Source: Lancefieldella parvula DSM 20469
Lineage (GTDB): Bacteria; Actinomycetota; Coriobacteriia; Coriobacteriales; Atopobiaceae
Assembly (NCBI RefSeq): GCF_000024225.1
Contig: NC_013203.1
Coordinates: 1 to 64,000 of the forward strand
Length of the DNA stretch: 64,000 nt
Direction: 5' to 3'
Shown: in pieces, positions 1 to 64,000 of the stretch
Layout: the number at the start of each line of letters is the position of its first letter
Numbering within the stretch: the first letter of the stretch is position 1
The notes under the pieces: generated by a model
The model's database searches: none
What the model was told of the DNA's origin: nothing
Seen by the model: only the letters and a program-made list of their open reading frames with translations
Translations under genes and position numbers: made by a program

Positions 1-249
1 TTACTTAAAGACCTAGCAATAAACCTTTCACTTTGAAAATTTCACTTGTGATAAATGAAGAAATTTGTTGAAAGGAATATTTCTGTGAGGTGAAATATAT
101 CCGTTAAATGCTACTATCATTCAATACATCTTTCACAAAGATATAAAGTTATCTACAGATGTTTAACACTTGTTGAAAACTTTCATTCATCGTGAAAGAA
201 AAAGAAAAGTTTTCTTCATTCGTTTAACAATTGTTGAAAAGGAGGTGTC
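1..249. other. oriC: oriC, upstream portion (predicted)
   Basis: AT-rich non-coding leader before the first gene. It holds TGTTGAAAG at 66-74 and two copies of a 19-bp direct repeat, GTTTAACAMTTGTTGAAAA, at 161-179 and 222-240 (18/19 identical, 61 bp apart). Read on the other strand these are TTTTCAACA or CTTTCAACA. A near-classical DnaA box, TTATCTACA, lies at 149-157. TTTCAC/GTGAAA occurs five times (26, 40, 90, 131, 192). An A/T-only run near 197-216 could serve for unwinding. No exact TTATCCACA is seen. The origin assignment rests on the neighbouring dnaA-dnaN-recF-gyrBA order and on the box clusters; it is inference until GC-skew or marker-frequency data are used. Confidence 0.65.
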
Positions 250-1116
250 ATGGCAAGAGATTTTTTTCCTTTTGTTGAGGAAAATACCAACCAGGATGAA
301 AAAAACACTGATTCTAACAACTCTCTAACAGTTCGTTATGCTGCACGTATTGCAGTGTATGATGATAAATCCGCAGCACCTCGCGTTGTTCTTGTTGAAC
401 CTAAAGATGTTCGCTCTTATCTTGATGAAATCGCAGCTACAGTTAATCAGCTTGCCCACGAGCAAGGTGGAAAAATTCCTTTTATGGTTATGCGTGAGAT
501 TGTGGAAAATTTCATTCATGCTCGCTTTGTAGCGCCCACAATCTCAATTATGGACAACGGAAATACCATTAGGTTTTCTGACCAAGGTCCTGGTATTAAA
601 GAGAAAAACCGTGCTCTTGAATTTGGTACCTCTTCTGCAACAGAAGAAATGAAATCATTTATTAGAGGTGTTGGTTTTGGTCTTCCATACGCTCAACAAT
701 ACATGGTTGAAAAGGGTGGAAGTCTTACTCTCGAAGACAATATCTCTGGCGGAACGATTGTTACCTTATCAACACGTCGTTCCAAAGATGCTCACATTCA
801 GACACTTCCAACTCAAGAAGATGCTGAAGAAATGACTGTTAGCCAAGAGGAACAATCAATTTCAAGAGCCTTACATACTGTTCCTCAGCAGCCAGTTACA
901 CAGCTTCCTAATTTAGTTCTTACAGATCGAGCAAAACTTGTTCTCCAATATCTCTCTGAACATGAATGGGTTGGAGCAACAGAATTAACAAGTGCTTATG
1001 GTCTCTCAACACCAACGTGGTCAAGAGAGTTAAAGTCACTGGTAAATATAGGAATAATTGGAAAAATTGGTCAAAAATATAAGCTCACAACCATTGGAGA
1101 AACACTCCTTTCATAG
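250..1116 (+). CDS. GHKL-type ATPase with C-terminal winged helix, next to the origin
   Basis: A 288-residue protein with two recognisable parts. Residues about 50-178 look like a GHKL (HATPase_c) nucleotide-binding fold: an N-box at 82-91 (MREIVENFIH, with Glu, Asn and His in place), a G1 motif at 111-116 (DQGPGI) and a G2 loop at 140-145 (GVGFGL). After a polar linker, residues about 223-288 form a winged-helix DNA-binding domain. There is no histidine-phosphorylation domain or membrane segment, so it is not a normal sensor kinase; a SpoIIAB-like or ATP-switched DNA-binding role is possible. The AGGAGGTG ribosome site directly follows the origin repeat at 222-240. It lies immediately before dnaA and may regulate it or the origin; that is inference. 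Confidence 0.8.
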   Translation: MARDFFPFVEENTNQDEKNTDSNNSLTVRYAARIAVYDDKSAAPRVVLVEPKDVRSYLDEIAATVNQLAHEQGGKIPFMVMREIVENFIHARFVAPTISIMDNGNTIRFSDQGPGIKEKNRALEFGTSSATEEMKSFIRGVGFGLPYAQQYMVEKGGSLTLEDNISGGTIVTLSTRRSKDAHIQTLPTQEDAEEMTVSQEEQSISRALHTVPQQPVTQLPNLVLTDRAKLVLQYLSEHEWVGATELTSAYGLSTPTWSRELKSLVNIGIIGKIGQKYKLTTIGETLLS

Positions 1117-1199
1117 AGTTTCTCAACATTATTCGCTAAAAGTTATCAACATTCCTCTATACTAGATGTCCCAATTTTCAACATTTTGATTGGACACGT
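1117..1199. promoter_or_regulatory. Box cluster before dnaA
   Basis: Three boxes of one type, all in the same direction, are packed into the 83-bp gap: TTCTCAACA (1120-1128), TTATCAACA (1143-1151) and TTTTCAACA (1175-1183). They fit a TTNTCAACA consensus that also matches the boxes in 1-249 and 2730-2963. The likely role is DnaA binding, for origin function and dnaA self-control. No clear Shine-Dalgarno is seen before the dnaA ATG. Confidence 0.55.
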
Positions 1200-2729
1200 A
1201 TGGATGCATCAATTGATTCAGACGCAATAGCTCTATGGCAAGATGCAATAGACCTCTTGGTTGAAGAGAATCAACCAGAGGCTTTTATCGCTATGTTGAG
1301 AACATGCACGCCAATTAAAGTTGAAGATGATACTTTGTACGCTGAGACTTCAATGCGCTTGGCATATAACCGTATTCTTAAAAACTTACCTATTGTCGAA
1401 AGATGTCTCTCGGCAGCTGCTTTTGAAGATGTTATTTTGAGTCTTACTCTTACAAAGTCTTCTACTCCTGTTACAACTACTTCCACAATGACTCCTCAAG
1501 AGTTCAATGCCTGGAAGCAAAAAACTACTCCTATACAAGCAGTTGTTCCTGAACAGATTCAAGATTTTGAATCCCAAGAACAGAGCCTTGAAGAATTAAA
1601 ACAACAGACGTTAAAACGCCGTAAGAGTAATCCTCTCTATGAAGAAACATCCTTCAATTCAAATCTTACGTTTGATCGCTTTGTTGTTGGTGATGAGAAT
1701 GAGCTTGCCCATCAACATGCATTAAATGTTGCAAACGACGCAAAAGGTAAAGCAAATCCACTTTTTATTTATGGTGCAAGTGGTCTTGGAAAAACCCACC
1801 TTCTGCGTGCGGTTCAAAACTACATTAATTCTGAAGACATCGAGCGCGTTTGCGTTTATAAGGACGCTGATGCTTTTGTTGATGACTACGTAAATGCTGT
1901 TCGTAAAAATGCATCAGGTAATGCTGCAACTGAACTCAATAATAACTACCAAAATATCGATGTACTTATTATCGACGACGTTCAAAAACTTGCTGGTAAG
2001 GCAGGTACTATTAATTTCTTCTTCAATATTTTTAATTCTTTAATTGATAGAGGTAAACAGATTATCCTTGCAGCTGATAGAACTCCAGCGCAGCTTGGTA
2101 TGGGTTCTGATGGCTTTGATGACCGCATTACTTCACGTATGAGTGGTGGCATTGTTATTGGTATTGAATCTCCAAGTTATGAGATGAAACTCAATCTTAT
2201 TCATGTCTTCTGCGACCGAGCTTTTAAAGAAAGAAATTCTTCTCTTTCTGTAGATGATATGCCAGAAGAAATTAGTCGTTACATGGCTGATAAGGCAGGT
2301 CAAAGTATCAGAACGCTTGAGGGTTTCTGTAATCGTTGTGTCACCGGACAAATCAAAGCAAAAGAATCTGGTAAAAATATTAAACAGGAAGAAATAGATA
2401 AGATTGCAGATACGCTCTGGCGTCGTGTTTCAAAAACCGTAAATATCGAAAAGGTCCAAGAAGTTGTAGAGAATATCTACGGTATTAACCATCGTGATAT
2501 TGTTGGTAATAAAAGAAATAAAGAAATTGCAGAACCACGCCATGTTGCAATTTATCTTGCACATGATCTTTGCCAATATACGCTGGTAAATATTGGTAAG
2601 CATTTTGGTGGAAGGAAACACGCAACAATTTTGCACAGTATTGAGGTAATCGAAGAAAAAATCAAAGAAGATAAAAGCTTCTATGATCAGATTTCTCAAC
2701 TCAAGAAGACTATCCTTGAACAAAGTTAG
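1200..2729 (+). CDS. dnaA: Chromosomal replication initiator DnaA
   Basis: A 509-residue initiator AAA+ ATPase that binds and opens the origin. Domain I is about residues 1-85 and a variable linker runs to about 150. The AAA+ core has Walker A GASGLGKT (192-199) and Walker B VLIIDD (255-260). The C-terminal box-binding domain ends with GGRKHATILHS (470-480). In most bacteria this signature reads GGRDHTTVLHA; here the Asp is Lys473 and the first Thr is Ala475, positions that contact DNA bases in the E. coli structure. This change may explain why neighbouring boxes read TTNTCAACA rather than TTATCCACA. The next gene, dnaN, lies 234 bp downstream. Confidence 0.97.
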   Translation: MDASIDSDAIALWQDAIDLLVEENQPEAFIAMLRTCTPIKVEDDTLYAETSMRLAYNRILKNLPIVERCLSAAAFEDVILSLTLTKSSTPVTTTSTMTPQEFNAWKQKTTPIQAVVPEQIQDFESQEQSLEELKQQTLKRRKSNPLYEETSFNSNLTFDRFVVGDENELAHQHALNVANDAKGKANPLFIYGASGLGKTHLLRAVQNYINSEDIERVCVYKDADAFVDDYVNAVRKNASGNAATELNNNYQNIDVLIIDDVQKLAGKAGTINFFFNIFNSLIDRGKQIILAADRTPAQLGMGSDGFDDRITSRMSGGIVIGIESPSYEMKLNLIHVFCDRAFKERNSSLSVDDMPEEISRYMADKAGQSIRTLEGFCNRCVTGQIKAKESGKNIKQEEIDKIADTLWRRVSKTVNIEKVQEVVENIYGINHRDIVGNKRNKEIAEPRHVAIYLAHDLCQYTLVNIGKHFGGRKHATILHSIEVIEEKIKEDKSFYDQISQLKKTILEQS

Positions 2730-2963
2730 CGTTTAAAACATGTTAGTAAGATGTCAATTAATGAAGAGAAGTAATGGTTTGTTGTTGAGAATTTAAGAGA
2801 GTGAGTTTTACTTTGTTTATGAATGTTAAAAATAAGAAAACAAATCCGACCTTTGGAAACATATTTCTACCTCTAGAAATGTAAAGCTTTCTTCTTTTCA
2901 ACATGGCTTATTATTACTACGATATTTTTTATTCTTATTTAAGAAATAATAGAAAGGGTCGTC
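2730..2963. other. dnaA-dnaN spacer with origin-type boxes
   Basis: A 234-bp AT-rich gap with two TTNTCAACA-type boxes in opposite directions: TGTTGAGAA at 2783-2791 (reads TTCTCAACA on the other strand) and TTTTCAACA at 2895-2903. The part just before dnaN (2905-2950) is nearly all A/T. It may be the second half of a split origin, as in Bacillus, where boxes flank dnaA; this is inference. It must also contain the dnaN promoter, which I could not place with confidence. Confidence 0.45.
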
Positions 2964-4064
2964 ATGAAATTTACTGTAAGTCAATCCGCTCTCCAGACGG
3001 CACTTGATATTGTTTCTAAGGGTATTGGTTCTAATACAACACTTCCAATTCTTTCTGGTATTTATCTCAAAGCTTTTAATGGCATGCTTGAATTACAGTC
3101 AAGCGACTTAACTATTTCAATTAAGCATCAAATTGCAGCAAATGTTGAAGAAGAGGGTGAAACAGTTGTTTCTGGAAAGGTTATCCAAAACATTGTTAAA
3201 AATCTTCCTGATGCTGCAATCACCTTTGAAGGTGGAGAACGTACACTTTCTGTAATTTGTCAGCGCTCATCCTTTAGACTCAATACTCTTTCTGCTCATG
3301 ATTGGGCACAATTCCCAGAATTTAATCTCGAGAAAACTTGTGAACTTCCAAGTCAGCTTCTATCAACTATGGTTGATAAAGTTTATCGAGTAACTTCAAA
3401 GGAAGTATCTCGTCCTATTCTTCAGGGAATTTCTCTAACTGTTGAAGACAACACTATTCGTCTTGTGGCTACTGACTCATTCCGTCTTGCTGTTTGTGAT
3501 TCCAATACAGATACTCCAGCTGGCGAATCTTTTAGCATAATTATTTCTGGCGAGGTTTTCCACGACGTTCTCTCAATGCGTAGCATGACAGAGAAAGTTT
3601 TGATTGGCACTACAGATAATCAAGTAATCTTCCAGTTTGGAAATACCACTCATATTTCTCGTAAGATTGAAGGTCATTTCCCAGATTATAAACAACTGCT
3701 TCCAACGTCTTGCACTGCATCTGTTGATATTAATGTTGAAGATTTCTCCGCAGCTCTGAAGCGCGTTTCTGTTATTGCTCTAGCAAACCCATCAGTACGC
3801 TTTGATGTTGATGCTGACGGAAAAGAAGTTAAGCTTTCTGCTTCTTCACCAGACCAAGGTGAATCCTCTGAACACATTGAAGCTCAAATTGAGGGAGACT
3901 CTCTTTCGATTGCTTTGAATTATCACTACGTTTTTGATTGTGTGAATGCTGCTCCTTCTAAGGATCTTTTACGTCTTGAACTTCAAGGTCCTTCTCAACC
4001 AGCTATTTTCAAATCAAATGGTAAGGTCAACTATTTGTATCTTCTGATGCCTGTTCGCCTCTAA
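2964..4064 (+). CDS. dnaN: DNA polymerase III beta subunit (sliding clamp)
   Basis: A 366-residue clamp protein, the normal family length, built from three similar domains of about 120 residues. The N-terminus (MKFTVSQSALQTALDIVSKG) and the C-terminal YLLMPVRL tail match the family; the tail includes part of the partner-binding pocket. As a dimer it encircles DNA and tethers polymerase III and other clamp-binding proteins. The ATG follows GAAAGGG at a suitable distance. recF starts 16 bp after the stop, so the two are probably co-transcribed. Confidence 0.97.
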   Translation: MKFTVSQSALQTALDIVSKGIGSNTTLPILSGIYLKAFNGMLELQSSDLTISIKHQIAANVEEEGETVVSGKVIQNIVKNLPDAAITFEGGERTLSVICQRSSFRLNTLSAHDWAQFPEFNLEKTCELPSQLLSTMVDKVYRVTSKEVSRPILQGISLTVEDNTIRLVATDSFRLAVCDSNTDTPAGESFSIIISGEVFHDVLSMRSMTEKVLIGTTDNQVIFQFGNTTHISRKIEGHFPDYKQLLPTSCTASVDINVEDFSAALKRVSVIALANPSVRFDVDADGKEVKLSASSPDQGESSEHIEAQIEGDSLSIALNYHYVFDCVNAAPSKDLLRLELQGPSQPAIFKSNGKVNYLYLLMPVRL

Positions 4065-4079
4065 TTTGATAGGGGTTGT

Positions 4080-5171
4080 GTGGGACTTAAAGTTGAACAT
4101 GTTTCGCTGTATAACTTTCGTTGTTTTGCTTCGAAAGAGATAGATTTATCTGCTCAAACTACTATTTTTGTAGGAAAAAATGCTGCAGGTAAGACAAATA
4201 CTGTTGAAGCATTACAACTTCTTACGGCTGGATATTCTTTTAGAAAACCAACACCTTCACAACTTTTACTGACAGATACCTCTGAAGCAAAGATAGAGAT
4301 TTCTCTTACAGGAGACGGACGAAAGCTAGAAAATACCTGCATCATCACAGAGCGTCGTCGTCAATTTTCAAAAAATGGTAAGAAATGCCAGGCAGCAGAC
4401 ATTTCTGGCACACTGATGTCAATACTTTTTAATCCTGATGACCTTTCAATGATTAAAGGTGGTGCTTCATACCGCCGCGAAGAATTTGATGACTTTGGTC
4501 GCCAAGCAAATAAAAGTTACTTTAAGGTTTTCTCGACATATATCAAAACAGTTGAGCAAAGAAATAAGCTGCTGAAATCTGATTGGCCAGACGAAAATTT
4601 GCTTGATGCATGGGATCTCTCACTTGCAAGGGGAGGAGCCATTCTTCTTCATGCGCGCATTCATTTGTTTGAACGTCTGGCAAAGAAAACTTGTGAAATT
4701 TATCAGGAGCTTTCTGGTGGTGAACACTTGGAAATGAATTATATTTCTTCAATTGGAGAGATATCTCTTGAAGCCTCTAGAGAAGAAATATCTGATCAAT
4801 TCTTACAGGCTTTGAACGAAATTCGTATAGATGATATTCGCCGTCAGCAAAGTACTAAAGGTCCTCATCGAGATGATGTAGAGTTTTTAATTGAGGGTAA
4901 AGAGGCTAGAAATTTTGGTTCTCAAGGTCAAATTAGAACTGTTGTCTTAGCGCTTAAAATGGCAGAAGTTTTACTTTCAGAAGAAATACTTGGTGAGAAA
5001 CCCTTACTACTTCTAGATGATGTTATGAGTGAGCTCGATGAAGATCGCAGAAAAGCTATTATGGAATTTGCGTTTCATGATATCCAAACAGTAATTACAA
5101 CCACCAACCTTGGCTATTTCTCTGAGGAGATTCTAGAGAAAGCGCAAATAGTTAGGTTTAGCGATGAATAA
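4080..5171 (+). CDS. recF: DNA replication and repair protein RecF
   Basis: A 363-residue SMC-like ATPase that loads RecA at gaps together with RecO and RecR. Walker A is GKNAAGKT near residues 33-40, the ABC-type signature is in FGSQGQIRTVVLALKMAE and Walker B is PLLLLDDVMSELDEDR. The start is GTG. It lies 16 bp after dnaN, and its last 8 bases overlap the ATG of the DciA-like gene, so translation is likely coupled. Confidence 0.95.
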   Translation: MGLKVEHVSLYNFRCFASKEIDLSAQTTIFVGKNAAGKTNTVEALQLLTAGYSFRKPTPSQLLLTDTSEAKIEISLTGDGRKLENTCIITERRRQFSKNGKKCQAADISGTLMSILFNPDDLSMIKGGASYRREEFDDFGRQANKSYFKVFSTYIKTVEQRNKLLKSDWPDENLLDAWDLSLARGGAILLHARIHLFERLAKKTCEIYQELSGGEHLEMNYISSIGEISLEASREEISDQFLQALNEIRIDDIRRQQSTKGPHRDDVEFLIEGKEARNFGSQGQIRTVVLALKMAEVLLSEEILGEKPLLLLDDVMSELDEDRRKAIMEFAFHDIQTVITTTNLGYFSEEILEKAQIVRFSDE

Positions 5172-5697
5172 TCAAAATGAAAAACCTGTACGTGGTGGAA
5201 ACGAAACTGCAAAAGATTTAATGAGCTCTTTGCTTGGAACTTTTAAAGATTCTAAGAGTATGTCTAAAAACCGTCGCGCTTATCTTGCATGGGTTGAGGC
5301 AAATGGTGAAAGAGAAGTAAAACACACAACCGGTGTATTTGTCAGAGAAATTGCAGGTAGAGAATATCCTGTACTTACAGTCTATGTAGATAATCGTATG
5401 TGCATGATTGATTTTCTTGCACAAAGAGAAGTCTATAGAGCTAGGCTTTCAGAGCAAGGTCTAGAATTTTCAGACCTTGAATTTAAGCTGGATAAATACA
5501 ATAGACATGCTGGTAAAGGAGCCAGTTCTTCAAAAATACAAAAGCAAGGCAAGAAAATAGAAAAAAAGGCTCTTCCAGAACTTACTACAGAAGAAAAATC
5601 ACAAATTTCTGAGTTGGTTTCTAGTCTTTCTGAGCCACTTAAGTCAACGGCTTATAAAGCGATTGAAGCAAGTTTTAGACAAAAAAAGAGTCTTTAG
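5164..5697 (+). CDS. DUF721/DciA-like helicase-loader family protein
   Basis: A 177-residue protein in the usual position of DUF721 genes in Actinobacteria, between recF and gyrB. The central part (about 35-120) has the family pattern of a Trp-containing helix (AYLAWVEANGE), then strands ending in LTVYVDNRMCMIDFLAQRE; the tail is Lys/Glu-rich. DciA proteins assist loading of the replicative helicase in bacteria without DnaC. A dnaB gene is present at 29.0 kb and no dnaC/dnaI-type gene is seen, which fits. The start overlaps the end of recF by 8 bases. Confidence 0.75.
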   Translation: MNNQNEKPVRGGNETAKDLMSSLLGTFKDSKSMSKNRRAYLAWVEANGEREVKHTTGVFVREIAGREYPVLTVYVDNRMCMIDFLAQREVYRARLSEQGLEFSDLEFKLDKYNRHAGKGASSSKIQKQGKKIEKKALPELTTEEKSQISELVSSLSEPLKSTAYKAIEASFRQKKSL

Positions 5698-5815
5698 TCT
5701 AATCTTTCACTAATCTGTCCTCAAATCTCTTTACAGAGCCTCTCAGATACTAAATATTACTGTTTAAACAATGAAATTTCTCTGTGCCGAGTTGATTTTG
5801 GTGTTTTCATAGTAA

Positions 5816-7801
<1,986 letters not shown>

Positions 7802-7845
7802 TGGTTTCTCGATAAACCGTTATAAAGAAAATGAAAGGGTAACTT

Positions 7846-10626
7846 GTGGCAGACGATAAAGATTTGAACAACGACCTTTTTGGTGCAGATGAGGATAAAG
7901 ACCTCGATGCACAAAATGATATGGATGAAGAATACGAAGACGACGAGGTAGAAGAAGACTCTGATGAGTTTGATCCAGAAACCGGAGTTAATTTGGTAAC
8001 TGGAGAGAATTCACACATTATCTCTGATGAGGCTGGTACTCGTCTTGATCTTTCTGACATTCACGGAGGCACACTCAAGCCGACCGATTTGTCTTCAGAA
8101 ATGAAAACTTCCTTCCTTGAGTATTCCATGTCCGTTATTGTTGCTCGTGCACTTCCTGATGTTCGAGACGGCCTTAAGCCTGTTCACCGCCGTATTCTGT
8201 ACGCAATGAGTGAGGCTGGCATTACGCCAAACCGTCCACATAAGAAGTCTGCGTGGGCAGTCGGTGAAGTCATGGGTAAGTACCACCCACATGGTGACTC
8301 CGCTATTTACGACTCCATGGTCCGTATGTCTCAGGACTTCTCGATGAGACTTCCTCTGATTGACGGTCACGGAAATTTTGGTTCTATCGACGGCGATCCA
8401 CCAGCAGCAATGCGTTATACCGAGGCACGTCTTACGAGAAGTGCAATGGAGATGCTGGCGGAGCTCAACAAGAACACTGTTGATCTTCAACCAAACTATG
8501 ATGAATCGCTGACAGAGCCAGCAGTTCTTCCTGCTCGTTTCCCAAACCTCTTGGTAAACGGCTCTTCAGGTATTGCGGTTGGTATGGCTACCAACATTCC
8601 TCCTCACAACCTTGGTGAGGTAACTGACGCAGTCTGCATGATGATTGATAACCCTGAGGTTACCACTGAGGAACTCATGACCGTTCTACCTGGTCCTGAT
8701 TTTCCAACAGGCGGCATCATCATGGGCACTCAGGGCATCAAAGATGCTTATGAGACAGGTCGTGGTTCTATTACCGTCCGCGCTAAGGTTCACGTTGAAC
8801 AGGTAAAAAGCGGCCGTCAGCGCCTTGTTGTTACCGAAATTCCTTACCAGGTCAACAAAGGTCTTCTTCAGGAGAAGATTGCTCAGGCAGTTAATGAGAA
8901 GAAAATTGAAGGCATTTCTGACATGCGCGATGAGTCCAACCGTAAGGGTATGCGCATTGTCATTGACCTTAAACGCGATGCTGTTCCACAGGTTGTTCTG
9001 AATAATCTCTACAAGAAGACTCAGCTTCAATCTAACTTTGGCATCATTGATCTAGCACTGGTTGACGGTGTTCCTCGCACACTTTCTCTTCGTGAGATTT
9101 TGCGCCACTACATTGATCACCAGATTGATGTTGTACGTCGTCGTACTGAGTTTGATCTTGATAAAGCACAAAAGCGTGTCCACATTCTGGAAGGTCTTTT
9201 AACTGCAGTTGATAACATTGACGAGATCGTTCATATTATCCGCAGTTCTCAGGATGATGCTGAAGCAAAGAAGCGTATGAATGAGCGCTTTGGCCTGGAT
9301 GAAATTCAGGGTGAAGCAATTCTTCAAATGCGCCTACGTCGTCTTACTGGTCTGGCACGCCAGGATCTTGTTGATGAAATTTCCCAGCTCAGACTTGATA
9401 TTGCTTATTATGAGGATCTTCTCGCCCATGAGGAAAAGATTCTGGCAGTTATTGCTGATGAGCTCCGTGAGATTTCCAACCGCTATGCCGATAAGCGTCG
9501 TACTCAAATTTCTGAGCAGGATATTCAGAACTTGGATGTTGAGGATCTTATCGCTGAAGAGGATATGGTTGTCACCGTCACTCATGCTGGCTACGTAAAG
9601 CGTGTTCCTGTTGAGATTTATCGCTCTCAGAAGCGTGGAGGCAAGGGCGTTCAAGGTGTCTCTCTCAAAGAGAACGATTTTGTTGAGAACCTCTTTGTCG
9701 CGTCTACCCATGATTATGTGCTGTTCTTTACCAACCTTGGAAAGGTGTATCGTCTCAAGGTACATGAGCTCCCTGTTGGTAGTAGAACCACCAAGGGTAG
9801 CGCCATCATCAATGTTATCGAGACGCTTGCAGAGGGTGAGAAAGTCAAGGCAGTTATTACTACTCGTGACTTCCCAGAAGACAATTATCTGATGTTTGCT
9901 ACTAAGCAAGGCATGGTTAAGAAGACCGCAATGTCTGAGTACGACCGTACCCGTAAAGATGGTCTCATTGCCATTAACCTCAAGGACGGAGACGAGCTTG
10001 TTAACGTCCGTCGTGTCCACCCAGGTGACAAGGTTGTTCTGTGCTCCTCTGACGGTAAAGCAATCCTATTTGACGAGGCAGAGGCAAGAAGCATGGGCCG
10101 TGGTACTTCGGGTGTCCGTGGTATTACGCTTAAGGGCAATGCAACTATGCTTGGCATGGAAATTACCAACGGAAACGGTGACCTTTTCGTTATCACCGAG
10201 AAGGGCTATGGAAAGCGCACAGCGATTTCTGAGTATCCAGTCCATAAGCGTGGTGGACAGGGTGTCTTCACCATCACAATGACAGAGAAAAAGGGTAACT
10301 TGGTTGCCTGCCGTGTTGTTGGTCCTCAGCACGAGATTATGATCATGTCCGAAGAAGGCGTCGTAATCCGTGTTAAAGCTGGTGATATTTCCAAGCTTGG
10401 CCGTTCCACTCAGGGTGTTAAGGTCATGAATCTCTCTGGTAGTGATGTTGTTTCTGCTGTTGCTCGTATGGTTGCCAACAAAAAGAAAGCTCCAAAGCAC
10501 GCGGAGAATCAAGGTATGCTTGATTTAATGTCTGCGGGGGCCCGTGATGCGGACGAGGCTGAGTCTGTTGACCTCGGAGATGAAGAAGAAGCACTGGACG
10601 ATTCATTATTAGATGATGACGAATAA
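7846..10626 (+). CDS. gyrA: DNA gyrase subunit A with an acidic N-terminal extension
   Basis: A 926-residue DNA-cleaving subunit. The catalytic tyrosine is Tyr191 in RYTEARL. The quinolone-resistance region reads [10 protein letters not shown] with Ser152 and Asp156 (E. coli Ser83/Asp87 equivalents), the usual susceptible residues. The C-terminal beta-pinwheel includes the GyrA-box-like motif QKRGGKGV. The start (GTG after GAAAGGG) gives an extra stretch of about 70 residues before the conserved [18 protein letters not shown]; it is strongly acidic (Asp/Glu runs at 10-45). A second acidic tail ends the protein. No better start is seen nearer the conserved region. Confidence 0.97.
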
Positions 10627-10649
10627 GCATTTCAGCTATACGTAATTTG

Positions 10650-10683
10650 AAGAGCTCAAGGGTTAATTCCCTTGAGCTCTTTT
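10650..10683 (+). terminator. Terminator after gyrA
   Basis: A perfect 13-bp stem, AAGAGCTCAAGGG (10650-10662) with CCCTTGAGCTCTT (10669-10681), a 6-base TTAATT loop and a short T run. It closes the gyrBA transcript. On the other strand the stem lies downstream of the nuclease-family gene but lacks a good T run. Confidence 0.85.
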
Positions 10684-10803
10684 CGATTACCGAGAAAATC
10701 AGCACGCTAACGGAAGTGATTTTTATATAAAAGATAAGTCAGTTATTCTTTTTTCTCAGGCTAATGTTGGGAACGATTAACGTCTATGTGCACATTAATT
10801 TGA

Positions 10804-11310
10804 TTAAGAGAAATCCTCGGGGGAGACTCCCTCAATAAACTGACGAAATTCCTCAAACTCTTGGGCATGGACGTCCTTCTCGACATCAGTAAAGTCTGGA
10901 GCGGCAGCAATTTCCAAAACGCTCTCATCTGCAAAGATAGGGGCGTTTGTTCTTACGGCTAGTGCAATTGCGTCTGATGGACGAGCGTCCACGTAGATAT
11001 GTTCCCCTTCTTTGGAGATAAGCTCAATTTGTGAGAAAAATGTGGTACCGCGGACGCCTACGATTCGTACGCTTTTAATATCGGCATCTAAAGAATCAAG
11101 AACGGATCGGAGAAGGTCATGTGTTAAAGGTCTTTCGGTAGACTCTTGATCAATACCAAGACTGATAGCCGATGCTTCAATAGTGCCAATCTTGATTGGA
11201 AGACTTAAAGAAGAGACACCGCGTGGATCATGAAGACGCAGGACAATAACGGAAGAGATAGGTCCTCCTCCAACAACAACCGTTTGTATATCCATACGTT
11301 TTAATGACAC
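10804..11310 (-). CDS. Bifunctional nuclease (BFN/DUF151) family protein
   Basis: A 168-residue protein of the DUF151 family. Family marks are RPSDAIALAVRTNAPIFADE, the preceding strand HIYVDARPSD, and the N-terminal LRLHDPRGVSSLSLPIKIGTIEASAI. Members have reported nuclease activity in plants and Thermotoga; the bacterial role is unclear. I chose GTG at 11310 because TGGAG lies 5 bases before it; ATG at 11295 is the alternative. Upstream extension of the frame runs into the antisense of tRNA-Ile and is not coding. A C-terminal acidic region (about 130-168) has Glu/Phe-rich helices. It faces away from the tRNA pair. Confidence 0.85.
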   Translation of the reverse strand: MSLKRMDIQTVVVGGGPISSVIVLRLHDPRGVSSLSLPIKIGTIEASAISLGIDQESTERPLTHDLLRSVLDSLDADIKSVRIVGVRGTTFFSQIELISKEGEHIYVDARPSDAIALAVRTNAPIFADESVLEIAAAPDFTDVEKDVHAQEFEEFRQFIEGVSPEDFS

Positions 11311-11421
11311 AAATACTCCAAATAGCACGTCATTTATCAACCTTTTGACAGATAGTCTATGACTACCTGCTTTGTTTTCATACCCAGTATCAAGAAAGTT
11401 TAAAACAAAATAAAAAAAGTG

Positions 11422-11450
11422 TTGACCTGTAAGAATTATGGAGGTATTAT
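11422..11450 (+). promoter_or_regulatory. Promoter of the tRNA-Ile/tRNA-Ala pair
   Basis: TTGACC at 11422-11427 and TATTAT at 11445-11450 with a 17-bp spacer form a near-consensus housekeeping promoter. The tRNA-Ile 5' end lies 14 bp past the -10 box, so the primary transcript has a very short leader. Confidence 0.75.
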
Positions 11451-11463
11451 TTTTCCCTGCGTT

Positions 11464-11540
11464 GGGCCTGTAGCTCAGTTGGTCAGAGCGTCCGGCTGAT
11501 AACCGGGAGGTCACAAGTTCAAACCTTGTCAGGCCCACCA
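11464..11540 (+). tRNA. tRNA-Ile (GAT)
   Basis: A 77-base cloverleaf: acceptor GGGCCTG pairs with CAGGCCC, the D loop contains CAGTTGGTCAGA, the anticodon stem CCGG encloses loop CTGATAA with anticodon GAT, and the T arm has TTCAAAC. CCA is encoded. This tRNA is usually found in rRNA operons; no rRNA is present here. Confidence 0.95.
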
Positions 11541-11551
11541 CTTTATGTGAC

Positions 11552-11596
11552 AATAGTCACCCCAACGTTAGCCGAGTCGCCGTTGGGGTGATTATT
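11552..11596 (+). other. Long hairpin between the two tRNAs
   Basis: AATAGTCACCCCAACG (11552-11567) can pair with CGTTGGGGTGATTATT (11581-11596): 16 pairs including one G-U, with a 13-base loop. A smaller second hairpin, CTTCTGG/CCAGAAG, lies at 11602-11621. No T run follows, so these look like processing or spacing structures in a shared tRNA precursor rather than terminators. Confidence 0.6.
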
Positions 11597-11628
11597 AAAC
11601 TCTTCTGGGCCCAACCAGAAGTCAGTAC

Positions 11629-11704
11629 GGGGAATTAGCTCAGCTGGGAGAGCGCGGGCTTTGCAAGCCTGAGGTCAGGGGTTCGATCCCCCTATTCTCC
11701 ACCA
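11629..11704 (+). tRNA. tRNA-Ala (TGC)
   Basis: A 76-base cloverleaf: acceptor GGGGAAT with ATTCTCC (one G-U), D loop CAGCTGGGAGA, anticodon loop TTTGCAA with anticodon TGC, T loop TTCGATC, encoded CCA. It is transcribed after tRNA-Ile and is followed at once by a terminator. Confidence 0.95.
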
Positions 11705-11711
11705 AATGTTC

Positions 11712-11740
11712 AAGGCCAGGGATTCGTCCCTGGCCTTTTT
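11712..11740 (+). terminator. Terminator after tRNA-Ala
   Basis: An 11-bp perfect stem, AAGGCCAGGGA (11712-11722) with TCCCTGGCCTT (11727-11737), a TTCG tetraloop and a T run. A textbook intrinsic terminator ending the two-tRNA transcript. Confidence 0.9.
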
Positions 11741-11890
11741 GCTTAGACGTCAAAAAATACCGATAGCCGCTAATATTAGCCACTTATCGAATAGTTGAAA
11801 TAATTTCGAAAAAGATTGAGTACGATTTATACAGGAGTATGTTCTTTTCATTAGAGCTGTGGATAACCACAAGGAGAGAAAAGAGTTCTT

Positions 11891-13030
11891 ATGTCAAACC
11901 TTACTCGTCGTAACTTTTTTGGTGTTAGCGCAGTTGTTGCAGGTTTGGGTATTTCTGCCTGTAAAAAGTCAGATTCTAACACTGGCGAGAAGAAAGAAAC
12001 TGATACCAACTCTGCTGATGCCGTCGGTGCACCAGAAGAACTGGTAAAGGCAGCAAAAGAAGAGGGTAAGCTGATTGTTTATGGTTCTTGTGAGGAAGAG
12101 TATCTGAACGCGGTTTGCACCAATTTCAAGAGCTTGTATGGCATTGATGTTCAGGTTCAGCGCCTGTCAACTGGAGAGGTTGCTGCAAAGATTGAGGAAG
12201 AGAACGGCCATCCATCAGCAGACGTATGGTTTGGTGGCACAACTGATCCTTATAACGTTACTTCTTCAAAGGGCTTACTTGAACAGTACGAGCCAAAGAA
12301 CGCATCGCACCTCATTTCCGATAAGTTTAAGAGCACAAATAAAGATTGGTACGGTATTTACAAGGGAATTCTTGGCATTCTGTACGATAAAGAAGAGCTC
12401 AAGCGCCTTAATCTTGATGTTCCTCAGGATTACAAGGACCTTATCGATCCTAAATACAAGGGTCTTATCTGGTCTTCCAATTACAACACCGCAGGTACTG
12501 CAAAGCTGATTATTAATACCGTCATCCAGAAGTATGGACATGATCAGGGCATTCAGTATTTAGTTGATCTTGATAAGAATATTGCTCAGTATACCAAGAG
12601 TGGTTCTGGTCCTTCTAAGGCTATCGGAACAGGTGAGTGCACCATTGGAATTGGTATGCTGCACGACGGCATTTATCAGATTGTTGACCAAGAGCATGAA
12701 AACGTTGGCCTTCAGATTCCAAGTTCTGGCGCATCATACGAGGTTGGTGCAACCGCAATCTTTAAGGGTGCCGCACATCCAAATGCAGCAAAACTCTGGA
12801 TTGAGTATGCACTTTCGCCAGCATGCGTTGATCTTGCTCAGAAGAATGGTTCTTATCAGTTCCTGGTAATTGACAACGCAAAGCAGCCAGAGATTGCAAC
12901 TGAGTACGGTCTTGATCCAAACAATGTCATGGACTACAACTTCGAGGATGCCAAGAAGCATACAGAGCAGTATGTCAAAGACGTTATGGAAGCTCTTGGT
13001 GGCGGAGACAGCCGTTTCAAGACGGAGTAA
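11891..13030 (+). CDS. ABC transporter substrate-binding lipoprotein, ferric-iron type
   Basis: A 379-residue extracytoplasmic binding protein. The N-terminus has a twin-arginine-like motif (TRRNFFG, Arg6-Arg7), a hydrophobic stretch and a lipobox ending at Cys24 (LGISAC), so it may be exported folded and lipid-anchored. The mature part matches the iron(III)/AfuA-FutA class: LIVYGSCEEEYLNAV, STGEVAAKIEEE, ADVWFGGTTD, GASYEVGATAIFKGAAHPNAAKLW in pieces. Substrate is inferred from family; a related phosphonate or polyamine ligand is possible. It is the first gene of a three-gene importer. Just before its ribosome site lies TGTGGATAACCACA (11858-11871), a palindrome. Confidence 0.85.
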   Translation: MSNLTRRNFFGVSAVVAGLGISACKKSDSNTGEKKETDTNSADAVGAPEELVKAAKEEGKLIVYGSCEEEYLNAVCTNFKSLYGIDVQVQRLSTGEVAAKIEEENGHPSADVWFGGTTDPYNVTSSKGLLEQYEPKNASHLISDKFKSTNKDWYGIYKGILGILYDKEELKRLNLDVPQDYKDLIDPKYKGLIWSSNYNTAGTAKLIINTVIQKYGHDQGIQYLVDLDKNIAQYTKSGSGPSKAIGTGECTIGIGMLHDGIYQIVDQEHENVGLQIPSSGASYEVGATAIFKGAAHPNAAKLWIEYALSPACVDLAQKNGSYQFLVIDNAKQPEIATEYGLDPNNVMDYNFEDAKKHTEQYVKDVMEALGGGDSRFKTE

Positions 13031-13090
13031 GACTCACTTTGGCAAGTAACAAGCAACGCTGTTGCTCAAGTTCTGAGTGGCAGATTATAC

Positions 13091-13120
13091 TGGGTAGGCA
13101 GAGATCTGCCTACCCATTTC
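13091..13120 (+). terminator. Intercistronic hairpin after the binding-protein gene
   Basis: TGGGTAGGCA (13091-13100) pairs perfectly with TGCCTACCCA (13107-13116), with a 6-base loop and a weak T run. Its place between the binding-protein gene and the permease suggests a partial terminator or RNA-stabilising stem that keeps binding protein in excess, a common ABC importer arrangement. Confidence 0.65.
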
Positions 13121-13168
13121 CACATAGAGCTTTGCGTATAGATTTAGTGTTTTAAAGATAGGACCAGT

Positions 13169-14878
13169 ATGGCAAAATCCCAAAGCGCTCGACTTGAGCG
13201 AAAAAAACTTCTTGGCGATCCAATTTTGATAACGACCATTGTCGTTCTTATCGCCTTCTTAACCCTTTTTATTTTGTATCCACTTGCCATTCTTATGGTT
13301 GACTCTGTGGTCTCTGATAATGGGATTACGCTTGATGTATTTACGCGCATTCTATCCATGCCTTCGTTTGATCGCGCAATTACCAATACGCTCAGAGTTG
13401 GTTTTGCGGTAGGTATTTTGTCAGCGCTTATTGGTCTTCTTTTTGCTTATGTTGAAGTTTACGTAAAGCTTCGTACAAAGTTTATGACAGGACTTTTCCG
13501 CGTGGTTTCTATGCTTCCTGTTGTTTCTCCTCCATTTGTTCTCTCACTTTCCATGATTATGATGTTTGGTAAGAAGGGCCTTATTACTCGAGGTCTTTTA
13601 GGAATTTTTGACAACAACATCTATGGATTCTGGGGCATTTTTATTGTTCAGACCATGTCGTTTTTCCCTGTGTGTTACATGATGCTTAAGGGCTTGCTTA
13701 AAAACATTGATCCTTCTCTTGAAGAAGCAGCACGTGACATGGGTGCAAGCCGCTGGAAAGTATTTACTAGTGTTACGCTTCCTCTTATTTTGCCTGGTTT
13801 GGGTAATGCCTTTCTCGTTTCATTTATAGAATCAATCGCAGACTTTGCTAATCCAATGATTATTGGCGGTTCTTACGATACGTTGGCAACAACTATCTAC
13901 CTGCAAATTACGGGTGCGTACGATAAGCAGGGTGCGGCTGCTATGGCTGTTGTTCTTCTTTCAATTACGTTGCTCATGTTTGTTGTTCAGAAGTTTGTAT
14001 TGGAAGCAAAGAGTACGTCTACGCTTTCCGGTAAAGCAACGCGCGCTAGGATGCTTATTACAGACAACTCTGTTCGCATTCCACTTACCATCCTTTGCGC
14101 ATTGGTAGCGCTCTTTGTTATTGGCATGTATCTCTGTGTTCCTTACGGTTCATTTGTTCGTTCCTGGGGCTCTAATTATGAGTTAACCACTAAATGGTTT
14201 GAGCAGGTATTTACCAAGTACCATGGATTACAGGCGTTTAGTGACTCATTTATGCTCTCGCTTATTGCAGCACCAATTACCGCTTTGCTTTCAATGATTA
14301 TTTCTTATCTGGTAGTAAAACGTCGTTTCCGTTTCCGTGGTTTTATCGAGGCTGTATCTATGCTTGCTATGGCAGTTCCTGGTACGGTTTTAGGCGTTGG
14401 CTATATTCGCGGTTTCTCAAGTGGTGTCATGCATACAGGATTCTTGCAAGGCCTGTATGGTACAGGACTTATTCTGATTATTGTCTTTGTAGTGCGTTCG
14501 CTTCCCACAGGAACACGTTCGGGTATCTCAGCACTCCGACAAATTGATAAATCTATTGAAGAGTCTGCGTACGATATGGGTGCCGATAGTTTTACGGTGT
14601 TCATGACCGTTACACTGCCACTGATTAAAGATTCGTTTTTGTCGGGCTTGGTAACGGCGTTTGTTCGTTCCATAACAGCAATCTCTGCAGTTATTCTCTT
14701 GGTCACACCAGAGTTCCTGCTCATCACCGTTCAGATTAATGAGTTTGCAGGTAAGGGTTCATACGGTATGGCCTGCGCCTTTGCAACAATCTTGATTGTT
14801 ATTACCTATGGCTCGGTATTGCTTATGAATTGGGCCATCAAACACTTTGGCACCAGCCGAGCACTCAAGGAGGAGTAA
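13169..14878 (+). CDS. Fused two-domain ABC importer permease (iron type)
   Basis: A 569-residue membrane protein with two permease halves in one chain, as in FbpB/SfuB. Each half has about six transmembrane segments and an EAA loop that docks to the ATPase: EEAARDMGASRWKVF near residue 190 and EESAYDMGADSFTVF near residue 470. It forms the inner-membrane channel with two copies of the ATPase encoded next. The ATPase gene starts 4 bp after its stop (GAGGAGTAACAC then ATG), showing tight coupling. Confidence 0.9.
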   Translation: MAKSQSARLERKKLLGDPILITTIVVLIAFLTLFILYPLAILMVDSVVSDNGITLDVFTRILSMPSFDRAITNTLRVGFAVGILSALIGLLFAYVEVYVKLRTKFMTGLFRVVSMLPVVSPPFVLSLSMIMMFGKKGLITRGLLGIFDNNIYGFWGIFIVQTMSFFPVCYMMLKGLLKNIDPSLEEAARDMGASRWKVFTSVTLPLILPGLGNAFLVSFIESIADFANPMIIGGSYDTLATTIYLQITGAYDKQGAAAMAVVLLSITLLMFVVQKFVLEAKSTSTLSGKATRARMLITDNSVRIPLTILCALVALFVIGMYLCVPYGSFVRSWGSNYELTTKWFEQVFTKYHGLQAFSDSFMLSLIAAPITALLSMIISYLVVKRRFRFRGFIEAVSMLAMAVPGTVLGVGYIRGFSSGVMHTGFLQGLYGTGLILIIVFVVRSLPTGTRSGISALRQIDKSIEESAYDMGADSFTVFMTVTLPLIKDSFLSGLVTAFVRSITAISAVILLVTPEFLLITVQINEFAGKGSYGMACAFATILIVITYGSVLLMNWAIKHFGTSRALKEE

Positions 14879-14881
14879 CAC

Positions 14882-15961
14882 ATGGCTACAGAGAAAAAAG
14901 GCGTACGCCTTGAGCACATTTCTAAGATTTATCAGGATCAAAAAACTGGAAAAGACTTCTATGCAGTTCAAGATGCTAATATCACTATTGATCCTGGTGA
15001 GTTTGTAACATTACTTGGACCCTCTGGCTGCGGAAAAACCACTATTCTGCGCATGATTGCTGGTTTTGAAAGCCCTGATGAGGGAAAGATTTTCCTTGGT
15101 GATGAGCAGATTGATGAGCTTACTCCAAACAAGCGCGATACCGCCATGGTGTTCCAGAGCTATGCGCTTCTGCCTCACTACAATATCTTTGACAACGTTG
15201 CATACGGTCTTAAGCTCCGCAAAATGGACAAGGCAATAATTCGCGAGAAGGTCCTTCACATCCTAGATCTTGTTGGACTTGAAGGTATGGAAGAGCGCAT
15301 GACCAATCAGCTTTCCGGTGGTCAACAGCAGCGTGTTGCTTTAGCACGCGCTCTGGTTATTGAGCCAAGCGTTCTTCTCTTTGATGAGCCTCTTTCAAAC
15401 CTTGATGCAAAACTGCGCGTTGATATGCGCAACGAGATTCGTCGCATTCAGCAGGAGGCTGGCATTACTGCTATTTACGTTACACATGACCAGTCAGAGG
15501 CAATGGCGCTTTCCGACAACATTATCATCATGAAGAAGGGTGTTGTGGATCAAGTTGGTGATCCACAGACGGTTTATTACCATCCAGCAGATGAGTTTGT
15601 TGCAGACTTTATTGGTGAATCAAATTTTTTGCATGCAACCATTGCAGAAAAGCTTGACTCTGAGACTGCTCTTTGTCGCTTTGAGGGTCACGAGTTTGAG
15701 GTTAGCGGATGCTCTCATCTGGATAAAGGCAAAGAATGCTGTATTGTTCTTCGCCCGGAGTCCGCACGTCTCACCGATGAAGGAACCCTTTCCTGTGAGG
15801 TGGTACTTTCCCGATTCATGGGTCACTATCAGAACTATCATGTTATGGTCGGAGACACGCTCATTAAAATTACGGACTTCAACCCTCGCACACATAAGGT
15901 TTATAACGTTGGAGATCACGCTTTTGTTGATTTCACCAAAGACGAGGTCCACGTTCTATAA
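14882..15961 (+). CDS. ABC importer ATP-binding protein (iron/spermidine class)
   Basis: A 359-residue ATPase. Walker A GPSGCGKTT is near residue 43, the signature LSGGQQQR near 143, Walker B and D loop are in LLFDEPLSNLDAK and the H-loop is VTHDQSEA. The last 110 residues form a TOBE-type regulatory domain, as in FbpC and PotA. It powers uptake through the upstream permease. A terminator follows at 15986. Confidence 0.92.
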   Translation: MATEKKGVRLEHISKIYQDQKTGKDFYAVQDANITIDPGEFVTLLGPSGCGKTTILRMIAGFESPDEGKIFLGDEQIDELTPNKRDTAMVFQSYALLPHYNIFDNVAYGLKLRKMDKAIIREKVLHILDLVGLEGMEERMTNQLSGGQQQRVALARALVIEPSVLLFDEPLSNLDAKLRVDMRNEIRRIQQEAGITAIYVTHDQSEAMALSDNIIIMKKGVVDQVGDPQTVYYHPADEFVADFIGESNFLHATIAEKLDSETALCRFEGHEFEVSGCSHLDKGKECCIVLRPESARLTDEGTLSCEVVLSRFMGHYQNYHVMVGDTLIKITDFNPRTHKVYNVGDHAFVDFTKDEVHVL

Positions 15962-15985
15962 GCGTTTGAGTCAAAGCATTAAAAT

Positions 15986-16018
15986 AGCGAGAAGATCAGC
16001 TGGTCTTCTCGCTTTTTT
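15986..16018 (+). terminator. Terminator between the converging importer operon and LacI gene
   Basis: AGCGAGAAGA (15986-15995) pairs with TCTTCTCGCT (16004-16013), with an 8-base loop, followed by TTTTT. It ends the importer operon and may also serve the convergent regulator gene. Its stem carries the GCGAGAA word that is over-represented across the window. Confidence 0.88.
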
Positions 16019-16019
16019 G

Positions 16020-17024
16020 TTAAATGGTTGATTTAAGCCAATTTAGTTTGCAGGTTAGCAGCTTATGCTCGGGTTCGAGCGAGGAATCTTTGATCTTTTC
16101 AAGGAGCATCTTGCAAGCGGTATAGCCTTCTTCATAAACAGGCTCAACGATAGTTGAGATGCTTTTAACAGGTAAGTCAGTCCAATCGGTGTTGTTAAAT
16201 CCCAGCAATCCAACTTGTTCGGGAATCGCTTTTTCATAAGCATGCAAGGCGGTATATACACTTTTGAGAGCCCACTGATTTGGCACAAACACTAGAGTTT
16301 TCTTTGATGGAAAAATGTGATTATTTAGCCATTGCTTAATATCAGAGATAGACAGCGTGTTTTGTTCTATGGTCAGTCGCTCATGAGGTTTATTTGAAGC
16401 CTCTAAAGCATCGATAAAGCCGTATTCACGTTCAATTCTGGTGCGGCCTTTTGGCTCTCCTCCAATAATTAAAAAGTCTTCGTAGCCGTTTTCAACGCAG
16501 TAGGTTGCGGCCGAATAAACACCGTCGTAGAGGTTGCTTTTTATCCAGGAGGTATTAAAAGTGAGAAGGTCGCAATCAAAATAGACAACAGGTTTTCCAA
16601 CTTTAGCAATTCGCCTATCTACCGCTCTAAATTGATTGGTAGGCTGGATAAGCAGTCCATCTGCTCCAATTGAAAGCATTTTTTCAACCCAATCGGCTTC
16701 AAGAGTGGGGTCAAAGCGAGAATTGCAAATTATCGTCTGATATCCAGCTTCAAGAGCAGCATCTTCAATGCCGTTAGTCATTTGAGCGGCCCAAGCATTA
16801 GTATTGTCCAAAATCAGAACAGCAATAATTCCGGAGCTCTTTTTTACCATTGCTTGAGCTTGAGCACTTGGGATATATCCTGTATTCTCGATTGCCTTTT
16901 TGATGCGTTGCTTAGTTGCTTCGGACATTTTTTCAAAGTGTCCATTGAGGTAGTTTGAAACGGTGGCAATGGAAACATTTGCTAATTTTGCAAGGTCAAT
17001 AATGGTTGTCTTAGGCATTAGCAC
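16020..17024 (-). CDS. LacI-family transcriptional regulator
   Basis: A 334-residue repressor-type protein. Residues about 5-52 hold the helix-turn-helix and hinge (TTIIDLAKLANVSIATVSNY), and residues about 65-330 the periplasmic-binding-protein-like effector domain. It is divergent from a fructose-type PTS and GatZ-like gene and probably controls them and itself. The start is GTG at 17024 or ATG at 17018; GGTGA lies 5 bases before the GTG. Palindromic operator candidates lie in the divergent gap. The effector is probably a phosphorylated or free sugar, not identifiable from sequence. Confidence 0.9.
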   Translation of the reverse strand: MLMPKTTIIDLAKLANVSIATVSNYLNGHFEKMSEATKQRIKKAIENTGYIPSAQAQAMVKKSSGIIAVLILDNTNAWAAQMTNGIEDAALEAGYQTIICNSRFDPTLEADWVEKMLSIGADGLLIQPTNQFRAVDRRIAKVGKPVVYFDCDLLTFNTSWIKSNLYDGVYSAATYCVENGYEDFLIIGGEPKGRTRIEREYGFIDALEASNKPHERLTIEQNTLSISDIKQWLNNHIFPSKKTLVFVPNQWALKSVYTALHAYEKAIPEQVGLLGFNNTDWTDLPVKSISTIVEPVYEEGYTACKMLLEKIKDSSLEPEHKLLTCKLNWLKSTI

Positions 17025-17095
17025 TCATTTCACCGAAATTTTTACAATTTACTTGCAAAATACCAACGTTAGTGAGTCTGCAGGATTTTACGTTG

Positions 17096-17147
17096 GTTAA
17101 ACGTTTAACAAAATTCATCATAACACAAGGTAGATTAGACGTTTACC
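17096..17147. promoter_or_regulatory. Two LacI-type operator candidates
   Basis: GTTAAACGTTTAAC (17096-17109) is a perfect 14-bp palindrome with the central CG typical of LacI-family sites. A second, weaker copy, TTAGACGTTTAC, lies at 17136-17147. Both are between the divergent regulator gene and the PTS genes, 39 bp apart centre to centre, so looping or promoter blocking is possible. Confidence 0.65.
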
Positions 17148-17269
17148 GAAATCTTCTTTCAAAAAAGATTGAAACAATGCAAAGTATGAGTTGGAAACGT
17201 ACGTCGTAAAAGACGTGCTCGTGCGCCCCGTTTAGGGGCTCACAACTTACTTTGCGAGAGGACATAATC

Positions 17270-17590
17270 ATGAACGTCGTTGCTGTATGCGCTTGCACAG
17301 TTGGAATTGCTCATACCTGGATGGCAAAAGAGGCTATCGAGAAAGAATGTGAGCGTCGTGGCTATGAATACAAAGTTGAAGCTCAAGGCGGTTATGGTAT
17401 TGAGAATGAGCTTGAGCAGGATGAAATTGACGCCGCTGACGTTGTTCTTCTCGCCATTGCAATTGGTATTGAAGGCGACGAGCGTTTTGACGAGAAACGC
17501 GATGAAGGTCGTGTTCTTACGCTAGACCCATCGCTTGCCATTGCAGATCCAGCAAAGGTTATTGATCAGGTAGTTGCGCTGGCTGAGTAG
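17270..17590 (+). CDS. Fructose-type PTS enzyme IIB
   Basis: A 106-residue phosphocarrier of the sugar phosphotransferase system. The phosphorylated cysteine is probably Cys9 in VCACTVGIAHTWMAKEAI; the family usually reads CPTGIAHT, so the Pro-Thr pair is replaced by Thr-Val here. ATG at 17270 follows GAGAGGA; an in-frame TTG at 17252 is an unlikely start. It passes phosphate to the sugar carried by the EIIC encoded next. No EIIA is found in the cluster, so one must come from elsewhere. Confidence 0.88.
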   Translation: MNVVAVCACTVGIAHTWMAKEAIEKECERRGYEYKVEAQGGYGIENELEQDEIDAADVVLLAIAIGIEGDERFDEKRDEGRVLTLDPSLAIADPAKVIDQVVALAE

Positions 17591-17634
17591 CAAGCGCGCA
17601 AGTAATAATGCAAGGAAGAAGAGAGGAGAAACCC

Positions 17635-18705
17635 ATGGCAGAGGAAAAGAGTCCCTCAGTTTTGGGCAAGGTTGGAAAAGACCTTCTTAAGGCGTTTAAC
17701 ACTGGTGTTTCGTACTTTATTCCTATTGTCGTAGTTGGCGGAGTCTTCTTGGCTTTCTCGCTTGCTACAGGTACAGCAGGAAAAGACGGTATTGAAGTCA
17801 CCAATCCTTTGATGCAGAGCCTCAACCTTATTGGTATGGCTGGCATCAAGATGATGATTCCTGTCCTTGCTGCGTACATTGCCTATTCTTTGGGCGGAAA
17901 GCCTGCTCTGGCGCCTGGCTTTGTCCTTGGTTACCTTGCAAGTAATCCTGTTCCTGTAGGCGAAGTTCAGGTTTCTACTGGCTTCTTGGGTGCAATGGTC
18001 CTTGGTGTTGCTGCTGGTTACCTTGTCCAGTGGATGAAGAGCTGGAAGGTCAACAGCACTATCCGTACCATCATGCCAATTCTGATTATTCCAAGCTTGT
18101 CTTCGCTGGCTCTTGGCATGCTCTACATCTACGTTTTGGCAGCTCCACTTGGTGCATTCATGGACTGGCTGACAAGCCTGCTTTCAAGTCTTCAAGGTGG
18201 TTCCGCAGTTGTACTCGGTATCGTAATTGGTCTTATGACTGCATTTGACATGGGCGGCCCAGTTAATAAGACTGCTTCTACCTTTACCATGGCTCTTATG
18301 ACCGCAGGTGTTTATGGTCCTAACGGTGCATTCCGTGTTGCAGTTGCTATTCCTCCACTGGTCTGCGGTGTTGCATCTCTTATTGCTCGCAGCAAGTTTG
18401 ACGATACTGATAGGCAGATGGGTATCTCCGCAGTCTTCATGGGACTCATTGGTATTACTGAGGGCGCAATTCCATTTGCAGTTAAGGACCTTGCACACAC
18501 CTTGCCTGCAATCATGATTGGTTCTGCAGTTGGTGCTGGTCTTGCTGCCTGGCATGGTATTGAGTGCTTTGTTCCTCACGGCGGCATGATTGTTGCTGCA
18601 GCTACAAATAATATTGCCCTCTATACCCTTGATATGGCAATTGGTGTTGCAGTAGGTGTTGCAATCCTTGTTCTTACCAAGCCAAAGCTTGAGGACAACA
18701 AGTAA
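17635..18705 (+). CDS. Fructose-type PTS enzyme IIC
   Basis: A 356-residue membrane permease with about nine to ten hydrophobic segments. Fructose-family motifs include NTGVSYFIPIVVVGGVFLA, KPALAPGF and AFDMGGPVNKTA, and GITEGAIPFA, which belongs to the substrate-binding loop. It moves the sugar across the membrane as EIIB phosphorylates it. ATG at 17635 follows GAGAGGAGA. It lies 44 bp after EIIB. The substrate is not certain: the GatZ-like gene downstream suggests a hexitol, tagatose or other ketose route rather than plain fructose. Confidence 0.9.
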   Translation: MAEEKSPSVLGKVGKDLLKAFNTGVSYFIPIVVVGGVFLAFSLATGTAGKDGIEVTNPLMQSLNLIGMAGIKMMIPVLAAYIAYSLGGKPALAPGFVLGYLASNPVPVGEVQVSTGFLGAMVLGVAAGYLVQWMKSWKVNSTIRTIMPILIIPSLSSLALGMLYIYVLAAPLGAFMDWLTSLLSSLQGGSAVVLGIVIGLMTAFDMGGPVNKTASTFTMALMTAGVYGPNGAFRVAVAIPPLVCGVASLIARSKFDDTDRQMGISAVFMGLIGITEGAIPFAVKDLAHTLPAIMIGSAVGAGLAAWHGIECFVPHGGMIVAAATNNIALYTLDMAIGVAVGVAILVLTKPKLEDNK

Positions 18706-18769
18706 CACACGTTGAGAAACGTATGTACCTTTGGGTCTTAGACCTTAACAATTGAAGTTAAAAGGAGAG

Positions 18770-18795
18770 GGGCGTAGGGATTCAACCCCACGCCC
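18770..18795 (+). other. Intercistronic hairpin before the GatZ-like gene
   Basis: GGGCGTAGGG pairs with CCCCACGCCC (one bulged A) around a short ATTCAA loop, without a T run. A second small hairpin, CCAAGA/TCTTGG at 18804-18820, sits just before the ribosome site of the next gene. These may tune relative expression of the PTS and GatZ-like gene. Confidence 0.4.
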
Positions 18796-18833
18796 TTCCT
18801 ATTACCAAGAAATACTCTTGGGAAGGGGTAATT

Positions 18834-20114
18834 ATGGAAAAGCTACCAATCAAAAAAGCTGTTGAAGGGTTGCTTAAACTTCAGGACACAGGAAGGTCCG
18901 CCACGCTTTTAGGAATTGGACCAATGTCGCCCAACTTGCTTCAGGCAGCTTTTGAACTTGGTAGAGATTGCGATTTTCCTCTAATGTTCATTGCATCTCG
19001 AAACCAGGTAGACCTTGACGAGCTTGGTGGAGGATACGTAAACGCTTGGGATCAGAAGCGCTTCTCGGAAGATATTGCTGAAGCAGCTCAGAAGGTTGGT
19101 TTTGACGGTCTGTATTATCTCTGCCGTGACCACGGTGGTCCTTGGCAGCGCGACGAGGAGCGCAATGCTCACCTTCCAGAAGATGAGGCCATGGAGCTTG
19201 CTAAGAAGTCTTATCTTGCCGACATGCTTAATGGCTTTGACCTGCTGATGATTGATCCAACCAAGGATCCCTTTGAGATTGGTAAGGTCATTCCGCTAGA
19301 TGTGGTTCTTCGTCGTACGGTTGATTTGATTGAGTGGTGCGAGAAGGAACGTGTTTCTCGCGGTCTTCCCGAGATTGGCTATGAAGTTGGTACCGAGGAA
19401 ACAAACGGTGGCTTGACCTCAACCGATAAATACCACACCTTTATTGAGCAGCTTAAGAGTGAGCTGACTGCCAAGGGTTTGCCTATGCCAACTTTTATTG
19501 TGGGACAGACGGGAACGCTCACCCGTCTTACTGAGCAGGTTGGCCATTACGATTTTGAGGCTGCATTTAGCTTGTCTAAGATGGCCAAGAGCTACGGCGT
19601 TGGTCTTAAGGAGCACAATGCAGACTATCTTGACGACGTAACACTACTTGAACACACTCCAGCAAACGTTACCGCTTCAAACGTAGCTCCACAATATGGA
19701 ACGGAAGAGACTCGTGCATATCTGAAACTTTGCGATGTTGAAGATCTTTTGGTTAAAGAAGGTCTATTGAAGTCGGATGAAGTTTCTGGCTTGAGGAATA
19801 CCCTGTTAGTAAAGGCAATTGAGACTGAACGCTGGCGTAAGTGGATGGTAGGTAATCAAGTTAATCTGACCGTTGAGCAGATTCTTGCTGATCACAAACT
19901 CTCACTAGATATTCTTGATATTTCCGGTCACTATGCGTTCAATGATGACGAGGTCAAAGCTGCAACTGAGCACCTGTATAAGAACCTTGCCCAGTTCAAT
20001 ATTGATGGTCAGCGCTTTGTGGTTGATCACATTAAGCGCCCTCTTCGCCAGTACGTTGAATGCTACAGGCTTGAAGGAGTTACTACGCGTATTCGCGAGG
20101 CGCTGGCAGAGTAG
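18834..20114 (+). CDS. GatZ/KbaZ-like protein (class II tagatose-bisphosphate aldolase accessory family)
   Basis: A 426-residue protein of the family that includes GatZ, KbaZ and AgaZ, full length for that family. Recognisable stretches are CRDHGGPWQRDE, GYEVGTEETNGG, FIVGQTGTLTR and GLKEHNADYLDD. Known members are needed for activity or stability of the class II aldolase GatY/KbaY, and some were once called tagatose-6-phosphate kinases. No GatY-like gene lies in this cluster, so either the partner is elsewhere or the protein acts alone. It is placed with the PTS and LacI regulator and ends at a terminator. Confidence 0.85.
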   Translation: MEKLPIKKAVEGLLKLQDTGRSATLLGIGPMSPNLLQAAFELGRDCDFPLMFIASRNQVDLDELGGGYVNAWDQKRFSEDIAEAAQKVGFDGLYYLCRDHGGPWQRDEERNAHLPEDEAMELAKKSYLADMLNGFDLLMIDPTKDPFEIGKVIPLDVVLRRTVDLIEWCEKERVSRGLPEIGYEVGTEETNGGLTSTDKYHTFIEQLKSELTAKGLPMPTFIVGQTGTLTRLTEQVGHYDFEAAFSLSKMAKSYGVGLKEHNADYLDDVTLLEHTPANVTASNVAPQYGTEETRAYLKLCDVEDLLVKEGLLKSDEVSGLRNTLLVKAIETERWRKWMVGNQVNLTVEQILADHKLSLDILDISGHYAFNDDEVKAATEHLYKNLAQFNIDGQRFVVDHIKRPLRQYVECYRLEGVTTRIREALAE

Positions 20115-20171
20115 GTGTGTGTGCCACAGGCATAATGTTTAACCGCTCAATTTTGAACAGATGACAAACCT

Positions 20172-20206
20172 AAGAGGTCGGAAGTCTTTTGCTTTCGACC
20201 TCTTTT
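20172..20206 (+). terminator. Terminator after the GatZ-like gene
   Basis: AGAGGTCG (20173-20180) pairs with CGACCTCT (20196-20203); inner AAG/CTT pairs extend the stem, and TTT follows. It closes the sugar operon. Confidence 0.8.
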
Positions 20207-20260
20207 CCTATGCGTTGTATCATAGAGCCAGGGTTTATTGAGATAACACAAAGGAGCGGC

Positions 20261-20719
20261 ATGTCTGAAAACGACGAACGCAAGGATGGAGTTTCTCCTG
20301 AGCTTGATATGCTCTCAACCGAGCTGCTTGGAGACGCGTTTGACCTGCTTGCAGATGGACAATCGCTTAACGTTTTGCTTGTAGTTGAGGATGCATTAGG
20401 GACTGTTGCAAGTTATGAGTTCTCTGATGACGGTCCAGAAGAGCTACTTGAAGGCGCCCACAAGCGCGTGCTTGACCTGGTCAGACAGAAGGGCAATAAA
20501 GAAGCAGGGCTTGAAGAACCTGTGCGCTATGCGCTTGTGTACGAGGGGGCCATTCAACTACTCAAAGATGGTGGTTATGAAGATGCTGTACTCCTTGAGT
20601 TTGGCGAGAAGGGCTACAAGAGTTTCTCGGCATATTCTTTAATTTACGGAAAAGGTCAAGGCGACCAGTTTGTATGGTCCGATCCTGCCCCGGCAGGGGA
20701 GCTTGAGCCACTTCTGTAA
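20261..20719 (+). CDS. Acidic hypothetical protein
   Basis: A 152-residue acidic protein that I do not recognise. ATG at 20261 follows AAAGGAG at a good distance; a longer in-frame extension to 20189 lies inside the upstream terminator and is unlikely. It has no signal peptide or membrane segment. The order of strands and helices (NVLLVVEDALGTVASYEF, then VRYALVYEGAIQ, then DAVLLEFGEKG) suggests one compact cytoplasmic alpha/beta domain. It stands alone before typA, which has its own leader; co-transcription is possible. Confidence 0.7.
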   Translation: MSENDERKDGVSPELDMLSTELLGDAFDLLADGQSLNVLLVVEDALGTVASYEFSDDGPEELLEGAHKRVLDLVRQKGNKEAGLEEPVRYALVYEGAIQLLKDGGYEDAVLLEFGEKGYKSFSAYSLIYGKGQGDQFVWSDPAPAGELEPLL

Positions 20720-20847
20720 TGAAAAAGCTGCGTTCATTGAATTTTCTGGGCACAATAGGAACGTAATTGCACTAAAGTTCTAAAGCTGATAAAAATTGGA
20801 CTTGAAACATTCAAGTTTAAGTACGAACCTTCGAGAGATAGAGATTT

Positions 20848-22686
20848 ATGCGTCAAGACAATATCAGAAATATTGCTATCATCGCCCACGTTGACCACGG
20901 CAAAACCACCATGGTTGACCAGATGCTCAAGGCAACCGATGCATTCCGCGAGAACCAGCAGGTTCAAGAAAGAATCCTGGACTCTAATGATCAGGAGCGT
21001 GAGCGCGGAATTACTATTCTGGCAAAAAACATCTCTATTGAGTATAAGGGCGTTAAGATTAACGTCATTGATACCCCCGGCCACGCTGACTTCGGCGGCG
21101 AGGTAGAGCGTGTTTTAAAGATGGCTGATGGTGCACTTCTTTTGGTTGACGCTGCCGAGGGTCCTATGCCACAGACTCGTTTTGTTCTGCGCCACGCTAT
21201 CGACGCAGGCCTTTCTATCATGATGGTTGTCAATAAGATTGACCGCGATGGCGCTCGTCCAGAGGCTGTTGTCAACGATTCTCTTGATCTTATGATGGAC
21301 CTTGGCGCAACCGATGAGCAGCTTGAGTTTACTATGGAGCACGTTGTCTTTGCTTCTGGTGTTAACGGTTATGCTCGCCTTGATCCAAATGATGGCAATG
21401 ACAACATGTTCCCTCTTCTCGATATGATTATTGATGGCCTTCCAGCTCCAGATGTTGATATTGATGGTTCTCTTGCTATGCAATGCGTTACCATTGACCA
21501 CTCCGACTACTTGGGCCGTATTGGTATTGGCCGTGTATATTCTGGAACTGTTCATACAGGCGATAAGATTCTTGTTGTTAAAAACGATGGTTCTCGCGCT
21601 ATGAGTCAGGTCAAACAGCTCTTTACCTTTGACTACCTGGGCCGTAAGGAGTGCAGCGAGGTTGACGCGGGTGATATCGCGGCAATCGTTGGCGTTGATA
21701 ACACTGACATTGGTGACGTTTACACTGATCCAGAGAACCCTGTTGAGCTTGATCCAATTGAGATTGATCCACCAACCCTTTCCATTATTTTTGAGCCTTC
21801 TACCTCGCCACTTGTTGGTCGTGAGGGAGACATTGTTGGTGGTCGTCAGCTCAAAGAGCGTCTTATGACAGAGCGCGAGAATAACGTTACCATGCGTATC
21901 GAGGAGCTTCCTGATAAGACAGGTATTGAGGTTTCTGGTCGCGGTATTTTGCACCTCTCTGTTCTTATGGAGAGCATGCGACGTGAAGGTTTTGAATTCC
22001 AGGTTGGTCGTCCTCGCGTTTTGTTTAAGAAGGACGCTCAGGGCCATACGCTTGAGCCTATTGAGCAGGCCGTTGTTGAGTGCAATCCAGAGTACGCTGG
22101 CAAGGTCATTGAGGTCTTTGGCAACGTTGGCGGTACCATGTCTATCATGGACACTGGCGAGACTCAGACACACCTTGAGTTCAAGATTCCAACTCGCGGC
22201 ATCATGGGTCTTAAGACGCGTGTCATGAATGTTACCCACGGCGATGCTGTCTTCTACCATACCTTCCTTGAGTACGGTCCTTTTGCAGGTGATATTGGCA
22301 GTCGCCAGAATGGCGCTATGATTTCTATGTCAACCGAGAAGGCCGTAGCTTATGCGCTTGGCACCCTTCAAGAGCGCGGTCAGCTCTTTGTTTCTCCAGG
22401 CGTCGAGTGCTACGAGGGTATGTTGGTTGGCGAGCGTTCAAGGCCAGGTGACATGGTTGTTAACATTGCACGTACTAAGTCTTTGGGCAACCAGAGGTCT
22501 TCAACTGCGGATATTTCAGTCCAGTTGACCCCTCCACGTCTGTTTACGTTAGAAGAAGCTCTAGAGTACATCATGGATGACGAGCTTGTTGAGATTACAC
22601 CACTTAACATTCGCATGCGTAAGCGTATTCTTTCCGAGACCGAGCGTCGTAAGTGGGCAGTTCGCAACGGTATGGTTAAGAAGTAA
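20848..22686 (+). CDS. typA: Ribosome-associated GTPase TypA/BipA
   Basis: A 612-residue translational GTPase, the normal length. The G1 motif AHVDHGKTT is near residue 12, switch II DTPGHADFGGE near 73 and NKID near 127. Domains resembling EF-G II, III and V follow, with the unique BipA C-terminal domain (residues about 480-612, with RSSTADISVQLTPPR). It binds the ribosome and supports growth at low temperature or stress and large-subunit assembly. A hairpin, ACTTGAA/TTCAAGT, at 20800-20816 lies in the leader. Confidence 0.95.
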   Translation: MRQDNIRNIAIIAHVDHGKTTMVDQMLKATDAFRENQQVQERILDSNDQERERGITILAKNISIEYKGVKINVIDTPGHADFGGEVERVLKMADGALLLVDAAEGPMPQTRFVLRHAIDAGLSIMMVVNKIDRDGARPEAVVNDSLDLMMDLGATDEQLEFTMEHVVFASGVNGYARLDPNDGNDNMFPLLDMIIDGLPAPDVDIDGSLAMQCVTIDHSDYLGRIGIGRVYSGTVHTGDKILVVKNDGSRAMSQVKQLFTFDYLGRKECSEVDAGDIAAIVGVDNTDIGDVYTDPENPVELDPIEIDPPTLSIIFEPSTSPLVGREGDIVGGRQLKERLMTERENNVTMRIEELPDKTGIEVSGRGILHLSVLMESMRREGFEFQVGRPRVLFKKDAQGHTLEPIEQAVVECNPEYAGKVIEVFGNVGGTMSIMDTGETQTHLEFKIPTRGIMGLKTRVMNVTHGDAVFYHTFLEYGPFAGDIGSRQNGAMISMSTEKAVAYALGTLQERGQLFVSPGVECYEGMLVGERSRPGDMVVNIARTKSLGNQRSSTADISVQLTPPRLFTLEEALEYIMDDELVEITPLNIRMRKRILSETERRKWAVRNGMVKK

Positions 22687-22710
22687 CATCGTCGTTTACA
22701 GATTGCTAAT

Positions 22711-22758
22711 CTGGCGAGAAAAACTTGCAGTTGCAAGGGCTTCTCGCCAGTTTTGTTT
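22711..22758 (+). terminator. Terminator after typA
   Basis: CTGGCGAGAA (22711-22720) pairs with TTCTCGCCAG (22741-22750), with an inner CTTGCA/TGCAAG stem, followed by TTTTGTTTT. Both stem arms contain the over-represented word GGCGAGAA as an inverted pair, much as uptake-sequence pairs form terminators in naturally transformable bacteria. Confidence 0.88.
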
Positions 22759-22831
22759 TAGATGAATTTTAAATAAAGACCAGGTAAATAGCGTTTTGAA
22801 AATTATGAAAAATCGCCTGTTATGTAGCTGG

Positions 22832-23575
22832 TTATTTTGATGAGATGTTGTTCTTAGGTTGCTTGCCTGGTTTGTGTGCTTTGCGACGTAGCTTATTGAC
22901 ACTGCGCATCACGTGTGGCGTGAGGTCAACGTCAGCAGGTGAAAGCACATTGAATTTGAGAGACCAGCGTCTTAAACCGACGGTAATCGCAACACAGATA
23001 ATAGCTGCCCAAATTTTGGTGACTCCTACATAAGAGACAAGTGCCCAATATGAGGTAGTACCGGCAACTGCACAAAACGCATAAAGATTGCTTCGCTGGA
23101 AAATACGAGGGATATCGCCAAGAAAAACATCGCGGAGCATACCGCCACCAACACCTGTGATGCTTCCCATTAGAATGACCGAGAAGGGGAGTAGGTGATA
23201 TACCAAGGCTTTGTCAGTGCCAACAACAGCAAAGAGGCCAACGGAGATAATGTCAGTCCATTCAAGCATACGCGGGAATCGATCAAGCGGCTCAGGGAAC
23301 ATAAACAACAAAACGGCGGTAAAAACTGCTGCTGGAATGGCGTACGGCGAGTTGAGCATGTAGACGCCACCTTGTTGCATCATGGTGTCCCTGATTAGCC
23401 CACCGCCCAAGCCGCCTAAAAGGCCAAGACCTACAAATCCCACAAGGTCTAAGTGGCGATCTCGTGCGACTAAAATTCCGGAAATAGCACCAATAATTAC
23501 CGTCAGAAGGTCTAGCCAGTAGGGGATACTCACAGAAATTGCATCTATACCATAAGGCGAGAAAAACGGTGGCAT
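22832..23575 (-). CDS. TRIC-like/UPF0126 membrane channel or transporter
   Basis: A 247-residue membrane protein with seven predicted hydrophobic segments in two repeats of three plus one. Each repeat has the family loop: GGGLIRDTM near residue 58 and GGGMLRDV near residue 144. The family includes bacterial homologues of trimeric intracellular cation channels and glycine-uptake proteins such as YadS/YicG. The C-terminus is Lys-rich. The actual solute is unknown. It is convergent with typA. Confidence 0.88.
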   Translation of the reverse strand: MPPFFSPYGIDAISVSIPYWLDLLTVIIGAISGILVARDRHLDLVGFVGLGLLGGLGGGLIRDTMMQQGGVYMLNSPYAIPAAVFTAVLLFMFPEPLDRFPRMLEWTDIISVGLFAVVGTDKALVYHLLPFSVILMGSITGVGGGMLRDVFLGDIPRIFQRSNLYAFCAVAGTTSYWALVSYVGVTKIWAAIICVAITVGLRRWSLKFNVLSPADVDLTPHVMRSVNKLRRKAHKPGKQPKNNISSK

Positions 23576-23702
23576 CCATACCTCCTACTGGTGTTTTTAC
23601 TTTTTATTAGTATGACAATACTACACATGTATTAAAAATACACAGAACTTCTCGCCCTATATTGGTGAGAAATCCGTTATACTGACCGATGCGGTTTTAT
23701 AT

Positions 23703-23793
23703 GGAGAGTTGTCCGAGTGGCCGAAGGAGCACGATTGGAAATCGTGTAGGCGTCTAAAGCGTCTCCAGGGTTCAAATCCCTGACTCTCCGCCA
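23703..23793 (+). tRNA. tRNA-Ser (GGA)
   Basis: A class II tRNA with a long variable arm. Acceptor GGAGAGT pairs with ACTCTCC; the anticodon stem ACGAT/ATCGT encloses loop TGGAAA region with anticodon GGA; the variable arm is TAGGCGTCTAAAGCGTCT; the T loop is TTCAAAT; CCA is encoded. Confidence 0.95.
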
Positions 23794-23801
23794 GAATTTT
23801 C

Positions 23802-23824
23802 ACGGCGCCTACGGGCGCCGTTTC
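23802..23824 (+). terminator. Hairpin between the tRNA-Ser genes
   Basis: ACGGCGCC (23802-23809) pairs with GGCGCCGT (23814-23821) around a TACG tetraloop, followed by TTTC. It could end transcription partially or direct processing between the two tRNAs. Confidence 0.6.
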
Positions 23825-23831
23825 ACCCTTC

Positions 23832-23922
23832 GGAGGGGTGGCAGAGTGGTTGAATGCGGCGGTCTCGAAAACCGTTTACCCCTTTTAGGGGTACGAGGGT
23901 TCGAATCCCTCCTCCTCCGCCA
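23832..23922 (+). tRNA. tRNA-Ser (CGA)
   Basis: A class II tRNA. Acceptor GGAGGGG pairs with CTCCTCC (one G-U); the anticodon stem GCGGT/ACCGT encloses loop CTCGAAA with anticodon CGA; the variable arm is built on TACCCC/GGGGTA; the T loop is TTCGAAT; CCA is encoded. It lies 38 bp after tRNA-Ser (GGA). Confidence 0.95.
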
Positions 23923-24039
23923 TTTAATATTTTGATTTGATTAATTGCTGCTAATACAGATATATTTATTTGTTGTTTTTATATAGAATGCTTTAGGATA
24001 GTAATTCGATGTCATTTTTTGACACGAGGGGAGAATTAA

Positions 24040-25455
24040 ATGGCTGTTTCAGCAGATGAATTGAACGGCTACAGGCGCGATCGCTATTTTGCGCGCTCCT
24101 GGGCACTTTTGACCATGGAAAAGGGTTGGTGGAAGCCTGTTCTTATCATGGCTCTATTTGGCCTTATTCCAATTGTTGGAATCCTTGCACTTGTTGGATA
24201 TGCACTTGAGACTGCACGCGTGACTGCATGGGGTATTAATGCTGGTCCAAAGCAGAAGGATCTTAAGTTTGGCACTTACATTGCAACTGGTTTCAAGGCG
24301 GCTGTAATTGCACTTGCATTTGGTTTGGCATACAGCATTGCGTTCACAATCCTTGCTTTTATCCCAGTCGTTAATCTGATTCTTATTCCTATCTTTATCG
24401 TTGTAGCATTTGTTTATCCATTGCTTATCAACGTTATTCAGGTTCGTGCAGCAGTTTATGGACGTATCTCTGCTGGTTTTGCTTTTAAAAATATCTTTGA
24501 GATGATTAAGCATGACGTAGGCGGCTTGTTCCGTATCTTTGGTATGGGCATTGTGCTTGCCATTGTTACTTCTATTATTATGGGTATCATTGGCGGCAGC
24601 GCTGCAATTAGCATGATTGTAAACGTTGTCACTCAGGCTATAGCTATTGCAAAAACTCAGAATATTACTAGTGAGAGCCAGCTAATTGTTATCATGGTTG
24701 CTCTTCTTGCACGTGGCGTCCTTCAGATGGGACCAATCTTCCTTGCTATTGGCTATATTGGTCACGTGTTAGGCCTTATCGTTATGCTTCTTATGCAGAA
24801 CGCAATTGCCCTTTGGATGCGTCAGTATAATGTTTCTGCATGGGGACAGAGCAACGATCCACTGCCACCATTTATTAACGATCCTCGCGATGGCGCAGCT
24901 GCTGCTTATTCAGCTCCATCGCCAGTTGCTCCAACTGCACCAGTTGCAACCGCCGCTCCTGCAGTAGCACCTGTCGCTGTTCCTGTTACAGCATCAGCAA
25001 CAACAGTTGCTCCTGAGGTTCCAGGTGCGGCTCCAGTTCCAGCGGCACCTGCAGCTCCAGTTGAGCCCGTAGCAGCTCCAGCTCCAACGGCTCCCGTAGC
25101 CCCCGCTGCCCCAGTAGCTCCAGCAGCACCCGCCGCTCCTGCTGCTCCAGTAGCACCAGCTGAACCCACCGCACCAGTAGCCCCGACATCACCAGCAGCT
25201 CCAGTTGCACCAGCAGCACCAGCTGCTCCTGCTACACCAGCAGCTCCAGCATCGCCTGCCGCCCCAGTTGCACCTGTTGCACCAGCAACACCTGTGGTTC
25301 CAGAGGCACCTGTTGCACCCGCAGCTCTAGAGCCTGCGCCAGCTTCAACCATTGTTGTTGAGCCGGTTATTCCAGTAACTCCAGAGACCCCTGAAGCACC
25401 AGCTGCTCCAGAAGACGCATCAACTCAGAATCCTGAGGAACCTGCAGCTCAATAA
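24040..25455 (+). CDS. Polytopic membrane protein (DUF4013-like) with Pro/Ala-rich tail
   Basis: A 471-residue protein. Residues about 1-265 form a membrane domain with about six hydrophobic segments, resembling DUF4013 proteins (start [20 protein letters not shown]). Residues about 290-450 are a low-complexity Pro/Ala/Val tail of APVAPAAP-type units, ending in an acidic NPEEP stretch; such tails often act as flexible spacers. Codons within the tail vary, so it is a protein-level repeat rather than a recent DNA duplication. The function is unknown. It stands alone between tRNAs and a strong terminator. Confidence 0.8.
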
Positions 25456-25475
25456 TATAGAGCACATATAAAAGA

Positions 25476-25514
25476 AACGACCATCATGCAGATTGTGTGA
25501 TGGTCGTTTTTTTT
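25476..25514 (+). terminator. Terminator after the Pro/Ala-rich membrane protein
   Basis: AACGACCATCA (25476-25486) pairs with TGATGGTCGTT (25498-25508), followed by a run of T to 25514. A strong intrinsic terminator. The rest of the gap to rpsF (25515-25758) holds the rpsF promoter and leader and nothing else that I can see. Confidence 0.92.
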
Positions 25515-25678
25515 AATCCTATATTTCTTAAATTGCGTCTTTAACCATTCTTTAGAAAGATTCGCGTCAGACATCTGCAAGATCAGAGACAAAATGCCGA
25601 CAAATTGTCAAATTAAGCTTTATATGTGGACTGCATGTGAGAAAAATTGTGGGCTAGTTTCGTAATTGAGCATTTATG

Positions 25679-25734
25679 TGGTATGATGCTTGGTCGAACT
25701 TTCCTGCTTCGGGTGCACCTTCACTTCCCGAAGC
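25679..25734 (+). promoter_or_regulatory. rpsF promoter and leader hairpin
   Basis: An extended -10 box, TGG-TATGAT, lies at 25679-25687 without a good -35. The leader then forms GCTTCGG (25706-25712) with CCGAAGC (25728-25734), with an inner GTG/CAC pairing and a 3' bulge of three bases. S6-S18 leaders in other bacteria use a bulged hairpin to let the proteins repress their own operon; this one resembles it only in outline. Confidence 0.45.
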
Positions 25735-25758
25735 CATTAGCCCAGAGGAGGTGACAAT

Positions 25759-26052
25759 ATGAAGGCCTATGAACTGCTGTTTTTTGTTGATCCAGCTTCC
25801 ACAGAGGAAGTCCGCGCTGGCGTAATGAAGCGTATTGACGTTGCTATCACCGCTGACGGCGGAGTAGTCGACAGCGTCGAGGACTGGGGTAAGCGAAAGC
25901 TTGCTTTTGAGATCGACGATCTTACCGAGGGTGACTATACCCTCATCAATTTCCATGCAGATCCAACGCAGATTGCAGAGCTTGATCGAGTTCTGCGAAT
26001 CAACGATGCTGTTAAGCGTCATATGATTGTGCGTCGAGTCGATAAGGACTAA
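25759..26052 (+). CDS. rpsF: 30S ribosomal protein S6
   Basis: A 97-residue ribosomal protein, normal length, with the family start YELLFFVDP and the core VEDWGKRKLAFEIDDLTEGDY in pieces. It binds S18 on the platform of the small subunit. First gene of rpsF-ssb-rpsR. The stop lies inside AAGGACTAAGTCCTT, and a GTGGAA/TTCCAC hairpin (26070-26084) precedes ssb. Confidence 0.97.
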   Translation: MKAYELLFFVDPASTEEVRAGVMKRIDVAITADGGVVDSVEDWGKRKLAFEIDDLTEGDYTLINFHADPTQIAELDRVLRINDAVKRHMIVRRVDKD

Positions 26053-26104
26053 GTCCTTGTATTGGAAAAGTGGAATTATTCCACGATGAGAGGTAGTGAG
26101 ATTA

Positions 26105-26557
26105 ATGAGTATTAACAGGGTTAACATTTCGGGCAACCTGACCCGTGACCCGGAGCTTCGCTCCACAGCAGGCGGTACCCAAATCCTATCCTTCGGCGTT
26201 GCGGTTAATGATCGTCGCAGGAATCAGCAGACTGGTGAGTGGGAAGATGTTCCTAACTTTATTGACTGCGTAGTGTTTGGTCAGCGTGCTGAAGCACTTT
26301 CCCGCTTCCTCTCCAAGGGTTCGAAGGTTGCTATTGAAGGCAAACTTCGTTTTAGCTCCTGGGAGACGAAGGAAGGACAACGTCGCAGCAAGCTTGAGGT
26401 TGTTGTCGATGAGGTTGAGTTCCTTTCTAGGAATCAGCAGGGTGGAGCCCCTACATCACAAGGCGCACCATCTTATGCAGCTCCAACTCCACAGGCACCC
26501 GCTCCCGTTCCGGCTCCGCCAGACGAGGAGTTCTACGATGCTGATATTCCGTTTTAA
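26105..26557 (+). CDS. ssb: Single-stranded DNA-binding protein
   Basis: A 150-residue OB-fold protein. The conserved start SINRVNISGNLTRDPELRST, the DVPNFIDCVVFGQRAE strand and the acidic C-terminal tip ending DADIPF, used to recruit repair and replication partners, are all present. The linker (about 112-140) is rich in Pro, Ala and Gln. ATG at 26105 was chosen; an in-frame GTG at 26096 lies too near AGAGG. Co-operonic with rpsF and rpsR. Confidence 0.96.
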   Translation: MSINRVNISGNLTRDPELRSTAGGTQILSFGVAVNDRRRNQQTGEWEDVPNFIDCVVFGQRAEALSRFLSKGSKVAIEGKLRFSSWETKEGQRRSKLEVVVDEVEFLSRNQQGGAPTSQGAPSYAAPTPQAPAPVPAPPDEEFYDADIPF

Positions 26558-26605
26558 ACATTAGACAGCAGCACAGTTGTTACTGTCATCTGAAAGGTAA
26601 AAGAC

Positions 26606-26878
26606 ATGGCTCAGCAGAAACAAGATTTTCAGCGCCAGCCGCGTCGCAAGTATTGCCAGTTCTGCAAGGAAGAGACTGAGTTCATCGACTACAAAGATAC
26701 TCAGCTTCTTCGCAAGTATATGACCGATCGTGGCAAGATTAAGCCTCGTCGTGTCACTGGCACCTGCACGCAGCACCAGCACGACATTGCACTTGCTATC
26801 AAGCGCGCACGCGAGATGGCACTTCTGCCCTACACCGTCCCTGTGGTTTCTAGCCGCGGTGGCCGTAGTCGCGGATAA
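26606..26878 (+). CDS. rpsR: 30S ribosomal protein S18
   Basis: A 90-residue S18, partner of S6. It keeps cysteines that suit zinc binding (KYCQFCKEE near residue 15 and TCTQHQHD near residue 52), the C+ form. The central [17 protein letters not shown] is typical. The tail is Gly/Arg-rich. Third gene of the rpsF operon. Confidence 0.97.
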
Positions 26879-26910
26879 CCTATCTGTTCTTTAGGTAAAG
26901 TTGGTTAGCA

Positions 26911-27969
26911 ATGGATAGACCGGATTCAAACATTCCTCAGGCACCTGAAGGGTATTCTCGCCCAGAGAGTAGCTCGCAGAATTTTGCCGGTCCAAGTAAC
27001 CAAAACGGAGGCAAGCCGCGTCTGTTTGAGGCTCCAACTTATAAGCAAGGCTTTATGCTTTGCGTTATTGGTGGAGTTATTACTGGGTTCCTTTCTTTTA
27101 TTGGAGCTGCTCTGGTTGCTTATGGCATGGTAATTGCTGTCTATTGCAAAAAGGGGCACGGATGGTTTGGTCCCGCTATCACTTCGGTGTTTATTACGGG
27201 TGTGGTAGCTTATTTGCTTTCGGGACCAACAGAGGCGGCAACTTCGGTTACTGCTTGTGCACTTGCTCTTGGAGTTGGCTGCGCTTTTGCAACAGAGAAG
27301 CTCACCGTTGGTGTTGGATCTCTTCTTGTGGGAGCAACAGCTTTGGCACTTCTGGGGTACGATGCGTTCTTCGCTACAATTGCAGGAACAACTCTGCCCG
27401 AGCTTGCTCAGAACGTATTTAATCAATACGCTTCACAGGTCTCAAGTGCTTCTCCAGAGATCCAAGAGGGTCTTTCAACTGCAAGGTCACTCTTTATGCT
27501 CTTTTGGCCAACCAGCTATACCGGTATGGCGCTTTTATATTTTGTAATTGCGCGTTTTGGAGCTCGAACAGTGTATAAAGCGCTGACAAGAGACCCACAG
27601 AAGTTGCCACAGTTCCAGCTAATGGATGTTCCCTTTTGGATGTGCGCTCTTACGGTGGCCAACTTGTTTGTGTATGCACTTTCAAGCACCATTTTGCCTG
27701 CACAAGACGTGCTTCAGCTTATTACGCTGAATGTATTTATGGCCCTTAGAGTTGTTTTTGCTCTTCAAGGTCTCGCAGTGCTCACGTGGTTTGTGTGCGA
27801 GAAACACTGCTCACCAGCACTTTCTCTGTCACTGTTTGTATTGGCAGGCATGTTAGAAGTTCAGTTAGGCGTTATGGCTCTTGTAGGACTTATTGACGCC
27901 TGGGCAAACTTTCGAAAACTTGATCGCTCAGGAAGCCAGGATTCAGAGCCTACGATAAACAACAACTAG
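26911..27969 (+). CDS. DUF2232 (YybS-like) membrane protein
   Basis: A 352-residue protein with a polar N-terminal 45 residues and about eight hydrophobic segments, placed between rpsR and rplI exactly where yybS lies in Bacillus. The function is unknown in the family. The start ATG at 26911 lacks a strong ribosome site. The stop is followed by a small AGTCGAT/ATCGACT hairpin (27968-27984) just before the rplI ribosome site. Confidence 0.78.
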   Translation: MDRPDSNIPQAPEGYSRPESSSQNFAGPSNQNGGKPRLFEAPTYKQGFMLCVIGGVITGFLSFIGAALVAYGMVIAVYCKKGHGWFGPAITSVFITGVVAYLLSGPTEAATSVTACALALGVGCAFATEKLTVGVGSLLVGATALALLGYDAFFATIAGTTLPELAQNVFNQYASQVSSASPEIQEGLSTARSLFMLFWPTSYTGMALLYFVIARFGARTVYKALTRDPQKLPQFQLMDVPFWMCALTVANLFVYALSSTILPAQDVLQLITLNVFMALRVVFALQGLAVLTWFVCEKHCSPALSLSLFVLAGMLEVQLGVMALVGLIDAWANFRKLDRSGSQDSEPTINNN

Positions 27970-28001
27970 TCGATACTATCGACTCATCAAAGGAGTTTCC
28001 C

Positions 28002-28526
28002 ATGAAAGTTATTCTCTTGGGCGAGCTTCGCGGTAAGGGCGGCGAAGGCGACATTGTAGATGTCGCACAGGGTTATGCGGAGAACTTCCTGTTCCCCAAC
28101 AAGATTGCCCAGCCTGCTACACCGGGTAACATCAAGCAGCTTGAGGAGCGTCGTCACAATATCGCTAAGCGCGAAGAGCAGCGTATTGCTGACGCAAATG
28201 CTACTAAGGCAGCTCTTGATGGCAAGCTCGTAACCGTTGACGCTCGTATTGGTGAGGAAGGCCAGCTCTTTGGTTCCGTCACCACCGCTCAGATTGCTGA
28301 TGCAATCGAAGCACAGCTCAACGTCACTGTTGACCGTAAGCGCATTGCTCGCAGCGCTGCTATCAAGACCGCTGGTCGCCACAATGTCACCATTGAGCTT
28401 TATCGTGACATTACCGCTACCGTTGCTGTTCTTGTTGGCAAGGACGATACTGCTCCTGCAGAGGAGGAGGCCGAGGAGACCGTTGCTGAGGCAGCTGTTG
28501 AGGTTGAGGTTGAGTCCGCTGAGTAG
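28002..28526 (+). CDS. rplI: 50S ribosomal protein L9
   Basis: A 174-residue L9. The N-terminal RNA-binding domain has MKVILLGELRGKGGEGDIVDV and YAENFLFPNKIA, then a long helix, then the C-terminal domain. It is about 25 residues longer than usual, due to a Glu/Ala/Val-rich acidic tail. AAAGGAG precedes the ATG. An 18-bp perfect palindrome, TTTTATGCATGCATAAAA, lies right after the stop (28527-28544). Confidence 0.97.
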   Translation: MKVILLGELRGKGGEGDIVDVAQGYAENFLFPNKIAQPATPGNIKQLEERRHNIAKREEQRIADANATKAALDGKLVTVDARIGEEGQLFGSVTTAQIADAIEAQLNVTVDRKRIARSAAIKTAGRHNVTIELYRDITATVAVLVGKDDTAPAEEEAEETVAEAAVEVEVESAE

Positions 28527-28655
28527 TTTTATGCATGCATAAAACACTGCGCTCCTGCATTTTTTGATGGTTTATACAATTTCTATAGTTTTCTACAGAT
28601 TTGTAAGCTTTTATAGAGAGCTCAGCCATCTGAAAAGAATGGAATGTTTGTTCGA

Positions 28656-28695
28656 ACCACCCCTTTGTGAAACATAACAAAGGGGTGGTCTTTTT
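28656..28695 (+). terminator. Terminator of the rpsF-rplI operon
   Basis: ACCACCCCTTTGT (28656-28668) pairs perfectly over 13 bp with ACAAAGGGGTGGT (28677-28689), with an 8-base loop and CTTTTT after it. Confidence 0.93.
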
Positions 28696-28856
28696 ATGTG
28701 TAGACGGAACAGTATATTTTTTTCTGTTCTACCTGCGGTTATTCATAATGTTATGTAAAACATATTCACTTAACCTGCGGAATTGTAATTTGATTTGTAT
28801 AATCGCAGATAAGCAATTGTGTAGAAAATACTACGTGTCGAAAAAAGTCAAAAAAA

Positions 28857-28874
28857 TGTTGAAAACGTTGAAAA
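28857..28874. promoter_or_regulatory. Tandem DnaA-box-like sites before dnaB
   Basis: TGTTGAAAA (28857-28865) is followed without a gap by CGTTGAAAA (28866-28874). The first equals TTTTCAACA, the box found around dnaA, and the second differs at one base. A nearby TGTTGAAGA (28919-28927) is a weaker match. This suggests DnaA control of dnaB, but the motif also occurs in coding sequence by chance, for example inside purF. Confidence 0.4.
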
Positions 28875-29026
28875 CTCAAGGAAATCCCGCTCAGGGTATG
28901 CGAGTTTTGGGAAATCGTGTTGAAGACTTATTTTTTAAAATTTTGCAAGTCAAAATGACTCTTTATTTTTTTGAAAAGTACACTACTATTCAGATTCATT
29001 CCCAAAAAACATGATTGGAAAAGACG

Positions 29027-30466
29027 ATGGCACAAGACTCGTTTGAGATGAATCCTACGCAATTGACAGCCCTAGAGAACGCTTCTATGCCACAAGATTC
29101 TGATGCTGAGTTTTCCATTCTTTCTGCAATGATTCTCTCGGAAGAGATCCGAGGAGAATGCCTTATTAGGCTTTCTTCCGAGGATTTCTATATTCCGTCT
29201 AATCAAATTATTTTTGAAGCAATTAAGTCGCTGTTTGATAACAATAAGCCGGTAGATGTAATTTCACTTGCTGATCACCTTAAAAGTAATGGTAAGTTTG
29301 AGCGTGCTGGTGGAGCTGTTCGTTTAGCGGAGCTTGGCAATAACCCACTAGCTATGGTTGGCTGGGAAAACCACGCTGTTATGTTGCATCGTGATACTAC
29401 GCTCAGAAAGATGATTAGCGCTTCTGCAAAGATTTCTGCTTTGGCCTACAATGCCCCGGAGGATACAAAGCAAGTTGTTGATCAGGCAGAAAAGCTCATT
29501 TTTGACGTAACTAACAGAGATGTTCAGCAGTCCGAGCAGAACATCGAAGATATCATGACTAATCTTTTTGATGAGCTTCAGCAAAATGCTGGAAAAGATG
29601 CTGCTGAGCTGGGTGTTCAAACTGGATTTGCAACTCTTGATAATCTTTTCCAAGGCCTTCGTCCTGGTCAGATGGTTGTTATTGGCGCTCGCCCTGGTGT
29701 TGGTAAGACTTCTTTTGCTCTTAGTATGGCTTATAACGCTGCGGTTTCCGGTGCAACTGTTGCGCTCTTCTCGCTAGAGATGAGCAAAATTGAGATTGCA
29801 CAGAGGCTCTTGGCTTCTGAATCAAAAGTAGATTTACAAACCATTCGTTCTTCTAACATCAGAAATGAGCAGTGGCCTACCCTTCTAGAGGCAGCAGAGC
29901 GTATTTCTCGCCTTAAAATCATTGTTGACGATACTCCAGGCACAACAGTCACAGAAATCCGTGCAAAAGCCCGTAGAATGCTTAATAAGGCCGAGAAGGG
30001 CGTCATTATCATTGACTACCTCCAGCTACTTTCTCCACCAGCAGAAAGGGGGCGTGCAGATAGTCGTGCAACTGAGGTTTCTGAGATGTCTCGTGGCATT
30101 AAGATCATGGCAAAAGACCTTAAGGCGCCCGTTATTGCGCTTTCTCAGCTCAACCGTACGCTTGAGAACAGAAACGGCAAGCGCCCACAGCTCTCTGACC
30201 TGCGTGAGTCTGGTGCGATCGAGCAGGATGCAGATATTGTTTTGCTGCTCGACCGTTCGCTCAGTGATGAAGAAGCTGCACGTGACGATCGACCTGATAA
30301 AGATGTTACCAACATCATTGTTGCAAAGAACCGTGCTGGTGCTTTAAGAGATGTTCCTATTATGTTTATGCCAACGTCTACTAAATTTGTTGAGCTTTAT
30401 CAGGGAAACAATTACTCAGAAAGCGAAGCAGCGCAGTATGCTGCAATGACAAATCCTGCACACTAA
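29027..30466 (+). CDS. dnaB: Replicative DNA helicase DnaB
   Basis: A 479-residue hexameric helicase. The N-terminal primase-interacting domain (MPQDSDAEFSILSAM onward) is followed by a RecA-like core with Walker A GARPGVGKTS near residue 220, the Walker B strand VIIIDYLQLL, and the SQLNRTLE and DLRESGAIEQDAD motifs. No intein is present. ATG at 29027 follows GGAAAAG; an in-frame TTG 12 bases earlier is unlikely. Loading probably depends on the DciA-like protein at 5.2 kb. Confidence 0.97.
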   Translation: MAQDSFEMNPTQLTALENASMPQDSDAEFSILSAMILSEEIRGECLIRLSSEDFYIPSNQIIFEAIKSLFDNNKPVDVISLADHLKSNGKFERAGGAVRLAELGNNPLAMVGWENHAVMLHRDTTLRKMISASAKISALAYNAPEDTKQVVDQAEKLIFDVTNRDVQQSEQNIEDIMTNLFDELQQNAGKDAAELGVQTGFATLDNLFQGLRPGQMVVIGARPGVGKTSFALSMAYNAAVSGATVALFSLEMSKIEIAQRLLASESKVDLQTIRSSNIRNEQWPTLLEAAERISRLKIIVDDTPGTTVTEIRAKARRMLNKAEKGVIIIDYLQLLSPPAERGRADSRATEVSEMSRGIKIMAKDLKAPVIALSQLNRTLENRNGKRPQLSDLRESGAIEQDADIVLLLDRSLSDEEAARDDRPDKDVTNIIVAKNRAGALRDVPIMFMPTSTKFVELYQGNNYSESEAAQYAAMTNPAH

Positions 30467-30607
30467 TCGTTTCTTGTATGTGACAAAACCTCTGCGCTTC
30501 TGTGTTTTTGCCAGTGGCATTAGATATACTTATGAAGCAACCCCTAAAGAGGTTGCAATCGTCAGGTAATAGTCGTATTTGTAGATGGCTGCGATAGGGG
30601 AGAACTT

Positions 30608-31888
30608 ATGCCAGCTTCCGTACTTGTTGGTGCTCAGTGGGGAGACGAGGGTAAGGGTAAAGTTACCGACCTCATTTCCGGAGATTTTGATGTTGTTTGC
30701 CGTTATGCGGGCGGTGCAAATGCAGGCCACACGGTAATTGCTGGAGACACAAAGCTTGCACTTCACCAGGTGCCATCGGGCGTTATGTATGAGAACACCT
30801 ATCCAGTTATTGGTAATGGTTGCATTGTTGATCCTGAGGTTCTTCTCGGCGAGATTGACATGCTGGAGAGCAAGGGTATTTCTTGCGACTTGCTTAAGAT
30901 ATCTGGTAATGCTCATATTGTTATGCCTTACCACAAAGATCTTGATGGCGTGCACGAGAAGAAGCTAGGCAAGAACCTTATTGGTACCACTAAACGCGGT
31001 GTCGGTCCAACTTACATGGACAAGATGAACCGTACTGGCCTGCGTATTCAGGACATGCTTGACGAGAAAATCTTCCGCAAGAAGCTTGAGGCTGCACTTG
31101 AGTACACCAATCCAATCTTGAGTCTTGTGTATGGCTTGCCAACCTATACCGTTGACCAGATTTGTGAGACGTATCTGCCTTATGCAGATCGTATTCGTCC
31201 TTATATTGTTGAGTCTTCTCTTTTTCTTAATGAAGAGCTTGAGGCTGGAAAGAACATCCTCTTTGAGGGTGCTCAGGCAACTATGCTTGATATCGACCAC
31301 GGAACCTATCCATTTGTTACTTCTTCTAATTGCACCGCTGGAGGTGCGGTAACTGGTTCTGGTGTTGGTCCAACCAATATTGACCGCGTCTTGGGCATTG
31401 CAAAGGCATACCTCACACGCGTCGGCTCTGGTCCATTTCCAACAGAGCTTTTTGACGAGACGGGCAATCTTCTTGGTGAAGTTGGTCACGAATACGGTGT
31501 AACTACTGGTCGTAAGCGCCGCTGCGGTTGGTATGACGCAGTAGTTGTTAACTACGCAGCACGTATTAATGGTCTCACTGACCTAGCAATTACAAAGCTT
31601 GACGTTCTCGGCTGCCTTGATGAGATTAAGGTTTGCGTTGCTTATGAGTGCGACGGTAAGATCTATAAAACCGTTCCTGAACACCAGAGCGTTTTCTATC
31701 ATGCAAAACCTGTGTATGAGACTCTTTCTGGTTGGAAGTGCGACATTTCTAACGTTCGCAATTTCTATCAGCTGCCTCGTGAAGCTAAGGACTACATTGA
31801 TTTCCTGGAACAGCTTGCTGGTGTACGCGTTTCTATCATCACTGTTGGTCCAGATCGCGAGCAGACAATCGATCGCTACTGGAGGTAA
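30608..31888 (+). CDS. purA: Adenylosuccinate synthetase
   Basis: A 426-residue enzyme that joins IMP and aspartate with GTP, the first step to AMP. It has the P-loop-like GAQWGDEGKGKVTDLI near residue 8, RYAGGANAGHT, GPTYMDKMNRTGLR and the C-terminal GPDREQTI. The length is normal. It heads a run with the DegV-PurD fusion, starting 4 bases after its stop. Confidence 0.97.
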   Translation: MPASVLVGAQWGDEGKGKVTDLISGDFDVVCRYAGGANAGHTVIAGDTKLALHQVPSGVMYENTYPVIGNGCIVDPEVLLGEIDMLESKGISCDLLKISGNAHIVMPYHKDLDGVHEKKLGKNLIGTTKRGVGPTYMDKMNRTGLRIQDMLDEKIFRKKLEAALEYTNPILSLVYGLPTYTVDQICETYLPYADRIRPYIVESSLFLNEELEAGKNILFEGAQATMLDIDHGTYPFVTSSNCTAGGAVTGSGVGPTNIDRVLGIAKAYLTRVGSGPFPTELFDETGNLLGEVGHEYGVTTGRKRRCGWYDAVVVNYAARINGLTDLAITKLDVLGCLDEIKVCVAYECDGKIYKTVPEHQSVFYHAKPVYETLSGWKCDISNVRNFYQLPREAKDYIDFLEQLAGVRVSIITVGPDREQTIDRYWR

Positions 31889-31891
31889 CCC

Positions 31892-34006
31892 GTGGCGTCT
31901 TCGGACTGCTCAACTTTTGCAATAGTTTGCGATAACCCCTGTGGGCTTGAAGTCTCCCAGCTTGAAGCCCTGGGGGTTTCTGTAATACCTGGAGCCCTAA
32001 GTTTTGATGTCGATCAGGTAGGCAAGTTCTATCGAGGTGTTTATGAGTCTGGAATTCATGAGATTCTCTCGCTCCATGTGAACGCAGGTTTTTCTGAATC
32101 GCTTCTTACAGCAAAAAAGGCGTGTCAGGAAAATCCTGATATTTCGGAGTCAATCTGTTTGGTAGACAGTGGAAATATGCCTACCGCCATGGGAATTATG
32201 CTTGAACGTTTAAGTGTGGCAAGAAAGTCCGGAGCATCATTTGAGGCGGTCTGCGCGTATGCGCAAGAACTTGCTGAAGTAGTTGCCACAATGTATATCA
32301 CAATGAATAGGATTGCTCTGCATAAAAGCAAAGGTAAGCATCCTGGGCTTTCGTTAAGGCGTCGACTTGAGCGTTTGCATAGGCGCATTTCAAATGATAT
32401 GTATCTGTATCGTTTGGTTGGTGGAAGATGTACAGAAGTTGCTCGCTCATCAGATTTTACTGACCTAGCAGCAAGAATTTCTCGACTTATGAGCGCTTGT
32501 TTTGTAAAGCGCGGCGAGCTTAAATATGTAGTGATTTCAAGTGGTGTGAAGCGCATAGAAAAGCATCTCAAAAAGCCGCTTAAAACCAATGAATATGATG
32601 CAGAATGTATTGCAGAAAGACTTGCTTCTCCCGAGTTTAAAAAATATTTGGGAGAAGGCTCTGTTGGCGTTGCTTGTATCCCAAAGGCGTTGTATCAGAA
32701 GGCTGGAGTACTTATGAATGACACCGTTGATATTTTATTGCTTGGTGCGGGTGGCCGTGAGCATGCTCTTTTGACTAAGCTACAAGAGTCATCTCGCGCA
32801 GGAAAAATTTATGTTGCTCCAGGTAATGGTGGTATGGCTGCCCAGGCAGAGATTGCTCCTGTTGATCAGAATAATCCTGATGAGGTTGTTGCTTTTGCTA
32901 AGGAAAAAGGCATTGGCTTGGTAGTTATTGGTCCTGAGGCACCTCTTGTTGTTGGCGTTGCAGACGCTGTTCGTCAGGCTGGCATTGCATGCTTTGGTCC
33001 TAATAAAAACGCGGCTCAGATGGAGGGTTCAAAGGCGTTTGCCAAGGGTGTTATGGAGCGAGCAAACGTTCCGACTGCCGCTTGGAAGTCTTTCACAGAC
33101 CAGAAATCTTGTGAGTCGTATGTTCGTCAGATTGGCGCTCCTGTAGTTGTTAAGGCAGATGGTCTTGCCGCAGGTAAAGGTGTTATTGTTGCAACTGAGC
33201 TTGAGCAAGCTCTTGAAGGTGTTCGTGAGTGTTTCTCAGGTCATTTTGGTGATGCGGGTGCAACCGTTGTTGTTGAGGAGTTCCTTGAGGGACCAGAGTG
33301 TTCGCTGCTTGCACTAACTGATGGAACTCACGTTATTCCACTAGCAACTGCCCAGGACCATAAACGTGCTTATGATGGCGACAAAGGTCCAAACACTGGT
33401 GGCATGGGCGTATATTCTCCTGTTCCATTTGTGACCAATGAAGAACTTTCTCAGATGAGTGCAATTGAGCAGCGTGTTGTTGACCAGCTCAGAAAAGAGG
33501 GCATCAACTATTCTGGTTGTCTTTATGGTGGATTTATGCTGACCAAGGATGGCCCCAAAGTTCTTGAGTTTAACGCTCGCTTTGGCGATCCGGAGACTCA
33601 GGTAGTCCTGCCTCGTCTTGAGGGTGACTTGGTTTCAATTTTAATGGCATGTGATAACAGCACACTTCGTCATCAACAGGTTGCTTGGTCTGATTCGGTT
33701 GCTGTTTCTGTAGTTTTGGCAAGCGCTGGATATCCTGGTTCTTACGAGAAGGGCAAGGAGATCACTGGCATTGAGGCTGCTCAACAGCTTGAAGGTGTCT
33801 CAGTTTATCATGCCGGAACTGCCCAAACTGAAGATGGAAAGATTGTTACTGCTGGCGGACGCGTGCTTAACGTTACTGCTCTTGCTCCAACTTTTGAAGA
33901 AGCTCGCGCTCGCGCATATGAGGCTTGTAATCTTATCAACTTTGAAGGTAAGCAGTTTAGGCACGATATTGGACTCAAGGCTCTTCAAAGCCGCTCAGAA
34001 AAATAA
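31892..34006 (+). CDS. purD: DegV-like domain fused to phosphoribosylamine-glycine ligase
   Basis: A 704-residue open frame with no stop between two parts. Residues about 7-270 resemble a DegV fatty-acid-binding protein (AIVCDNPCGLE, ILSLHVNAGFSESLLTAKKA, ICLVDSGNMPTAMG) but lack the usual TSQPS segment, so ligand binding may be altered. Residues 275-704 are full-length PurD, which joins phosphoribosylamine and glycine: LLGAGGREHALL, VVKADGLAAGKGV, NTGGMGVYSP and EFNARFGDPETQ. The GTG at 31892 follows GGAGGTAA. Met275 (32714) has GGAG five bases before it and is exactly where a free PurD would start, so two products from one frame are possible. Confidence 0.88.
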   Translation: MASSDCSTFAIVCDNPCGLEVSQLEALGVSVIPGALSFDVDQVGKFYRGVYESGIHEILSLHVNAGFSESLLTAKKACQENPDISESICLVDSGNMPTAMGIMLERLSVARKSGASFEAVCAYAQELAEVVATMYITMNRIALHKSKGKHPGLSLRRRLERLHRRISNDMYLYRLVGGRCTEVARSSDFTDLAARISRLMSACFVKRGELKYVVISSGVKRIEKHLKKPLKTNEYDAECIAERLASPEFKKYLGEGSVGVACIPKALYQKAGVLMNDTVDILLLGAGGREHALLTKLQESSRAGKIYVAPGNGGMAAQAEIAPVDQNNPDEVVAFAKEKGIGLVVIGPEAPLVVGVADAVRQAGIACFGPNKNAAQMEGSKAFAKGVMERANVPTAAWKSFTDQKSCESYVRQIGAPVVVKADGLAAGKGVIVATELEQALEGVRECFSGHFGDAGATVVVEEFLEGPECSLLALTDGTHVIPLATAQDHKRAYDGDKGPNTGGMGVYSPVPFVTNEELSQMSAIEQRVVDQLRKEGINYSGCLYGGFMLTKDGPKVLEFNARFGDPETQVVLPRLEGDLVSILMACDNSTLRHQQVAWSDSVAVSVVLASAGYPGSYEKGKEITGIEAAQQLEGVSVYHAGTAQTEDGKIVTAGGRVLNVTALAPTFEEARARAYEACNLINFEGKQFRHDIGLKALQSRSEK

Positions 34007-34021
34007 TTGAGGTTAGTGTTT

Positions 34022-34867
34022 ATGAAAAATCAAAGTGACGAGAAAAACAATGTCCAGGATAGTGCCCGGACTAGCAGTCAGAGCAGCGCTCAATTTAATG
34101 ACGTGTTTGATGATATGCAGCCTACTGATCCGGAGATTATTGATGCTGACACGCAGGTAACTCCAGAGGTATTTGATTCTGCTCGCAATGATTTACAATC
34201 GGCAGTTGATTCGCTTACTTATGATGGAGAGCGTGTTGCTGTGGATGATGCTGCCTACCATCATTCTGGTGAGCCACAAAAACGCAGTTTTGTAGCAGGA
34301 ACCGAGGATGCGCGTGATGCCTTTCTGGAAGAAAAATCTCTCACTGAAAATACCGTTTGGGTTGGCCGTATTTTTGACGTAAACAGACTTCGTGTTTCGT
34401 TACCTGATGGACGTACCGCTCTTCGTGATGTTGTGCGCCATCCTGGGGCTGTTGCAATTGTAGCGCTGACTGATGATGGAAGAATTTGCTTGGTTCGTCA
34501 GTACCGAACTGCACTTGGTCGCGTGACAGTTGAGTTGCCTGCAGGAAAGCTGGACCCAGGCGAGGATCCTCTTGATTGTGCTCACCGCGAGTTGTTGGAA
34601 GAGACAGGAATGAAGGCGGGAAAGATGGCGTTTCTCACCACTACCGCCACTTCTGATGGATTTACTGATGAGCTTATTCATCTCTACATGGCAACTGAGC
34701 TGATCTTTGAGGGTTCAAATCCAGATGCCGATGAATTCATTAACGTAGATCTTGTTCCACTATCTGAGCTTATAGATGCTGTTCTTGATGGCAAAATTGA
34801 GGATGCAAAAACTATCATTGGAGCTCTTATCTGCGATTCAATTTCACGCCGATTGCCTATGGAGTAA
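34022..34867 (+). CDS. Nudix hydrolase, ADP-ribose pyrophosphatase-like, with long N-terminal extension
   Basis: A 281-residue protein. The Nudix box GKLDPGEDPLDCAHRELLEE continues with TGM and holds the catalytic REXXEE glutamates; the upstream VRQYRTALGRVTVELPAG is typical of ADP-ribose pyrophosphatases. The first 100 residues are polar, Gln/Asp/Ser-rich and probably unstructured, not a usual family part. ATG at 34022 follows GAGGT; an in-frame TTG at 34007 is less likely. It lies 15 bp after the purD stop and 6 bp before the ABC exporter gene. Confidence 0.85.
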   Translation: MKNQSDEKNNVQDSARTSSQSSAQFNDVFDDMQPTDPEIIDADTQVTPEVFDSARNDLQSAVDSLTYDGERVAVDDAAYHHSGEPQKRSFVAGTEDARDAFLEEKSLTENTVWVGRIFDVNRLRVSLPDGRTALRDVVRHPGAVAIVALTDDGRICLVRQYRTALGRVTVELPAGKLDPGEDPLDCAHRELLEETGMKAGKMAFLTTTATSDGFTDELIHLYMATELIFEGSNPDADEFINVDLVPLSELIDAVLDGKIEDAKTIIGALICDSISRRLPME

Positions 34868-34873
34868 TTACGC

Positions 34874-36721
34874 ATGTCTAATCGTTCTTCTCGTCCTGTA
34901 TTTGGTCGCTCTTTGGCCTCAGCTTCTAACAGAAACGGATTTGGTAACAACGCTTCTGGCAAACATCGCAAATCGCTGTTTGCCAGTTTTCTTTCTTATT
35001 ACGCTCCGCAAAAACATCTGTTCATTCTGGACACTATTTGCGCCATTATTTTGGCTTGTATTGAACTCGCGTTTCCTCAGATTCTGCGATCGCTCACAAA
35101 AGGTCTGTTTACACAGGGTAAAGATGTCATTTTAGCCAGCCTTGGATTTATTACCGTTGGCCTTGTTGTTATGTACTTTGTTCACTTTCTGTGCCGCTAT
35201 TTTGTCATTAGCTGGGGACACATCATGGGTGCGCGCATGGAAAGCAAAATGCGAGAAGACCTATTTGACGCATACGAGCGCATGAGTTTCTCGTATTATG
35301 ACCGACATAAGACGGGCGACTTGATGAGTCGTCTGGTATCCGATTTGTTTGATATTTCTGAGACAGCACACCACGGTCCTGAGTACCTGATTATCGGCTT
35401 GCTTGAGATTGCTGGTTCTTTTGTTATCCTGGCTTTTATTAACGTGCCTCTTACGCTGGTACTTGCTGGAATTGCCGCTGTTCTTGTGGTGTTTAATTTC
35501 TTTGCCAATATGCATATGCGGGGAATCTTTAAAGAGAACCGCATGCGTATTTCTGATGTGAATACTCAGTTAGAGGACTCGCTTTCTGGCATTCGCGTGG
35601 TTAAGGGCTTTGCGGCAGAAGATCACGAGCGTAAGAAATTTAGAGCAAGCAATTCGGCGTATTTAGACTCCAAGGCCAACATGTACCGAGCTATGGGTAG
35701 GTATCAAGCTGCTATTTCGGGCATGATGGGTGTTTTGAATACCGTTGTGTTGGTTTTGGGCGGTTGGATGATTGCTCAGGGTCAGATGCAAGCAATTGAT
35801 TTGGCCACCTACGCGCTTTACATTTCGTTGTTTACTACGCCAATCATGAATATTTTGAACTTTACCGAGACGTTCCAGAAAGGACTTGCTGGCTTCAAGC
35901 GTTTCATGGAAATTCTTAAAACCCAGCCGGATATTCAAGACGCACCTGCTGCCAAGGATATTCAGATTTCAGCTGGAGAAATCATCTACCAAGACGTTCA
36001 TTTCTCTTACGACAATGCTGAAGATGTTATTGACGGTTTAAATCTTCATATTGAGAGCGGAAAAACCGTTGCTCTGGTTGGCCCTTCAGGCGGAGGTAAG
36101 TCAACTACCTGTGCTTTATTGCCACGATTCTACGACGTAACAAGCGGAAGTATCACTATTGACGGTCAGGATATTCGTTCCGTTACACAGCACAGTTTAC
36201 GTTCGGCAATTGGTATGGTTCAACAAGACGTGTATCTTTTCGACGGCACCATCGCTGAGAATATTGCGTATGGTTGTCCTGAAGCTTCTGCAGAAGCTAT
36301 TGCGCTAGCAGCCAAACGAGCAAACATCGCAGAGTTTATTGAGTCGTTGCCAGACGGATATAACACGCAGGTAGGGCAGCGTGGAACAAGGCTTTCTGGT
36401 GGACAGAAGCAGCGCATTTCTATTGCGCGTGTATTCCTGAAAAACCCTCCGCTGCTCATTTTGGACGAAGCAACTTCTGCTTTGGATAACGAATCCGAGC
36501 GCGCAGTTCAGGAATCTCTTTCCGAATTGGCAAAGAACAGGACTACGCTGGTCATTGCTCACCGTCTCTCAACAATTATGGGTGCTGATGAAATTATCAC
36601 TATTGATCATGGTCGTGCAGTTGAGCGTGGAACCCACAATGAGCTGCTAGAAAAAGGTGGAATTTACGCTCATTACTATCAAATGCAGTTTGGTGGTGCG
36701 CCAAATCCTACAAGGCGGTAA
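34874..36721 (+). CDS. ABC exporter with fused membrane and ATPase domains
   Basis: A 615-residue half-transporter of the MsbA/multidrug type. Residues about 30-335 carry six transmembrane segments (SFSYYDRHKTGDLMSRLVSD is the classic loop), and residues about 360-605 the ATPase: Walker A GPSGGGKST, signature LSGGQKQR, Walker B and D loop LLILDEATSALD and H-loop IAHRLST. It works as a homodimer, or with a partner not present here. Substrate unknown. It starts 6 bp after the Nudix gene. Confidence 0.9.
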   Translation: MSNRSSRPVFGRSLASASNRNGFGNNASGKHRKSLFASFLSYYAPQKHLFILDTICAIILACIELAFPQILRSLTKGLFTQGKDVILASLGFITVGLVVMYFVHFLCRYFVISWGHIMGARMESKMREDLFDAYERMSFSYYDRHKTGDLMSRLVSDLFDISETAHHGPEYLIIGLLEIAGSFVILAFINVPLTLVLAGIAAVLVVFNFFANMHMRGIFKENRMRISDVNTQLEDSLSGIRVVKGFAAEDHERKKFRASNSAYLDSKANMYRAMGRYQAAISGMMGVLNTVVLVLGGWMIAQGQMQAIDLATYALYISLFTTPIMNILNFTETFQKGLAGFKRFMEILKTQPDIQDAPAAKDIQISAGEIIYQDVHFSYDNAEDVIDGLNLHIESGKTVALVGPSGGGKSTTCALLPRFYDVTSGSITIDGQDIRSVTQHSLRSAIGMVQQDVYLFDGTIAENIAYGCPEASAEAIALAAKRANIAEFIESLPDGYNTQVGQRGTRLSGGQKQRISIARVFLKNPPLLILDEATSALDNESERAVQESLSELAKNRTTLVIAHRLSTIMGADEIITIDHGRAVERGTHNELLEKGGIYAHYYQMQFGGAPNPTRR

Positions 36722-36911
36722 AATAAAATATTAAGTGCTTTGCGAAATTCTTTTGCTACAGCAATCGTTTTTCTCGCGATGTACTTGATTGAAGTTTATG
36801 ATTTATAGTTTGCAATTTGCGAGTTGCAACTAGCAGCTTGTAATCAAAGTCGAGAGTCAACGCTTCAAAAGCCCTGAAAGCGTGTCTATGCAGGTTGAAT
36901 GAGAGAGCTAC

Positions 36912-37847
36912 ATGGCTAAAGATGATGCAGAACGTTCAAGCTTCGCGCGTCGCCAGAAGGGTGCGCTTGATGCTGACGCAGCTGAAGAGTTGTTTACCAA
37001 GGTAGACGAGACAGGTCACCCTAATGAGGAACGTGCAGCTTTAGAACGTACTCGCAGGCAGGGTGGAGCTGCAGCGGTAGACGTTGACCCTCTTTCGGGA
37101 TCCGATCCTTCAGGCTCAAATATCGAGAAGGTCATTACAAAAACGGCAGTTCTTTTTGTTTTGATTTTCTTGGTAATTGTTGTTCTGATGCAGGTTTCTT
37201 GTGGTGTTATTCGCCGAGCTAACACAGCAAATCTAACTGAGTCAGTTACGGTGCGAACTGTTGCGTCTGCATTGCGTGGCGGTGTTGAGTGGGGCAATGG
37301 ATTTACACAATTTCCTGAGGATTTCTCGGTTCAGGAAGCTGATGAGAACACTGGGCGCGTTGAGGTAACGGTTACCGATACTACTTCAAAAGACGTGCTT
37401 GAATGTTACGCGGGATCTAGTGTCCAGGCTCAGGCGTTTGCCATTAATGCACTGCTCAACCCGCGAATTAATACGGTTGTCTATCATGTCAGTGTTCACC
37501 GAAATGATCAAGGTGAGCTGCAGAAGTCTCAGCTCTTTGGATTCCTTAAACCGGGCGGAGATGCAACACCTATCTTTACCTTTACATTCTCAAAGACGCA
37601 GTCTTCTGATGGTGTAAACATTACCATGGTTATTACCGGTGCAAACAACACGATTCAAGAAGAGTTACGCGATCAGATTGCTACATCATTTACGCCAGTT
37701 CGTGTTCTGGGCGGAATTGTTGGTGGCGATTCTTCGTCGAAGAACAACTCAACAACTGGTACCACAAGTACTAACGGTTCAAGTGGTACTAACGGAAACG
37801 TAACAAATACAAATGGCACTTCAAACACTACGTCAAGTGGCAAATAA
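36912..37847 (+). CDS. Single-pass membrane protein with Ser/Thr/Asn/Gly-rich tail
   Basis: A 311-residue protein that I cannot assign. Residues 1-75 are polar and cytoplasmic, about 76-98 form one transmembrane helix (AVLFVLIFLVIVVLMQVSC), and about 100-262 look like a folded extracytoplasmic domain with beta-strand patterns. The last 45 residues are a low-complexity tail of Ser, Thr, Asn and Gly (for example TTGTTSTNGSSGTNGN) without a sortase motif. Topology would put the tail outside. It stands alone, with a terminator after it; the 190-bp gap before it holds a TTGCAA-rich imperfect hairpin near 36807-36835 and no gene. Confidence 0.75.
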   Translation: MAKDDAERSSFARRQKGALDADAAEELFTKVDETGHPNEERAALERTRRQGGAAAVDVDPLSGSDPSGSNIEKVITKTAVLFVLIFLVIVVLMQVSCGVIRRANTANLTESVTVRTVASALRGGVEWGNGFTQFPEDFSVQEADENTGRVEVTVTDTTSKDVLECYAGSSVQAQAFAINALLNPRINTVVYHVSVHRNDQGELQKSQLFGFLKPGGDATPIFTFTFSKTQSSDGVNITMVITGANNTIQEELRDQIATSFTPVRVLGGIVGGDSSSKNNSTTGTTSTNGSSGTNGNVTNTNGTSNTTSSGK

Positions 37848-37869
37848 CCTATAGCAACAGCAAATCAGA

Positions 37870-37906
37870 ATGGGTGTCCACTTAAAAAAGAGGACACCCA
37901 TGTTTT
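37870..37906 (+). terminator. Terminator after the single-pass membrane protein
   Basis: ATGGGTGTCC (37870-37879) pairs with GGACACCCAT (37892-37901), with a 12-base A-rich loop and GTTTT after it. Confidence 0.88.
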
Positions 37907-37974
37907 AAAAGACAGTAGTTGCGGCTAAATCCGTATTAGAACGCAAAATAATGCAGCGATTTAGCGTCGATACG

Positions 37975-38844
37975 CTACTCTTGCAGAAGCTGAGTAATCA
38001 GGCCAAGCTTTGTTTCAAACGAAACACCGCGAAGCTCAAAGTTTGGCTGCTCACGAGTAATCTCCATGGACTCGCAAACAAACTCACCAGCAAACTCGAC
38101 AGCGTCAGCAATTTCCTGGCCACACATAACTGCAGCTAAAAGTGCAGAAGCAAACAGATCGCCGGTTCCGTGCAGCATGTATGGCAGAAGCTCGGAAACA
38201 ATTTCACCGCGCTCAGACTCGGTAGCAACAAAGTTGCGGATAAGATTATCATTGCGAACAATACCCTTAAGAACAACGCACTTTGCACCCATTTCAAGTA
38301 ACGCGTCGAGTAGTTCATTTACTTGCTCGTCAGTTAAATTTTGACCAGCGTAAGGAATACCAGTTAGAATCGAAGCTTCTGTAAGGTTTGGTGTCAGAAT
38401 ATCGGCACCGTTTACCAGGGATTTCATTGCGTCACAAAGCTCTTGCGTATATGTTGGATACATCTTGCCGCCATCGCCCATAACTGGATCAACAATGCGA
38501 AGTGCTTTTGGATGCTCCTGATATAAACGTTGAATGCTTGCAACCTGCTCTGCAGCGCCAAGGAAGCCAGAATAAATAGCGTCCAGGTCAATGCCTTCTT
38601 CCTGCCATGCATCAAGATAATCCTCGAGCATGTTGGTGGTGTCATGCATGTAGAACGTAGGGAACTTGGTGTGTGCCGAGAAAAGAGATGTAGGCACTGG
38701 ACAAACGTCACATCCCGCTGCAGAAAGCACCGGAATGGCTATACCAAGCGAGCATTTTCCGTATCCACAGAGGTCATGCACTGCGGCAATACGGGGGATG
38801 TACGAGCTTTCTCGCTGGTACAGAACGGAGTTGGTTTCATTCAT
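37975..38844 (-). CDS. Pyridoxal/pyridoxamine kinase-like protein (PfkB/PdxK family)
   Basis: A 289-residue sugar-kinase-fold enzyme that probably phosphorylates vitamin B6 vitamers. Visible marks are AAVHDLCGYGKCSLG at the N-terminus, RIVDPVMGDGGKMY in the middle, DILTPNLTEASILTG, and the anion-hole HGTGDLFASALLAA with the catalytic Asp near residue 226. The pattern fits pyridoxamine kinase better than ThiD. The start ATG follows AAAGGAAAC on the minus strand. It is transcribed away from purE. Confidence 0.87.
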   Translation of the reverse strand: MNETNSVLYQRESSYIPRIAAVHDLCGYGKCSLGIAIPVLSAAGCDVCPVPTSLFSAHTKFPTFYMHDTTNMLEDYLDAWQEEGIDLDAIYSGFLGAAEQVASIQRLYQEHPKALRIVDPVMGDGGKMYPTYTQELCDAMKSLVNGADILTPNLTEASILTGIPYAGQNLTDEQVNELLDALLEMGAKCVVLKGIVRNDNLIRNFVATESERGEIVSELLPYMLHGTGDLFASALLAAVMCGQEIADAVEFAGEFVCESMEITREQPNFELRGVSFETKLGLITQLLQE

Positions 38845-38960
38845 TACAGTTTCCTTTCACGTGGACTGATGGACCAACGTTCTAGAAAATCATACTCTAT
38901 ACTGTGAGGTGAATGATTGGCGTATTCGTCTATTTTAAGAGAAGTAACAAAGGAGCAGAA

Positions 38961-39422
38961 ATGGCAGATCAGCCTGTTGTCGGTATCATCATGGGATCAA
39001 AGAGTGACCTTGCAACTATGGAAGGATGTACTAATGAGCTTGAGCGTCTTGGTGTTCCATACGAGCTGGTCATTGCATCTGCTCACCGCACCCCAGATAA
39101 GGTTCACCGGTGGGCTGAGAGTGCTGCTGAACGTGGCATCAAGGTAATTATTGCAGCTGCAGGAAAGGCCGCTCACCTGGGTGGAGTCGTTGCAGCATTC
39201 ACTCCGCTGCCTGTTGTTGGCGTTCCAATGAAGACCTCTGATCTCGGTGGCATGGACTCCCTGCTCTCCATGGTTCAGATGCCATCTGGCGTGCCTGTTG
39301 CTTGTGTTGCTATTAACGGTGCTAAAAACGCAGCTATTTACGCTACACAAATCTTAGGCGCTTCACTTCCAGAGTATCGGGAGAAGATCGTTCAGCTTAA
39401 GGCTGAGATGGCTGACGCATAA
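38961..39422 (+). CDS. purE: N5-carboxyaminoimidazole ribonucleotide mutase or AIR carboxylase
   Basis: A 153-residue PurE. It has [10 protein letters not shown], the SAHRTPDK loop and [21 protein letters not shown]. The usual GAAHLPGM reads [11 protein letters not shown] here, a change near the substrate pocket. Class I enzymes need PurK to make the carboxylated substrate; no purK is in the window, so the reaction class is open. ATG at 38961 follows AAAGGAG; a 5' extension of 16 codons is unlikely to be translated. It stands apart from the other pur genes and has its own terminator. Confidence 0.92.
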
Positions 39423-39505
39423 ATCGGGGACAATCAGCAAAAACTTCTTTGTTGCTTCTTTATAGTTTGCTAGTGGCTTTGGTTTAAATGGAAGCAATAA
39501 CTAAA

Positions 39506-39540
39506 CCTGCGCTATAGATAACCTAAAGCGCAGGCTTTTT
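39506..39540 (+). terminator. Terminator after purE
   Basis: CCTGCGCT (39506-39513) pairs with AGCGCAGG (39527-39534), followed by CTTTTT. Confidence 0.85.
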
Positions 39541-39655
39541 ACAACTATAAGATGTGATAAAGCGATGACTTCGTAAGATGTATAAAGATTTTTGTTCCGT
39601 GCATAGCTAAACTTTTAAAGGGTATGACAAGAGAGTTCCTTCAGAAGGGAAGTGC

Positions 39656-40579
39656 ATGGAATCAAGAAACGGCAAACATTTTTCATCATTTGCCGCTGCT
39701 GATCAGCCGGCTGAAGATAATGAAGTTTTAAAAACCTCTGTTGAAATGATACCTATGAAAAGCATGGTTTCGTCTAAAAAAGATAGCAATAAGAAAAAAC
39801 CTGGTAGCAAGCCTGCCAAGAAAGGTTTTTCCAATATCCTTTCAACCATTTTATTGATAGTTGGAATTGCTCTCTTAATTGCTGCAGCTATTATGTTTGG
39901 AAAAACGCAGGTAGATTATTATGCTCAGGATGTTATTAATCAGGAGCTTGCAGCTTATACTACAGTTCCCGAGAAAAAAGACGAGGCTCCTGTTGTTGAT
40001 TGGGCTGGTCTGAAGGCAGTGAACAGCCAAGTTGTTGGTTGGATTCAGATTCCTGGATCACAGATTAACTATCCTGTTTACCAGACTACGGATAATGAGT
40101 ACTACCTCCACACCAACGCAAAGGGAGAGTGGTCTATCGGTGGCCAGATTTTTATGGACTACGAGAATAATCCAAATGGTTTAATTGATCAGCAGACTAT
40201 TCTTTATGGTCACCATATGCGTAACGGTTCCATGTTTCAATTCATTGGTGCCTTGAACGACCAGAATACCTTTAATAAAGTTGAGACTATCTGGTATGTT
40301 ACGCCTACTCAGACGTATGAGTTAGAGCCTATATTCACTTATCATACTGATGAGGATGACGATGAAGTCAGGCAGTTTAACTTTACTTCAGTGGATGAGT
40401 TTAGGTCTTATTTAAAGGATAGGCTTTCTAGAGCAGTAAGCTCTCGCTCAGATGCGGCTGAGGTTATTTCTCGCACCGAGCATGTTCTTACACTCTTTAC
40501 CTGTAATTATACTGATCAATATGGTCGTACCATGCTCATCTGTGTTCCAAAGAGTGAGGCTCAGCCAAAGACTCAGTAG
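39656..40579 (+). CDS. Class B sortase
   Basis: A 307-residue transpeptidase anchored in the membrane. Residues 1-62 are cytoplasmic and Lys-rich, about 63-82 form one transmembrane helix, and the catalytic domain follows. Active-site residues visible are His186 (YGHHMRNGSMF), Cys283 (LTLFTCNYT) and Arg291 (YGRTM). The pattern fits SrtB-type enzymes that attach proteins or pilins to the cell wall. No LPXTG-type substrate is encoded beside it. ATG follows AGAAGGGA. Confidence 0.9.
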   Translation: MESRNGKHFSSFAAADQPAEDNEVLKTSVEMIPMKSMVSSKKDSNKKKPGSKPAKKGFSNILSTILLIVGIALLIAAAIMFGKTQVDYYAQDVINQELAAYTTVPEKKDEAPVVDWAGLKAVNSQVVGWIQIPGSQINYPVYQTTDNEYYLHTNAKGEWSIGGQIFMDYENNPNGLIDQQTILYGHHMRNGSMFQFIGALNDQNTFNKVETIWYVTPTQTYELEPIFTYHTDEDDDEVRQFNFTSVDEFRSYLKDRLSRAVSSRSDAAEVISRTEHVLTLFTCNYTDQYGRTMLICVPKSEAQPKTQ

Positions 40580-40648
40580 TCGGTATTATAGGCAGGCAGA
40601 AGACGTCAGCTAGAGCAGTAAAATACTGCTTTCTTAAAAAATTGTTAC

Positions 40649-40681
40649 ACGCTCCAAACATATTTGTTCGGAGCGTTTTTT
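40649..40681 (+). terminator. Terminator after the sortase gene
   Basis: ACGCTCC (40649-40655) pairs with GGAGCGT (40670-40676), with AACA/TGTT pairs inside after one mismatch, followed by a T run. Confidence 0.88.
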
Positions 40682-40717
40682 CTTACAAATTTCTAGGTAC
40701 ACTGTAAGTACTGTTGC

Positions 40718-40736
40718 CAAACGTGAGAGACGTTTG
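40718..40736 (+). promoter_or_regulatory. Inverted repeat in the purF leader
   Basis: CAAACGT (40718-40724) and ACGTTTG (40730-40736) are perfect inverted arms around GAGAG, 40 bp before the purF ATG. It may be an operator or a leader hairpin. The ACGTTTG arm resembles the LacI-type sites near 17.1 kb, so a LacI/PurR-like repressor is one option. Confidence 0.4.
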
Positions 40737-40776
40737 ATCAAGGGTGGCTCAAGCTGAGGCATCCGGAGGGGATCCA

Positions 40777-42270
40777 ATGGAACTTCACGAGGAATGTGGC
40801 GTCTTTGGTGTATGGGCGCCTGACCGTGACGTTGCTCGACTCACTTATTTTGCGCTGCATGCGCTGCAGCATCGCGGGCAAGATTCCGCAGGTATAGCCG
40901 TTGGTGATGGGCAGACCGTGCTTATCAGAAAAGACACGGGCCTTGTAACTGAAGTTTTCAACAACGATGATCTCAACGCAATGCCAGGTAAAGTGGCTAT
41001 CGGTCACTGTCGCTATGGTACCGCGGGCGCCAAAGGCTGGGAATCGGCTCAGCCGCACATGTCGTCCATCGATGAGACCCTCATTGCTCTGGCGCACAAC
41101 GGCACTCTTGTTAACTTTGACTCCTTGCGGGAGGAACTATCTTCTCGCCAGATTTCCTTTAGATCAAACACGGATTCCGAGGTAGCGGCCCAGCTTATTG
41201 GCTACTTCACACATCAAACGCATCGACTGCGTACCGGCATTGCCGCAACTATGAACCTTATCGAGGGCGGCTATGCTATGGTGCTTATTCGTGAGAACGC
41301 TCTCTACGCGTTTAGGGATCCTAACGGTATTCGTCCGCTGGTACTTGGCTATATTGGCGAGAAGAACCAGAATAACTGGGTGGTTGCATCTGAGACATGT
41401 GCGCTGGATATTGTGGGTGCAACGTATGTACGTGAGGTTGCCCCTGGCGAAATTATTCGCATATCAGACAACGGTCTGTCTTCTGAGATGGGACTTTCTC
41501 CTCGTCAGCAGGCAGATTGTATTTTTGAACAGGTGTATTTCTCGCGCCCTGATTCTATTATTAGCGGTCGCTCAGTGTATTCTGTTCGTCATCAGATGGG
41601 TCGACAACTGGCAAAAGAAACACCAGCAAATGTTGATCTGGTAATTGGTGTACCGGATTCTGGCGTTCCTGCAGCCGAAGGTTTTGCACAAGAGTTGGAC
41701 GTGTCATTTGCTACCGGCTTAATTAAAAACCGCTACGTTGCAAGGACGTTTATTCAACCTACACAGCAGCTTCGTGAGCTGGGTGTTCGACTCAAGCTCA
41801 ATGCACTGTCCGACGTTGTTGCAGATAAGCGCATTGTGATGGTGGATGATTCGGTTGTTCGCGGCACTACCTCAAAGCAGATTGTTCAGCTGCTCAGAGA
41901 TGCAGGAGCTACAGAAGTGCACGTCAGAAGCGCTTCTCCTAAGGTTGCGTGGCCATGCTTCTACGGTATTGATACTGCTGACCAAGATCAGCTTGTTGCA
42001 GCAAAAATGAGCACAGAGGAAATTTGCGAGTATATCGGTGCAGACTCTTTGGGCTTCTTAAGCATTGAAGGTCTGCTTGCATGCGTGCCATCAAGGGGTT
42101 ATTGCGAGTCATGTTTTAATGGCAGGTATCCTGTAGCAATTCCAAAAGACTTCCATGGAAGGTTTTTGCCAGAAAACACACCAGACAATCTGAATCCGTC
42201 TTTTGCACTAAAATTTGACCAGGTAGAACAGCAGTTAATTGACGAGGGTCTTATGCCCTCAGAGCAGTAA
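40777..42270 (+). CDS. purF: Amidophosphoribosyltransferase
   Basis: A 497-residue enzyme that starts purine synthesis by moving the glutamine amide to PRPP. With ATG at 40777 (after GGAGGGG) the protein begins MELHEEC; processing would expose Cys7 as the N-terminal nucleophile. A GTG at 40744 is a poorer start. It has GHCRYGT, AHNGTLVN, and the PRPP loop VMVDDSVVRGTTS. Cysteines in the C-terminal RGYCESCF suggest an iron-sulfur cluster as in Bacillus. purM follows 10 bp later. Confidence 0.96.
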   Translation: MELHEECGVFGVWAPDRDVARLTYFALHALQHRGQDSAGIAVGDGQTVLIRKDTGLVTEVFNNDDLNAMPGKVAIGHCRYGTAGAKGWESAQPHMSSIDETLIALAHNGTLVNFDSLREELSSRQISFRSNTDSEVAAQLIGYFTHQTHRLRTGIAATMNLIEGGYAMVLIRENALYAFRDPNGIRPLVLGYIGEKNQNNWVVASETCALDIVGATYVREVAPGEIIRISDNGLSSEMGLSPRQQADCIFEQVYFSRPDSIISGRSVYSVRHQMGRQLAKETPANVDLVIGVPDSGVPAAEGFAQELDVSFATGLIKNRYVARTFIQPTQQLRELGVRLKLNALSDVVADKRIVMVDDSVVRGTTSKQIVQLLRDAGATEVHVRSASPKVAWPCFYGIDTADQDQLVAAKMSTEEICEYIGADSLGFLSIEGLLACVPSRGYCESCFNGRYPVAIPKDFHGRFLPENTPDNLNPSFALKFDQVEQQLIDEGLMPSEQ

Positions 42271-42280
42271 GAGGAGAACA

Positions 42281-43369
42281 ATGACTACTTCCGCTGATCC
42301 AACCAAGCAGATTACTTACGCTGACGCAGGCGTTGACGTTGATGAGGGCGCCCGTGCGGTTGACGCCATTAAAGCTGCTGTTGCTACAACTACTCGCCCT
42401 GAGGTCATTGGTAGCCTGGGTGGTTTTGGCTCTTGTTTCTCGGCCGCTGCACTTAAGGACATGGAAGAGCCTGTGCTGGTTAGTGGTACTGATGGCGTTG
42501 GTACTAAGCTTGCTATTGCCCAGCTGCTTAACCGTCACAACACGGTAGGCGAGGACCTGGTTGCAATGTGCGTTGACGACATTGTTCCTATGGGTGCCGA
42601 GCCTCTGTTCTTCTTGGACTATGTAGCTGTGGGTAAGCTTAAGGCTGGAGCGGTCGCTGAGATTGTTGGCGGTATTGCAGAGGGTTGCCGTAAGAGTGGC
42701 TGCGCTCTGGTAGGTGGTGAGATGGCTGAGCATCCAGGCGTTATGAATCCCGACGATTATGATTTAGCTGGCTTTGTTGTAGGCGTTGTTGACAAACCAA
42801 AAATTTTAGGTCCCGAGAAGGTCAGCGAAGGTGACATTATTCTGGGACTTCCTTCTTCTGGTATCCATTCAAATGGATATTCCTTGGTGCGTAAAGTTGT
42901 TATCGAAGGCAAGACTGTTGAAGAGCTTAATCAGCCACTCGAGGAACTTAACGGTGAATCTCTTGCAGACGCTGTTTTGCGTCCAACCACTATTTATGCA
43001 GGTGGATTGCTTGCAGCTCTTCGTGCAGGAGCGCCTATCAAGGCTATGGCACATATTACTGGTGGCGGAATCACCGAGAACCTCAATCGCGCGCTACCAG
43101 CTCACCTTGATGCTGAGGTTGATCGTGGTGGGGAAGCTGGCCCTGCGTGGTCTATTCCGCCTGTTATCTCATATGTTTCTAACGCTGCAAACCTATCTCT
43201 TGATGAGCAGTATCGTACATTCAATATGGGTGTTGGCATGGCTCTTATTGTGGATATGGATGATGTTGACGATGTGGCGGAAGCTCTTTCTGATCAGGGA
43301 TTTGAACCATTTATCATAGGCCAGATTATCCCAGGCACCGGAAAGGTGGTCTACAACGATGCCGATTAA
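42281..43369 (+). CDS. purM: Phosphoribosylformylglycinamidine cyclo-ligase
   Basis: A 362-residue AIR synthetase. It has GSLGGFGSCFS, VSGTDGVGTKLAIA, GGEMAEHPGVM and PSSGIHSNGYSLVR. ATG at 42281 follows GAGGAGAA. Its last 11 bases overlap the purN start, so the two are probably translated together in purF-purM-purN. Confidence 0.96.
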   Translation: MTTSADPTKQITYADAGVDVDEGARAVDAIKAAVATTTRPEVIGSLGGFGSCFSAAALKDMEEPVLVSGTDGVGTKLAIAQLLNRHNTVGEDLVAMCVDDIVPMGAEPLFFLDYVAVGKLKAGAVAEIVGGIAEGCRKSGCALVGGEMAEHPGVMNPDDYDLAGFVVGVVDKPKILGPEKVSEGDIILGLPSSGIHSNGYSLVRKVVIEGKTVEELNQPLEELNGESLADAVLRPTTIYAGGLLAALRAGAPIKAMAHITGGGITENLNRALPAHLDAEVDRGGEAGPAWSIPPVISYVSNAANLSLDEQYRTFNMGVGMALIVDMDDVDDVAEALSDQGFEPFIIGQIIPGTGKVVYNDAD

Positions 43370-43973
43370 GCTTGGCGTTCTTCTTTCCGGCTCAGGTACC
43401 AACCTCCAGGCTATTATTGATGCCATCCAGGCTGGTAAGTTAGATGCAACTATTGAGCTGGTTGTTTCTTCTCGCCCCAGTGCATACGGCTTGAAGAGGG
43501 CAGAGGCAGCTGGCCTGCAAACCCTGACGCTTTCAAAAGAGACGTATGAGGATCCGTTTGTTGCAGACATGGTCATTGCGACCGAGCTCAAACGTTATGA
43601 CGTTGATTACGTTGTTATGGCCGGTTATATGCGCAAAGTTGGCGCCCCTATTCTGGAGAGCTTCCCTAATCGCGTGCTCAATTTGCACCCGGCGCTGTTA
43701 CCAAGTTTTCGCGGTGCACATGCTATTCAGGATGCATATGAGTACGGCGTCAAAGTGACGGGCGTTACCGTTCACCTAGCAAATGCTGATTATGACCGCG
43801 GACCTATCATCGCTCAGCGACCTGTTGTGGTTGAAGAGGGTTGGACCGTCAATCAGCTTGAAGAGGCAATTCACCAGGTAGAGCATCAGCTTTATCCAGA
43901 GGTTTTGCGGTTTTTTGCCCAGGACAGGGTTCACGTTGAGGGCAAAAAGGTTCGTATAGAGTTAGGCGAGTAA
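43359..43973 (+). CDS. purN: Phosphoribosylglycinamide formyltransferase
   Basis: A 204-residue folate-dependent GAR transformylase. It begins LGVLLSGSGTNLQAIID and has the catalytic region NLHPALLPSFRGAHA (Asn and His) and, further on, HLANADYDRGPIIAQ with the catalytic Asp. Normal length. It overlaps purM by 11 bases; the acyltransferase ATG follows its stop directly. Confidence 0.96.
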   Translation: MPIKLGVLLSGSGTNLQAIIDAIQAGKLDATIELVVSSRPSAYGLKRAEAAGLQTLTLSKETYEDPFVADMVIATELKRYDVDYVVMAGYMRKVGAPILESFPNRVLNLHPALLPSFRGAHAIQDAYEYGVKVTGVTVHLANADYDRGPIIAQRPVVVEEGWTVNQLEEAIHQVEHQLYPEVLRFFAQDRVHVEGKKVRIELGE

Positions 43974-45050
43974 ATGGCGAGAAGTGCCCAGATTAAACTG
44001 AACGACGTAGCAACATCGCGCGTTAATAACCTGAACTTTATAAGGTTTATTGCTGCGTTGATGGTCATTGTTTCTCACTGCTACTCAGTGGTCTTAGGCG
44101 GCGACGCTGGTAGTTATCTACTGCAGTTAACTGGGGATCGTTTGAGTCCAGGCGGCGTTTCTGTTGGTATCTTCTTCTTGTTTGGTGGATTTTTGATTGC
44201 TCGAAGTTGCGAGCATTACCCTGAACCAAAAAAGTTCTTCTCGGCACGTGTTGGTAGACTTTTCCCAGAACTCATATTTGTTGTGATTCTTACAACTTTT
44301 GTGTTGGGTCCAATATTCTCAACGCTTTCACCTGTGGAGTATTTTACTAATCCACAGACATATAAGTACCTGCTTAATGGTGCCTTAATAATGGTTCATC
44401 AGTTGCCAGGAGTGTTTACGAACAATCCTTCGGGTGATGTGGTTAATGCTGCACTGTGGACGCTTCCCGTTGAGTTTATTTGCTATATACTGTGTTTTAT
44501 AAGCTATAAGCTCACCAAATTTGATAAGAAAAAGTTTTTGCTGCTCTCAGTACCTGTTTTTATACTGGCAGCAGTGTATTACGTGAAGTTTTCTCCGTTT
44601 CAACTAAGCGTTGTTCGTGCAGTACTTTTGTTTTATTTGGGCGTTTTAATTTGGGTACTTAGGGACCGAGTTATTATTTCACCTATTTTAGGCCTAGCAT
44701 CGATTGCTCTGTGGTTTGTCATGGTTTTCCGTGGCATTGACAATCTTGCAATGCTTACAGTTTTCCCTGTTGCATGCTTTTATCTTGCGTACGGTATGGG
44801 CAATCACTTTAGTAAGTTTGGCACAAAGTTTGAGCTTTCCTATGGCATTTACCTTTGGGCTTTTCCAATTCAGCAAGCGCTAGTTCTGTATTTTCCATCA
44901 TGGCACCCTTATACAAATGCGCTGGTTGCAGCTTTATTAGCAACTTTTGGGGCATTTGTTAATCATTATGTTGTAACCGAGCCGCTTAGAAAATATCTAA
45001 AAGAACGTCGTCAGAAGGCCCATAAAGAGCAGAAATCTTCCAAAGAATAA
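43974..45050 (+). CDS. Acyltransferase 3 family membrane protein
   Basis: A 358-residue polytopic protein of the OafA/YrhL type with about ten hydrophobic segments. The N-terminal NNLNFIRFIAALMVIVSHCY holds the family Arg and His; SVGIFFLFGGFLIARS is the second conserved loop. Such proteins acetylate or succinylate cell-surface sugars. It directly abuts the purN stop, so it may be co-transcribed with the pur genes, probably by position rather than function. The C-terminus is Lys/Arg-rich. Confidence 0.88.
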   Translation: MARSAQIKLNDVATSRVNNLNFIRFIAALMVIVSHCYSVVLGGDAGSYLLQLTGDRLSPGGVSVGIFFLFGGFLIARSCEHYPEPKKFFSARVGRLFPELIFVVILTTFVLGPIFSTLSPVEYFTNPQTYKYLLNGALIMVHQLPGVFTNNPSGDVVNAALWTLPVEFICYILCFISYKLTKFDKKKFLLLSVPVFILAAVYYVKFSPFQLSVVRAVLLFYLGVLIWVLRDRVIISPILGLASIALWFVMVFRGIDNLAMLTVFPVACFYLAYGMGNHFSKFGTKFELSYGIYLWAFPIQQALVLYFPSWHPYTNALVAALLATFGAFVNHYVVTEPLRKYLKERRQKAHKEQKSSKE

Positions 45051-45086
45051 TAGAGTGCCGAGAAGGTAACCTACGCGCTATTCCGC

Positions 45087-45140
45087 TTATATCACTGCAG
45101 TAATTGCGGCAACAAGACCAAAGAGAATACCTTTTTGCAT
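45087..45140 (-). pseudogene. Possible 5' remnant of a membrane-protein gene
   Basis: A 17-codon frame, ATG to TAA, reading MQKGILFGLVAAITAVI. It looks like the first transmembrane segment of a permease cut short. Only the start is present and the ribosome site is weak, so this is a low-confidence remnant at the edge of the GC-richer patch. Confidence 0.25.
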
Positions 45141-45197
45141 ACGATCTCAAACACGAACGTCTGTCCTGGTCTAAAGGACTGGAAGAACCCCTGTCCG

Positions 45198-45416
45198 TTA
45201 CTTCTTCTTACGACGGAACAGCGACTTCAGGTCGATGGTGACCTCCTTCTCGGTACCGACTGTCTTGCCCTTCACGACCTCCTTGTCGAAGAGGTTGACG
45301 CCGACTTTGCCGTCGGTAGTCATCTCCACCTTTGTTGGATCATGCATCTCGACGGTCGTGGTCCCATCATCGTTCTGGGTTACCTTGTCGACAACTTTCC
45401 GCCTTCCAAACAGCAT
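45198..45416 (-). CDS. Small basic-ended hypothetical protein
   Basis: A 72-residue protein that I do not recognise. A clear GAGGAGA lies 7 bases before its ATG, and the frame uses GC-rich third positions unlike the genes around it, which supports real coding in acquired DNA. It starts MLFGRRK and ends LKSLFRRKKK, with an acidic/polar beta-rich middle (TVEMHDPTKVEMTTDGKVGV). No signal or membrane segment is seen. It sits between the acyltransferase gene and the deoC fragment. Confidence 0.6.
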   Translation of the reverse strand: MLFGRRKVVDKVTQNDDGTTTVEMHDPTKVEMTTDGKVGVNLFDKEVVKGKTVGTEKEVTIDLKSLFRRKKK

Positions 45417-45522
45417 GTTTTCTCCTCACGCATGTCCTTGCCTACTGCAGTTCACATCCCCGCTGGCAAGATGCCGGGGACAGTTTGATTACCAGTCAGA
45501 ATAACACTGCTCCAAAACATAG

Positions 45523-45666
45523 GTCAAGGGCTCCGGCGGCATCCGTACCCGGGAGCATTTCTTAGAGCTTATTGACATGGGCGTCGATCGTATGGGTGTT
45601 GGTTATAGATCCACCCCAGTTGTGTTGGGAATGTCTGCAGAAGAGGCAAAGAAGCTCGCTGAATAG
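45523..45666 (+). pseudogene. deoC: 3' fragment of deoC (deoxyribose-phosphate aldolase)
   Basis: Forty-seven codons read VKGSGGIRTREHFLELIDMG then VDRMGVGYRSTPVVLG and end at TAG. This matches the C-terminal strand-loop region of DeoC (KASGGIRT and the phosphate-binding end). A stop codon lies directly before it and no start or ribosome site is present, so only the tail of the gene remains. The break coincides with a change to GC-richer sequence. Confidence 0.7.
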
Positions 45667-45726
45667 TGAGAAAGATGTACCGGTGGCCGGCTCCCATGTG
45701 TCCGCTGGCATATGGGACCGGTGTCA

Positions 45727-46251
45727 CTAATCGGCGACGTAGACCTTGAGAATCTCGCCAATATAGCGGGTATGGAAGTCCCGAAGCGGGTAGTTCTTCT
45801 CGACAATACCGACATCTATGAAGTTTTCCTCGGCAAGATCATCCACATAGATCTTGCGACACACGAAGACGAGGCTGGCCTCCTCGAAGGTAGTCGTTCC
45901 CTCGAGGAACTTGGGCGTAAGGCCTACGTGGGCAACCTTGTCCTCATCGCGCCCTGATCTTGCGCCAAGGTGGGCCAGCTTCTTCTTGTATTCCGCCGTG
46001 TCGGGGAAAAACGAGAGCGTATAGGTATCATGGCTGTCCATGAAGACCTTTGTGTAGCGCTGGGGACGGATGTAGCAGATAGTGGTATTGAGGGAGCCTC
46101 CCCGCAAGCTGAAGAGCGTTCCGAAATGACCCCACGCCGCAGTCATGGTGTTGAAGCCATCGCACTCGTTGCCGGCGGTGATGAGCGCCCATCGGTCGCC
46201 GAAAAGCGACCAAGGGTTGAGCTGCAGGCTCTTGATATCTACCTCATGCAT
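45727..46251 (-). CDS. Flavin reductase-like FMN-binding protein
   Basis: A 174-residue protein of the flavin-reductase-like split-barrel type. Marks are NPWSLFGDRWALITAGN, FNTMTAAWGHFGTLF, and TICYIRPQRYTKVFMD, with the SFFPDTAEYKKKLAHLGARSGRD segment typical of one clostridial/coriobacterial subgroup. It probably binds FMN and may reduce flavin or act on a small quinone-like substrate. ATG at 46251 follows GGAGGGGAGA. Its start overlaps the end of a truncated upstream frame on the same strand. GC-richer than the neighbourhood. Confidence 0.85.
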   Translation of the reverse strand: MHEVDIKSLQLNPWSLFGDRWALITAGNECDGFNTMTAAWGHFGTLFSLRGGSLNTTICYIRPQRYTKVFMDSHDTYTLSFFPDTAEYKKKLAHLGARSGRDEDKVAHVGLTPKFLEGTTTFEEASLVFVCRKIYVDDLAEENFIDVGIVEKNYPLRDFHTRYIGEILKVYVAD

Positions 46252-46440
46252 GACGTCTCCCCTCCAGCATATATGATATGACATGCGTCTCAAACTCGAT
46301 GTCAGGCATATATTCTGCCATATCGTCCCGGATCCGCCCAAGCGCCTCGAGGCGCATATCGACGGAGGTATCGGCATTCTCTTGGATGATGAGTCGTGAA
46401 TTCCACTGCTGCTTATACCGTATCTGACTTCTGTGCGGCT
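46244..46440 (-). pseudogene. Truncated frame upstream of the flavin reductase gene
   Basis: An open frame without its own start reads about 60 codons with protein-like character (LIIQENADTSVDMRLEALGR, then IRDDMAEYMPDIEFETHVIS) and stops by overlapping the flavin-reductase ATG by 8 bases, as in an intact operon. The 5' part breaks down at a 20-bp tandem duplication (46437-46476). I do not recognise the family; the fragment is probably the tail of a lost gene. Confidence 0.4.
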
Positions 46441-46476
46441 GATACCGAGACTTATAGGCTGATACCGAGACTTGTA
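46437..46476. repeat. 20-bp tandem duplication
   Basis: GGCTGATACCGAGACTTATA (46437-46456) is followed directly by GGCTGATACCGAGACTTGTA (46457-46476); 19 of 20 bases agree. It lies where the truncated frame loses coding character and suggests slippage or end-joining. Confidence 0.85.
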
Positions 46477-46514
46477 CTATATCGCCAAAGGCCGTCTATC
46501 CAAAGGTTCTATAT

Positions 46515-47288
46515 CTATCCGTTTACGTATTTTGCGAACTTTCTTGCCACGATGCGGGGAACAAGACGGGAGCCGATATTCATGAGCTTCGTGGGGGCCC
46601 CGTAGTATCTTAAGGTGACCCCACGCATCATCGCGCGATATCCGGAGAGGACCACATCCCTTGCTGAAGCAGGCCTGAAGAAGGTGAACATTTTGGAGGC
46701 CTCCAGCCCCGCTGCCTTTTCGAATCCCGTGGCGGCAGGACCGAGGCAGAGGGCGGTTACGGTAACGCCGCTTCCCCTCACCTCCTCGGAGACCGCTTCG
46801 GAAAAGCTGCGGACGAACGCTTTGGACGCGTAATACACAGACATTTTCGGCCCTGCCGAAAAAGCCGCCACGGACGAGATGTTCAATATCTTGCCGCCAC
46901 CCCGCTCAAGCATCGGCTTAATGAAGCATTTGGTCATCTGCATCAGAGCCACCATGTTGACCTGGGCCATGTCGTGTTGCCTTTGCCAGTCTGCATTTGA
47001 AAAGTCGCCTTGGTCCCCAAAACCCGCATTGTTGACAAGGCAGTCTATGGCGATGCCTTCTTCCATACAAAAATCAAAGACATCGAGGGCTGCACCTTCC
47101 CGAGAGAGATCCGAGGCACAGACCCAGACCGTGATGCCATATGTCTCTTCAAGGTCGCCTTTGAGCTGATAGAGCCTACCCTCATTTCTTGCGACAACTA
47201 CAAGGTCGTAGCCGTTCTCCGCAAAGATCTTTGAGAACTCAAGGCCAAGACCGCTTGACGCTCCCGTAACCAAAGCCGTTTTACCCAC
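46515..47288 (-). CDS. Short-chain dehydrogenase/reductase
   Basis: A 257-residue classical SDR. The cofactor loop is TALVTGASSGLGLEF, then VNNAGFGDQG, and the catalytic Ser-Tyr-Lys are in ISSVAAFSAGPKMSVYYASKA. GTG at 47288, six bases after AGGCGG, is the best start; an upstream in-frame extension to 47366 lacks a ribosome site. The cofactor is probably NADP. Substrate unknown. It lies in the GC-richer patch with the flavin-reductase gene, on the same strand. Confidence 0.88.
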   Translation of the reverse strand: MGKTALVTGASSGLGLEFSKIFAENGYDLVVVARNEGRLYQLKGDLEETYGITVWVCASDLSREGAALDVFDFCMEEGIAIDCLVNNAGFGDQGDFSNADWQRQHDMAQVNMVALMQMTKCFIKPMLERGGGKILNISSVAAFSAGPKMSVYYASKAFVRSFSEAVSEEVRGSGVTVTALCLGPAATGFEKAAGLEASKMFTFFRPASARDVVLSGYRAMMRGVTLRYYGAPTKLMNIGSRLVPRIVARKFAKYVNG

Positions 47289-47396
47289 AAATGACCGCCT
47301 TTGAACAAGCCCCTCGGTCGCACTCAAAGTACACTCGAGGTTACCTAGAAGGATACTCTTCCTCACACAAGGGTCCTATACAGGCAACCTATACCC

Positions 47397-47573
47397 TTAA
47401 ATATAGGTTGCCAAGGAGACCATGTTGATCCCCGTTGCCAAAATAGAGAAGCCCACAACCACACCGGTTGTGACAGCCAAGACAACTGGGTGGGCGAAGC
47501 AGAACACGCCCATTATGACCAGCAATATCCCCAGTATGAGCATGGTTGCCCAGCGGCTGTCGAGAAGGGATAG
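47397..47573 (-). pseudogene. DUF308/HdeD-like membrane fragment
   Basis: Fifty-eight codons from just after a TGA read LLDSRWATMLILGILLVIMG then VFCFAHPVVLAVTTGVVVGF and end at TAA. This looks like two transmembrane segments of a DUF308/HdeD-type protein. There is no independent start. Its frame overlaps the short YjbR-like frame in a different phase, so the locus appears to be a rearranged, frameshifted chimera. Confidence 0.45.
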
Positions 47574-47626
47574 TCAGGGTCTATATCGTATTGATTTGCG
47601 ACGTATTCAAACAGTTTTTCTCGCAT
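47513..47626 (-). pseudogene. YjbR/MmcQ-like N-terminal fragment
   Basis: A 37-codon frame after GGAAGGGA begins MREKLFEYVANQYDIDPDYP, the typical start of MmcQ/YjbR proteins, then loses similarity and stops. It overlaps the DUF308-like fragment in another phase. Probably the surviving promoter-proximal end of a deleted gene. Confidence 0.45.
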
Positions 47627-47775
47627 AATTTTCCCTTCCTAGTTTGTATCTTATTATGGACGATACGCTCTTTATAGAGAGCCTGAAATTATCATTATCT
47701 CCAGCATACGCACCCTAAAGGACTATACTAATTATGTCTGTGTATGTAATAAATTGTCCGAGTGAAGGGCGTCAT

Positions 47776-48399
47776 ATGAGTCGTGTTTCTCGTAGAGAAG
47801 ATGCATTTTTTAGCATGTTTTCTGAGTTTAGCGTTTTAACCGTTTCAGCTGCAAAATTATTTGTTTCATTTATTGAGAATTTTCCTGACGATGAAGATCT
47901 TGCAGCACAGATTACCAATTACGAGTCACTCTGTGATGATCAAGTAGGAAAGATTATTTCTACTCTTAATACTTCTTTTATTACGCCTTTTGATCGTGAA
48001 GACATTTCTGAGTTGGCTCTTCTTATGGATGAGATTGTTGATGGCATAGAAGGCGTTACCGCACATATTGATATGTATGATATTTCTGAGATGCGTCCAG
48101 AAGCAGGTCAGATGGCGCATCTTATTTTATTTGCTTCAGAAGAACTTCAAAAAGCTTTTGATCGTCTTCCTGATTATCATAAGGACGATTCTGTTATTGA
48201 GCACACGCGCGCAACTAATGGATATGAGGATCAGGGTGATGTAGTGTATCGCAATGCTCTAAGTACAATTTTTAGAAATGTCACTGATCCTATTGAGGTT
48301 ATTAAGTGGAAGAGTTTGATGGATAGACTTGAGTCCACGCTTGATGCTACTAAGCATGTTGCAAATGCCGTACAGAATGTCATTGTGAAAAATGGTTAG
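47776..48399 (+). CDS. DUF47 (PhoU-like) phosphate-transport accessory protein
   Basis: A 207-residue all-helical protein of the DUF47/YkaA family. SRVSRREDAFFSMFSEFSVL opens it; the middle has FDREDISELALLMDEIVDGIEG, the metal-binding ExxxD-type helix pattern of PhoU. It overlaps the Pit gene by 8 bases and probably regulates that transporter. ATG at 47776 follows GAAGGG; the in-frame ATG at 47734 is less likely. Confidence 0.9.
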   Translation: MSRVSRREDAFFSMFSEFSVLTVSAAKLFVSFIENFPDDEDLAAQITNYESLCDDQVGKIISTLNTSFITPFDREDISELALLMDEIVDGIEGVTAHIDMYDISEMRPEAGQMAHLILFASEELQKAFDRLPDYHKDDSVIEHTRATNGYEDQGDVVYRNALSTIFRNVTDPIEVIKWKSLMDRLESTLDATKHVANAVQNVIVKNG

Positions 48400-49387
48400 T
48401 ATTTTGCTTATTGCGGTTCTTATCGCCGCAGTTGTTTTTGAGTTTATTAATGGCTTTCATGATACCGCTAACGCAATTGCTACCACGGTGTATACCAAAG
48501 CTCTGCCGTTGCGCGTTGCTATTTTGATGTCGGCAACCATGAATTTTATTGGTGCTTTGATGAGCGAGAAAGTGGCTATGACTATTGCGTCTGGTCTTGT
48601 CGATATTCAATTGCAACTGTATGTTGTTTTTGCTGCATTGGTGGGAGCTATTGTTTGGGACTTGTTTACCTGGTGGTTTTCAATTCCTAGTTCTTCCTCA
48701 CATGCTTTAATTGGTAGTTTAATTGGTGCAACCATTATATTTACAAGAACTACAAACCATATTATGTGGGAGGGCGTTTTAGAGAAAGTTGTTATTCCTC
48801 TATTTACTTCACCCCTTATTGGTATGGCTCTTGGTTACTTTATTATGAAGCTTGTCTTTGAGCTCTTTGCCGATTGGCCGCCCAAGAAAGCACACGGTCT
48901 GTTCCACCGTCTTCAGGTTCTCTCGGCTGCATTTATGGCTTACAGTCATGGTAACAACGATGCTCAGAAAACCATGGGTATTATTACCCTTGCGCTGGTA
49001 ACCGCTGGTCTTCATGATCCATCTATGGGCATCCCTTTGTGGGTTAAGTTGCTTTGCGCAACAACTATGGCTCTGGGTACTTCTATCGGTGGTGGCCGCA
49101 TTATGCGTACCGTTGGCGATGGCGTAACTAAGCTCACTCCAGTTATTGGGTTTGTTGCGGAGGCAAGTTCTACGGTTGCTATTGAGCTTATGACTGCTAT
49201 GGGTGCGCCTGTTTCTACTACGCAGGTCATTACAACTTCTATTATGGGTGCTGGATCTGCTCGTCGACGTAGTTCTGTCCGTTGGGGAGTGGCACGAAAG
49301 ATTATTGCTGCATGGTTTATTACCTTGCCAGCTACTATGGCTCTCGGTGGACTTATTGCTTTTTTGACCAGCTTTGTTTTGGCATAA
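48392..49387 (+). CDS. pit: Low-affinity inorganic phosphate transporter, Pit family
   Basis: A 331-residue membrane carrier with about ten helices. Both Pit signature repeats are present: EFINGFHDTANAIATTV near residue 17 and AFMAYSHGNNDAQKTMGII near residue 183. It imports metal-phosphate with protons. The start ATG overlaps the DUF47 gene end by 8 bases, so the pair is coupled. Confidence 0.95.
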   Translation: MVSILLIAVLIAAVVFEFINGFHDTANAIATTVYTKALPLRVAILMSATMNFIGALMSEKVAMTIASGLVDIQLQLYVVFAALVGAIVWDLFTWWFSIPSSSSHALIGSLIGATIIFTRTTNHIMWEGVLEKVVIPLFTSPLIGMALGYFIMKLVFELFADWPPKKAHGLFHRLQVLSAAFMAYSHGNNDAQKTMGIITLALVTAGLHDPSMGIPLWVKLLCATTMALGTSIGGGRIMRTVGDGVTKLTPVIGFVAEASSTVAIELMTAMGAPVSTTQVITTSIMGAGSARRRSSVRWGVARKIIAAWFITLPATMALGGLIAFLTSFVLA

Positions 49388-49401
49388 CGGCAAGGTCAGC
49401 A

Positions 49402-50064
49402 ATGTTTAATCTTGTATTAGTAGAGCCAGAGATTCCTGCCAATACTGGCAATATTGGTCGCACCTGTGTCGTAAGTGGTACACATCTTCATCTAGTGGGT
49501 CCGTTGGGTTTCTCGCTTGATGATAAAAGCCTCAAACGTGCAGGTATGGCATATTGGAAAAGTCTTAACGTTTCTGTTTACGACAATTGGAATCAATTTA
49601 TAGAGAAGAACGGTTTAGCTGATACGTCTACCACACCAGAAGGCGTTTTTGCACACGACGTTGGTATCGATGCAGTAGATAAACCTCACCTACACTTTCT
49701 TACCAAAAAAGCTAAGAAGACGTATACGCAGGCAACATATCGTGATGGCGATTATCTCATCTTTGGCAAAGAAAGCCTGGGGCTATCCGAGGAACTTCTC
49801 GCTAAGCATGCAGACGAGTGCGAGAGAATTCCGATGTTGCAAGACTCTGTCAGTCTAGTTAACCGTGAAGACTGGAGCCAGAAGCACGACGCACTTGACG
49901 GTGGGGGTCAGTACTCTCATCCTGTGCTTTTACAGCAGGATATTTGCGGAAACTTTATTGACCCCAATGAGTTCTCGGTCAGCGCACTCAACGTCTCAAA
50001 TGCGGCCGCCATTGTGCTGTATGAAGCCCTAAGGCAAATTGGTTTTCCTGGAATGGATGTCTAA
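49402..50064 (+). CDS. trmL: tRNA (cytidine(34)-2'-O)-methyltransferase TrmL-like
   Basis: A 220-residue SPOUT-class methyltransferase. Marks are FNLVLVEPEIPANTGNIGRT at the start, LHLVGPLGF, and YLIFGKESLGLSEELL of the knotted SAM site, then IPM and a late VSALNVSNAAAIVLYEALRQ. It is longer than E. coli TrmL (157) because of a Gln/Asp-rich insertion (about 155-185). It methylates the wobble base of leucine tRNAs in known members. It follows pit by 14 bp. Confidence 0.88.
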   Translation: MFNLVLVEPEIPANTGNIGRTCVVSGTHLHLVGPLGFSLDDKSLKRAGMAYWKSLNVSVYDNWNQFIEKNGLADTSTTPEGVFAHDVGIDAVDKPHLHFLTKKAKKTYTQATYRDGDYLIFGKESLGLSEELLAKHADECERIPMLQDSVSLVNREDWSQKHDALDGGGQYSHPVLLQQDICGNFIDPNEFSVSALNVSNAAAIVLYEALRQIGFPGMDV

Positions 50065-50146
50065 GAACCAGCTTATTGAGTTTGTTTACGAAGCGTAATG
50101 AGAAAAGCGTCAAGAATGGTTACAGAGGTAAGACGCGTGTTAATTA

Positions 50147-50183
50147 AAATCCGACAGCACTATTAGATGCTGTCGGATTTCTA
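50147..50183. terminator. Bidirectional terminator between trmL and the SemiSWEET gene
   Basis: AAATCCGACAGCA (50147-50159) pairs perfectly over 13 bp with TGCTGTCGGATTT (50168-50180). T-rich sequence follows on both strands, stronger on the minus strand, so it can end both converging transcripts. Confidence 0.85.
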
Positions 50184-50206
50184 AATTAAAAGTTGTTGTT
50201 TAATTA

Positions 50207-50470
50207 CTATAAAGCAGTAAGGAACGTCAAACCGCCCAAAATTACACCAGCAGTATTTGGAATAATAAGAATCCAGTCCTTTTTGGGCTCTTTAGTCCAA
50301 CCATAGATGACCCAAATTAGACAAGAAACTGCTGCAAATAGTGGTTGAAAAGGTTGAGCCTTTACGCCCTGTAGATTTGCAATAATTTGTGGAATATAAG
50401 CGATAAAAACAAATACTCCGATAAAAGCTCCGATAGAGCCTACAAATAGATTGATCTGTTTCTTTGTCAT
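50207..50470 (-). CDS. SemiSWEET-type sugar transporter
   Basis: An 87-residue membrane protein with three transmembrane helices, the length of bacterial SemiSWEETs, which work as dimers to pass sugars. The first helix carries the PQ-loop-type motif AYIPQIIANLQG, and the second CLIWVIYGWTKEPKKDW. ATG at 50470 sits 5 bases after GGAGGAGG. That ribosome site is fully complementary to a CCTCCTCC in the same leader. Confidence 0.85.
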   Translation of the reverse strand: MTKKQINLFVGSIGAFIGVFVFIAYIPQIIANLQGVKAQPFQPLFAAVSCLIWVIYGWTKEPKKDWILIIPNTAGVILGGLTFLTAL

Positions 50471-50475
50471 AAACA

Positions 50476-50507
50476 CCTCCTCCTTCGTTATTTTAATAGG
50501 GAGGAGG
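50476..50507 (-). promoter_or_regulatory. Shine-Dalgarno-sequestering hairpin
   Basis: In the minus-strand leader, an upstream CCUCCUCC (50500-50507) is perfectly complementary to the ribosome site GGAGGAGG (50476-50483), with a 16-base AU-rich loop. Eight continuous GC-rich pairs would hide the ribosome site of the SemiSWEET mRNA. It may act as a thermometer or as the off state of a switch; only the pairing is seen. Confidence 0.55.
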
Positions 50508-50609
50508 AGATGATGAAAAAGTTACACTATCCGTGAAATTAGAATTTAATGTTATTGCTTTAGTTGTGAAGATTGGTTTACAGATTTATGGCTAGAGCAA
50601 AGAAGTTCA

Positions 50610-51242
50610 TTAGACCTCTCTGATTGGATGTCTGATGACAGTCTTTAGTTTCTCTGGAGCTATTTTACGTACATCGCTCAGATAAACTTCATGATGCATG
50701 CGCTCAGCAGTGATGTCTAAAACGTATCCCTGGCTCTCCATATATTCATGCATAAGAGAAACAGTTTCGGGTTCACTATTATAGGGTCCAATATGCATGC
50801 ACTGTACACAGAGACCTTCATCATAGGTAAAGAACTCTACCTTAGAAAAATCTAGCTTCTTTTTCTTAGTTGCTTCAGCAACGGACCAATCAAAATCCTC
50901 TTTGGTAACAAAGTCAGGTAGGCGAATAACTGAAATCCACTTGAAGTTTTCTTTATGTGCGTAATCAACGCCCTGAGTATCCTCTTGCCACCAGAAGCCC
51001 TCTAATGGAGGAACAACAAAATCAAAATATCCTTCAATATGATGTGTACTCTTTTTGCTCATTTTGATGGCATAAGCAACGCCGTAAAGCAGACCTATTG
51101 ACTGTTTATATTCACCATCTTCTACGTTGGGATCTCCAAATCCTCTTACCGCAAGATAGTTGATACGTGGAACTTTTACTATGCTTGGTTTATTTTTTGG
51201 GGCATACAGCTCTTTAAATTCCTTTTTGAAATCAAATGCCAT
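50610..51242 (-). CDS. GyrI-like small-molecule-binding domain protein
   Basis: A 210-residue protein of the GyrI-like family (SOUL/GyrI fold). It begins FDFKKEFKELYAPKNKPSIV, then INYLAVRGFGDPN and MHIGPYNSEPETVSLMHEYM, a motif shared by these proteins, and ends IRHPIREV. No DNA-binding domain is attached. Members bind or hydrolyse small aromatic compounds. First in the AT-rich minus-strand block. Confidence 0.85.
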   Translation of the reverse strand: MAFDFKKEFKELYAPKNKPSIVKVPRINYLAVRGFGDPNVEDGEYKQSIGLLYGVAYAIKMSKKSTHHIEGYFDFVVPPLEGFWWQEDTQGVDYAHKENFKWISVIRLPDFVTKEDFDWSVAEATKKKKLDFSKVEFFTYDEGLCVQCMHIGPYNSEPETVSLMHEYMESQGYVLDITAERMHHEVYLSDVRKIAPEKLKTVIRHPIREV

Positions 51243-51278
51243 CAGTCTCAGCTTCCTTTGCGATAGTTTAGCGAAATC

Positions 51279-51773
51279 CTATTGTATCTGGTTACCTTGA
51301 TTCTCTTCTGTAGATGAAAGTACCTTAGTAAGTTCAATTGAAAGTTTTGACTTCAGTGTTTCTAATTCCTCTGGAGAAGGACAGGTGGAGTTGTCATACA
51401 TCTTTTCCATGGGATACCACCAGACAGGACCTTTGCCATTATGACCGTATTCCTCTAGGTCTCCGGCAACCCTAGGGAACAAATGCCAGTGAAGATGGGA
51501 ATCTCCGTTGCCAAGTAGCTCGTAGTTCATTTTCTCGCAAGGGAATGCGTGCGATACCGCTTCCCCAACAAGAGACATCTCTTCAAGAAACTTTAGTTTA
51601 AAGTCTGTGTTCAGCTCATGAAGTTCTGATGCATGTTGCTTACATAAAAAAATTGTGTATCCCTTAAAGTGCTGGTTATCTCCTAAAACAACGTAACCTG
51701 TTTCTAATTCTTTGACAAAATAAGGATTATTTCCTTCTTTAATCATCTGAATTCGGTCGCAAATCAAACACAT
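51279..51773 (-). CDS. HIT-family hydrolase
   Basis: A 164-residue histidine-triad protein. The triad is HLHWHLFPR near residue 109, and CLICDRI at the N-terminus may bind metal. The long C-terminus (EEYGHNGKGPVWWYP) is not found in the short Hint proteins. It probably hydrolyses nucleotide conjugates. Expressed alone or with the GyrI-like gene, 36 bp away. Confidence 0.9.
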   Translation of the reverse strand: MCLICDRIQMIKEGNNPYFVKELETGYVVLGDNQHFKGYTIFLCKQHASELHELNTDFKLKFLEEMSLVGEAVSHAFPCEKMNYELLGNGDSHLHWHLFPRVAGDLEEYGHNGKGPVWWYPMEKMYDNSTCPSPEELETLKSKLSIELTKVLSSTEENQGNQIQ

Positions 51774-51826
51774 TTTTTAGTTCTTCCTTTGGAAAATAGA
51801 TATTGAAATTCAACGAAGTATAAAAG

Positions 51827-52816
51827 TTACAAGTCAACACTTGTGGGCTCAGCGAGTTTCTCGGCAGATTTCTTTACAAATAGTTTGTCAGATTTTTTAA
51901 GCTGATAGGCAAGAATCAGGATAGTTATCAGCATTACAAGCGTACAAGCAGCGGAACCCTCTGCGCCAAAATTGCCGCCGGTAAGCCATTCCTGCCCATT
52001 GTCAGGAATAAACCGCAGCAAAGAACTACCTGCCGCACTTCCGCTTACCAGGACGCCAAAAAGATTGCCTTGGGCAAAGTTCCAAGCTCCATGAATGCCA
52101 GCAGTTCCCCAAAGATTGTCGGTTTTGATGATATAGAACGTTTCTAAGACGCCAAAGAGAATCAAATTGAATAGAGAAAACATGGTAAAGCCACTGTTAA
52201 AGATATGAAGAAGGCCAAATAGACTGCTTGAGACTACGATTGCAATAATTTTGTTGGATTTTTCTGCCATGACAGGAAGAAGCCAGCCTCTGGTAATAAG
52301 TTCTTCTGTTCCACCTTGAATCAACCAAAAAGGAATGGTGATAAGAACAAAACCGAAGGCATAAGGCGTAAAAGTAGCGCCAACAAATTGATAGGATCCG
52401 GACAAAATTAGAATCAACATTAAAATAGAAAAGAGAAGAAGTCCCAAGCCAAAGCCCTTGAGAAGCTCTTTCTTCCAGTTATCTTTATAAAATCCCAGAG
52501 TAACAATCGGACGCTGTTCAAAGAACTTAACCCATAGTAAAAAGAGACCCGCAATAAAAATAAAGGAAAAGAGTGAGAGCAGAAGATAGTAATCTCCTAG
52601 AAGCTCTTGCAGGATAGTAGGACTTGAAAGTTTGTTTGCGATTTGAGGATTGTTCAAGAAGTAGGGGACAGCGAGAAGGGCTGCTGATACAGCTAGCACA
52701 ATAGCGCCAACAATTTGTCCAGCAACTATCAACAGAGCAGCAAAAAATGGACTGAGCCAAGCCGGAGTTAGTCTCTTTGCTAGTTTGACGTCGGAAAACA
52801 TACGATTTTCTTGCAT
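51827..52816 (-). CDS. CPBP-family intramembrane protease
   Basis: A 329-residue membrane protein with about eight helices. The family motifs are EELITRGWLLPV (the EExxxR pair, near residue 167) and SLFGLLHIFNSG (the FxxxH motif, near residue 198). CPBP/Abi proteins cleave prenylated or other substrates, and several protect bacteriocin producers. No bacteriocin gene is visible beside it. The C-terminus has a short Lys/Ser tail. Confidence 0.87.
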   Translation of the reverse strand: MQENRMFSDVKLAKRLTPAWLSPFFAALLIVAGQIVGAIVLAVSAALLAVPYFLNNPQIANKLSSPTILQELLGDYYLLLSLFSFIFIAGLFLLWVKFFEQRPIVTLGFYKDNWKKELLKGFGLGLLLFSILMLILILSGSYQFVGATFTPYAFGFVLITIPFWLIQGGTEELITRGWLLPVMAEKSNKIIAIVVSSSLFGLLHIFNSGFTMFSLFNLILFGVLETFYIIKTDNLWGTAGIHGAWNFAQGNLFGVLVSGSAAGSSLLRFIPDNGQEWLTGGNFGAEGSAACTLVMLITILILAYQLKKSDKLFVKKSAEKLAEPTSVDL

Positions 52817-52905
52817 AAAAAAACTCCCAGCAAATATACCTCAAAGTACGTCATGAAAATGACGAAAGTCTAGCGATAGTAACGATAAATAACATTTACC
52901 TGCGA

Positions 52906-53514
52906 TTATTTCTCTTTATACTCTAAGAGAAAATCACAACAATCGCCACCATGGCCTATGGTTTTTGTGCGACCCCAGATAAGCTTCGGATGCAAGTTGC
53001 CATATCCTGCGTCGTCGCTATCGCAGTATGCAGTGGTTATTTCTGGACAGCCGTATTTCTTAGTTATTTCAAAATAAGGGCACTTGACCATATTAATACG
53101 CACTTCGTTGCCATGACTTTCTGGAAATTCATAGGCAAAACCTGCACTTGGCGGACAACTTTTCTCGACGCCTAATTTAAAGAGGCGAGGAAATTTGCGT
53201 GCAAGACCAAACGTTTTGATGACCCATTGGAACAGAGGAACTCGTTTAGCGGCAAAGCGTTGGAAATACTCTCGAATATACCAGACAGCTTTTTCTTGAG
53301 AGATGCCCTCTGCTCGTAGAGTTTCATATACAGCGATACCAGGATAAATGCGCTTATAAGAGTGAGCACGGAGCTCTTTGGAATCTGATGAGTTTTCTGC
53401 ACAAAGGGCTTTGTATCGTTTCTGAGCTATCTGCGCAATTTGATTTGCTTTGACTTTACCGATATCTCCAGCTGCTATCTTGCATGTTTCTTTGATGAGC
53501 TGATGTACTTTCAT
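52906..53514 (-). CDS. ATC-hydrolase-like protein
   Basis: A 202-residue protein resembling L-2-amino-thiazoline-4-carboxylic acid hydrolase. The C-terminal half has the family's spaced Cys and Asp residues: KCPYFEITKKYGCPEITTAY, CDSDDAGYG, and RTKTIGHGGDCCDFLLEY. The N-terminal half is helical with YFQRFAAKRVPLF. Known members take part in L-cysteine formation; most homologues in gut bacteria have no known substrate. It stands between the protease and hydrolase genes. Confidence 0.78.
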   Translation of the reverse strand: MKVHQLIKETCKIAAGDIGKVKANQIAQIAQKRYKALCAENSSDSKELRAHSYKRIYPGIAVYETLRAEGISQEKAVWYIREYFQRFAAKRVPLFQWVIKTFGLARKFPRLFKLGVEKSCPPSAGFAYEFPESHGNEVRINMVKCPYFEITKKYGCPEITTAYCDSDDAGYGNLHPKLIWGRTKTIGHGGDCCDFLLEYKEK

Positions 53515-53594
53515 GTGAGCCTCACTATTTTGTAGAAATGCCCTGATGAAAAGCCAAGTAGAATACGCTAATAATTGTATGCTTAAATTTTACG

Positions 53595-54350
53595 TTAAGG
53601 ACGCTGTTGAGCATTAATCATGTCTAGAAGTTCTTTTGTGTACTCTTCTGGGTAATTGATGGAATACTCGCCATGATATAGACCTTTCTTTATTTCAAGA
53701 ATGCTGCCAGGCAGTGCCTTATGCAATTGCTCTGCTGAACAGAACATCTTTTTCTGTTCGTTTTCTCCGACAAGTATATGGACTTTGGCTCGGTTATCAT
53801 GAAAGTCGGGTTTCAGCTCATAGGATGTATTTGCTTCCAAGAATGCAATCATGTTCGCTTTTGAGATCTGTGGCGTATCCCGATAATAGTCTTCAAATAA
53901 ATCTTTACGAATATGAAGATAGTCAAATTGCATTTGAGCAAAGCACTTCTTTTTCACTAAGCCATAACTTAGAGAAAACATTGGTTTGATCAAGGCATTT
54001 GTCAATTTTGATGGAATGATAGATGCACTTTCAATGACAGCGTTTTGGCAAATTGAGTTTCGTTGCGTCAGCATTTCTACTAAAATCTGCGCGCCAAGGG
54101 ACAGTCCTCCAATAAGGAGAACTGAGCCTCCAAATTCTTTATCAATAAAAGAAATGAGCCGACTTGCGTTTTTCTCGATGCTTATAAAATTATTGTCACT
54201 ACCTGCATGTCCGTCAAGAATTGGCAACACAACGTGATATCGATTCTTCAGTAGTTCAGCCTCGGCTTTATAATTCCACCAAGATAAACCGCCGCCATGG
54301 AGCAACATGATTACGTCGTTATTTTGTTTTCCAAACTCTATTATTTTCAT
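53595..54350 (-). CDS. Alpha/beta hydrolase
   Basis: A 251-residue hydrolase. MLLHGGGLSWWNY is the oxyanion-hole strand, GGLSLGAQILVEM holds the nucleophile Ser near residue 84, VHILVGENEQKKMF precedes the acid region, and LYHGEYSIN holds the likely catalytic His. No signal peptide is seen, so it acts in the cytoplasm. Substrate unknown. The gap before it (54351-54519) shows no gene. Confidence 0.87.
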   Translation of the reverse strand: MKIIEFGKQNNDVIMLLHGGGLSWWNYKAEAELLKNRYHVVLPILDGHAGSDNNFISIEKNASRLISFIDKEFGGSVLLIGGLSLGAQILVEMLTQRNSICQNAVIESASIIPSKLTNALIKPMFSLSYGLVKKKCFAQMQFDYLHIRKDLFEDYYRDTPQISKANMIAFLEANTSYELKPDFHDNRAKVHILVGENEQKKMFCSAEQLHKALPGSILEIKKGLYHGEYSINYPEEYTKELLDMINAQQRP

Positions 54351-54519
54351 GGCTGCTCAATTTAATTTGTTACTTTGATCTAAACCCGTGAAAGTACCAC
54401 GGCGCACTCAACGTGTGTTGTCACTATGATGGGAACACAATTTTTATATGATATATAAACACAAAGGTATCTCATTATTTGCTAGTTATAGTTCTATAAA
54501 TCTAGTATTTCTACCTAAT

Positions 54520-55026
54520 CTAAATATCCAAAAACTCATAAGGCTTTTCCGAAAGAGAAGATTCGCAGCATTCGGCAAGATACGCATCCTTCTCCTTTAG
54601 GCTCTCTATGTCCGGATATACGTTTAACACTCTGTCTCCCAGATTCCAAAAATCATATGACCAAGACTGCGGGTTTTCCCATACGTGTGGATTTCCTTGC
54701 GCCCAATTCGGAAGTTCCTTACGAACCTTGGTTGCCACCGCAAACTGCCCTTTTGCAGTTTTATAAATCGTGTCAATCCTTATTCCACCGTCTGCCGGAC
54801 GTTCTACACGAGTAATCTTCATACCATAGAACATTACCTTTCTTCTTACCCCTTTTTCATAGAGGTTTAACTCAATCTTGTCATATCCTTCGCTTTTGTT
54901 GCGTTGAATACTTAGAAAGTCCTGAAGTGCCTGTATCACAGCGGCAGAAACACTTCCGGCGTACTTGGCAGCATCATCAAATAAGTGTAGGTCTGCTTCT
55001 GCAACATAAATATTTTTTGTGGCCAT
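54520..55026 (-). CDS. EXLDI-family protein
   Basis: A 168-residue protein ending in EFLDI, the tail for which the EXLDI family is named. It begins ATKNIYVAEADLHLFDDAAK, resembling a ribbon-type N-terminus, and has KVMFYGMKITRVERPADGG in the middle. Function unknown. ATG at 55026 is chosen since AGGAGGT lies 6 bases before it; the ATG at 55032 overlaps the ribosome site. Its promoter carries a 22-bp palindrome. Confidence 0.82.
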   Translation of the reverse strand: MATKNIYVAEADLHLFDDAAKYAGSVSAAVIQALQDFLSIQRNKSEGYDKIELNLYEKGVRRKVMFYGMKITRVERPADGGIRIDTIYKTAKGQFAVATKVRKELPNWAQGNPHVWENPQSWSYDFWNLGDRVLNVYPDIESLKEKDAYLAECCESSLSEKPYEFLDI

Positions 55027-55075
55027 AACCATACCTCCTTGTTTTTTACAACTTGTATCTGAAGTTTAGTATCTA

Positions 55076-55120
55076 TATAACTATGAACATAGTTATAATC
55101 ATATAGAGATACTTTGTCAA
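55076..55120 (-). promoter_or_regulatory. Promoter with palindromic operator for the EXLDI gene
   Basis: On the minus strand TTGACA (55115-55120) and TATAAC (55092-55097) are spaced by 17 bp. The -10 box is one arm of a 22-bp palindrome, TATAACTATG-TT-CATAGTTATA (55076-55097). A wider arm pair, AGTATCTATAT and ATATAGAGATACT, flanks it (55069-55113). A dimeric repressor of TetR or MarR type is likely, but no such gene is next to it. Confidence 0.7.
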
Positions 55121-55300
55121 GATAGACTTTCTTTCCATCATTATGATGTTGAAAACTGTGATTCTTCACTGATACTGGGGGCCTAATATCAAAATGCAAT
55201 ATACAAAGTTCTTCGTTTTTGCACAAAAAAAGAGGATGATTCTGCGACCATCCCCTATTACTGCAATCTTATTTTGCTTGGTTTGTTTTATAGTTCCATT

Positions 55301-55535
55301 TTACCTGTTATCGGTTTTTGTTCCTGTTTTTTCAGCAGATTCTTCTTTGAGTTTCTTGATTGCACCAAGGATAGAATCCTTTGGTTTAGTTTCTTTTTCA
55401 AGTGTCTCTTTTTCCTTCTCACTATTTTGCATTTGTTCTCTTTCTTTCAGCATCTTTGTAGATAGCACCCTGATATTGGCATGCTCCTTGCCAATAAGTT
55501 TCCTTGGCAGCTTTTTCTGCAAATTTATCCTTCAT
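55301..55535 (-). pseudogene. Degraded mobile-element-like frame
   Basis: Two overlapping short frames look like pieces of one gene. The first (55535-55422) reads KFAEKAAKETYWQGACQYQG to a stop; the second (to 55301) reads LEKETKPKDSILGAIKKLKE and ends KTGTKTDNR. The Lys/Glu-rich character resembles C-terminal parts of conjugative-element proteins, but I cannot name the family. The stretch 55121-55300 holds nothing else that I can see. Confidence 0.3.
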
Positions 55536-55568
55536 TAGTAGTTTTGCAGCTACTAATGAAGGATTTTC
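55527..55568. repeat. 15-bp perfect inverted repeat
   Basis: ATCCTTCATTAGTAG (55527-55541) and CTACTAATGAAGGAT (55550-55564) are perfect inverted arms around TTTTGCAG, followed by TTTTC. It could act as a terminator on the plus strand or be the end of a lost mobile element. Confidence 0.75.
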
Positions 55569-55615
55569 AGGTATTGGCTTTTTGTAGCAACGATGGAAGC
55601 CTAAAACGCACTCAC

Positions 55616-56863
55616 CTAATTAGCTCTTGACAGCACCACAACGCACTCAACGTGCTTGGTGTGAGGGAACATGTCCACAGGTGTCACGCGCTCAATAGCA
55701 AATCCGCTGTCGAGAAGAACCTTGAGGTCTCTGGCCTGCGTTACAACGTTGCAGCTTACGTACACGATTTTCTTCTGGGCCAGCTGAGCAGTTGCCTTGA
55801 GGAAGGCAGGTGTTGATCCCGCTCGAGGTGGGTCAAGAATAATGACATCAAAGTTCTGACCGTCTTTTGCCAGAGCTTGCATGTAGCGAGTGGCGTCGTC
55901 GCAGATAAACTCAGCTTCAAGTTTATTGTTTCGAGCGTTTCTGCGAGCCATCTGAATGTTGTTTTCAACCTGGTCAACGCCAGTGAGCAGAAGGTTGACG
56001 CCTTGAGCTTCGGCGACGTGCGCCAAGCAAAGTCCAATGGTTCCTGTGCCGCAGTAAGCGTCAAGAATTCGCAGGTTGTTGGCCGGTGCGGAAGCGTCTG
56101 TTTGAGTGGAAGCTTCGGTCAGCGTAGCGCCAGTCTGCTTGGAGCCAGCAAGCGCGCCATCGATGGCCAGTTGATAGAGCGCCTCGGTTTGCTGGGGGTT
56201 GGTCTGGTAGAAACTGGTTGGGCCAATCTCAAACGTGCAGTTCAGAAGTTTGTCACTCATAGAAGTTGAGCCCCAAAGCAGACGGGTTTCTCGCCCCAAG
56301 ATTGCGTTGGTGCGCTTCTGGTTGACGTTCAAGAAGATGCTGGTCAGCTCGGGATGTGCCTTGCGAAGTGCGGCAATAAACTCCTGCTCATGGGGCAATC
56401 GCTGGCCGTTGACCACTAGTACTAACATGACATCATCGGTGGCATATCCGCAGCGCACTACGGCATGACGAAGCGCTCCCTTACCGCGATCTTCTTGGTA
56501 AGCATGGATGTTGAACTGGCCGGCAAGATATGCCACGTCGTTGAGGATGGCGCGTGCTCGACCGTCTTCTACCAGGCATTCCTTTGAAGCAATGATCTGG
56601 TGCGTTCCACTTGCATAAAAACCGGAGCGAACCGTGCGACCTTTGCCCGGCGCAAATGGTGTTGCTGCCTTGTGGCGATACGCCAGAGGCTCGTCCATTC
56701 CACGAATAGGTTCAATGGTTACATTATTGATGCTTGCCAGCGGGGCGAGAAGTTCCTCTACTTGCGCCTGCTTACGCTTAAGTTGGATAGGATAGGGGAC
56801 CGAAAGCCATTCACAGCCTCCGCAGCGACGCGCAATAGAGCATGTTGGTGTCTTGTATCCCAT
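55616..56863 (-). CDS. 23S rRNA (uracil-C5)-methyltransferase, RlmD/RumA-like
   Basis: A 415-residue m5U methyltransferase. Iron-sulfur ligands are Cys8, Cys14 and Cys17 (CSIARRCGGCEW) with a fourth Cys near 95 (SKECLVED). The SAM site is LDAYCGTGTIG, followed by LDPPRAGS, and the catalytic Cys is in YVSCNVVTQARDL. An Ala/Thr-rich insertion (about 242-262) is unusual. There is no TRAM domain, unlike most RlmD. It is transcribed towards the degraded region. Confidence 0.9.
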   Translation of the reverse strand: MGYKTPTCSIARRCGGCEWLSVPYPIQLKRKQAQVEELLAPLASINNVTIEPIRGMDEPLAYRHKAATPFAPGKGRTVRSGFYASGTHQIIASKECLVEDGRARAILNDVAYLAGQFNIHAYQEDRGKGALRHAVVRCGYATDDVMLVLVVNGQRLPHEQEFIAALRKAHPELTSIFLNVNQKRTNAILGRETRLLWGSTSMSDKLLNCTFEIGPTSFYQTNPQQTEALYQLAIDGALAGSKQTGATLTEASTQTDASAPANNLRILDAYCGTGTIGLCLAHVAEAQGVNLLLTGVDQVENNIQMARRNARNNKLEAEFICDDATRYMQALAKDGQNFDVIILDPPRAGSTPAFLKATAQLAQKKIVYVSCNVVTQARDLKVLLDSGFAIERVTPVDMFPHTKHVECVVVLSRAN

Positions 56864-57033
56864 AGTTCCTCTCCAAATCTTGAGTTACTACTATACCGTT
56901 TACGGACTTACATGGCATGTTGAGGGGATTGTTGTATCTAATCTGTTTCGTTTTTCTGTATCGCTGCCGGTTTATGTAAAAAACCGTTAGGCTATCAAGC
57001 ACAGTAATTTTGGGCGAGATAAAGGGGTGGATT

Positions 57034-58002
57034 ATGGCTCTCATCAGCAAGATTGGTATTATCGGCGCTAATCATGTTGGCGCACACGTTGCAAACGCCC
57101 TGCTTTACCAGGGACTTGTTACTGAGCTATACATTAGCGATACAAATGAGGTTCTGTGTAAAGCTCAGGTAAACGATTTGTTGGACGCAATGCCATTTTA
57201 TCCACACCCCGCTCGCGTCTTTGAGCTTGATGACCGGTATGAGGAGCTTGCTGGCTGCGACATTATTGTTAATGCCGCTGGTCATGTAGCTGCTGCTGCA
57301 GGCAACCGCGATGGCGAGCTCTTTGTCACCACTGACGAGGCCAAGAAGTTTGCAAAGCGTATTGCAGATGCTGGCTTCAATGGCGTTTGGGTCAACATCG
57401 CAAATCCCTGCGACGTTGTTACCACTGAGCTCCAGTATCTGACCGGCGCCGATCCTTACAAGGTTATTGGCTCCGGTACCACGCTGGACTCCGCTCGACT
57501 CCGCCACGCTCTTTCCGGCGCTACCGGCTATCCAGCATCTTGCATCAACGCTTGGATGCTTGGCGAGCATGGAAATGGTATGTTCGCCTGCTGGTCGCAT
57601 GTTTCCATTGGCTGCCTCACCCTCGACGAAGTTGCAGCTCAGACAGGCAAGACCTTTGACCTTTCAGAGCTTGAGCAGGCTGGACGCATGGGCGGTTATG
57701 TCACTTACAGCGGCAAGCAGTGCACCGAGTACTCTATTGCAAACGGTGCCGTTGAGGTCATCAAGGCTATTGTTCACGACACCAAGTTGATTACGCCAGT
57801 TTCCACGTTACTCACTGACGTGTATGGAGTTTCTGGCTTCTACTCTTCACTTCCTGCAGTCATCGGCGCTAATGGTGTCGAGAAGGTCTTTGTGCCCGAG
57901 CTCTCTGACTCCGAGATTGAGGCATGGCGCAAGTCTTGCGAGCACGTCAAGGGCAACATCGACCAGCTCGGCTGGCTTGAGGTAGACGCTCGCATTGACT
58001 AG
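57034..58002 (+). CDS. L-lactate/2-hydroxyisocaproate dehydrogenase family enzyme
   Basis: A 322-residue NAD-dependent 2-hydroxyacid dehydrogenase of the LDH/MDH fold. IGIIGANHVGAHVANALL binds NAD, DIIVNAAGHVAAAAGNRDGE is the active-site loop, GSGTTLDSARLRHALS holds the substrate-binding Arg, and MLGEHGNGMF holds the catalytic His. The loop sequence suggests a hydroxyisocaproate-type enzyme rather than typical lactate dehydrogenase. ATG at 57034 follows GGGGTGG; an in-frame TTG at 57010 is unlikely. Confidence 0.9.
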   Translation: MALISKIGIIGANHVGAHVANALLYQGLVTELYISDTNEVLCKAQVNDLLDAMPFYPHPARVFELDDRYEELAGCDIIVNAAGHVAAAAGNRDGELFVTTDEAKKFAKRIADAGFNGVWVNIANPCDVVTTELQYLTGADPYKVIGSGTTLDSARLRHALSGATGYPASCINAWMLGEHGNGMFACWSHVSIGCLTLDEVAAQTGKTFDLSELEQAGRMGGYVTYSGKQCTEYSIANGAVEVIKAIVHDTKLITPVSTLLTDVYGVSGFYSSLPAVIGANGVEKVFVPELSDSEIEAWRKSCEHVKGNIDQLGWLEVDARID

Positions 58003-58137
58003 CGTGTCGCGTGCCGCGCGCCACATGCCGCGCGTGCTGCGAGCTTTGCGCGACTGTTGAGGCTGCGGTACCACTACGCTGACTATACAATCTATAGCGC
58101 TAGTCATATGACTGTGACCAGGTAATATTGCACATCG

Positions 58138-58172
58138 AACACACCTTGGGGCTTCTCCCGAGGTGTGTTTTG
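58138..58172 (+). terminator. Terminator after the LDH-family gene
   Basis: AACACACCT (58138-58146) pairs with AGGTGTGTT (58161-58169); GGGG/CTCC pairs continue the stem, and TTG follows. Confidence 0.7.
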
Positions 58173-58220
58173 TGCTTCTGAGGCTCTTTTAGTTACCACT
58201 CAGTTATTTTCCGATTGCAT

Positions 58221-58338
58221 GCCTAAAAAGTGCAAAGAATCTGTGTTTTGGATACAGATTCTTTGCAGAAATTAGGCAAATCTACAGATTCTTTGACGTT
58301 TTTAGGCAAAACTCACAGATTCTTTGCAGAAATCAGGC
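58221..58338. repeat. Four-copy 24-bp repeat array
   Basis: A 24-bp unit, close to ACAGATTCTTTGCAGAAATT plus AGGC, occurs at 58254-58277, 58284-58307 and 58315-58338, with 6- to 7-bp gaps, giving a period of about 30. A fourth copy at 58221-58244 is inverted and can pair with the second to form a stem of 13 plus 6 bp. The gaps are too short for CRISPR spacers. It may be a REP-like element or a protein-binding array. Confidence 0.85.
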
Positions 58339-58451
58339 GCTCTTAATCCAAGCCTTGCGAGCCAGCTGGCTCTTTCATGCGTGCCGATACGCACTGGTAA
58401 AACCACCCTATCACCTGCGATTTTTAAACAACATTTAAATAAAAATTTCTA

Positions 58452-58481
58452 TTGACTTGCAATCAATGTGATATCACAATA
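58452..58481 (+). promoter_or_regulatory. Promoter and palindromic operator of the SPFH operon
   Basis: TTGACT (58452-58457) is followed 18 bp later by ACAATA (58476-58481). Between and over the -10 lies TGTGATATCACA (58467-58478), a perfect 12-bp palindrome. The ribbon-helix-helix protein of the same operon is the obvious candidate to bind it. Confidence 0.6.
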
Positions 58482-58518
58482 ATACCAACAGAAGGCTCAC
58501 TGTCACAAAGGAGATACT

Positions 58519-59505
58519 ATGAGCACTGAAAAAATTATCAAATCCAAGAGTGGTTGGCTATTTTTGCTGATTGCTATTGCTCTTTTTGTAATAGCAGTCC
58601 TGTTTTTGGCAAATTTTGTGATTAGCGCTATAGCTGCAGATAGAAATCCTCGCCTGGAGCCATCGGTCCCAAGCATTATTGGTGCGTTGGTTTTCTTCTT
58701 TGCTGGTTTGTTTGTTTCAAGCGGCTTGTTTAGTCTTCAGCCTGGTCAGGCAAGGGTTTGCGTGTTGTTTGGTAAGTACATCGGAACCGTTAAGGACGAG
58801 GGCCTTCGCTGGGCAAATCCTTACTACGCTAAGACTCTGTCCGCAGGCAACCTTTCCACTCTTGTCACAGTTGGAGACACTTCTAGCGTAAACGTGCACA
58901 CCTCTATCATTTCTACTCGTGCTCGCACGTTGAATGGCGATGTCCTCAAGGTTAATGATCGCATGGGCAATCCAATCGAGATTGCTGAGGTAGTTGTTTG
59001 GCGTGTCAGCGATACCGCAAAGGCTCTCTTCGATGTGGATGATTACGATAGCTACGTTGCTATGCAGGCAGAGACTGCACTTAGGCACGTCGCTAGCATT
59101 TACAGCTACGACCACATGGAGGATGAATCCGAGTCTAATACCGCAATTACCTTGCGTTCCAACATCGAGGAAGTCTCCGAGGCTCTTCAGTCTGAGTTGA
59201 GCCGCAACCTTTCCGTTGCCGGTATTACTGTCGACGACGCCCGTCTCACACATCTCTCTTATGCTCCTGAAATTGCACAGGCAATGCTCCGTCGCCAGCA
59301 GGCAGAGGCCATCATTGCCGCACGTAAGAAGATCGTTGAGGGTGCCGTTTCCATGGTTGACATGGCTCTCACTCAGCTTTCCGAGAATGGCGTTGTTGAG
59401 TTTGATGAAGACCGTAAGGCCGTTATGGCTTCTAACCTTATGGTTGTTCTCTGCGGCGAGTCTGAGGCTCAGCCTGTGCTTAACACTGGTTCTTTGCAGC
59501 AGTAA
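58519..59505 (+). CDS. SPFH-domain (stomatin/flotillin-like) membrane protein
   Basis: A 328-residue protein. Two hydrophobic segments (about 15-38 and 52-75) precede an SPFH domain (about 76-260) with [20 protein letters not shown] and the middle helix [18 protein letters not shown] typical of this family. Such proteins form membrane-associated rings that organise membrane microdomains. It is first in a four-gene operon with RHH and ABC genes. AAAGGAG precedes the ATG. Confidence 0.9.
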
Positions 59506-59522
59506 AGCATGGCGAGAAACCC

Positions 59523-59723
59523 ATGGCACCTCGCAAACAATATCCGCTTCGTGTAGCTCCAGAAATCTGGGAGGCAGTTGAGCGTTGGGCACAAGATGAT
59601 ATGCGTTCAACCAACGCTCAGGTAGAATGGATTTTGCGCGATGCCCTGAAAAGGGCAAAGCGTTCTCCAAAAGCTAATAACACTTGTATGAACAAGACAG
59701 AAAAGATGGAAGAAGGAAACTAA
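59523..59723 (+). CDS. Arc-like ribbon-helix-helix protein
   Basis: A 66-residue RHH protein: an N-terminal strand KQYPLRVAPEIWEAVERWAQ, then two helices ending in NAQVEWILRDALKRA, close to Arc-type DNA-binding domains. The last 18 residues are polar. It lies 18 bp after the SPFH gene and its TAA ends one base before the ABC ATPase ATG. It may bind DNA and regulate the operon, or serve as an adaptor to the SPFH protein. No toxin gene is next to it. Confidence 0.85.
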   Translation: MAPRKQYPLRVAPEIWEAVERWAQDDMRSTNAQVEWILRDALKRAKRSPKANNTCMNKTEKMEEGN

Positions 59724-59724
59724 C

Positions 59725-60969
59725 ATGGCCGATAATACTCCGCAGCCACCTGTTCCTAACGCTCCCGTTTCTCCCGCTGCACCTGCACCAGATGCGCCGG
59801 CGTCTCCCGCCGCGCCTGCACCAGCTGTGTCCGTACCAGCTGCGCCTACACCAACTGCGCCTGCAGCTGCCGTTGCATCAACAACGCCAGCTCCAGCGGG
59901 TGTCACTCCAGCGGCTTCTGGTGAGGTAGTTCCTGTGTTGAGCGTTCAACACTTCACCAAGAAATACGGCTCAAAGGTAGCTGTTTCTGATCTTTCGATC
60001 GACGTTATGCCTGGCGACATCTACGGTTTTATCGGCCACAATGGCGCAGGTAAAACTACGCTTATTAAGTCTGTCGTTGGCGCTCAGCCATTTGAGGGTG
60101 GCGTCATTTTTGTGGACTCGAAGAATGTACTGGTTGATCCTGTTGGCACAAAGCAGGTCATTGCTTACGTCCCAGATAACCCAGACATTTACGAGTTCAT
60201 GAGCGGCATCAAGTATCTCAATTACGTCTGCGACATCTTTGGCGTTCCTGCGGAGAATCGCGTTGAGCGTATTACTACTATGGCTAACCGTCTGGGCATC
60301 ACCGATTCCCTGTCAAATGCTATTGGTAGTTATTCTCATGGTATGAAGCAGAAGCTAGTTTTGATTTCCGCCCTACTTCACGAGCCAAAGCTCATTGTTT
60401 TGGATGAGCCATTTGTTGGCTTGGATCCAGCAGCAAGCTTCGAGTTGAAGAAGATGCTACACGAGCTGGCTGATCGTGGATCTGCAGTGTTCTTCTCGTC
60501 ACATGTTCTTGAGGTTGTCGAGAAACTCTGCAATAAAATTGCAATTATTCGTCAGGGCAAGCTTCTTGCTGCAGGTAAAACGGATGAGATTCGCGGCAAT
60601 GCTTCTCTTGAGGAAGTCTTCCTTGGTCTTGAAGCTGGCGCTCCTGGCGTTTCTGCCGAGATTGCTCAGGACATGGCCACCACAAAGGATGGCGCAGCTG
60701 TTCAACCAGTCATTCCAGGTACGCCTGTAGCCACTACACCCGCAGCTCCAGTTGCACCAACAGCACCGGTTACACCTGCGGTGCCCGCTACTCCAGCCGC
60801 ACCAGCTGCTCCAGCCACATCAGTGGCACCTGCAACACCGGCTGCTCCAGCAGCATCGTCTGCGCCTGCAACTCCAGCGGGATCTGCAGGTCCTGCTGCG
60901 CCAACTACTCCTGGAGCACCAGTGCCTCCAGGCGCTCCAGTTCCTCCTTCCTTCCCTAAGGAGAACTAG
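59725..60969 (+). CDS. ABC transporter ATPase with Pro/Ala-rich ends
   Basis: A 414-residue protein. Residues about 1-68 are Pro/Ala-rich and about 318-414 are similar; the ATPase lies between. Walker A is GHNGAGKTT near residue 108, the signature region is SYSHGMKQKL, a variant of LSGGQ, Walker B and D loop are LIVLDEPFVGLDPAA and the H-loop is FSSHVLE. It resembles exporter ATPases of the CcmA/NatA type. The permease gene starts 2 bases after its stop. The flexible ends are unlike ordinary family members. Confidence 0.88.
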   Translation: MADNTPQPPVPNAPVSPAAPAPDAPASPAAPAPAVSVPAAPTPTAPAAAVASTTPAPAGVTPAASGEVVPVLSVQHFTKKYGSKVAVSDLSIDVMPGDIYGFIGHNGAGKTTLIKSVVGAQPFEGGVIFVDSKNVLVDPVGTKQVIAYVPDNPDIYEFMSGIKYLNYVCDIFGVPAENRVERITTMANRLGITDSLSNAIGSYSHGMKQKLVLISALLHEPKLIVLDEPFVGLDPAASFELKKMLHELADRGSAVFFSSHVLEVVEKLCNKIAIIRQGKLLAAGKTDEIRGNASLEEVFLGLEAGAPGVSAEIAQDMATTKDGAAVQPVIPGTPVATTPAAPVAPTAPVTPAVPATPAAPAAPATSVAPATPAAPAASSAPATPAGSAGPAAPTTPGAPVPPGAPVPPSFPKEN

Positions 60970-60971
60970 TC

Positions 60972-62816
60972 ATGGCAAACAACGTTCCACAGGCTCCTCA
61001 GCGCCCCGATGTGCCTGAGCAAAATCTGCCACTTTCAGGAGATGTTTTTATTCCGGCTCAGGTAAGTGCTGGTCAGATTCCTGTTCTTAATCGCTCTGAG
61101 CTTAAATTACCTTCTAACCTTAAAGTTTTCTGGATGCTGCTTAAAGTTCAGATTACCATGATTTGGACCACTCAGGTTATGGGTGCTCGAAAGAATTTTG
61201 AGAAGAAGGTTGGCGCAAATGCCCTGCCTATTGTTGGCGGTATTTTTGCAGTTGTCGGTGCACTCATCATGATGGTTTACATTTATGGCGTATCCACAGG
61301 TGTTGCTCTTGCCGGCTTCACAAGATTACTTCCTTTAGCAGGAATTCTTTTTGGTGCTCTACCAGGTGTTATTTTGACATTTGTAAAGGCTAATGGCGTA
61401 CTTTTTGCGTATAAGGATTACGACTTTATCATGTCTCTTCCTATCAAAAAGAGCACCATTATTTATTCTCGAGTAGCCGCCCTGTATGCTGCCGAAGGTA
61501 TTTGGTCTTTTGCCATTATGCTGCCAGTTTTTTTGGCCTACTTTACCTTTGAAGCAGTCACAATTCCGCGCTTGATCGGTGCTTTGTTTGCGCTCGTTCT
61601 TGGACCTAACTTGGCAGTTTCTGCTGCAATTCTTTTGGCTTTTGCTGTTGCTGCTCTTGCAGCAAAGTTGCACTTCAAGTCTTTAGGAATGGTCATTGGT
61701 GGCATTTTTGGCCTTTTATTTATGGTTGCCTATCTGTTCTTTATCTTTACACTTTCTTTCAATGCAGATAAGCTTTCTGCAGGTGCAGCTGGTAATTTTC
61801 AAGCCACTGTATTTAGCGTAGCAAGTTCTGTTGGACTGGTTTATCTTCCATCACTATGGATTGCCGACTTCTTTAGGTCTGGTTCTTTTGTCAGCTTCTT
61901 GCTATTTGTCCTGGTTTCCGTTGGAGCTCCAGCAGTAATCGTGGCAATTATTTCTCGCTTTAATGATCGTATTAATGCGCTAGTAAGCGAGGACAAGGTT
62001 CAGAAAAAGTTCACTACCAAACAGATTTCCACCAAGTCTGTGTCACCTTTTGTTGCTCTGATTAGAAAAGAGATCCAGACCATCATTGGATATCCAGCAG
62101 TTTTTGTGAACATGCTTTTTGGATGCTTGCTGATGGTTATTCTCGCCTTTATTTCTCTGTTCTTTAATACGTCGTCTATCGTTGCCAATTTTGTTCCTGC
62201 GTCTGAGGTTCCACGATATCTACCTCTAGCAAGAACTATCTTTGGCATGGCAACCACCTGGTTTGGTACCTCGATGTTCTGTGCTGCCAACTCTGCTGCT
62301 ATTTCATACTCGCTGGAAGGTCGTTCAAACTGGTTGATGGCAACCATGCCAGTATCTTCAAGGCAGATTTTTGGTGCAAAGATTGCCGTTAACATGCTCT
62401 ACGTGGCATTCTTCAGTATTCTGACTCAGATTTTCTTCCTAATTCCCGGCCACATTACCATTGAAACGGCGTTGAGAAACGTTATTCTGCCGCTTTGCAT
62501 TGTATTTCTTGTGGCTAATGTTGGTCTGGCTATTGATATTCGCCGACCAAACTTTGATTGGACTTCTGTTATTGATATCACCAAGAGAAGCCTTTCAGTT
62601 ACTGTTTCTTCTCTCGTTGGCACATTGGGCTCGATGATTGTTATTGGCGGAACATTCATGCTGATGATTTTGCCGGTTATCGATTCATTTAGCTCGTCAA
62701 CGGGCATGGTTAACGAGACACTTCCAAATGTTGTTTTTGTTACGCTGTCGCTGTTGAATGCAGTTATCGGCGCCCTCATCTTTAACAACACCGTTCACCG
62801 AGGAGTCAGAATTTAA
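60972..62816 (+). CDS. ABC transporter permease (ABC-2-like)
   Basis: A 614-residue membrane protein with about 12 to 14 hydrophobic segments, and a 45-residue polar N-terminus. KSTIIYSRVAALYAAEGIW and the late MATMPVSSRQIFGAKIAVNM resemble ABC-2-type permeases that pair with NatA-like ATPases. Together with the upstream ATPase it should form an exporter; its substrate is unknown. Last gene of the SPFH operon. Confidence 0.85.
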   Translation: MANNVPQAPQRPDVPEQNLPLSGDVFIPAQVSAGQIPVLNRSELKLPSNLKVFWMLLKVQITMIWTTQVMGARKNFEKKVGANALPIVGGIFAVVGALIMMVYIYGVSTGVALAGFTRLLPLAGILFGALPGVILTFVKANGVLFAYKDYDFIMSLPIKKSTIIYSRVAALYAAEGIWSFAIMLPVFLAYFTFEAVTIPRLIGALFALVLGPNLAVSAAILLAFAVAALAAKLHFKSLGMVIGGIFGLLFMVAYLFFIFTLSFNADKLSAGAAGNFQATVFSVASSVGLVYLPSLWIADFFRSGSFVSFLLFVLVSVGAPAVIVAIISRFNDRINALVSEDKVQKKFTTKQISTKSVSPFVALIRKEIQTIIGYPAVFVNMLFGCLLMVILAFISLFFNTSSIVANFVPASEVPRYLPLARTIFGMATTWFGTSMFCAANSAAISYSLEGRSNWLMATMPVSSRQIFGAKIAVNMLYVAFFSILTQIFFLIPGHITIETALRNVILPLCIVFLVANVGLAIDIRRPNFDWTSVIDITKRSLSVTVSSLVGTLGSMIVIGGTFMLMILPVIDSFSSSTGMVNETLPNVVFVTLSLLNAVIGALIFNNTVHRGVRI

Positions 62817-62904
62817 CTTCTGTAATTCTTACAGGGAGCGCCGTGCAATTTCACGGTATTTACCTGCAGTAACAGTGTAAATTTTTCTGTCAAGAAGAAA
62901 CTTT

Positions 62905-62951
62905 GAGACACCCACTAAATGTCGTTTATCGAATGGTGGGTGTCTCTTTTT
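62905..62951 (+). terminator. Terminator of the SPFH-ABC operon
   Basis: GAGACACCCAC (62905-62915) pairs with GTGGGTGTCTC (62936-62946), followed by TTTTT. A strong terminator with a 20-base loop. Confidence 0.9.
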
Positions 62952-63090
62952 ATGCTTTGCGGTACGGTAGGGTGGCTAGAGGTTTTCTTGTTCGGTAAGT
63001 AGCAGGAAGAGCCGAAGCATATCGCGCTAGACTCGGGCGCGAACTATCGGCTGATCTTCTCGGCTGCTTACCGCAGTCAGAGGAGGCATC

Positions 63091-64000
63091 ATGGCCGAAA
63101 AAAATGTTTCTAAGGTAAAGAATGTGGTCCTGGTGGGCCAAGGTGGCGTGGGCAAAACCATGCTTGCCGAGGCAATGCTGCATCTGACGGGTGCAACAAC
63201 TCGTTTAGGCGGCCACGCAGGCACAAAGCCCACGCTTGATTACGATTCACAAGAGTCAGAGCGCGGATTTTCTATCTCTACTACTATCGCACCAATTACC
63301 TGGGAAAATACGCGAATTAACGTGCTTGACGCACCTTGTTATCCTGACTTTGTGGGTGACGCCTATTCGGCAATGAGCGCTGTTGAAACTGCGCTGTTTG
63401 TCGTTGATGCAGCTAGTGGACCCGGCACCATAACTACTAGGCTTTGGTTTGCTGCTGAGGACCTTTCTCTGTCTCGTGCATTGTTCATTAATCGCCTGGA
63501 CCGTCCTGATGCAGACTACGAGACTGCAATGGCTATGCTTCAGGACCGTTTTGGTTCTTCGCTTGGAGCGGTGACCATTCCAATGGGTTCTGGTGAGGCA
63601 TTTTCTGGCATTATTGACGTTGTTCATCAGAAGGCTCGTAAGCTGGTAGATGGCAAGCCTGAGGTCACTGACATTCCTGCCGAGTTCCAAGCAGAGGCAG
63701 AAGCTGCTCGATCCGCTCTAACTGAGTTGGTTGTTGAAGCCGATGATGAGCTTATGATGCGCTATCTTGAGGGCGGAGAGATTACGCAGGAAGAGCTTGA
63801 GAGCCTGCTGGGTAAGGCCCTTATGGAGCGCATTTTTGTTCCTGTTTTCTCCGGTTCTTGTGTTCACGAAGAGGGTGTCATCTCTCTACTCGACGCTATT
63901 GATGGCTGGTTCCCAACCATGTCCGATTTTGGTCGCATTCCGCTGGTTAACGGCGAGCAGCTTGATATTTCACCTGATGATGAGCGTCCTGTTGCGTTTG
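63091..64000 (+). CDS. Elongation-factor-G-like GTPase (partial, cut by window end)
   Basis: The first 303 residues of an EF-G-type protein, open to the window end. ATG follows AGGAGG. The G-domain is divergent: G1 is GQGGVGKT in place of AHxDxGKT, switch II reads DAPCYPDFVGD in place of DTPGHVDF, so the catalytic-His position is Tyr, and NKxD is NRLD. This matches the EF-G2/FusA2-like group rather than the canonical elongation factor. GTP hydrolysis may be slow or altered. Confidence 0.85.
   Translation, partial: MAEKNVSKVKNVVLVGQGGVGKTMLAEAMLHLTGATTRLGGHAGTKPTLDYDSQESERGFSISTTIAPITWENTRINVLDAPCYPDFVGDAYSAMSAVETALFVVDAASGPGTITTRLWFAAEDLSLSRALFINRLDRPDADYETAMAMLQDRFGSSLGAVTIPMGSGEAFSGIIDVVHQKARKLVDGKPEVTDIPAEFQAEAEAARSALTELVVEADDELMMRYLEGGEITQEELESLLGKALMERIFVPVFSGSCVHEEGVISLLDAIDGWFPTMSDFGRIPLVNGEQLDISPDDERPVAF

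Follow-up and report, generated by a model that had tools for sequence, protein, structure and literature searches.

The gene directly preceding dnaA in Lancefieldella parvula DSM 20469 (ORF 250-1116 on the plus strand, with an ATG start and a product of 288 aa) codes for a GHKL ATPase fused to a C-terminal winged helix, and its place before dnaA is kept throughout the Actinomycetota lineages that carry it. We infer with moderate confidence that the protein is an ATP-gated dimeric DNA-binding regulator acting on its own promoter, on the origin, and on dnaA. The stretch of DNA analyzed, hereafter the window, comprises the first 64 kb of a single-contig circular genome of 1,543,805 bp, and the features of the locus are collected in Table 1.

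What is understood of DnaA regulation comes mainly from E. coli, Bacillus, and Caulobacter. For mycobacteria, a lack of known DnaA regulators has been reported (PMC5720831), and no DnaA regulator for the deep actinobacterial classes was found in open-access full texts.

Table 1. Features of the GHKL-winged helix locus, in window coordinates.
Feature	Position	Strand	Evidence or remark
TTTCAC half-sites	26, 40, 90, 131 (26..136); fifth at 192	+, +, -, +; -	around the putative -10
Putative extended -10 of the GHKL gene, TG-C-TACTAT	109..117	+	sequence, k-mer enrichment
Origin, first convergent box pair	149-157 TTATCTACA / 171-179 TTTTCAACA	+ / -	22 bp start to start
Candidate operator dyads TGAAA-AC-TTTCA (174-185) and TTTCA-N7-TGAAA (181-197)	174..197		overlap box 171-179
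Origin, second convergent box pair	210-218 degenerate TTTTCTTCA / 232-240 TTTTCAACA	+ / -	232-240 abuts the Shine-Dalgarno sequence at 241-245
GHKL-winged helix protein, 288 aa	250..1116	+	between rpmH and dnaA; ORF, Pfam, model, orthologs
Conserved N-terminal peptide MARDFFPF	250..273	+	alignments
Bergerat-fold ATPase domain, residues 25-178	322..783	+	Pfam, AlphaFold2 models, conservation
Disordered linker, residues 179-219	784..906	+	pLDDT, lengths and sequences of relatives
MarR-like winged helix-turn-helix, residues 220-288	907..1113	+	model, Pfam, PDB comparison
dnaA-promoter DnaA boxes	1120-1128, 1143-1151, 1175-1183	+	flank TATACT, a -10-like element at 1158-1163
dnaA	1200..2729	+	Pfam Bac_DnaA and Bac_DnaA_C

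Domain Architecture of the Encoded Protein

The ORF is preceded by GGAGG at 241-245, a Shine-Dalgarno sequence. Its product had been predicted from the letters of the sequence to combine a GHKL fold, recognizable by an N-box and the motifs DQGPGI and GVGFGL, with a C-terminal winged helix, and to have neither a kinase nor a sensor domain; Pfam searches, AlphaFold2 models, and comparison of the model with PDB structures bore this out. The N-box reads R82-E83-x-x-E86-N87-x-x-H90, the G1 box D111-x-G113-P-G115 (DQGPGI), and the G2 box G140-x-G142-x-G144 (RGVGFGL). Pfam matched HATPase_c to residues 79-175 (E 7e-10, 39.7 bits versus a cut-off of 26.4), the ATPase domain modelled alone by AlphaFold2 reached a mean pLDDT of 84.5 and a pTM of 0.84, and residues 25-177 of the model matched the PDB structure 3lmm with a Z score of 13.4. 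The best PDB match by sequence was MutL, at an E value of only 0.044. By its fold and its N, G1, and G2 boxes the protein belongs to the GHKL superfamily, and it is predicted to bind or hydrolyze ATP.

The winged helix gave a weak signal in the single sequence (Pfam HVO_A0261_N, 2.8e-6, within residues 225-287); across 40 family members, the same Pfam family was matched in 36, HTH_IclR in 24, and MarR in 11. In the AlphaFold2 model, the winged helix-turn-helix (wHTH) blocks have pLDDT values of 91-98 and the linker values below 50, and residues 220-288 resembled many MarR structures at Z scores of about 11-12 among the matches listed. The modelled C-terminal domain thus has a MarR-like winged-helix fold and may bind DNA sequence-specifically, perhaps at the candidate sites described below. 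The N-terminal peptide takes the form MA-x-x-[FY]-[YF]-P-F-V-E in alignments of the family, and M-K-x-F-Y in deeper lineages; it is possibly a strap or an interaction motif.

No DHp domain with a phospho-acceptor His was found, since HisKA gave no Pfam match and about 25 disordered residues precede the ATPase domain in the model, and neither a sensor domain nor a STAS domain was detected in the chain by Pfam or AlphaFold2. A histidine kinase fragment or a pseudogene could be ruled out, given an intact chain, invariant catalytic residues, and the lack of a DHp domain ahead of the ATPase domain.

The linker of relatives varies widely in length. Olsenella-like genomes and some others of the Coriobacteriia have linkers of 100-190 residues in which Q, P, Y, and G abound and which look prion-like or like the disordered segments of SSB; in deep lineages the linker measures 10-30 residues.

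Conservation of the Gene and of Its Position Before dnaA

Orthologs were found in 341 of 396 Coriobacteriia genomes (354 matches minus 13 weak ones with E values of 1e-8 or worse). In a phylum-wide sample, 157 of 396 genomes gave a match at 1e-10, of which 38 were Coriobacteriia and 119 belonged to other classes. The gene lay directly before dnaA in 76 of the 80 deep lineages that were checked, the remainder being contig breaks or cases in which dnaA was not found: 35 of 36 deep genomes of the class Coriobacteriia showed it there and on the same strand (with one contig break), and of 44 genomes from other classes 41 did so (two contig breaks, dnaA not found in one). The order of a leftward rpmH followed by the GHKL gene and dnaA, both rightward, was present in all 77 Atopobiaceae loci spanning the three genes and wherever the retrieved stretch of a relative also reached rpmH. 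The arrangement rpmH, origin, GHKL-winged helix gene, dnaA is phylum-wide in the Actinomycetota lineages that bear the gene. Lack of conservation next to dnaA and a structural model lacking a GHKL fold had been named beforehand as outcomes that would speak against the original prediction; the position is kept in relatives far beyond Coriobacteriia, and the model obtained has a GHKL fold and a winged helix.

No match was found in 42 of the 396 Coriobacteriia genomes. When 23 genomes without an ortholog were checked, 18 also had no good dnaA match, which points to an assembly gap at the origin, one had dnaA at a contig edge, and four were true absences. These four losses, three in one genus and one elsewhere, have rpmH and dnaA intact with no relative of the gene between them. 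The DNA between rpmH and dnaA appears to be non-coding there. Such loci are natural knock-outs, useful for comparison. Among 20 other Actinomycetota without a match, one of them with a genome of 9.2 Mb, dnaA was found in 19, and the stretch before it held no relative. Since the gene is absent from four Coriobacteriia and from many other Actinomycetota, the phylum as a whole can do without it.

The protein had no match in plasmids or phages. A mobile, phage, or defence gene was ruled out, since PADLOC and PHROG matches concerned generic wHTH or HATPase parts only, and the independent genomes ruled out an assembly artefact.

Constraint on the sequence was pronounced at the predicted functional residues. 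In a phylum-wide alignment, N87, H90, D111, G113, G115, G140, G142, and G144 were conserved in 55 of 55 sequences and E83 in 54, and in the wHTH, L264 was conserved in all 55 and R259 in 51. Among 68 Atopobiaceae, the median pairwise identity was 76% for the ATPase domain, compared with 61% for the AAA+ module of DnaA, 63% for DnaN, 60% for RecF, and 18% for the linker of the GHKL protein. The distance matrices of the GHKL protein and DnaA were correlated (r 0.60, against 0.23 for the highest of 2000 permutations), as expected of joint descent.

Origin, DnaA Boxes, and Candidate Operator

Leftward across the circular record end lie, on the minus strand, genes that read as rpmH, rnpA, yidD, yidC, jag, rsmG, parA, and parB, and rightward follow dnaA (by Pfam) and genes that read as dnaN, recF, a DciA-like gene, gyrB, and gyrA. 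The GC skew flips its sign at the record junction, from -0.068 in the last 5.8 kb to +0.05 in the first 20 kb.

The DnaA box of Atopobiaceae is TTNTCAACA. It occurs 15 times in the 64 kb, compared with 4.3 expected by shuffling, and nine copies start within the first 3 kb, at 171 (-), 232 (-), 766 (+), 1120 (+), 1143 (+), 1175 (+), 1294 (-), 2783 (-), and 2895 (+). Standard TTATCCACA boxes are hardly found here. In the two intergenic stretches of the 77 Atopobiaceae loci, 193 boxes of the TTNTCAACA type were counted, and TTNTCCACA was almost absent. As had been claimed, DnaA boxes flank the gene on both sides, and one of them, at 232-240, is immediately adjacent to the ribosome-binding site. 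The claim that the gene sits inside the origin, before dnaA, held for its place directly before dnaA and needed amending otherwise, as the gene separates two box clusters, one making up the origin proper (1-249) and one belonging to the dnaA promoter (1117-1199).

Convergent boxes in Atopobiaceae are spaced exactly 22 bp start to start in 81 cases, the next commonest distance being found in six, and in origins with two pairs the unit is repeated every 62 bp. No earlier description of this 22 bp/62 bp design was found. At the dnaA promoter of relatives, TATANT is flanked by boxes that are mostly 9-16 bp upstream and 14-18 bp downstream of it.

Relatives show TGCTATGAT or TGCTATTCT where the window has the putative -10 of the GHKL gene. 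A scan with the sigma-70 consensus yielded nothing at the proposed promoters and overall fewer sites than chance, so the GHKL and dnaA promoters were assigned from conservation only. Since this putative -10 lies upstream of the origin boxes, the GHKL transcript would cross the origin.

Candidate operator sequences were searched for upstream of the GHKL gene in 65 non-redundant family origins with DnaA boxes masked, and the elements enriched were a -10-like element and TTTCA dyads. TGAAANNTTTCA occurred in 17 of the 65 origins versus 0.17 expected, and TTTCA-N8-TGAAA in 11 versus 0.23 expected. In the window, the only copy of TGAAANNTTTCA is that at 174-185, and five of the 29 copies of TTTCAC fall within the first 249 bp. 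The TTTCA dyads may be sites for the winged helix or, given their overlap with a box, weak DnaA sites.

Relation to Known Systems

The closest GHKL structure was DIP2311 of Corynebacterium diphtheriae (3lmm), which was top among the matches listed for the ATPase domain alone with a Z score of 12.5 versus 8.7 for the next; histidine kinases, SpoIIAB, and PDK followed at about 8-8.7. We take DIP2311 to have the AlbA_2-HATPase_c_4 architecture of the COG2865 group, annotated as "predicted transcriptional regulator". Proteins of this type end in a winged helix, and to our knowledge none is located near dnaA. HATPase_c_4 (PF13749) had no Pfam match in our protein at E values up to 10 and none in the genome, and AlbA_2 had no match in the protein, the N-terminus of which is short and disordered in the model. 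The second likeness is to CapK, an HTH-STAS-GHKL kinase that responds to ssDNA and acts by phosphorylation on the repressor CapS, which is a STAS-wHTH protein of its own; the two are controllers of immune operons (PMC13373217). In both cases a GHKL domain governs, or in ours would govern, a winged-helix DNA-binding protein encoded beside its controlled operon; unlike CapK, the protein studied here has its GHKL domain and C-terminal wHTH in one chain, contains no STAS domain, and is encoded in a core replication locus. It thus resembles the COG2865/AlbA_2-HATPase_c_4 proteins and CapK and is a member of neither group.

With the MarR family the protein shares the winged-helix fold of residues 220-288, but it has no dimerization helices or ligand pocket around the wHTH, a part that the GHKL domain would fill. 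With MutL, GyrB, and Hsp90 it shares the Bergerat fold and the general base Glu and the Asn of the N-box, but it lacks a transducer and a C-terminal dimerization domain. SpoIIAB/RsbW, anti-sigma kinases that bind a sigma factor and phosphorylate an antagonist with a STAS domain, share the GHKL fold and the N-box residues corresponding to E83 and N87 (Z 8.0 to 1thn). The likeness to Hda, YabA, SirA, Soj, DiaA/HobA, and SeqA would be one of role, namely control of DnaA or of the origin, and we know of no GHKL domain in any of them and of none whose gene lies between origin and dnaA. Searches of open-access full texts yielded no description of the GHKL-winged helix family or of a GHKL protein controlling DnaA, in agreement with the earlier statement that no described replication regulator has this layout. 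The component domains are known, and the family may be an overlooked replication regulator.

Proposed Function and Alternative Explanations

We favor a regulator because the position of the gene is fixed between the origin and dnaA, because its catalytic and wHTH residues are constrained and its ATPase domain is more conserved than DnaA, because it is co-inherited with DnaA (as their correlated distances indicate) and has no plasmid or phage match, because DnaA-box clusters lie on both sides with a second, perhaps non-DnaA element (TGAAANNTTTCA, TTTCAC) upstream, and because the fold unites a switch with a reader in a single chain. The position of the gene, its conservation, and the candidate operator sites make it plausible that nucleotide state is coupled to initiation or to dnaA expression. 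ATP binding would dimerize the GHKL domains and thereby place a pair of winged helices on a dyad operator within the origin/promoter region just upstream of the gene, and hydrolysis, with E83 as general base and N87 as Mg ligand, would release them. Nucleotide-driven dimerization is assumed here by analogy with GyrB, MutL, and Hsp90; histidine kinases have the same fold and do not dimerize like these proteins. Once on the DNA, the protein would repress or adjust transcription of its own gene. In Atopobiaceae this transcription would run through the DnaA boxes of the origin. The bound protein would also alter both the occupancy of these boxes by DnaA and the DnaA output of the next gene. DnaA in turn would restrain the regulator through the box abutting its ribosome-binding site and the boxes that follow closely after its promoter. 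This would close a loop that could serve as a brake or as an accelerator, with the ATP level or a bound signal as its input.

A different activity, which we regard as unlikely, would be that of a protein kinase of the SpoIIAB/RsbW/CapK type, whose GHKL domain would phosphorylate DnaA, DciA, or an unlinked factor, the winged helix serving only as a tether at the origin. SpoIIAB (Z 8.0), PDK, and histidine kinases are indeed structural neighbors, and the spacing of E83 and N87 is also that of SpoIIAB, although the N-box as a whole, with its spacing EN-x-x-[H/D]-A, comes nearer to MutL/GyrB than to SpoIIAB. The chain has no DHp or STAS domain, which argues against a kinase; we have kept the kinase under consideration because SpoIIAB shares the E/N pair and because a wHTH repressor, CapS, is under the control of the GHKL kinase CapK (PMC13373217). 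The near-invariance of the general base E83 and a conserved N-terminal peptide in strap position would also suit an initiation remodelling or clamp factor, in which a MutL/GyrB-like ATP-closed dimer would embrace origin DNA and aid DnaA in unwinding or in helicase recruitment, with control of transcription as a secondary effect, and the long disordered linkers would keep the wHTH bound while the GHKL dimer acts elsewhere. Such a factor is rather improbable in our view, as the transducer domain with its lysine seen in GyrB/MutL is lacking, the MarR-like wHTH is a transcription-factor fold, and lineages without the gene initiate well.

The gene could finally be a conserved bystander: it would encode an ordinary regulator with a role in some other process and be kept before dnaA only because the rpmH-dnaA segment seldom rearranges. 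The entire yidC-rpmH/dnaA-dnaN-recF segment is frozen and the gene has been lost in a few lineages, as this explanation would have it. However, the slot in the gene-less lineages examined holds no relative and looks non-coding, among gene-bearing genomes no displacement from dnaA was found, contig breaks apart, and conservation of the ATPase domain exceeds that of DnaA. We give the bystander only a slight chance.

Returning to an ATP-gated regulator of the origin and dnaA, we tentatively suggest, as a possibility held with less than even confidence, that it represents the first family of an undescribed class of replication regulator: a GHKL-winged helix ATPase located between origin and dnaA, probably ancient in Actinomycetota, that would read nucleotide state or a ligand and license or block DnaA at the origin, with mutual control between the two. 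The gene is a strong and directly testable candidate for a DnaA or origin regulator of the deep actinobacterial classes. If confirmed, it would extend the control of chromosome initiation by a new protein architecture and give a starting point for studying the cell cycle of Coriobacteriia, which are common in the human gut and mouth.

DnaA Recognition and Other Genes of the Window

Most deeper lineages have their DnaA boxes chiefly in the interval from rpmH to the GHKL gene, and the boxes there follow the usual CCACA type. In Atopobiaceae the box has changed from TTNTCCACA to TTNTCAACA, and the recognition helix of DnaA (window positions 2580-2660) from GGRDHTTVMHA to GGR[S/K/T]HAT[V/I][M/L]HS, the outgroup genomes with RDHTT having mostly CCACA boxes. 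This looks like a shift of box and recognition helix by co-evolution.

Directly upstream of ORF 29015-30466, which reads as the replicative helicase gene dnaB, minus-strand boxes of DnaA-like sequence (TTTTCTACA, TTTTCGACA, TTTTCAACA, and TTTTCAACG, at 28820-28874) form a further group, which suggests control of dnaB by DnaA. Between recF and gyrB, in the expected place of dciA, ORF 5164-5697 had no Pfam match at 0.001; it is the fastest-changing gene of the locus, with a median identity of 34%.
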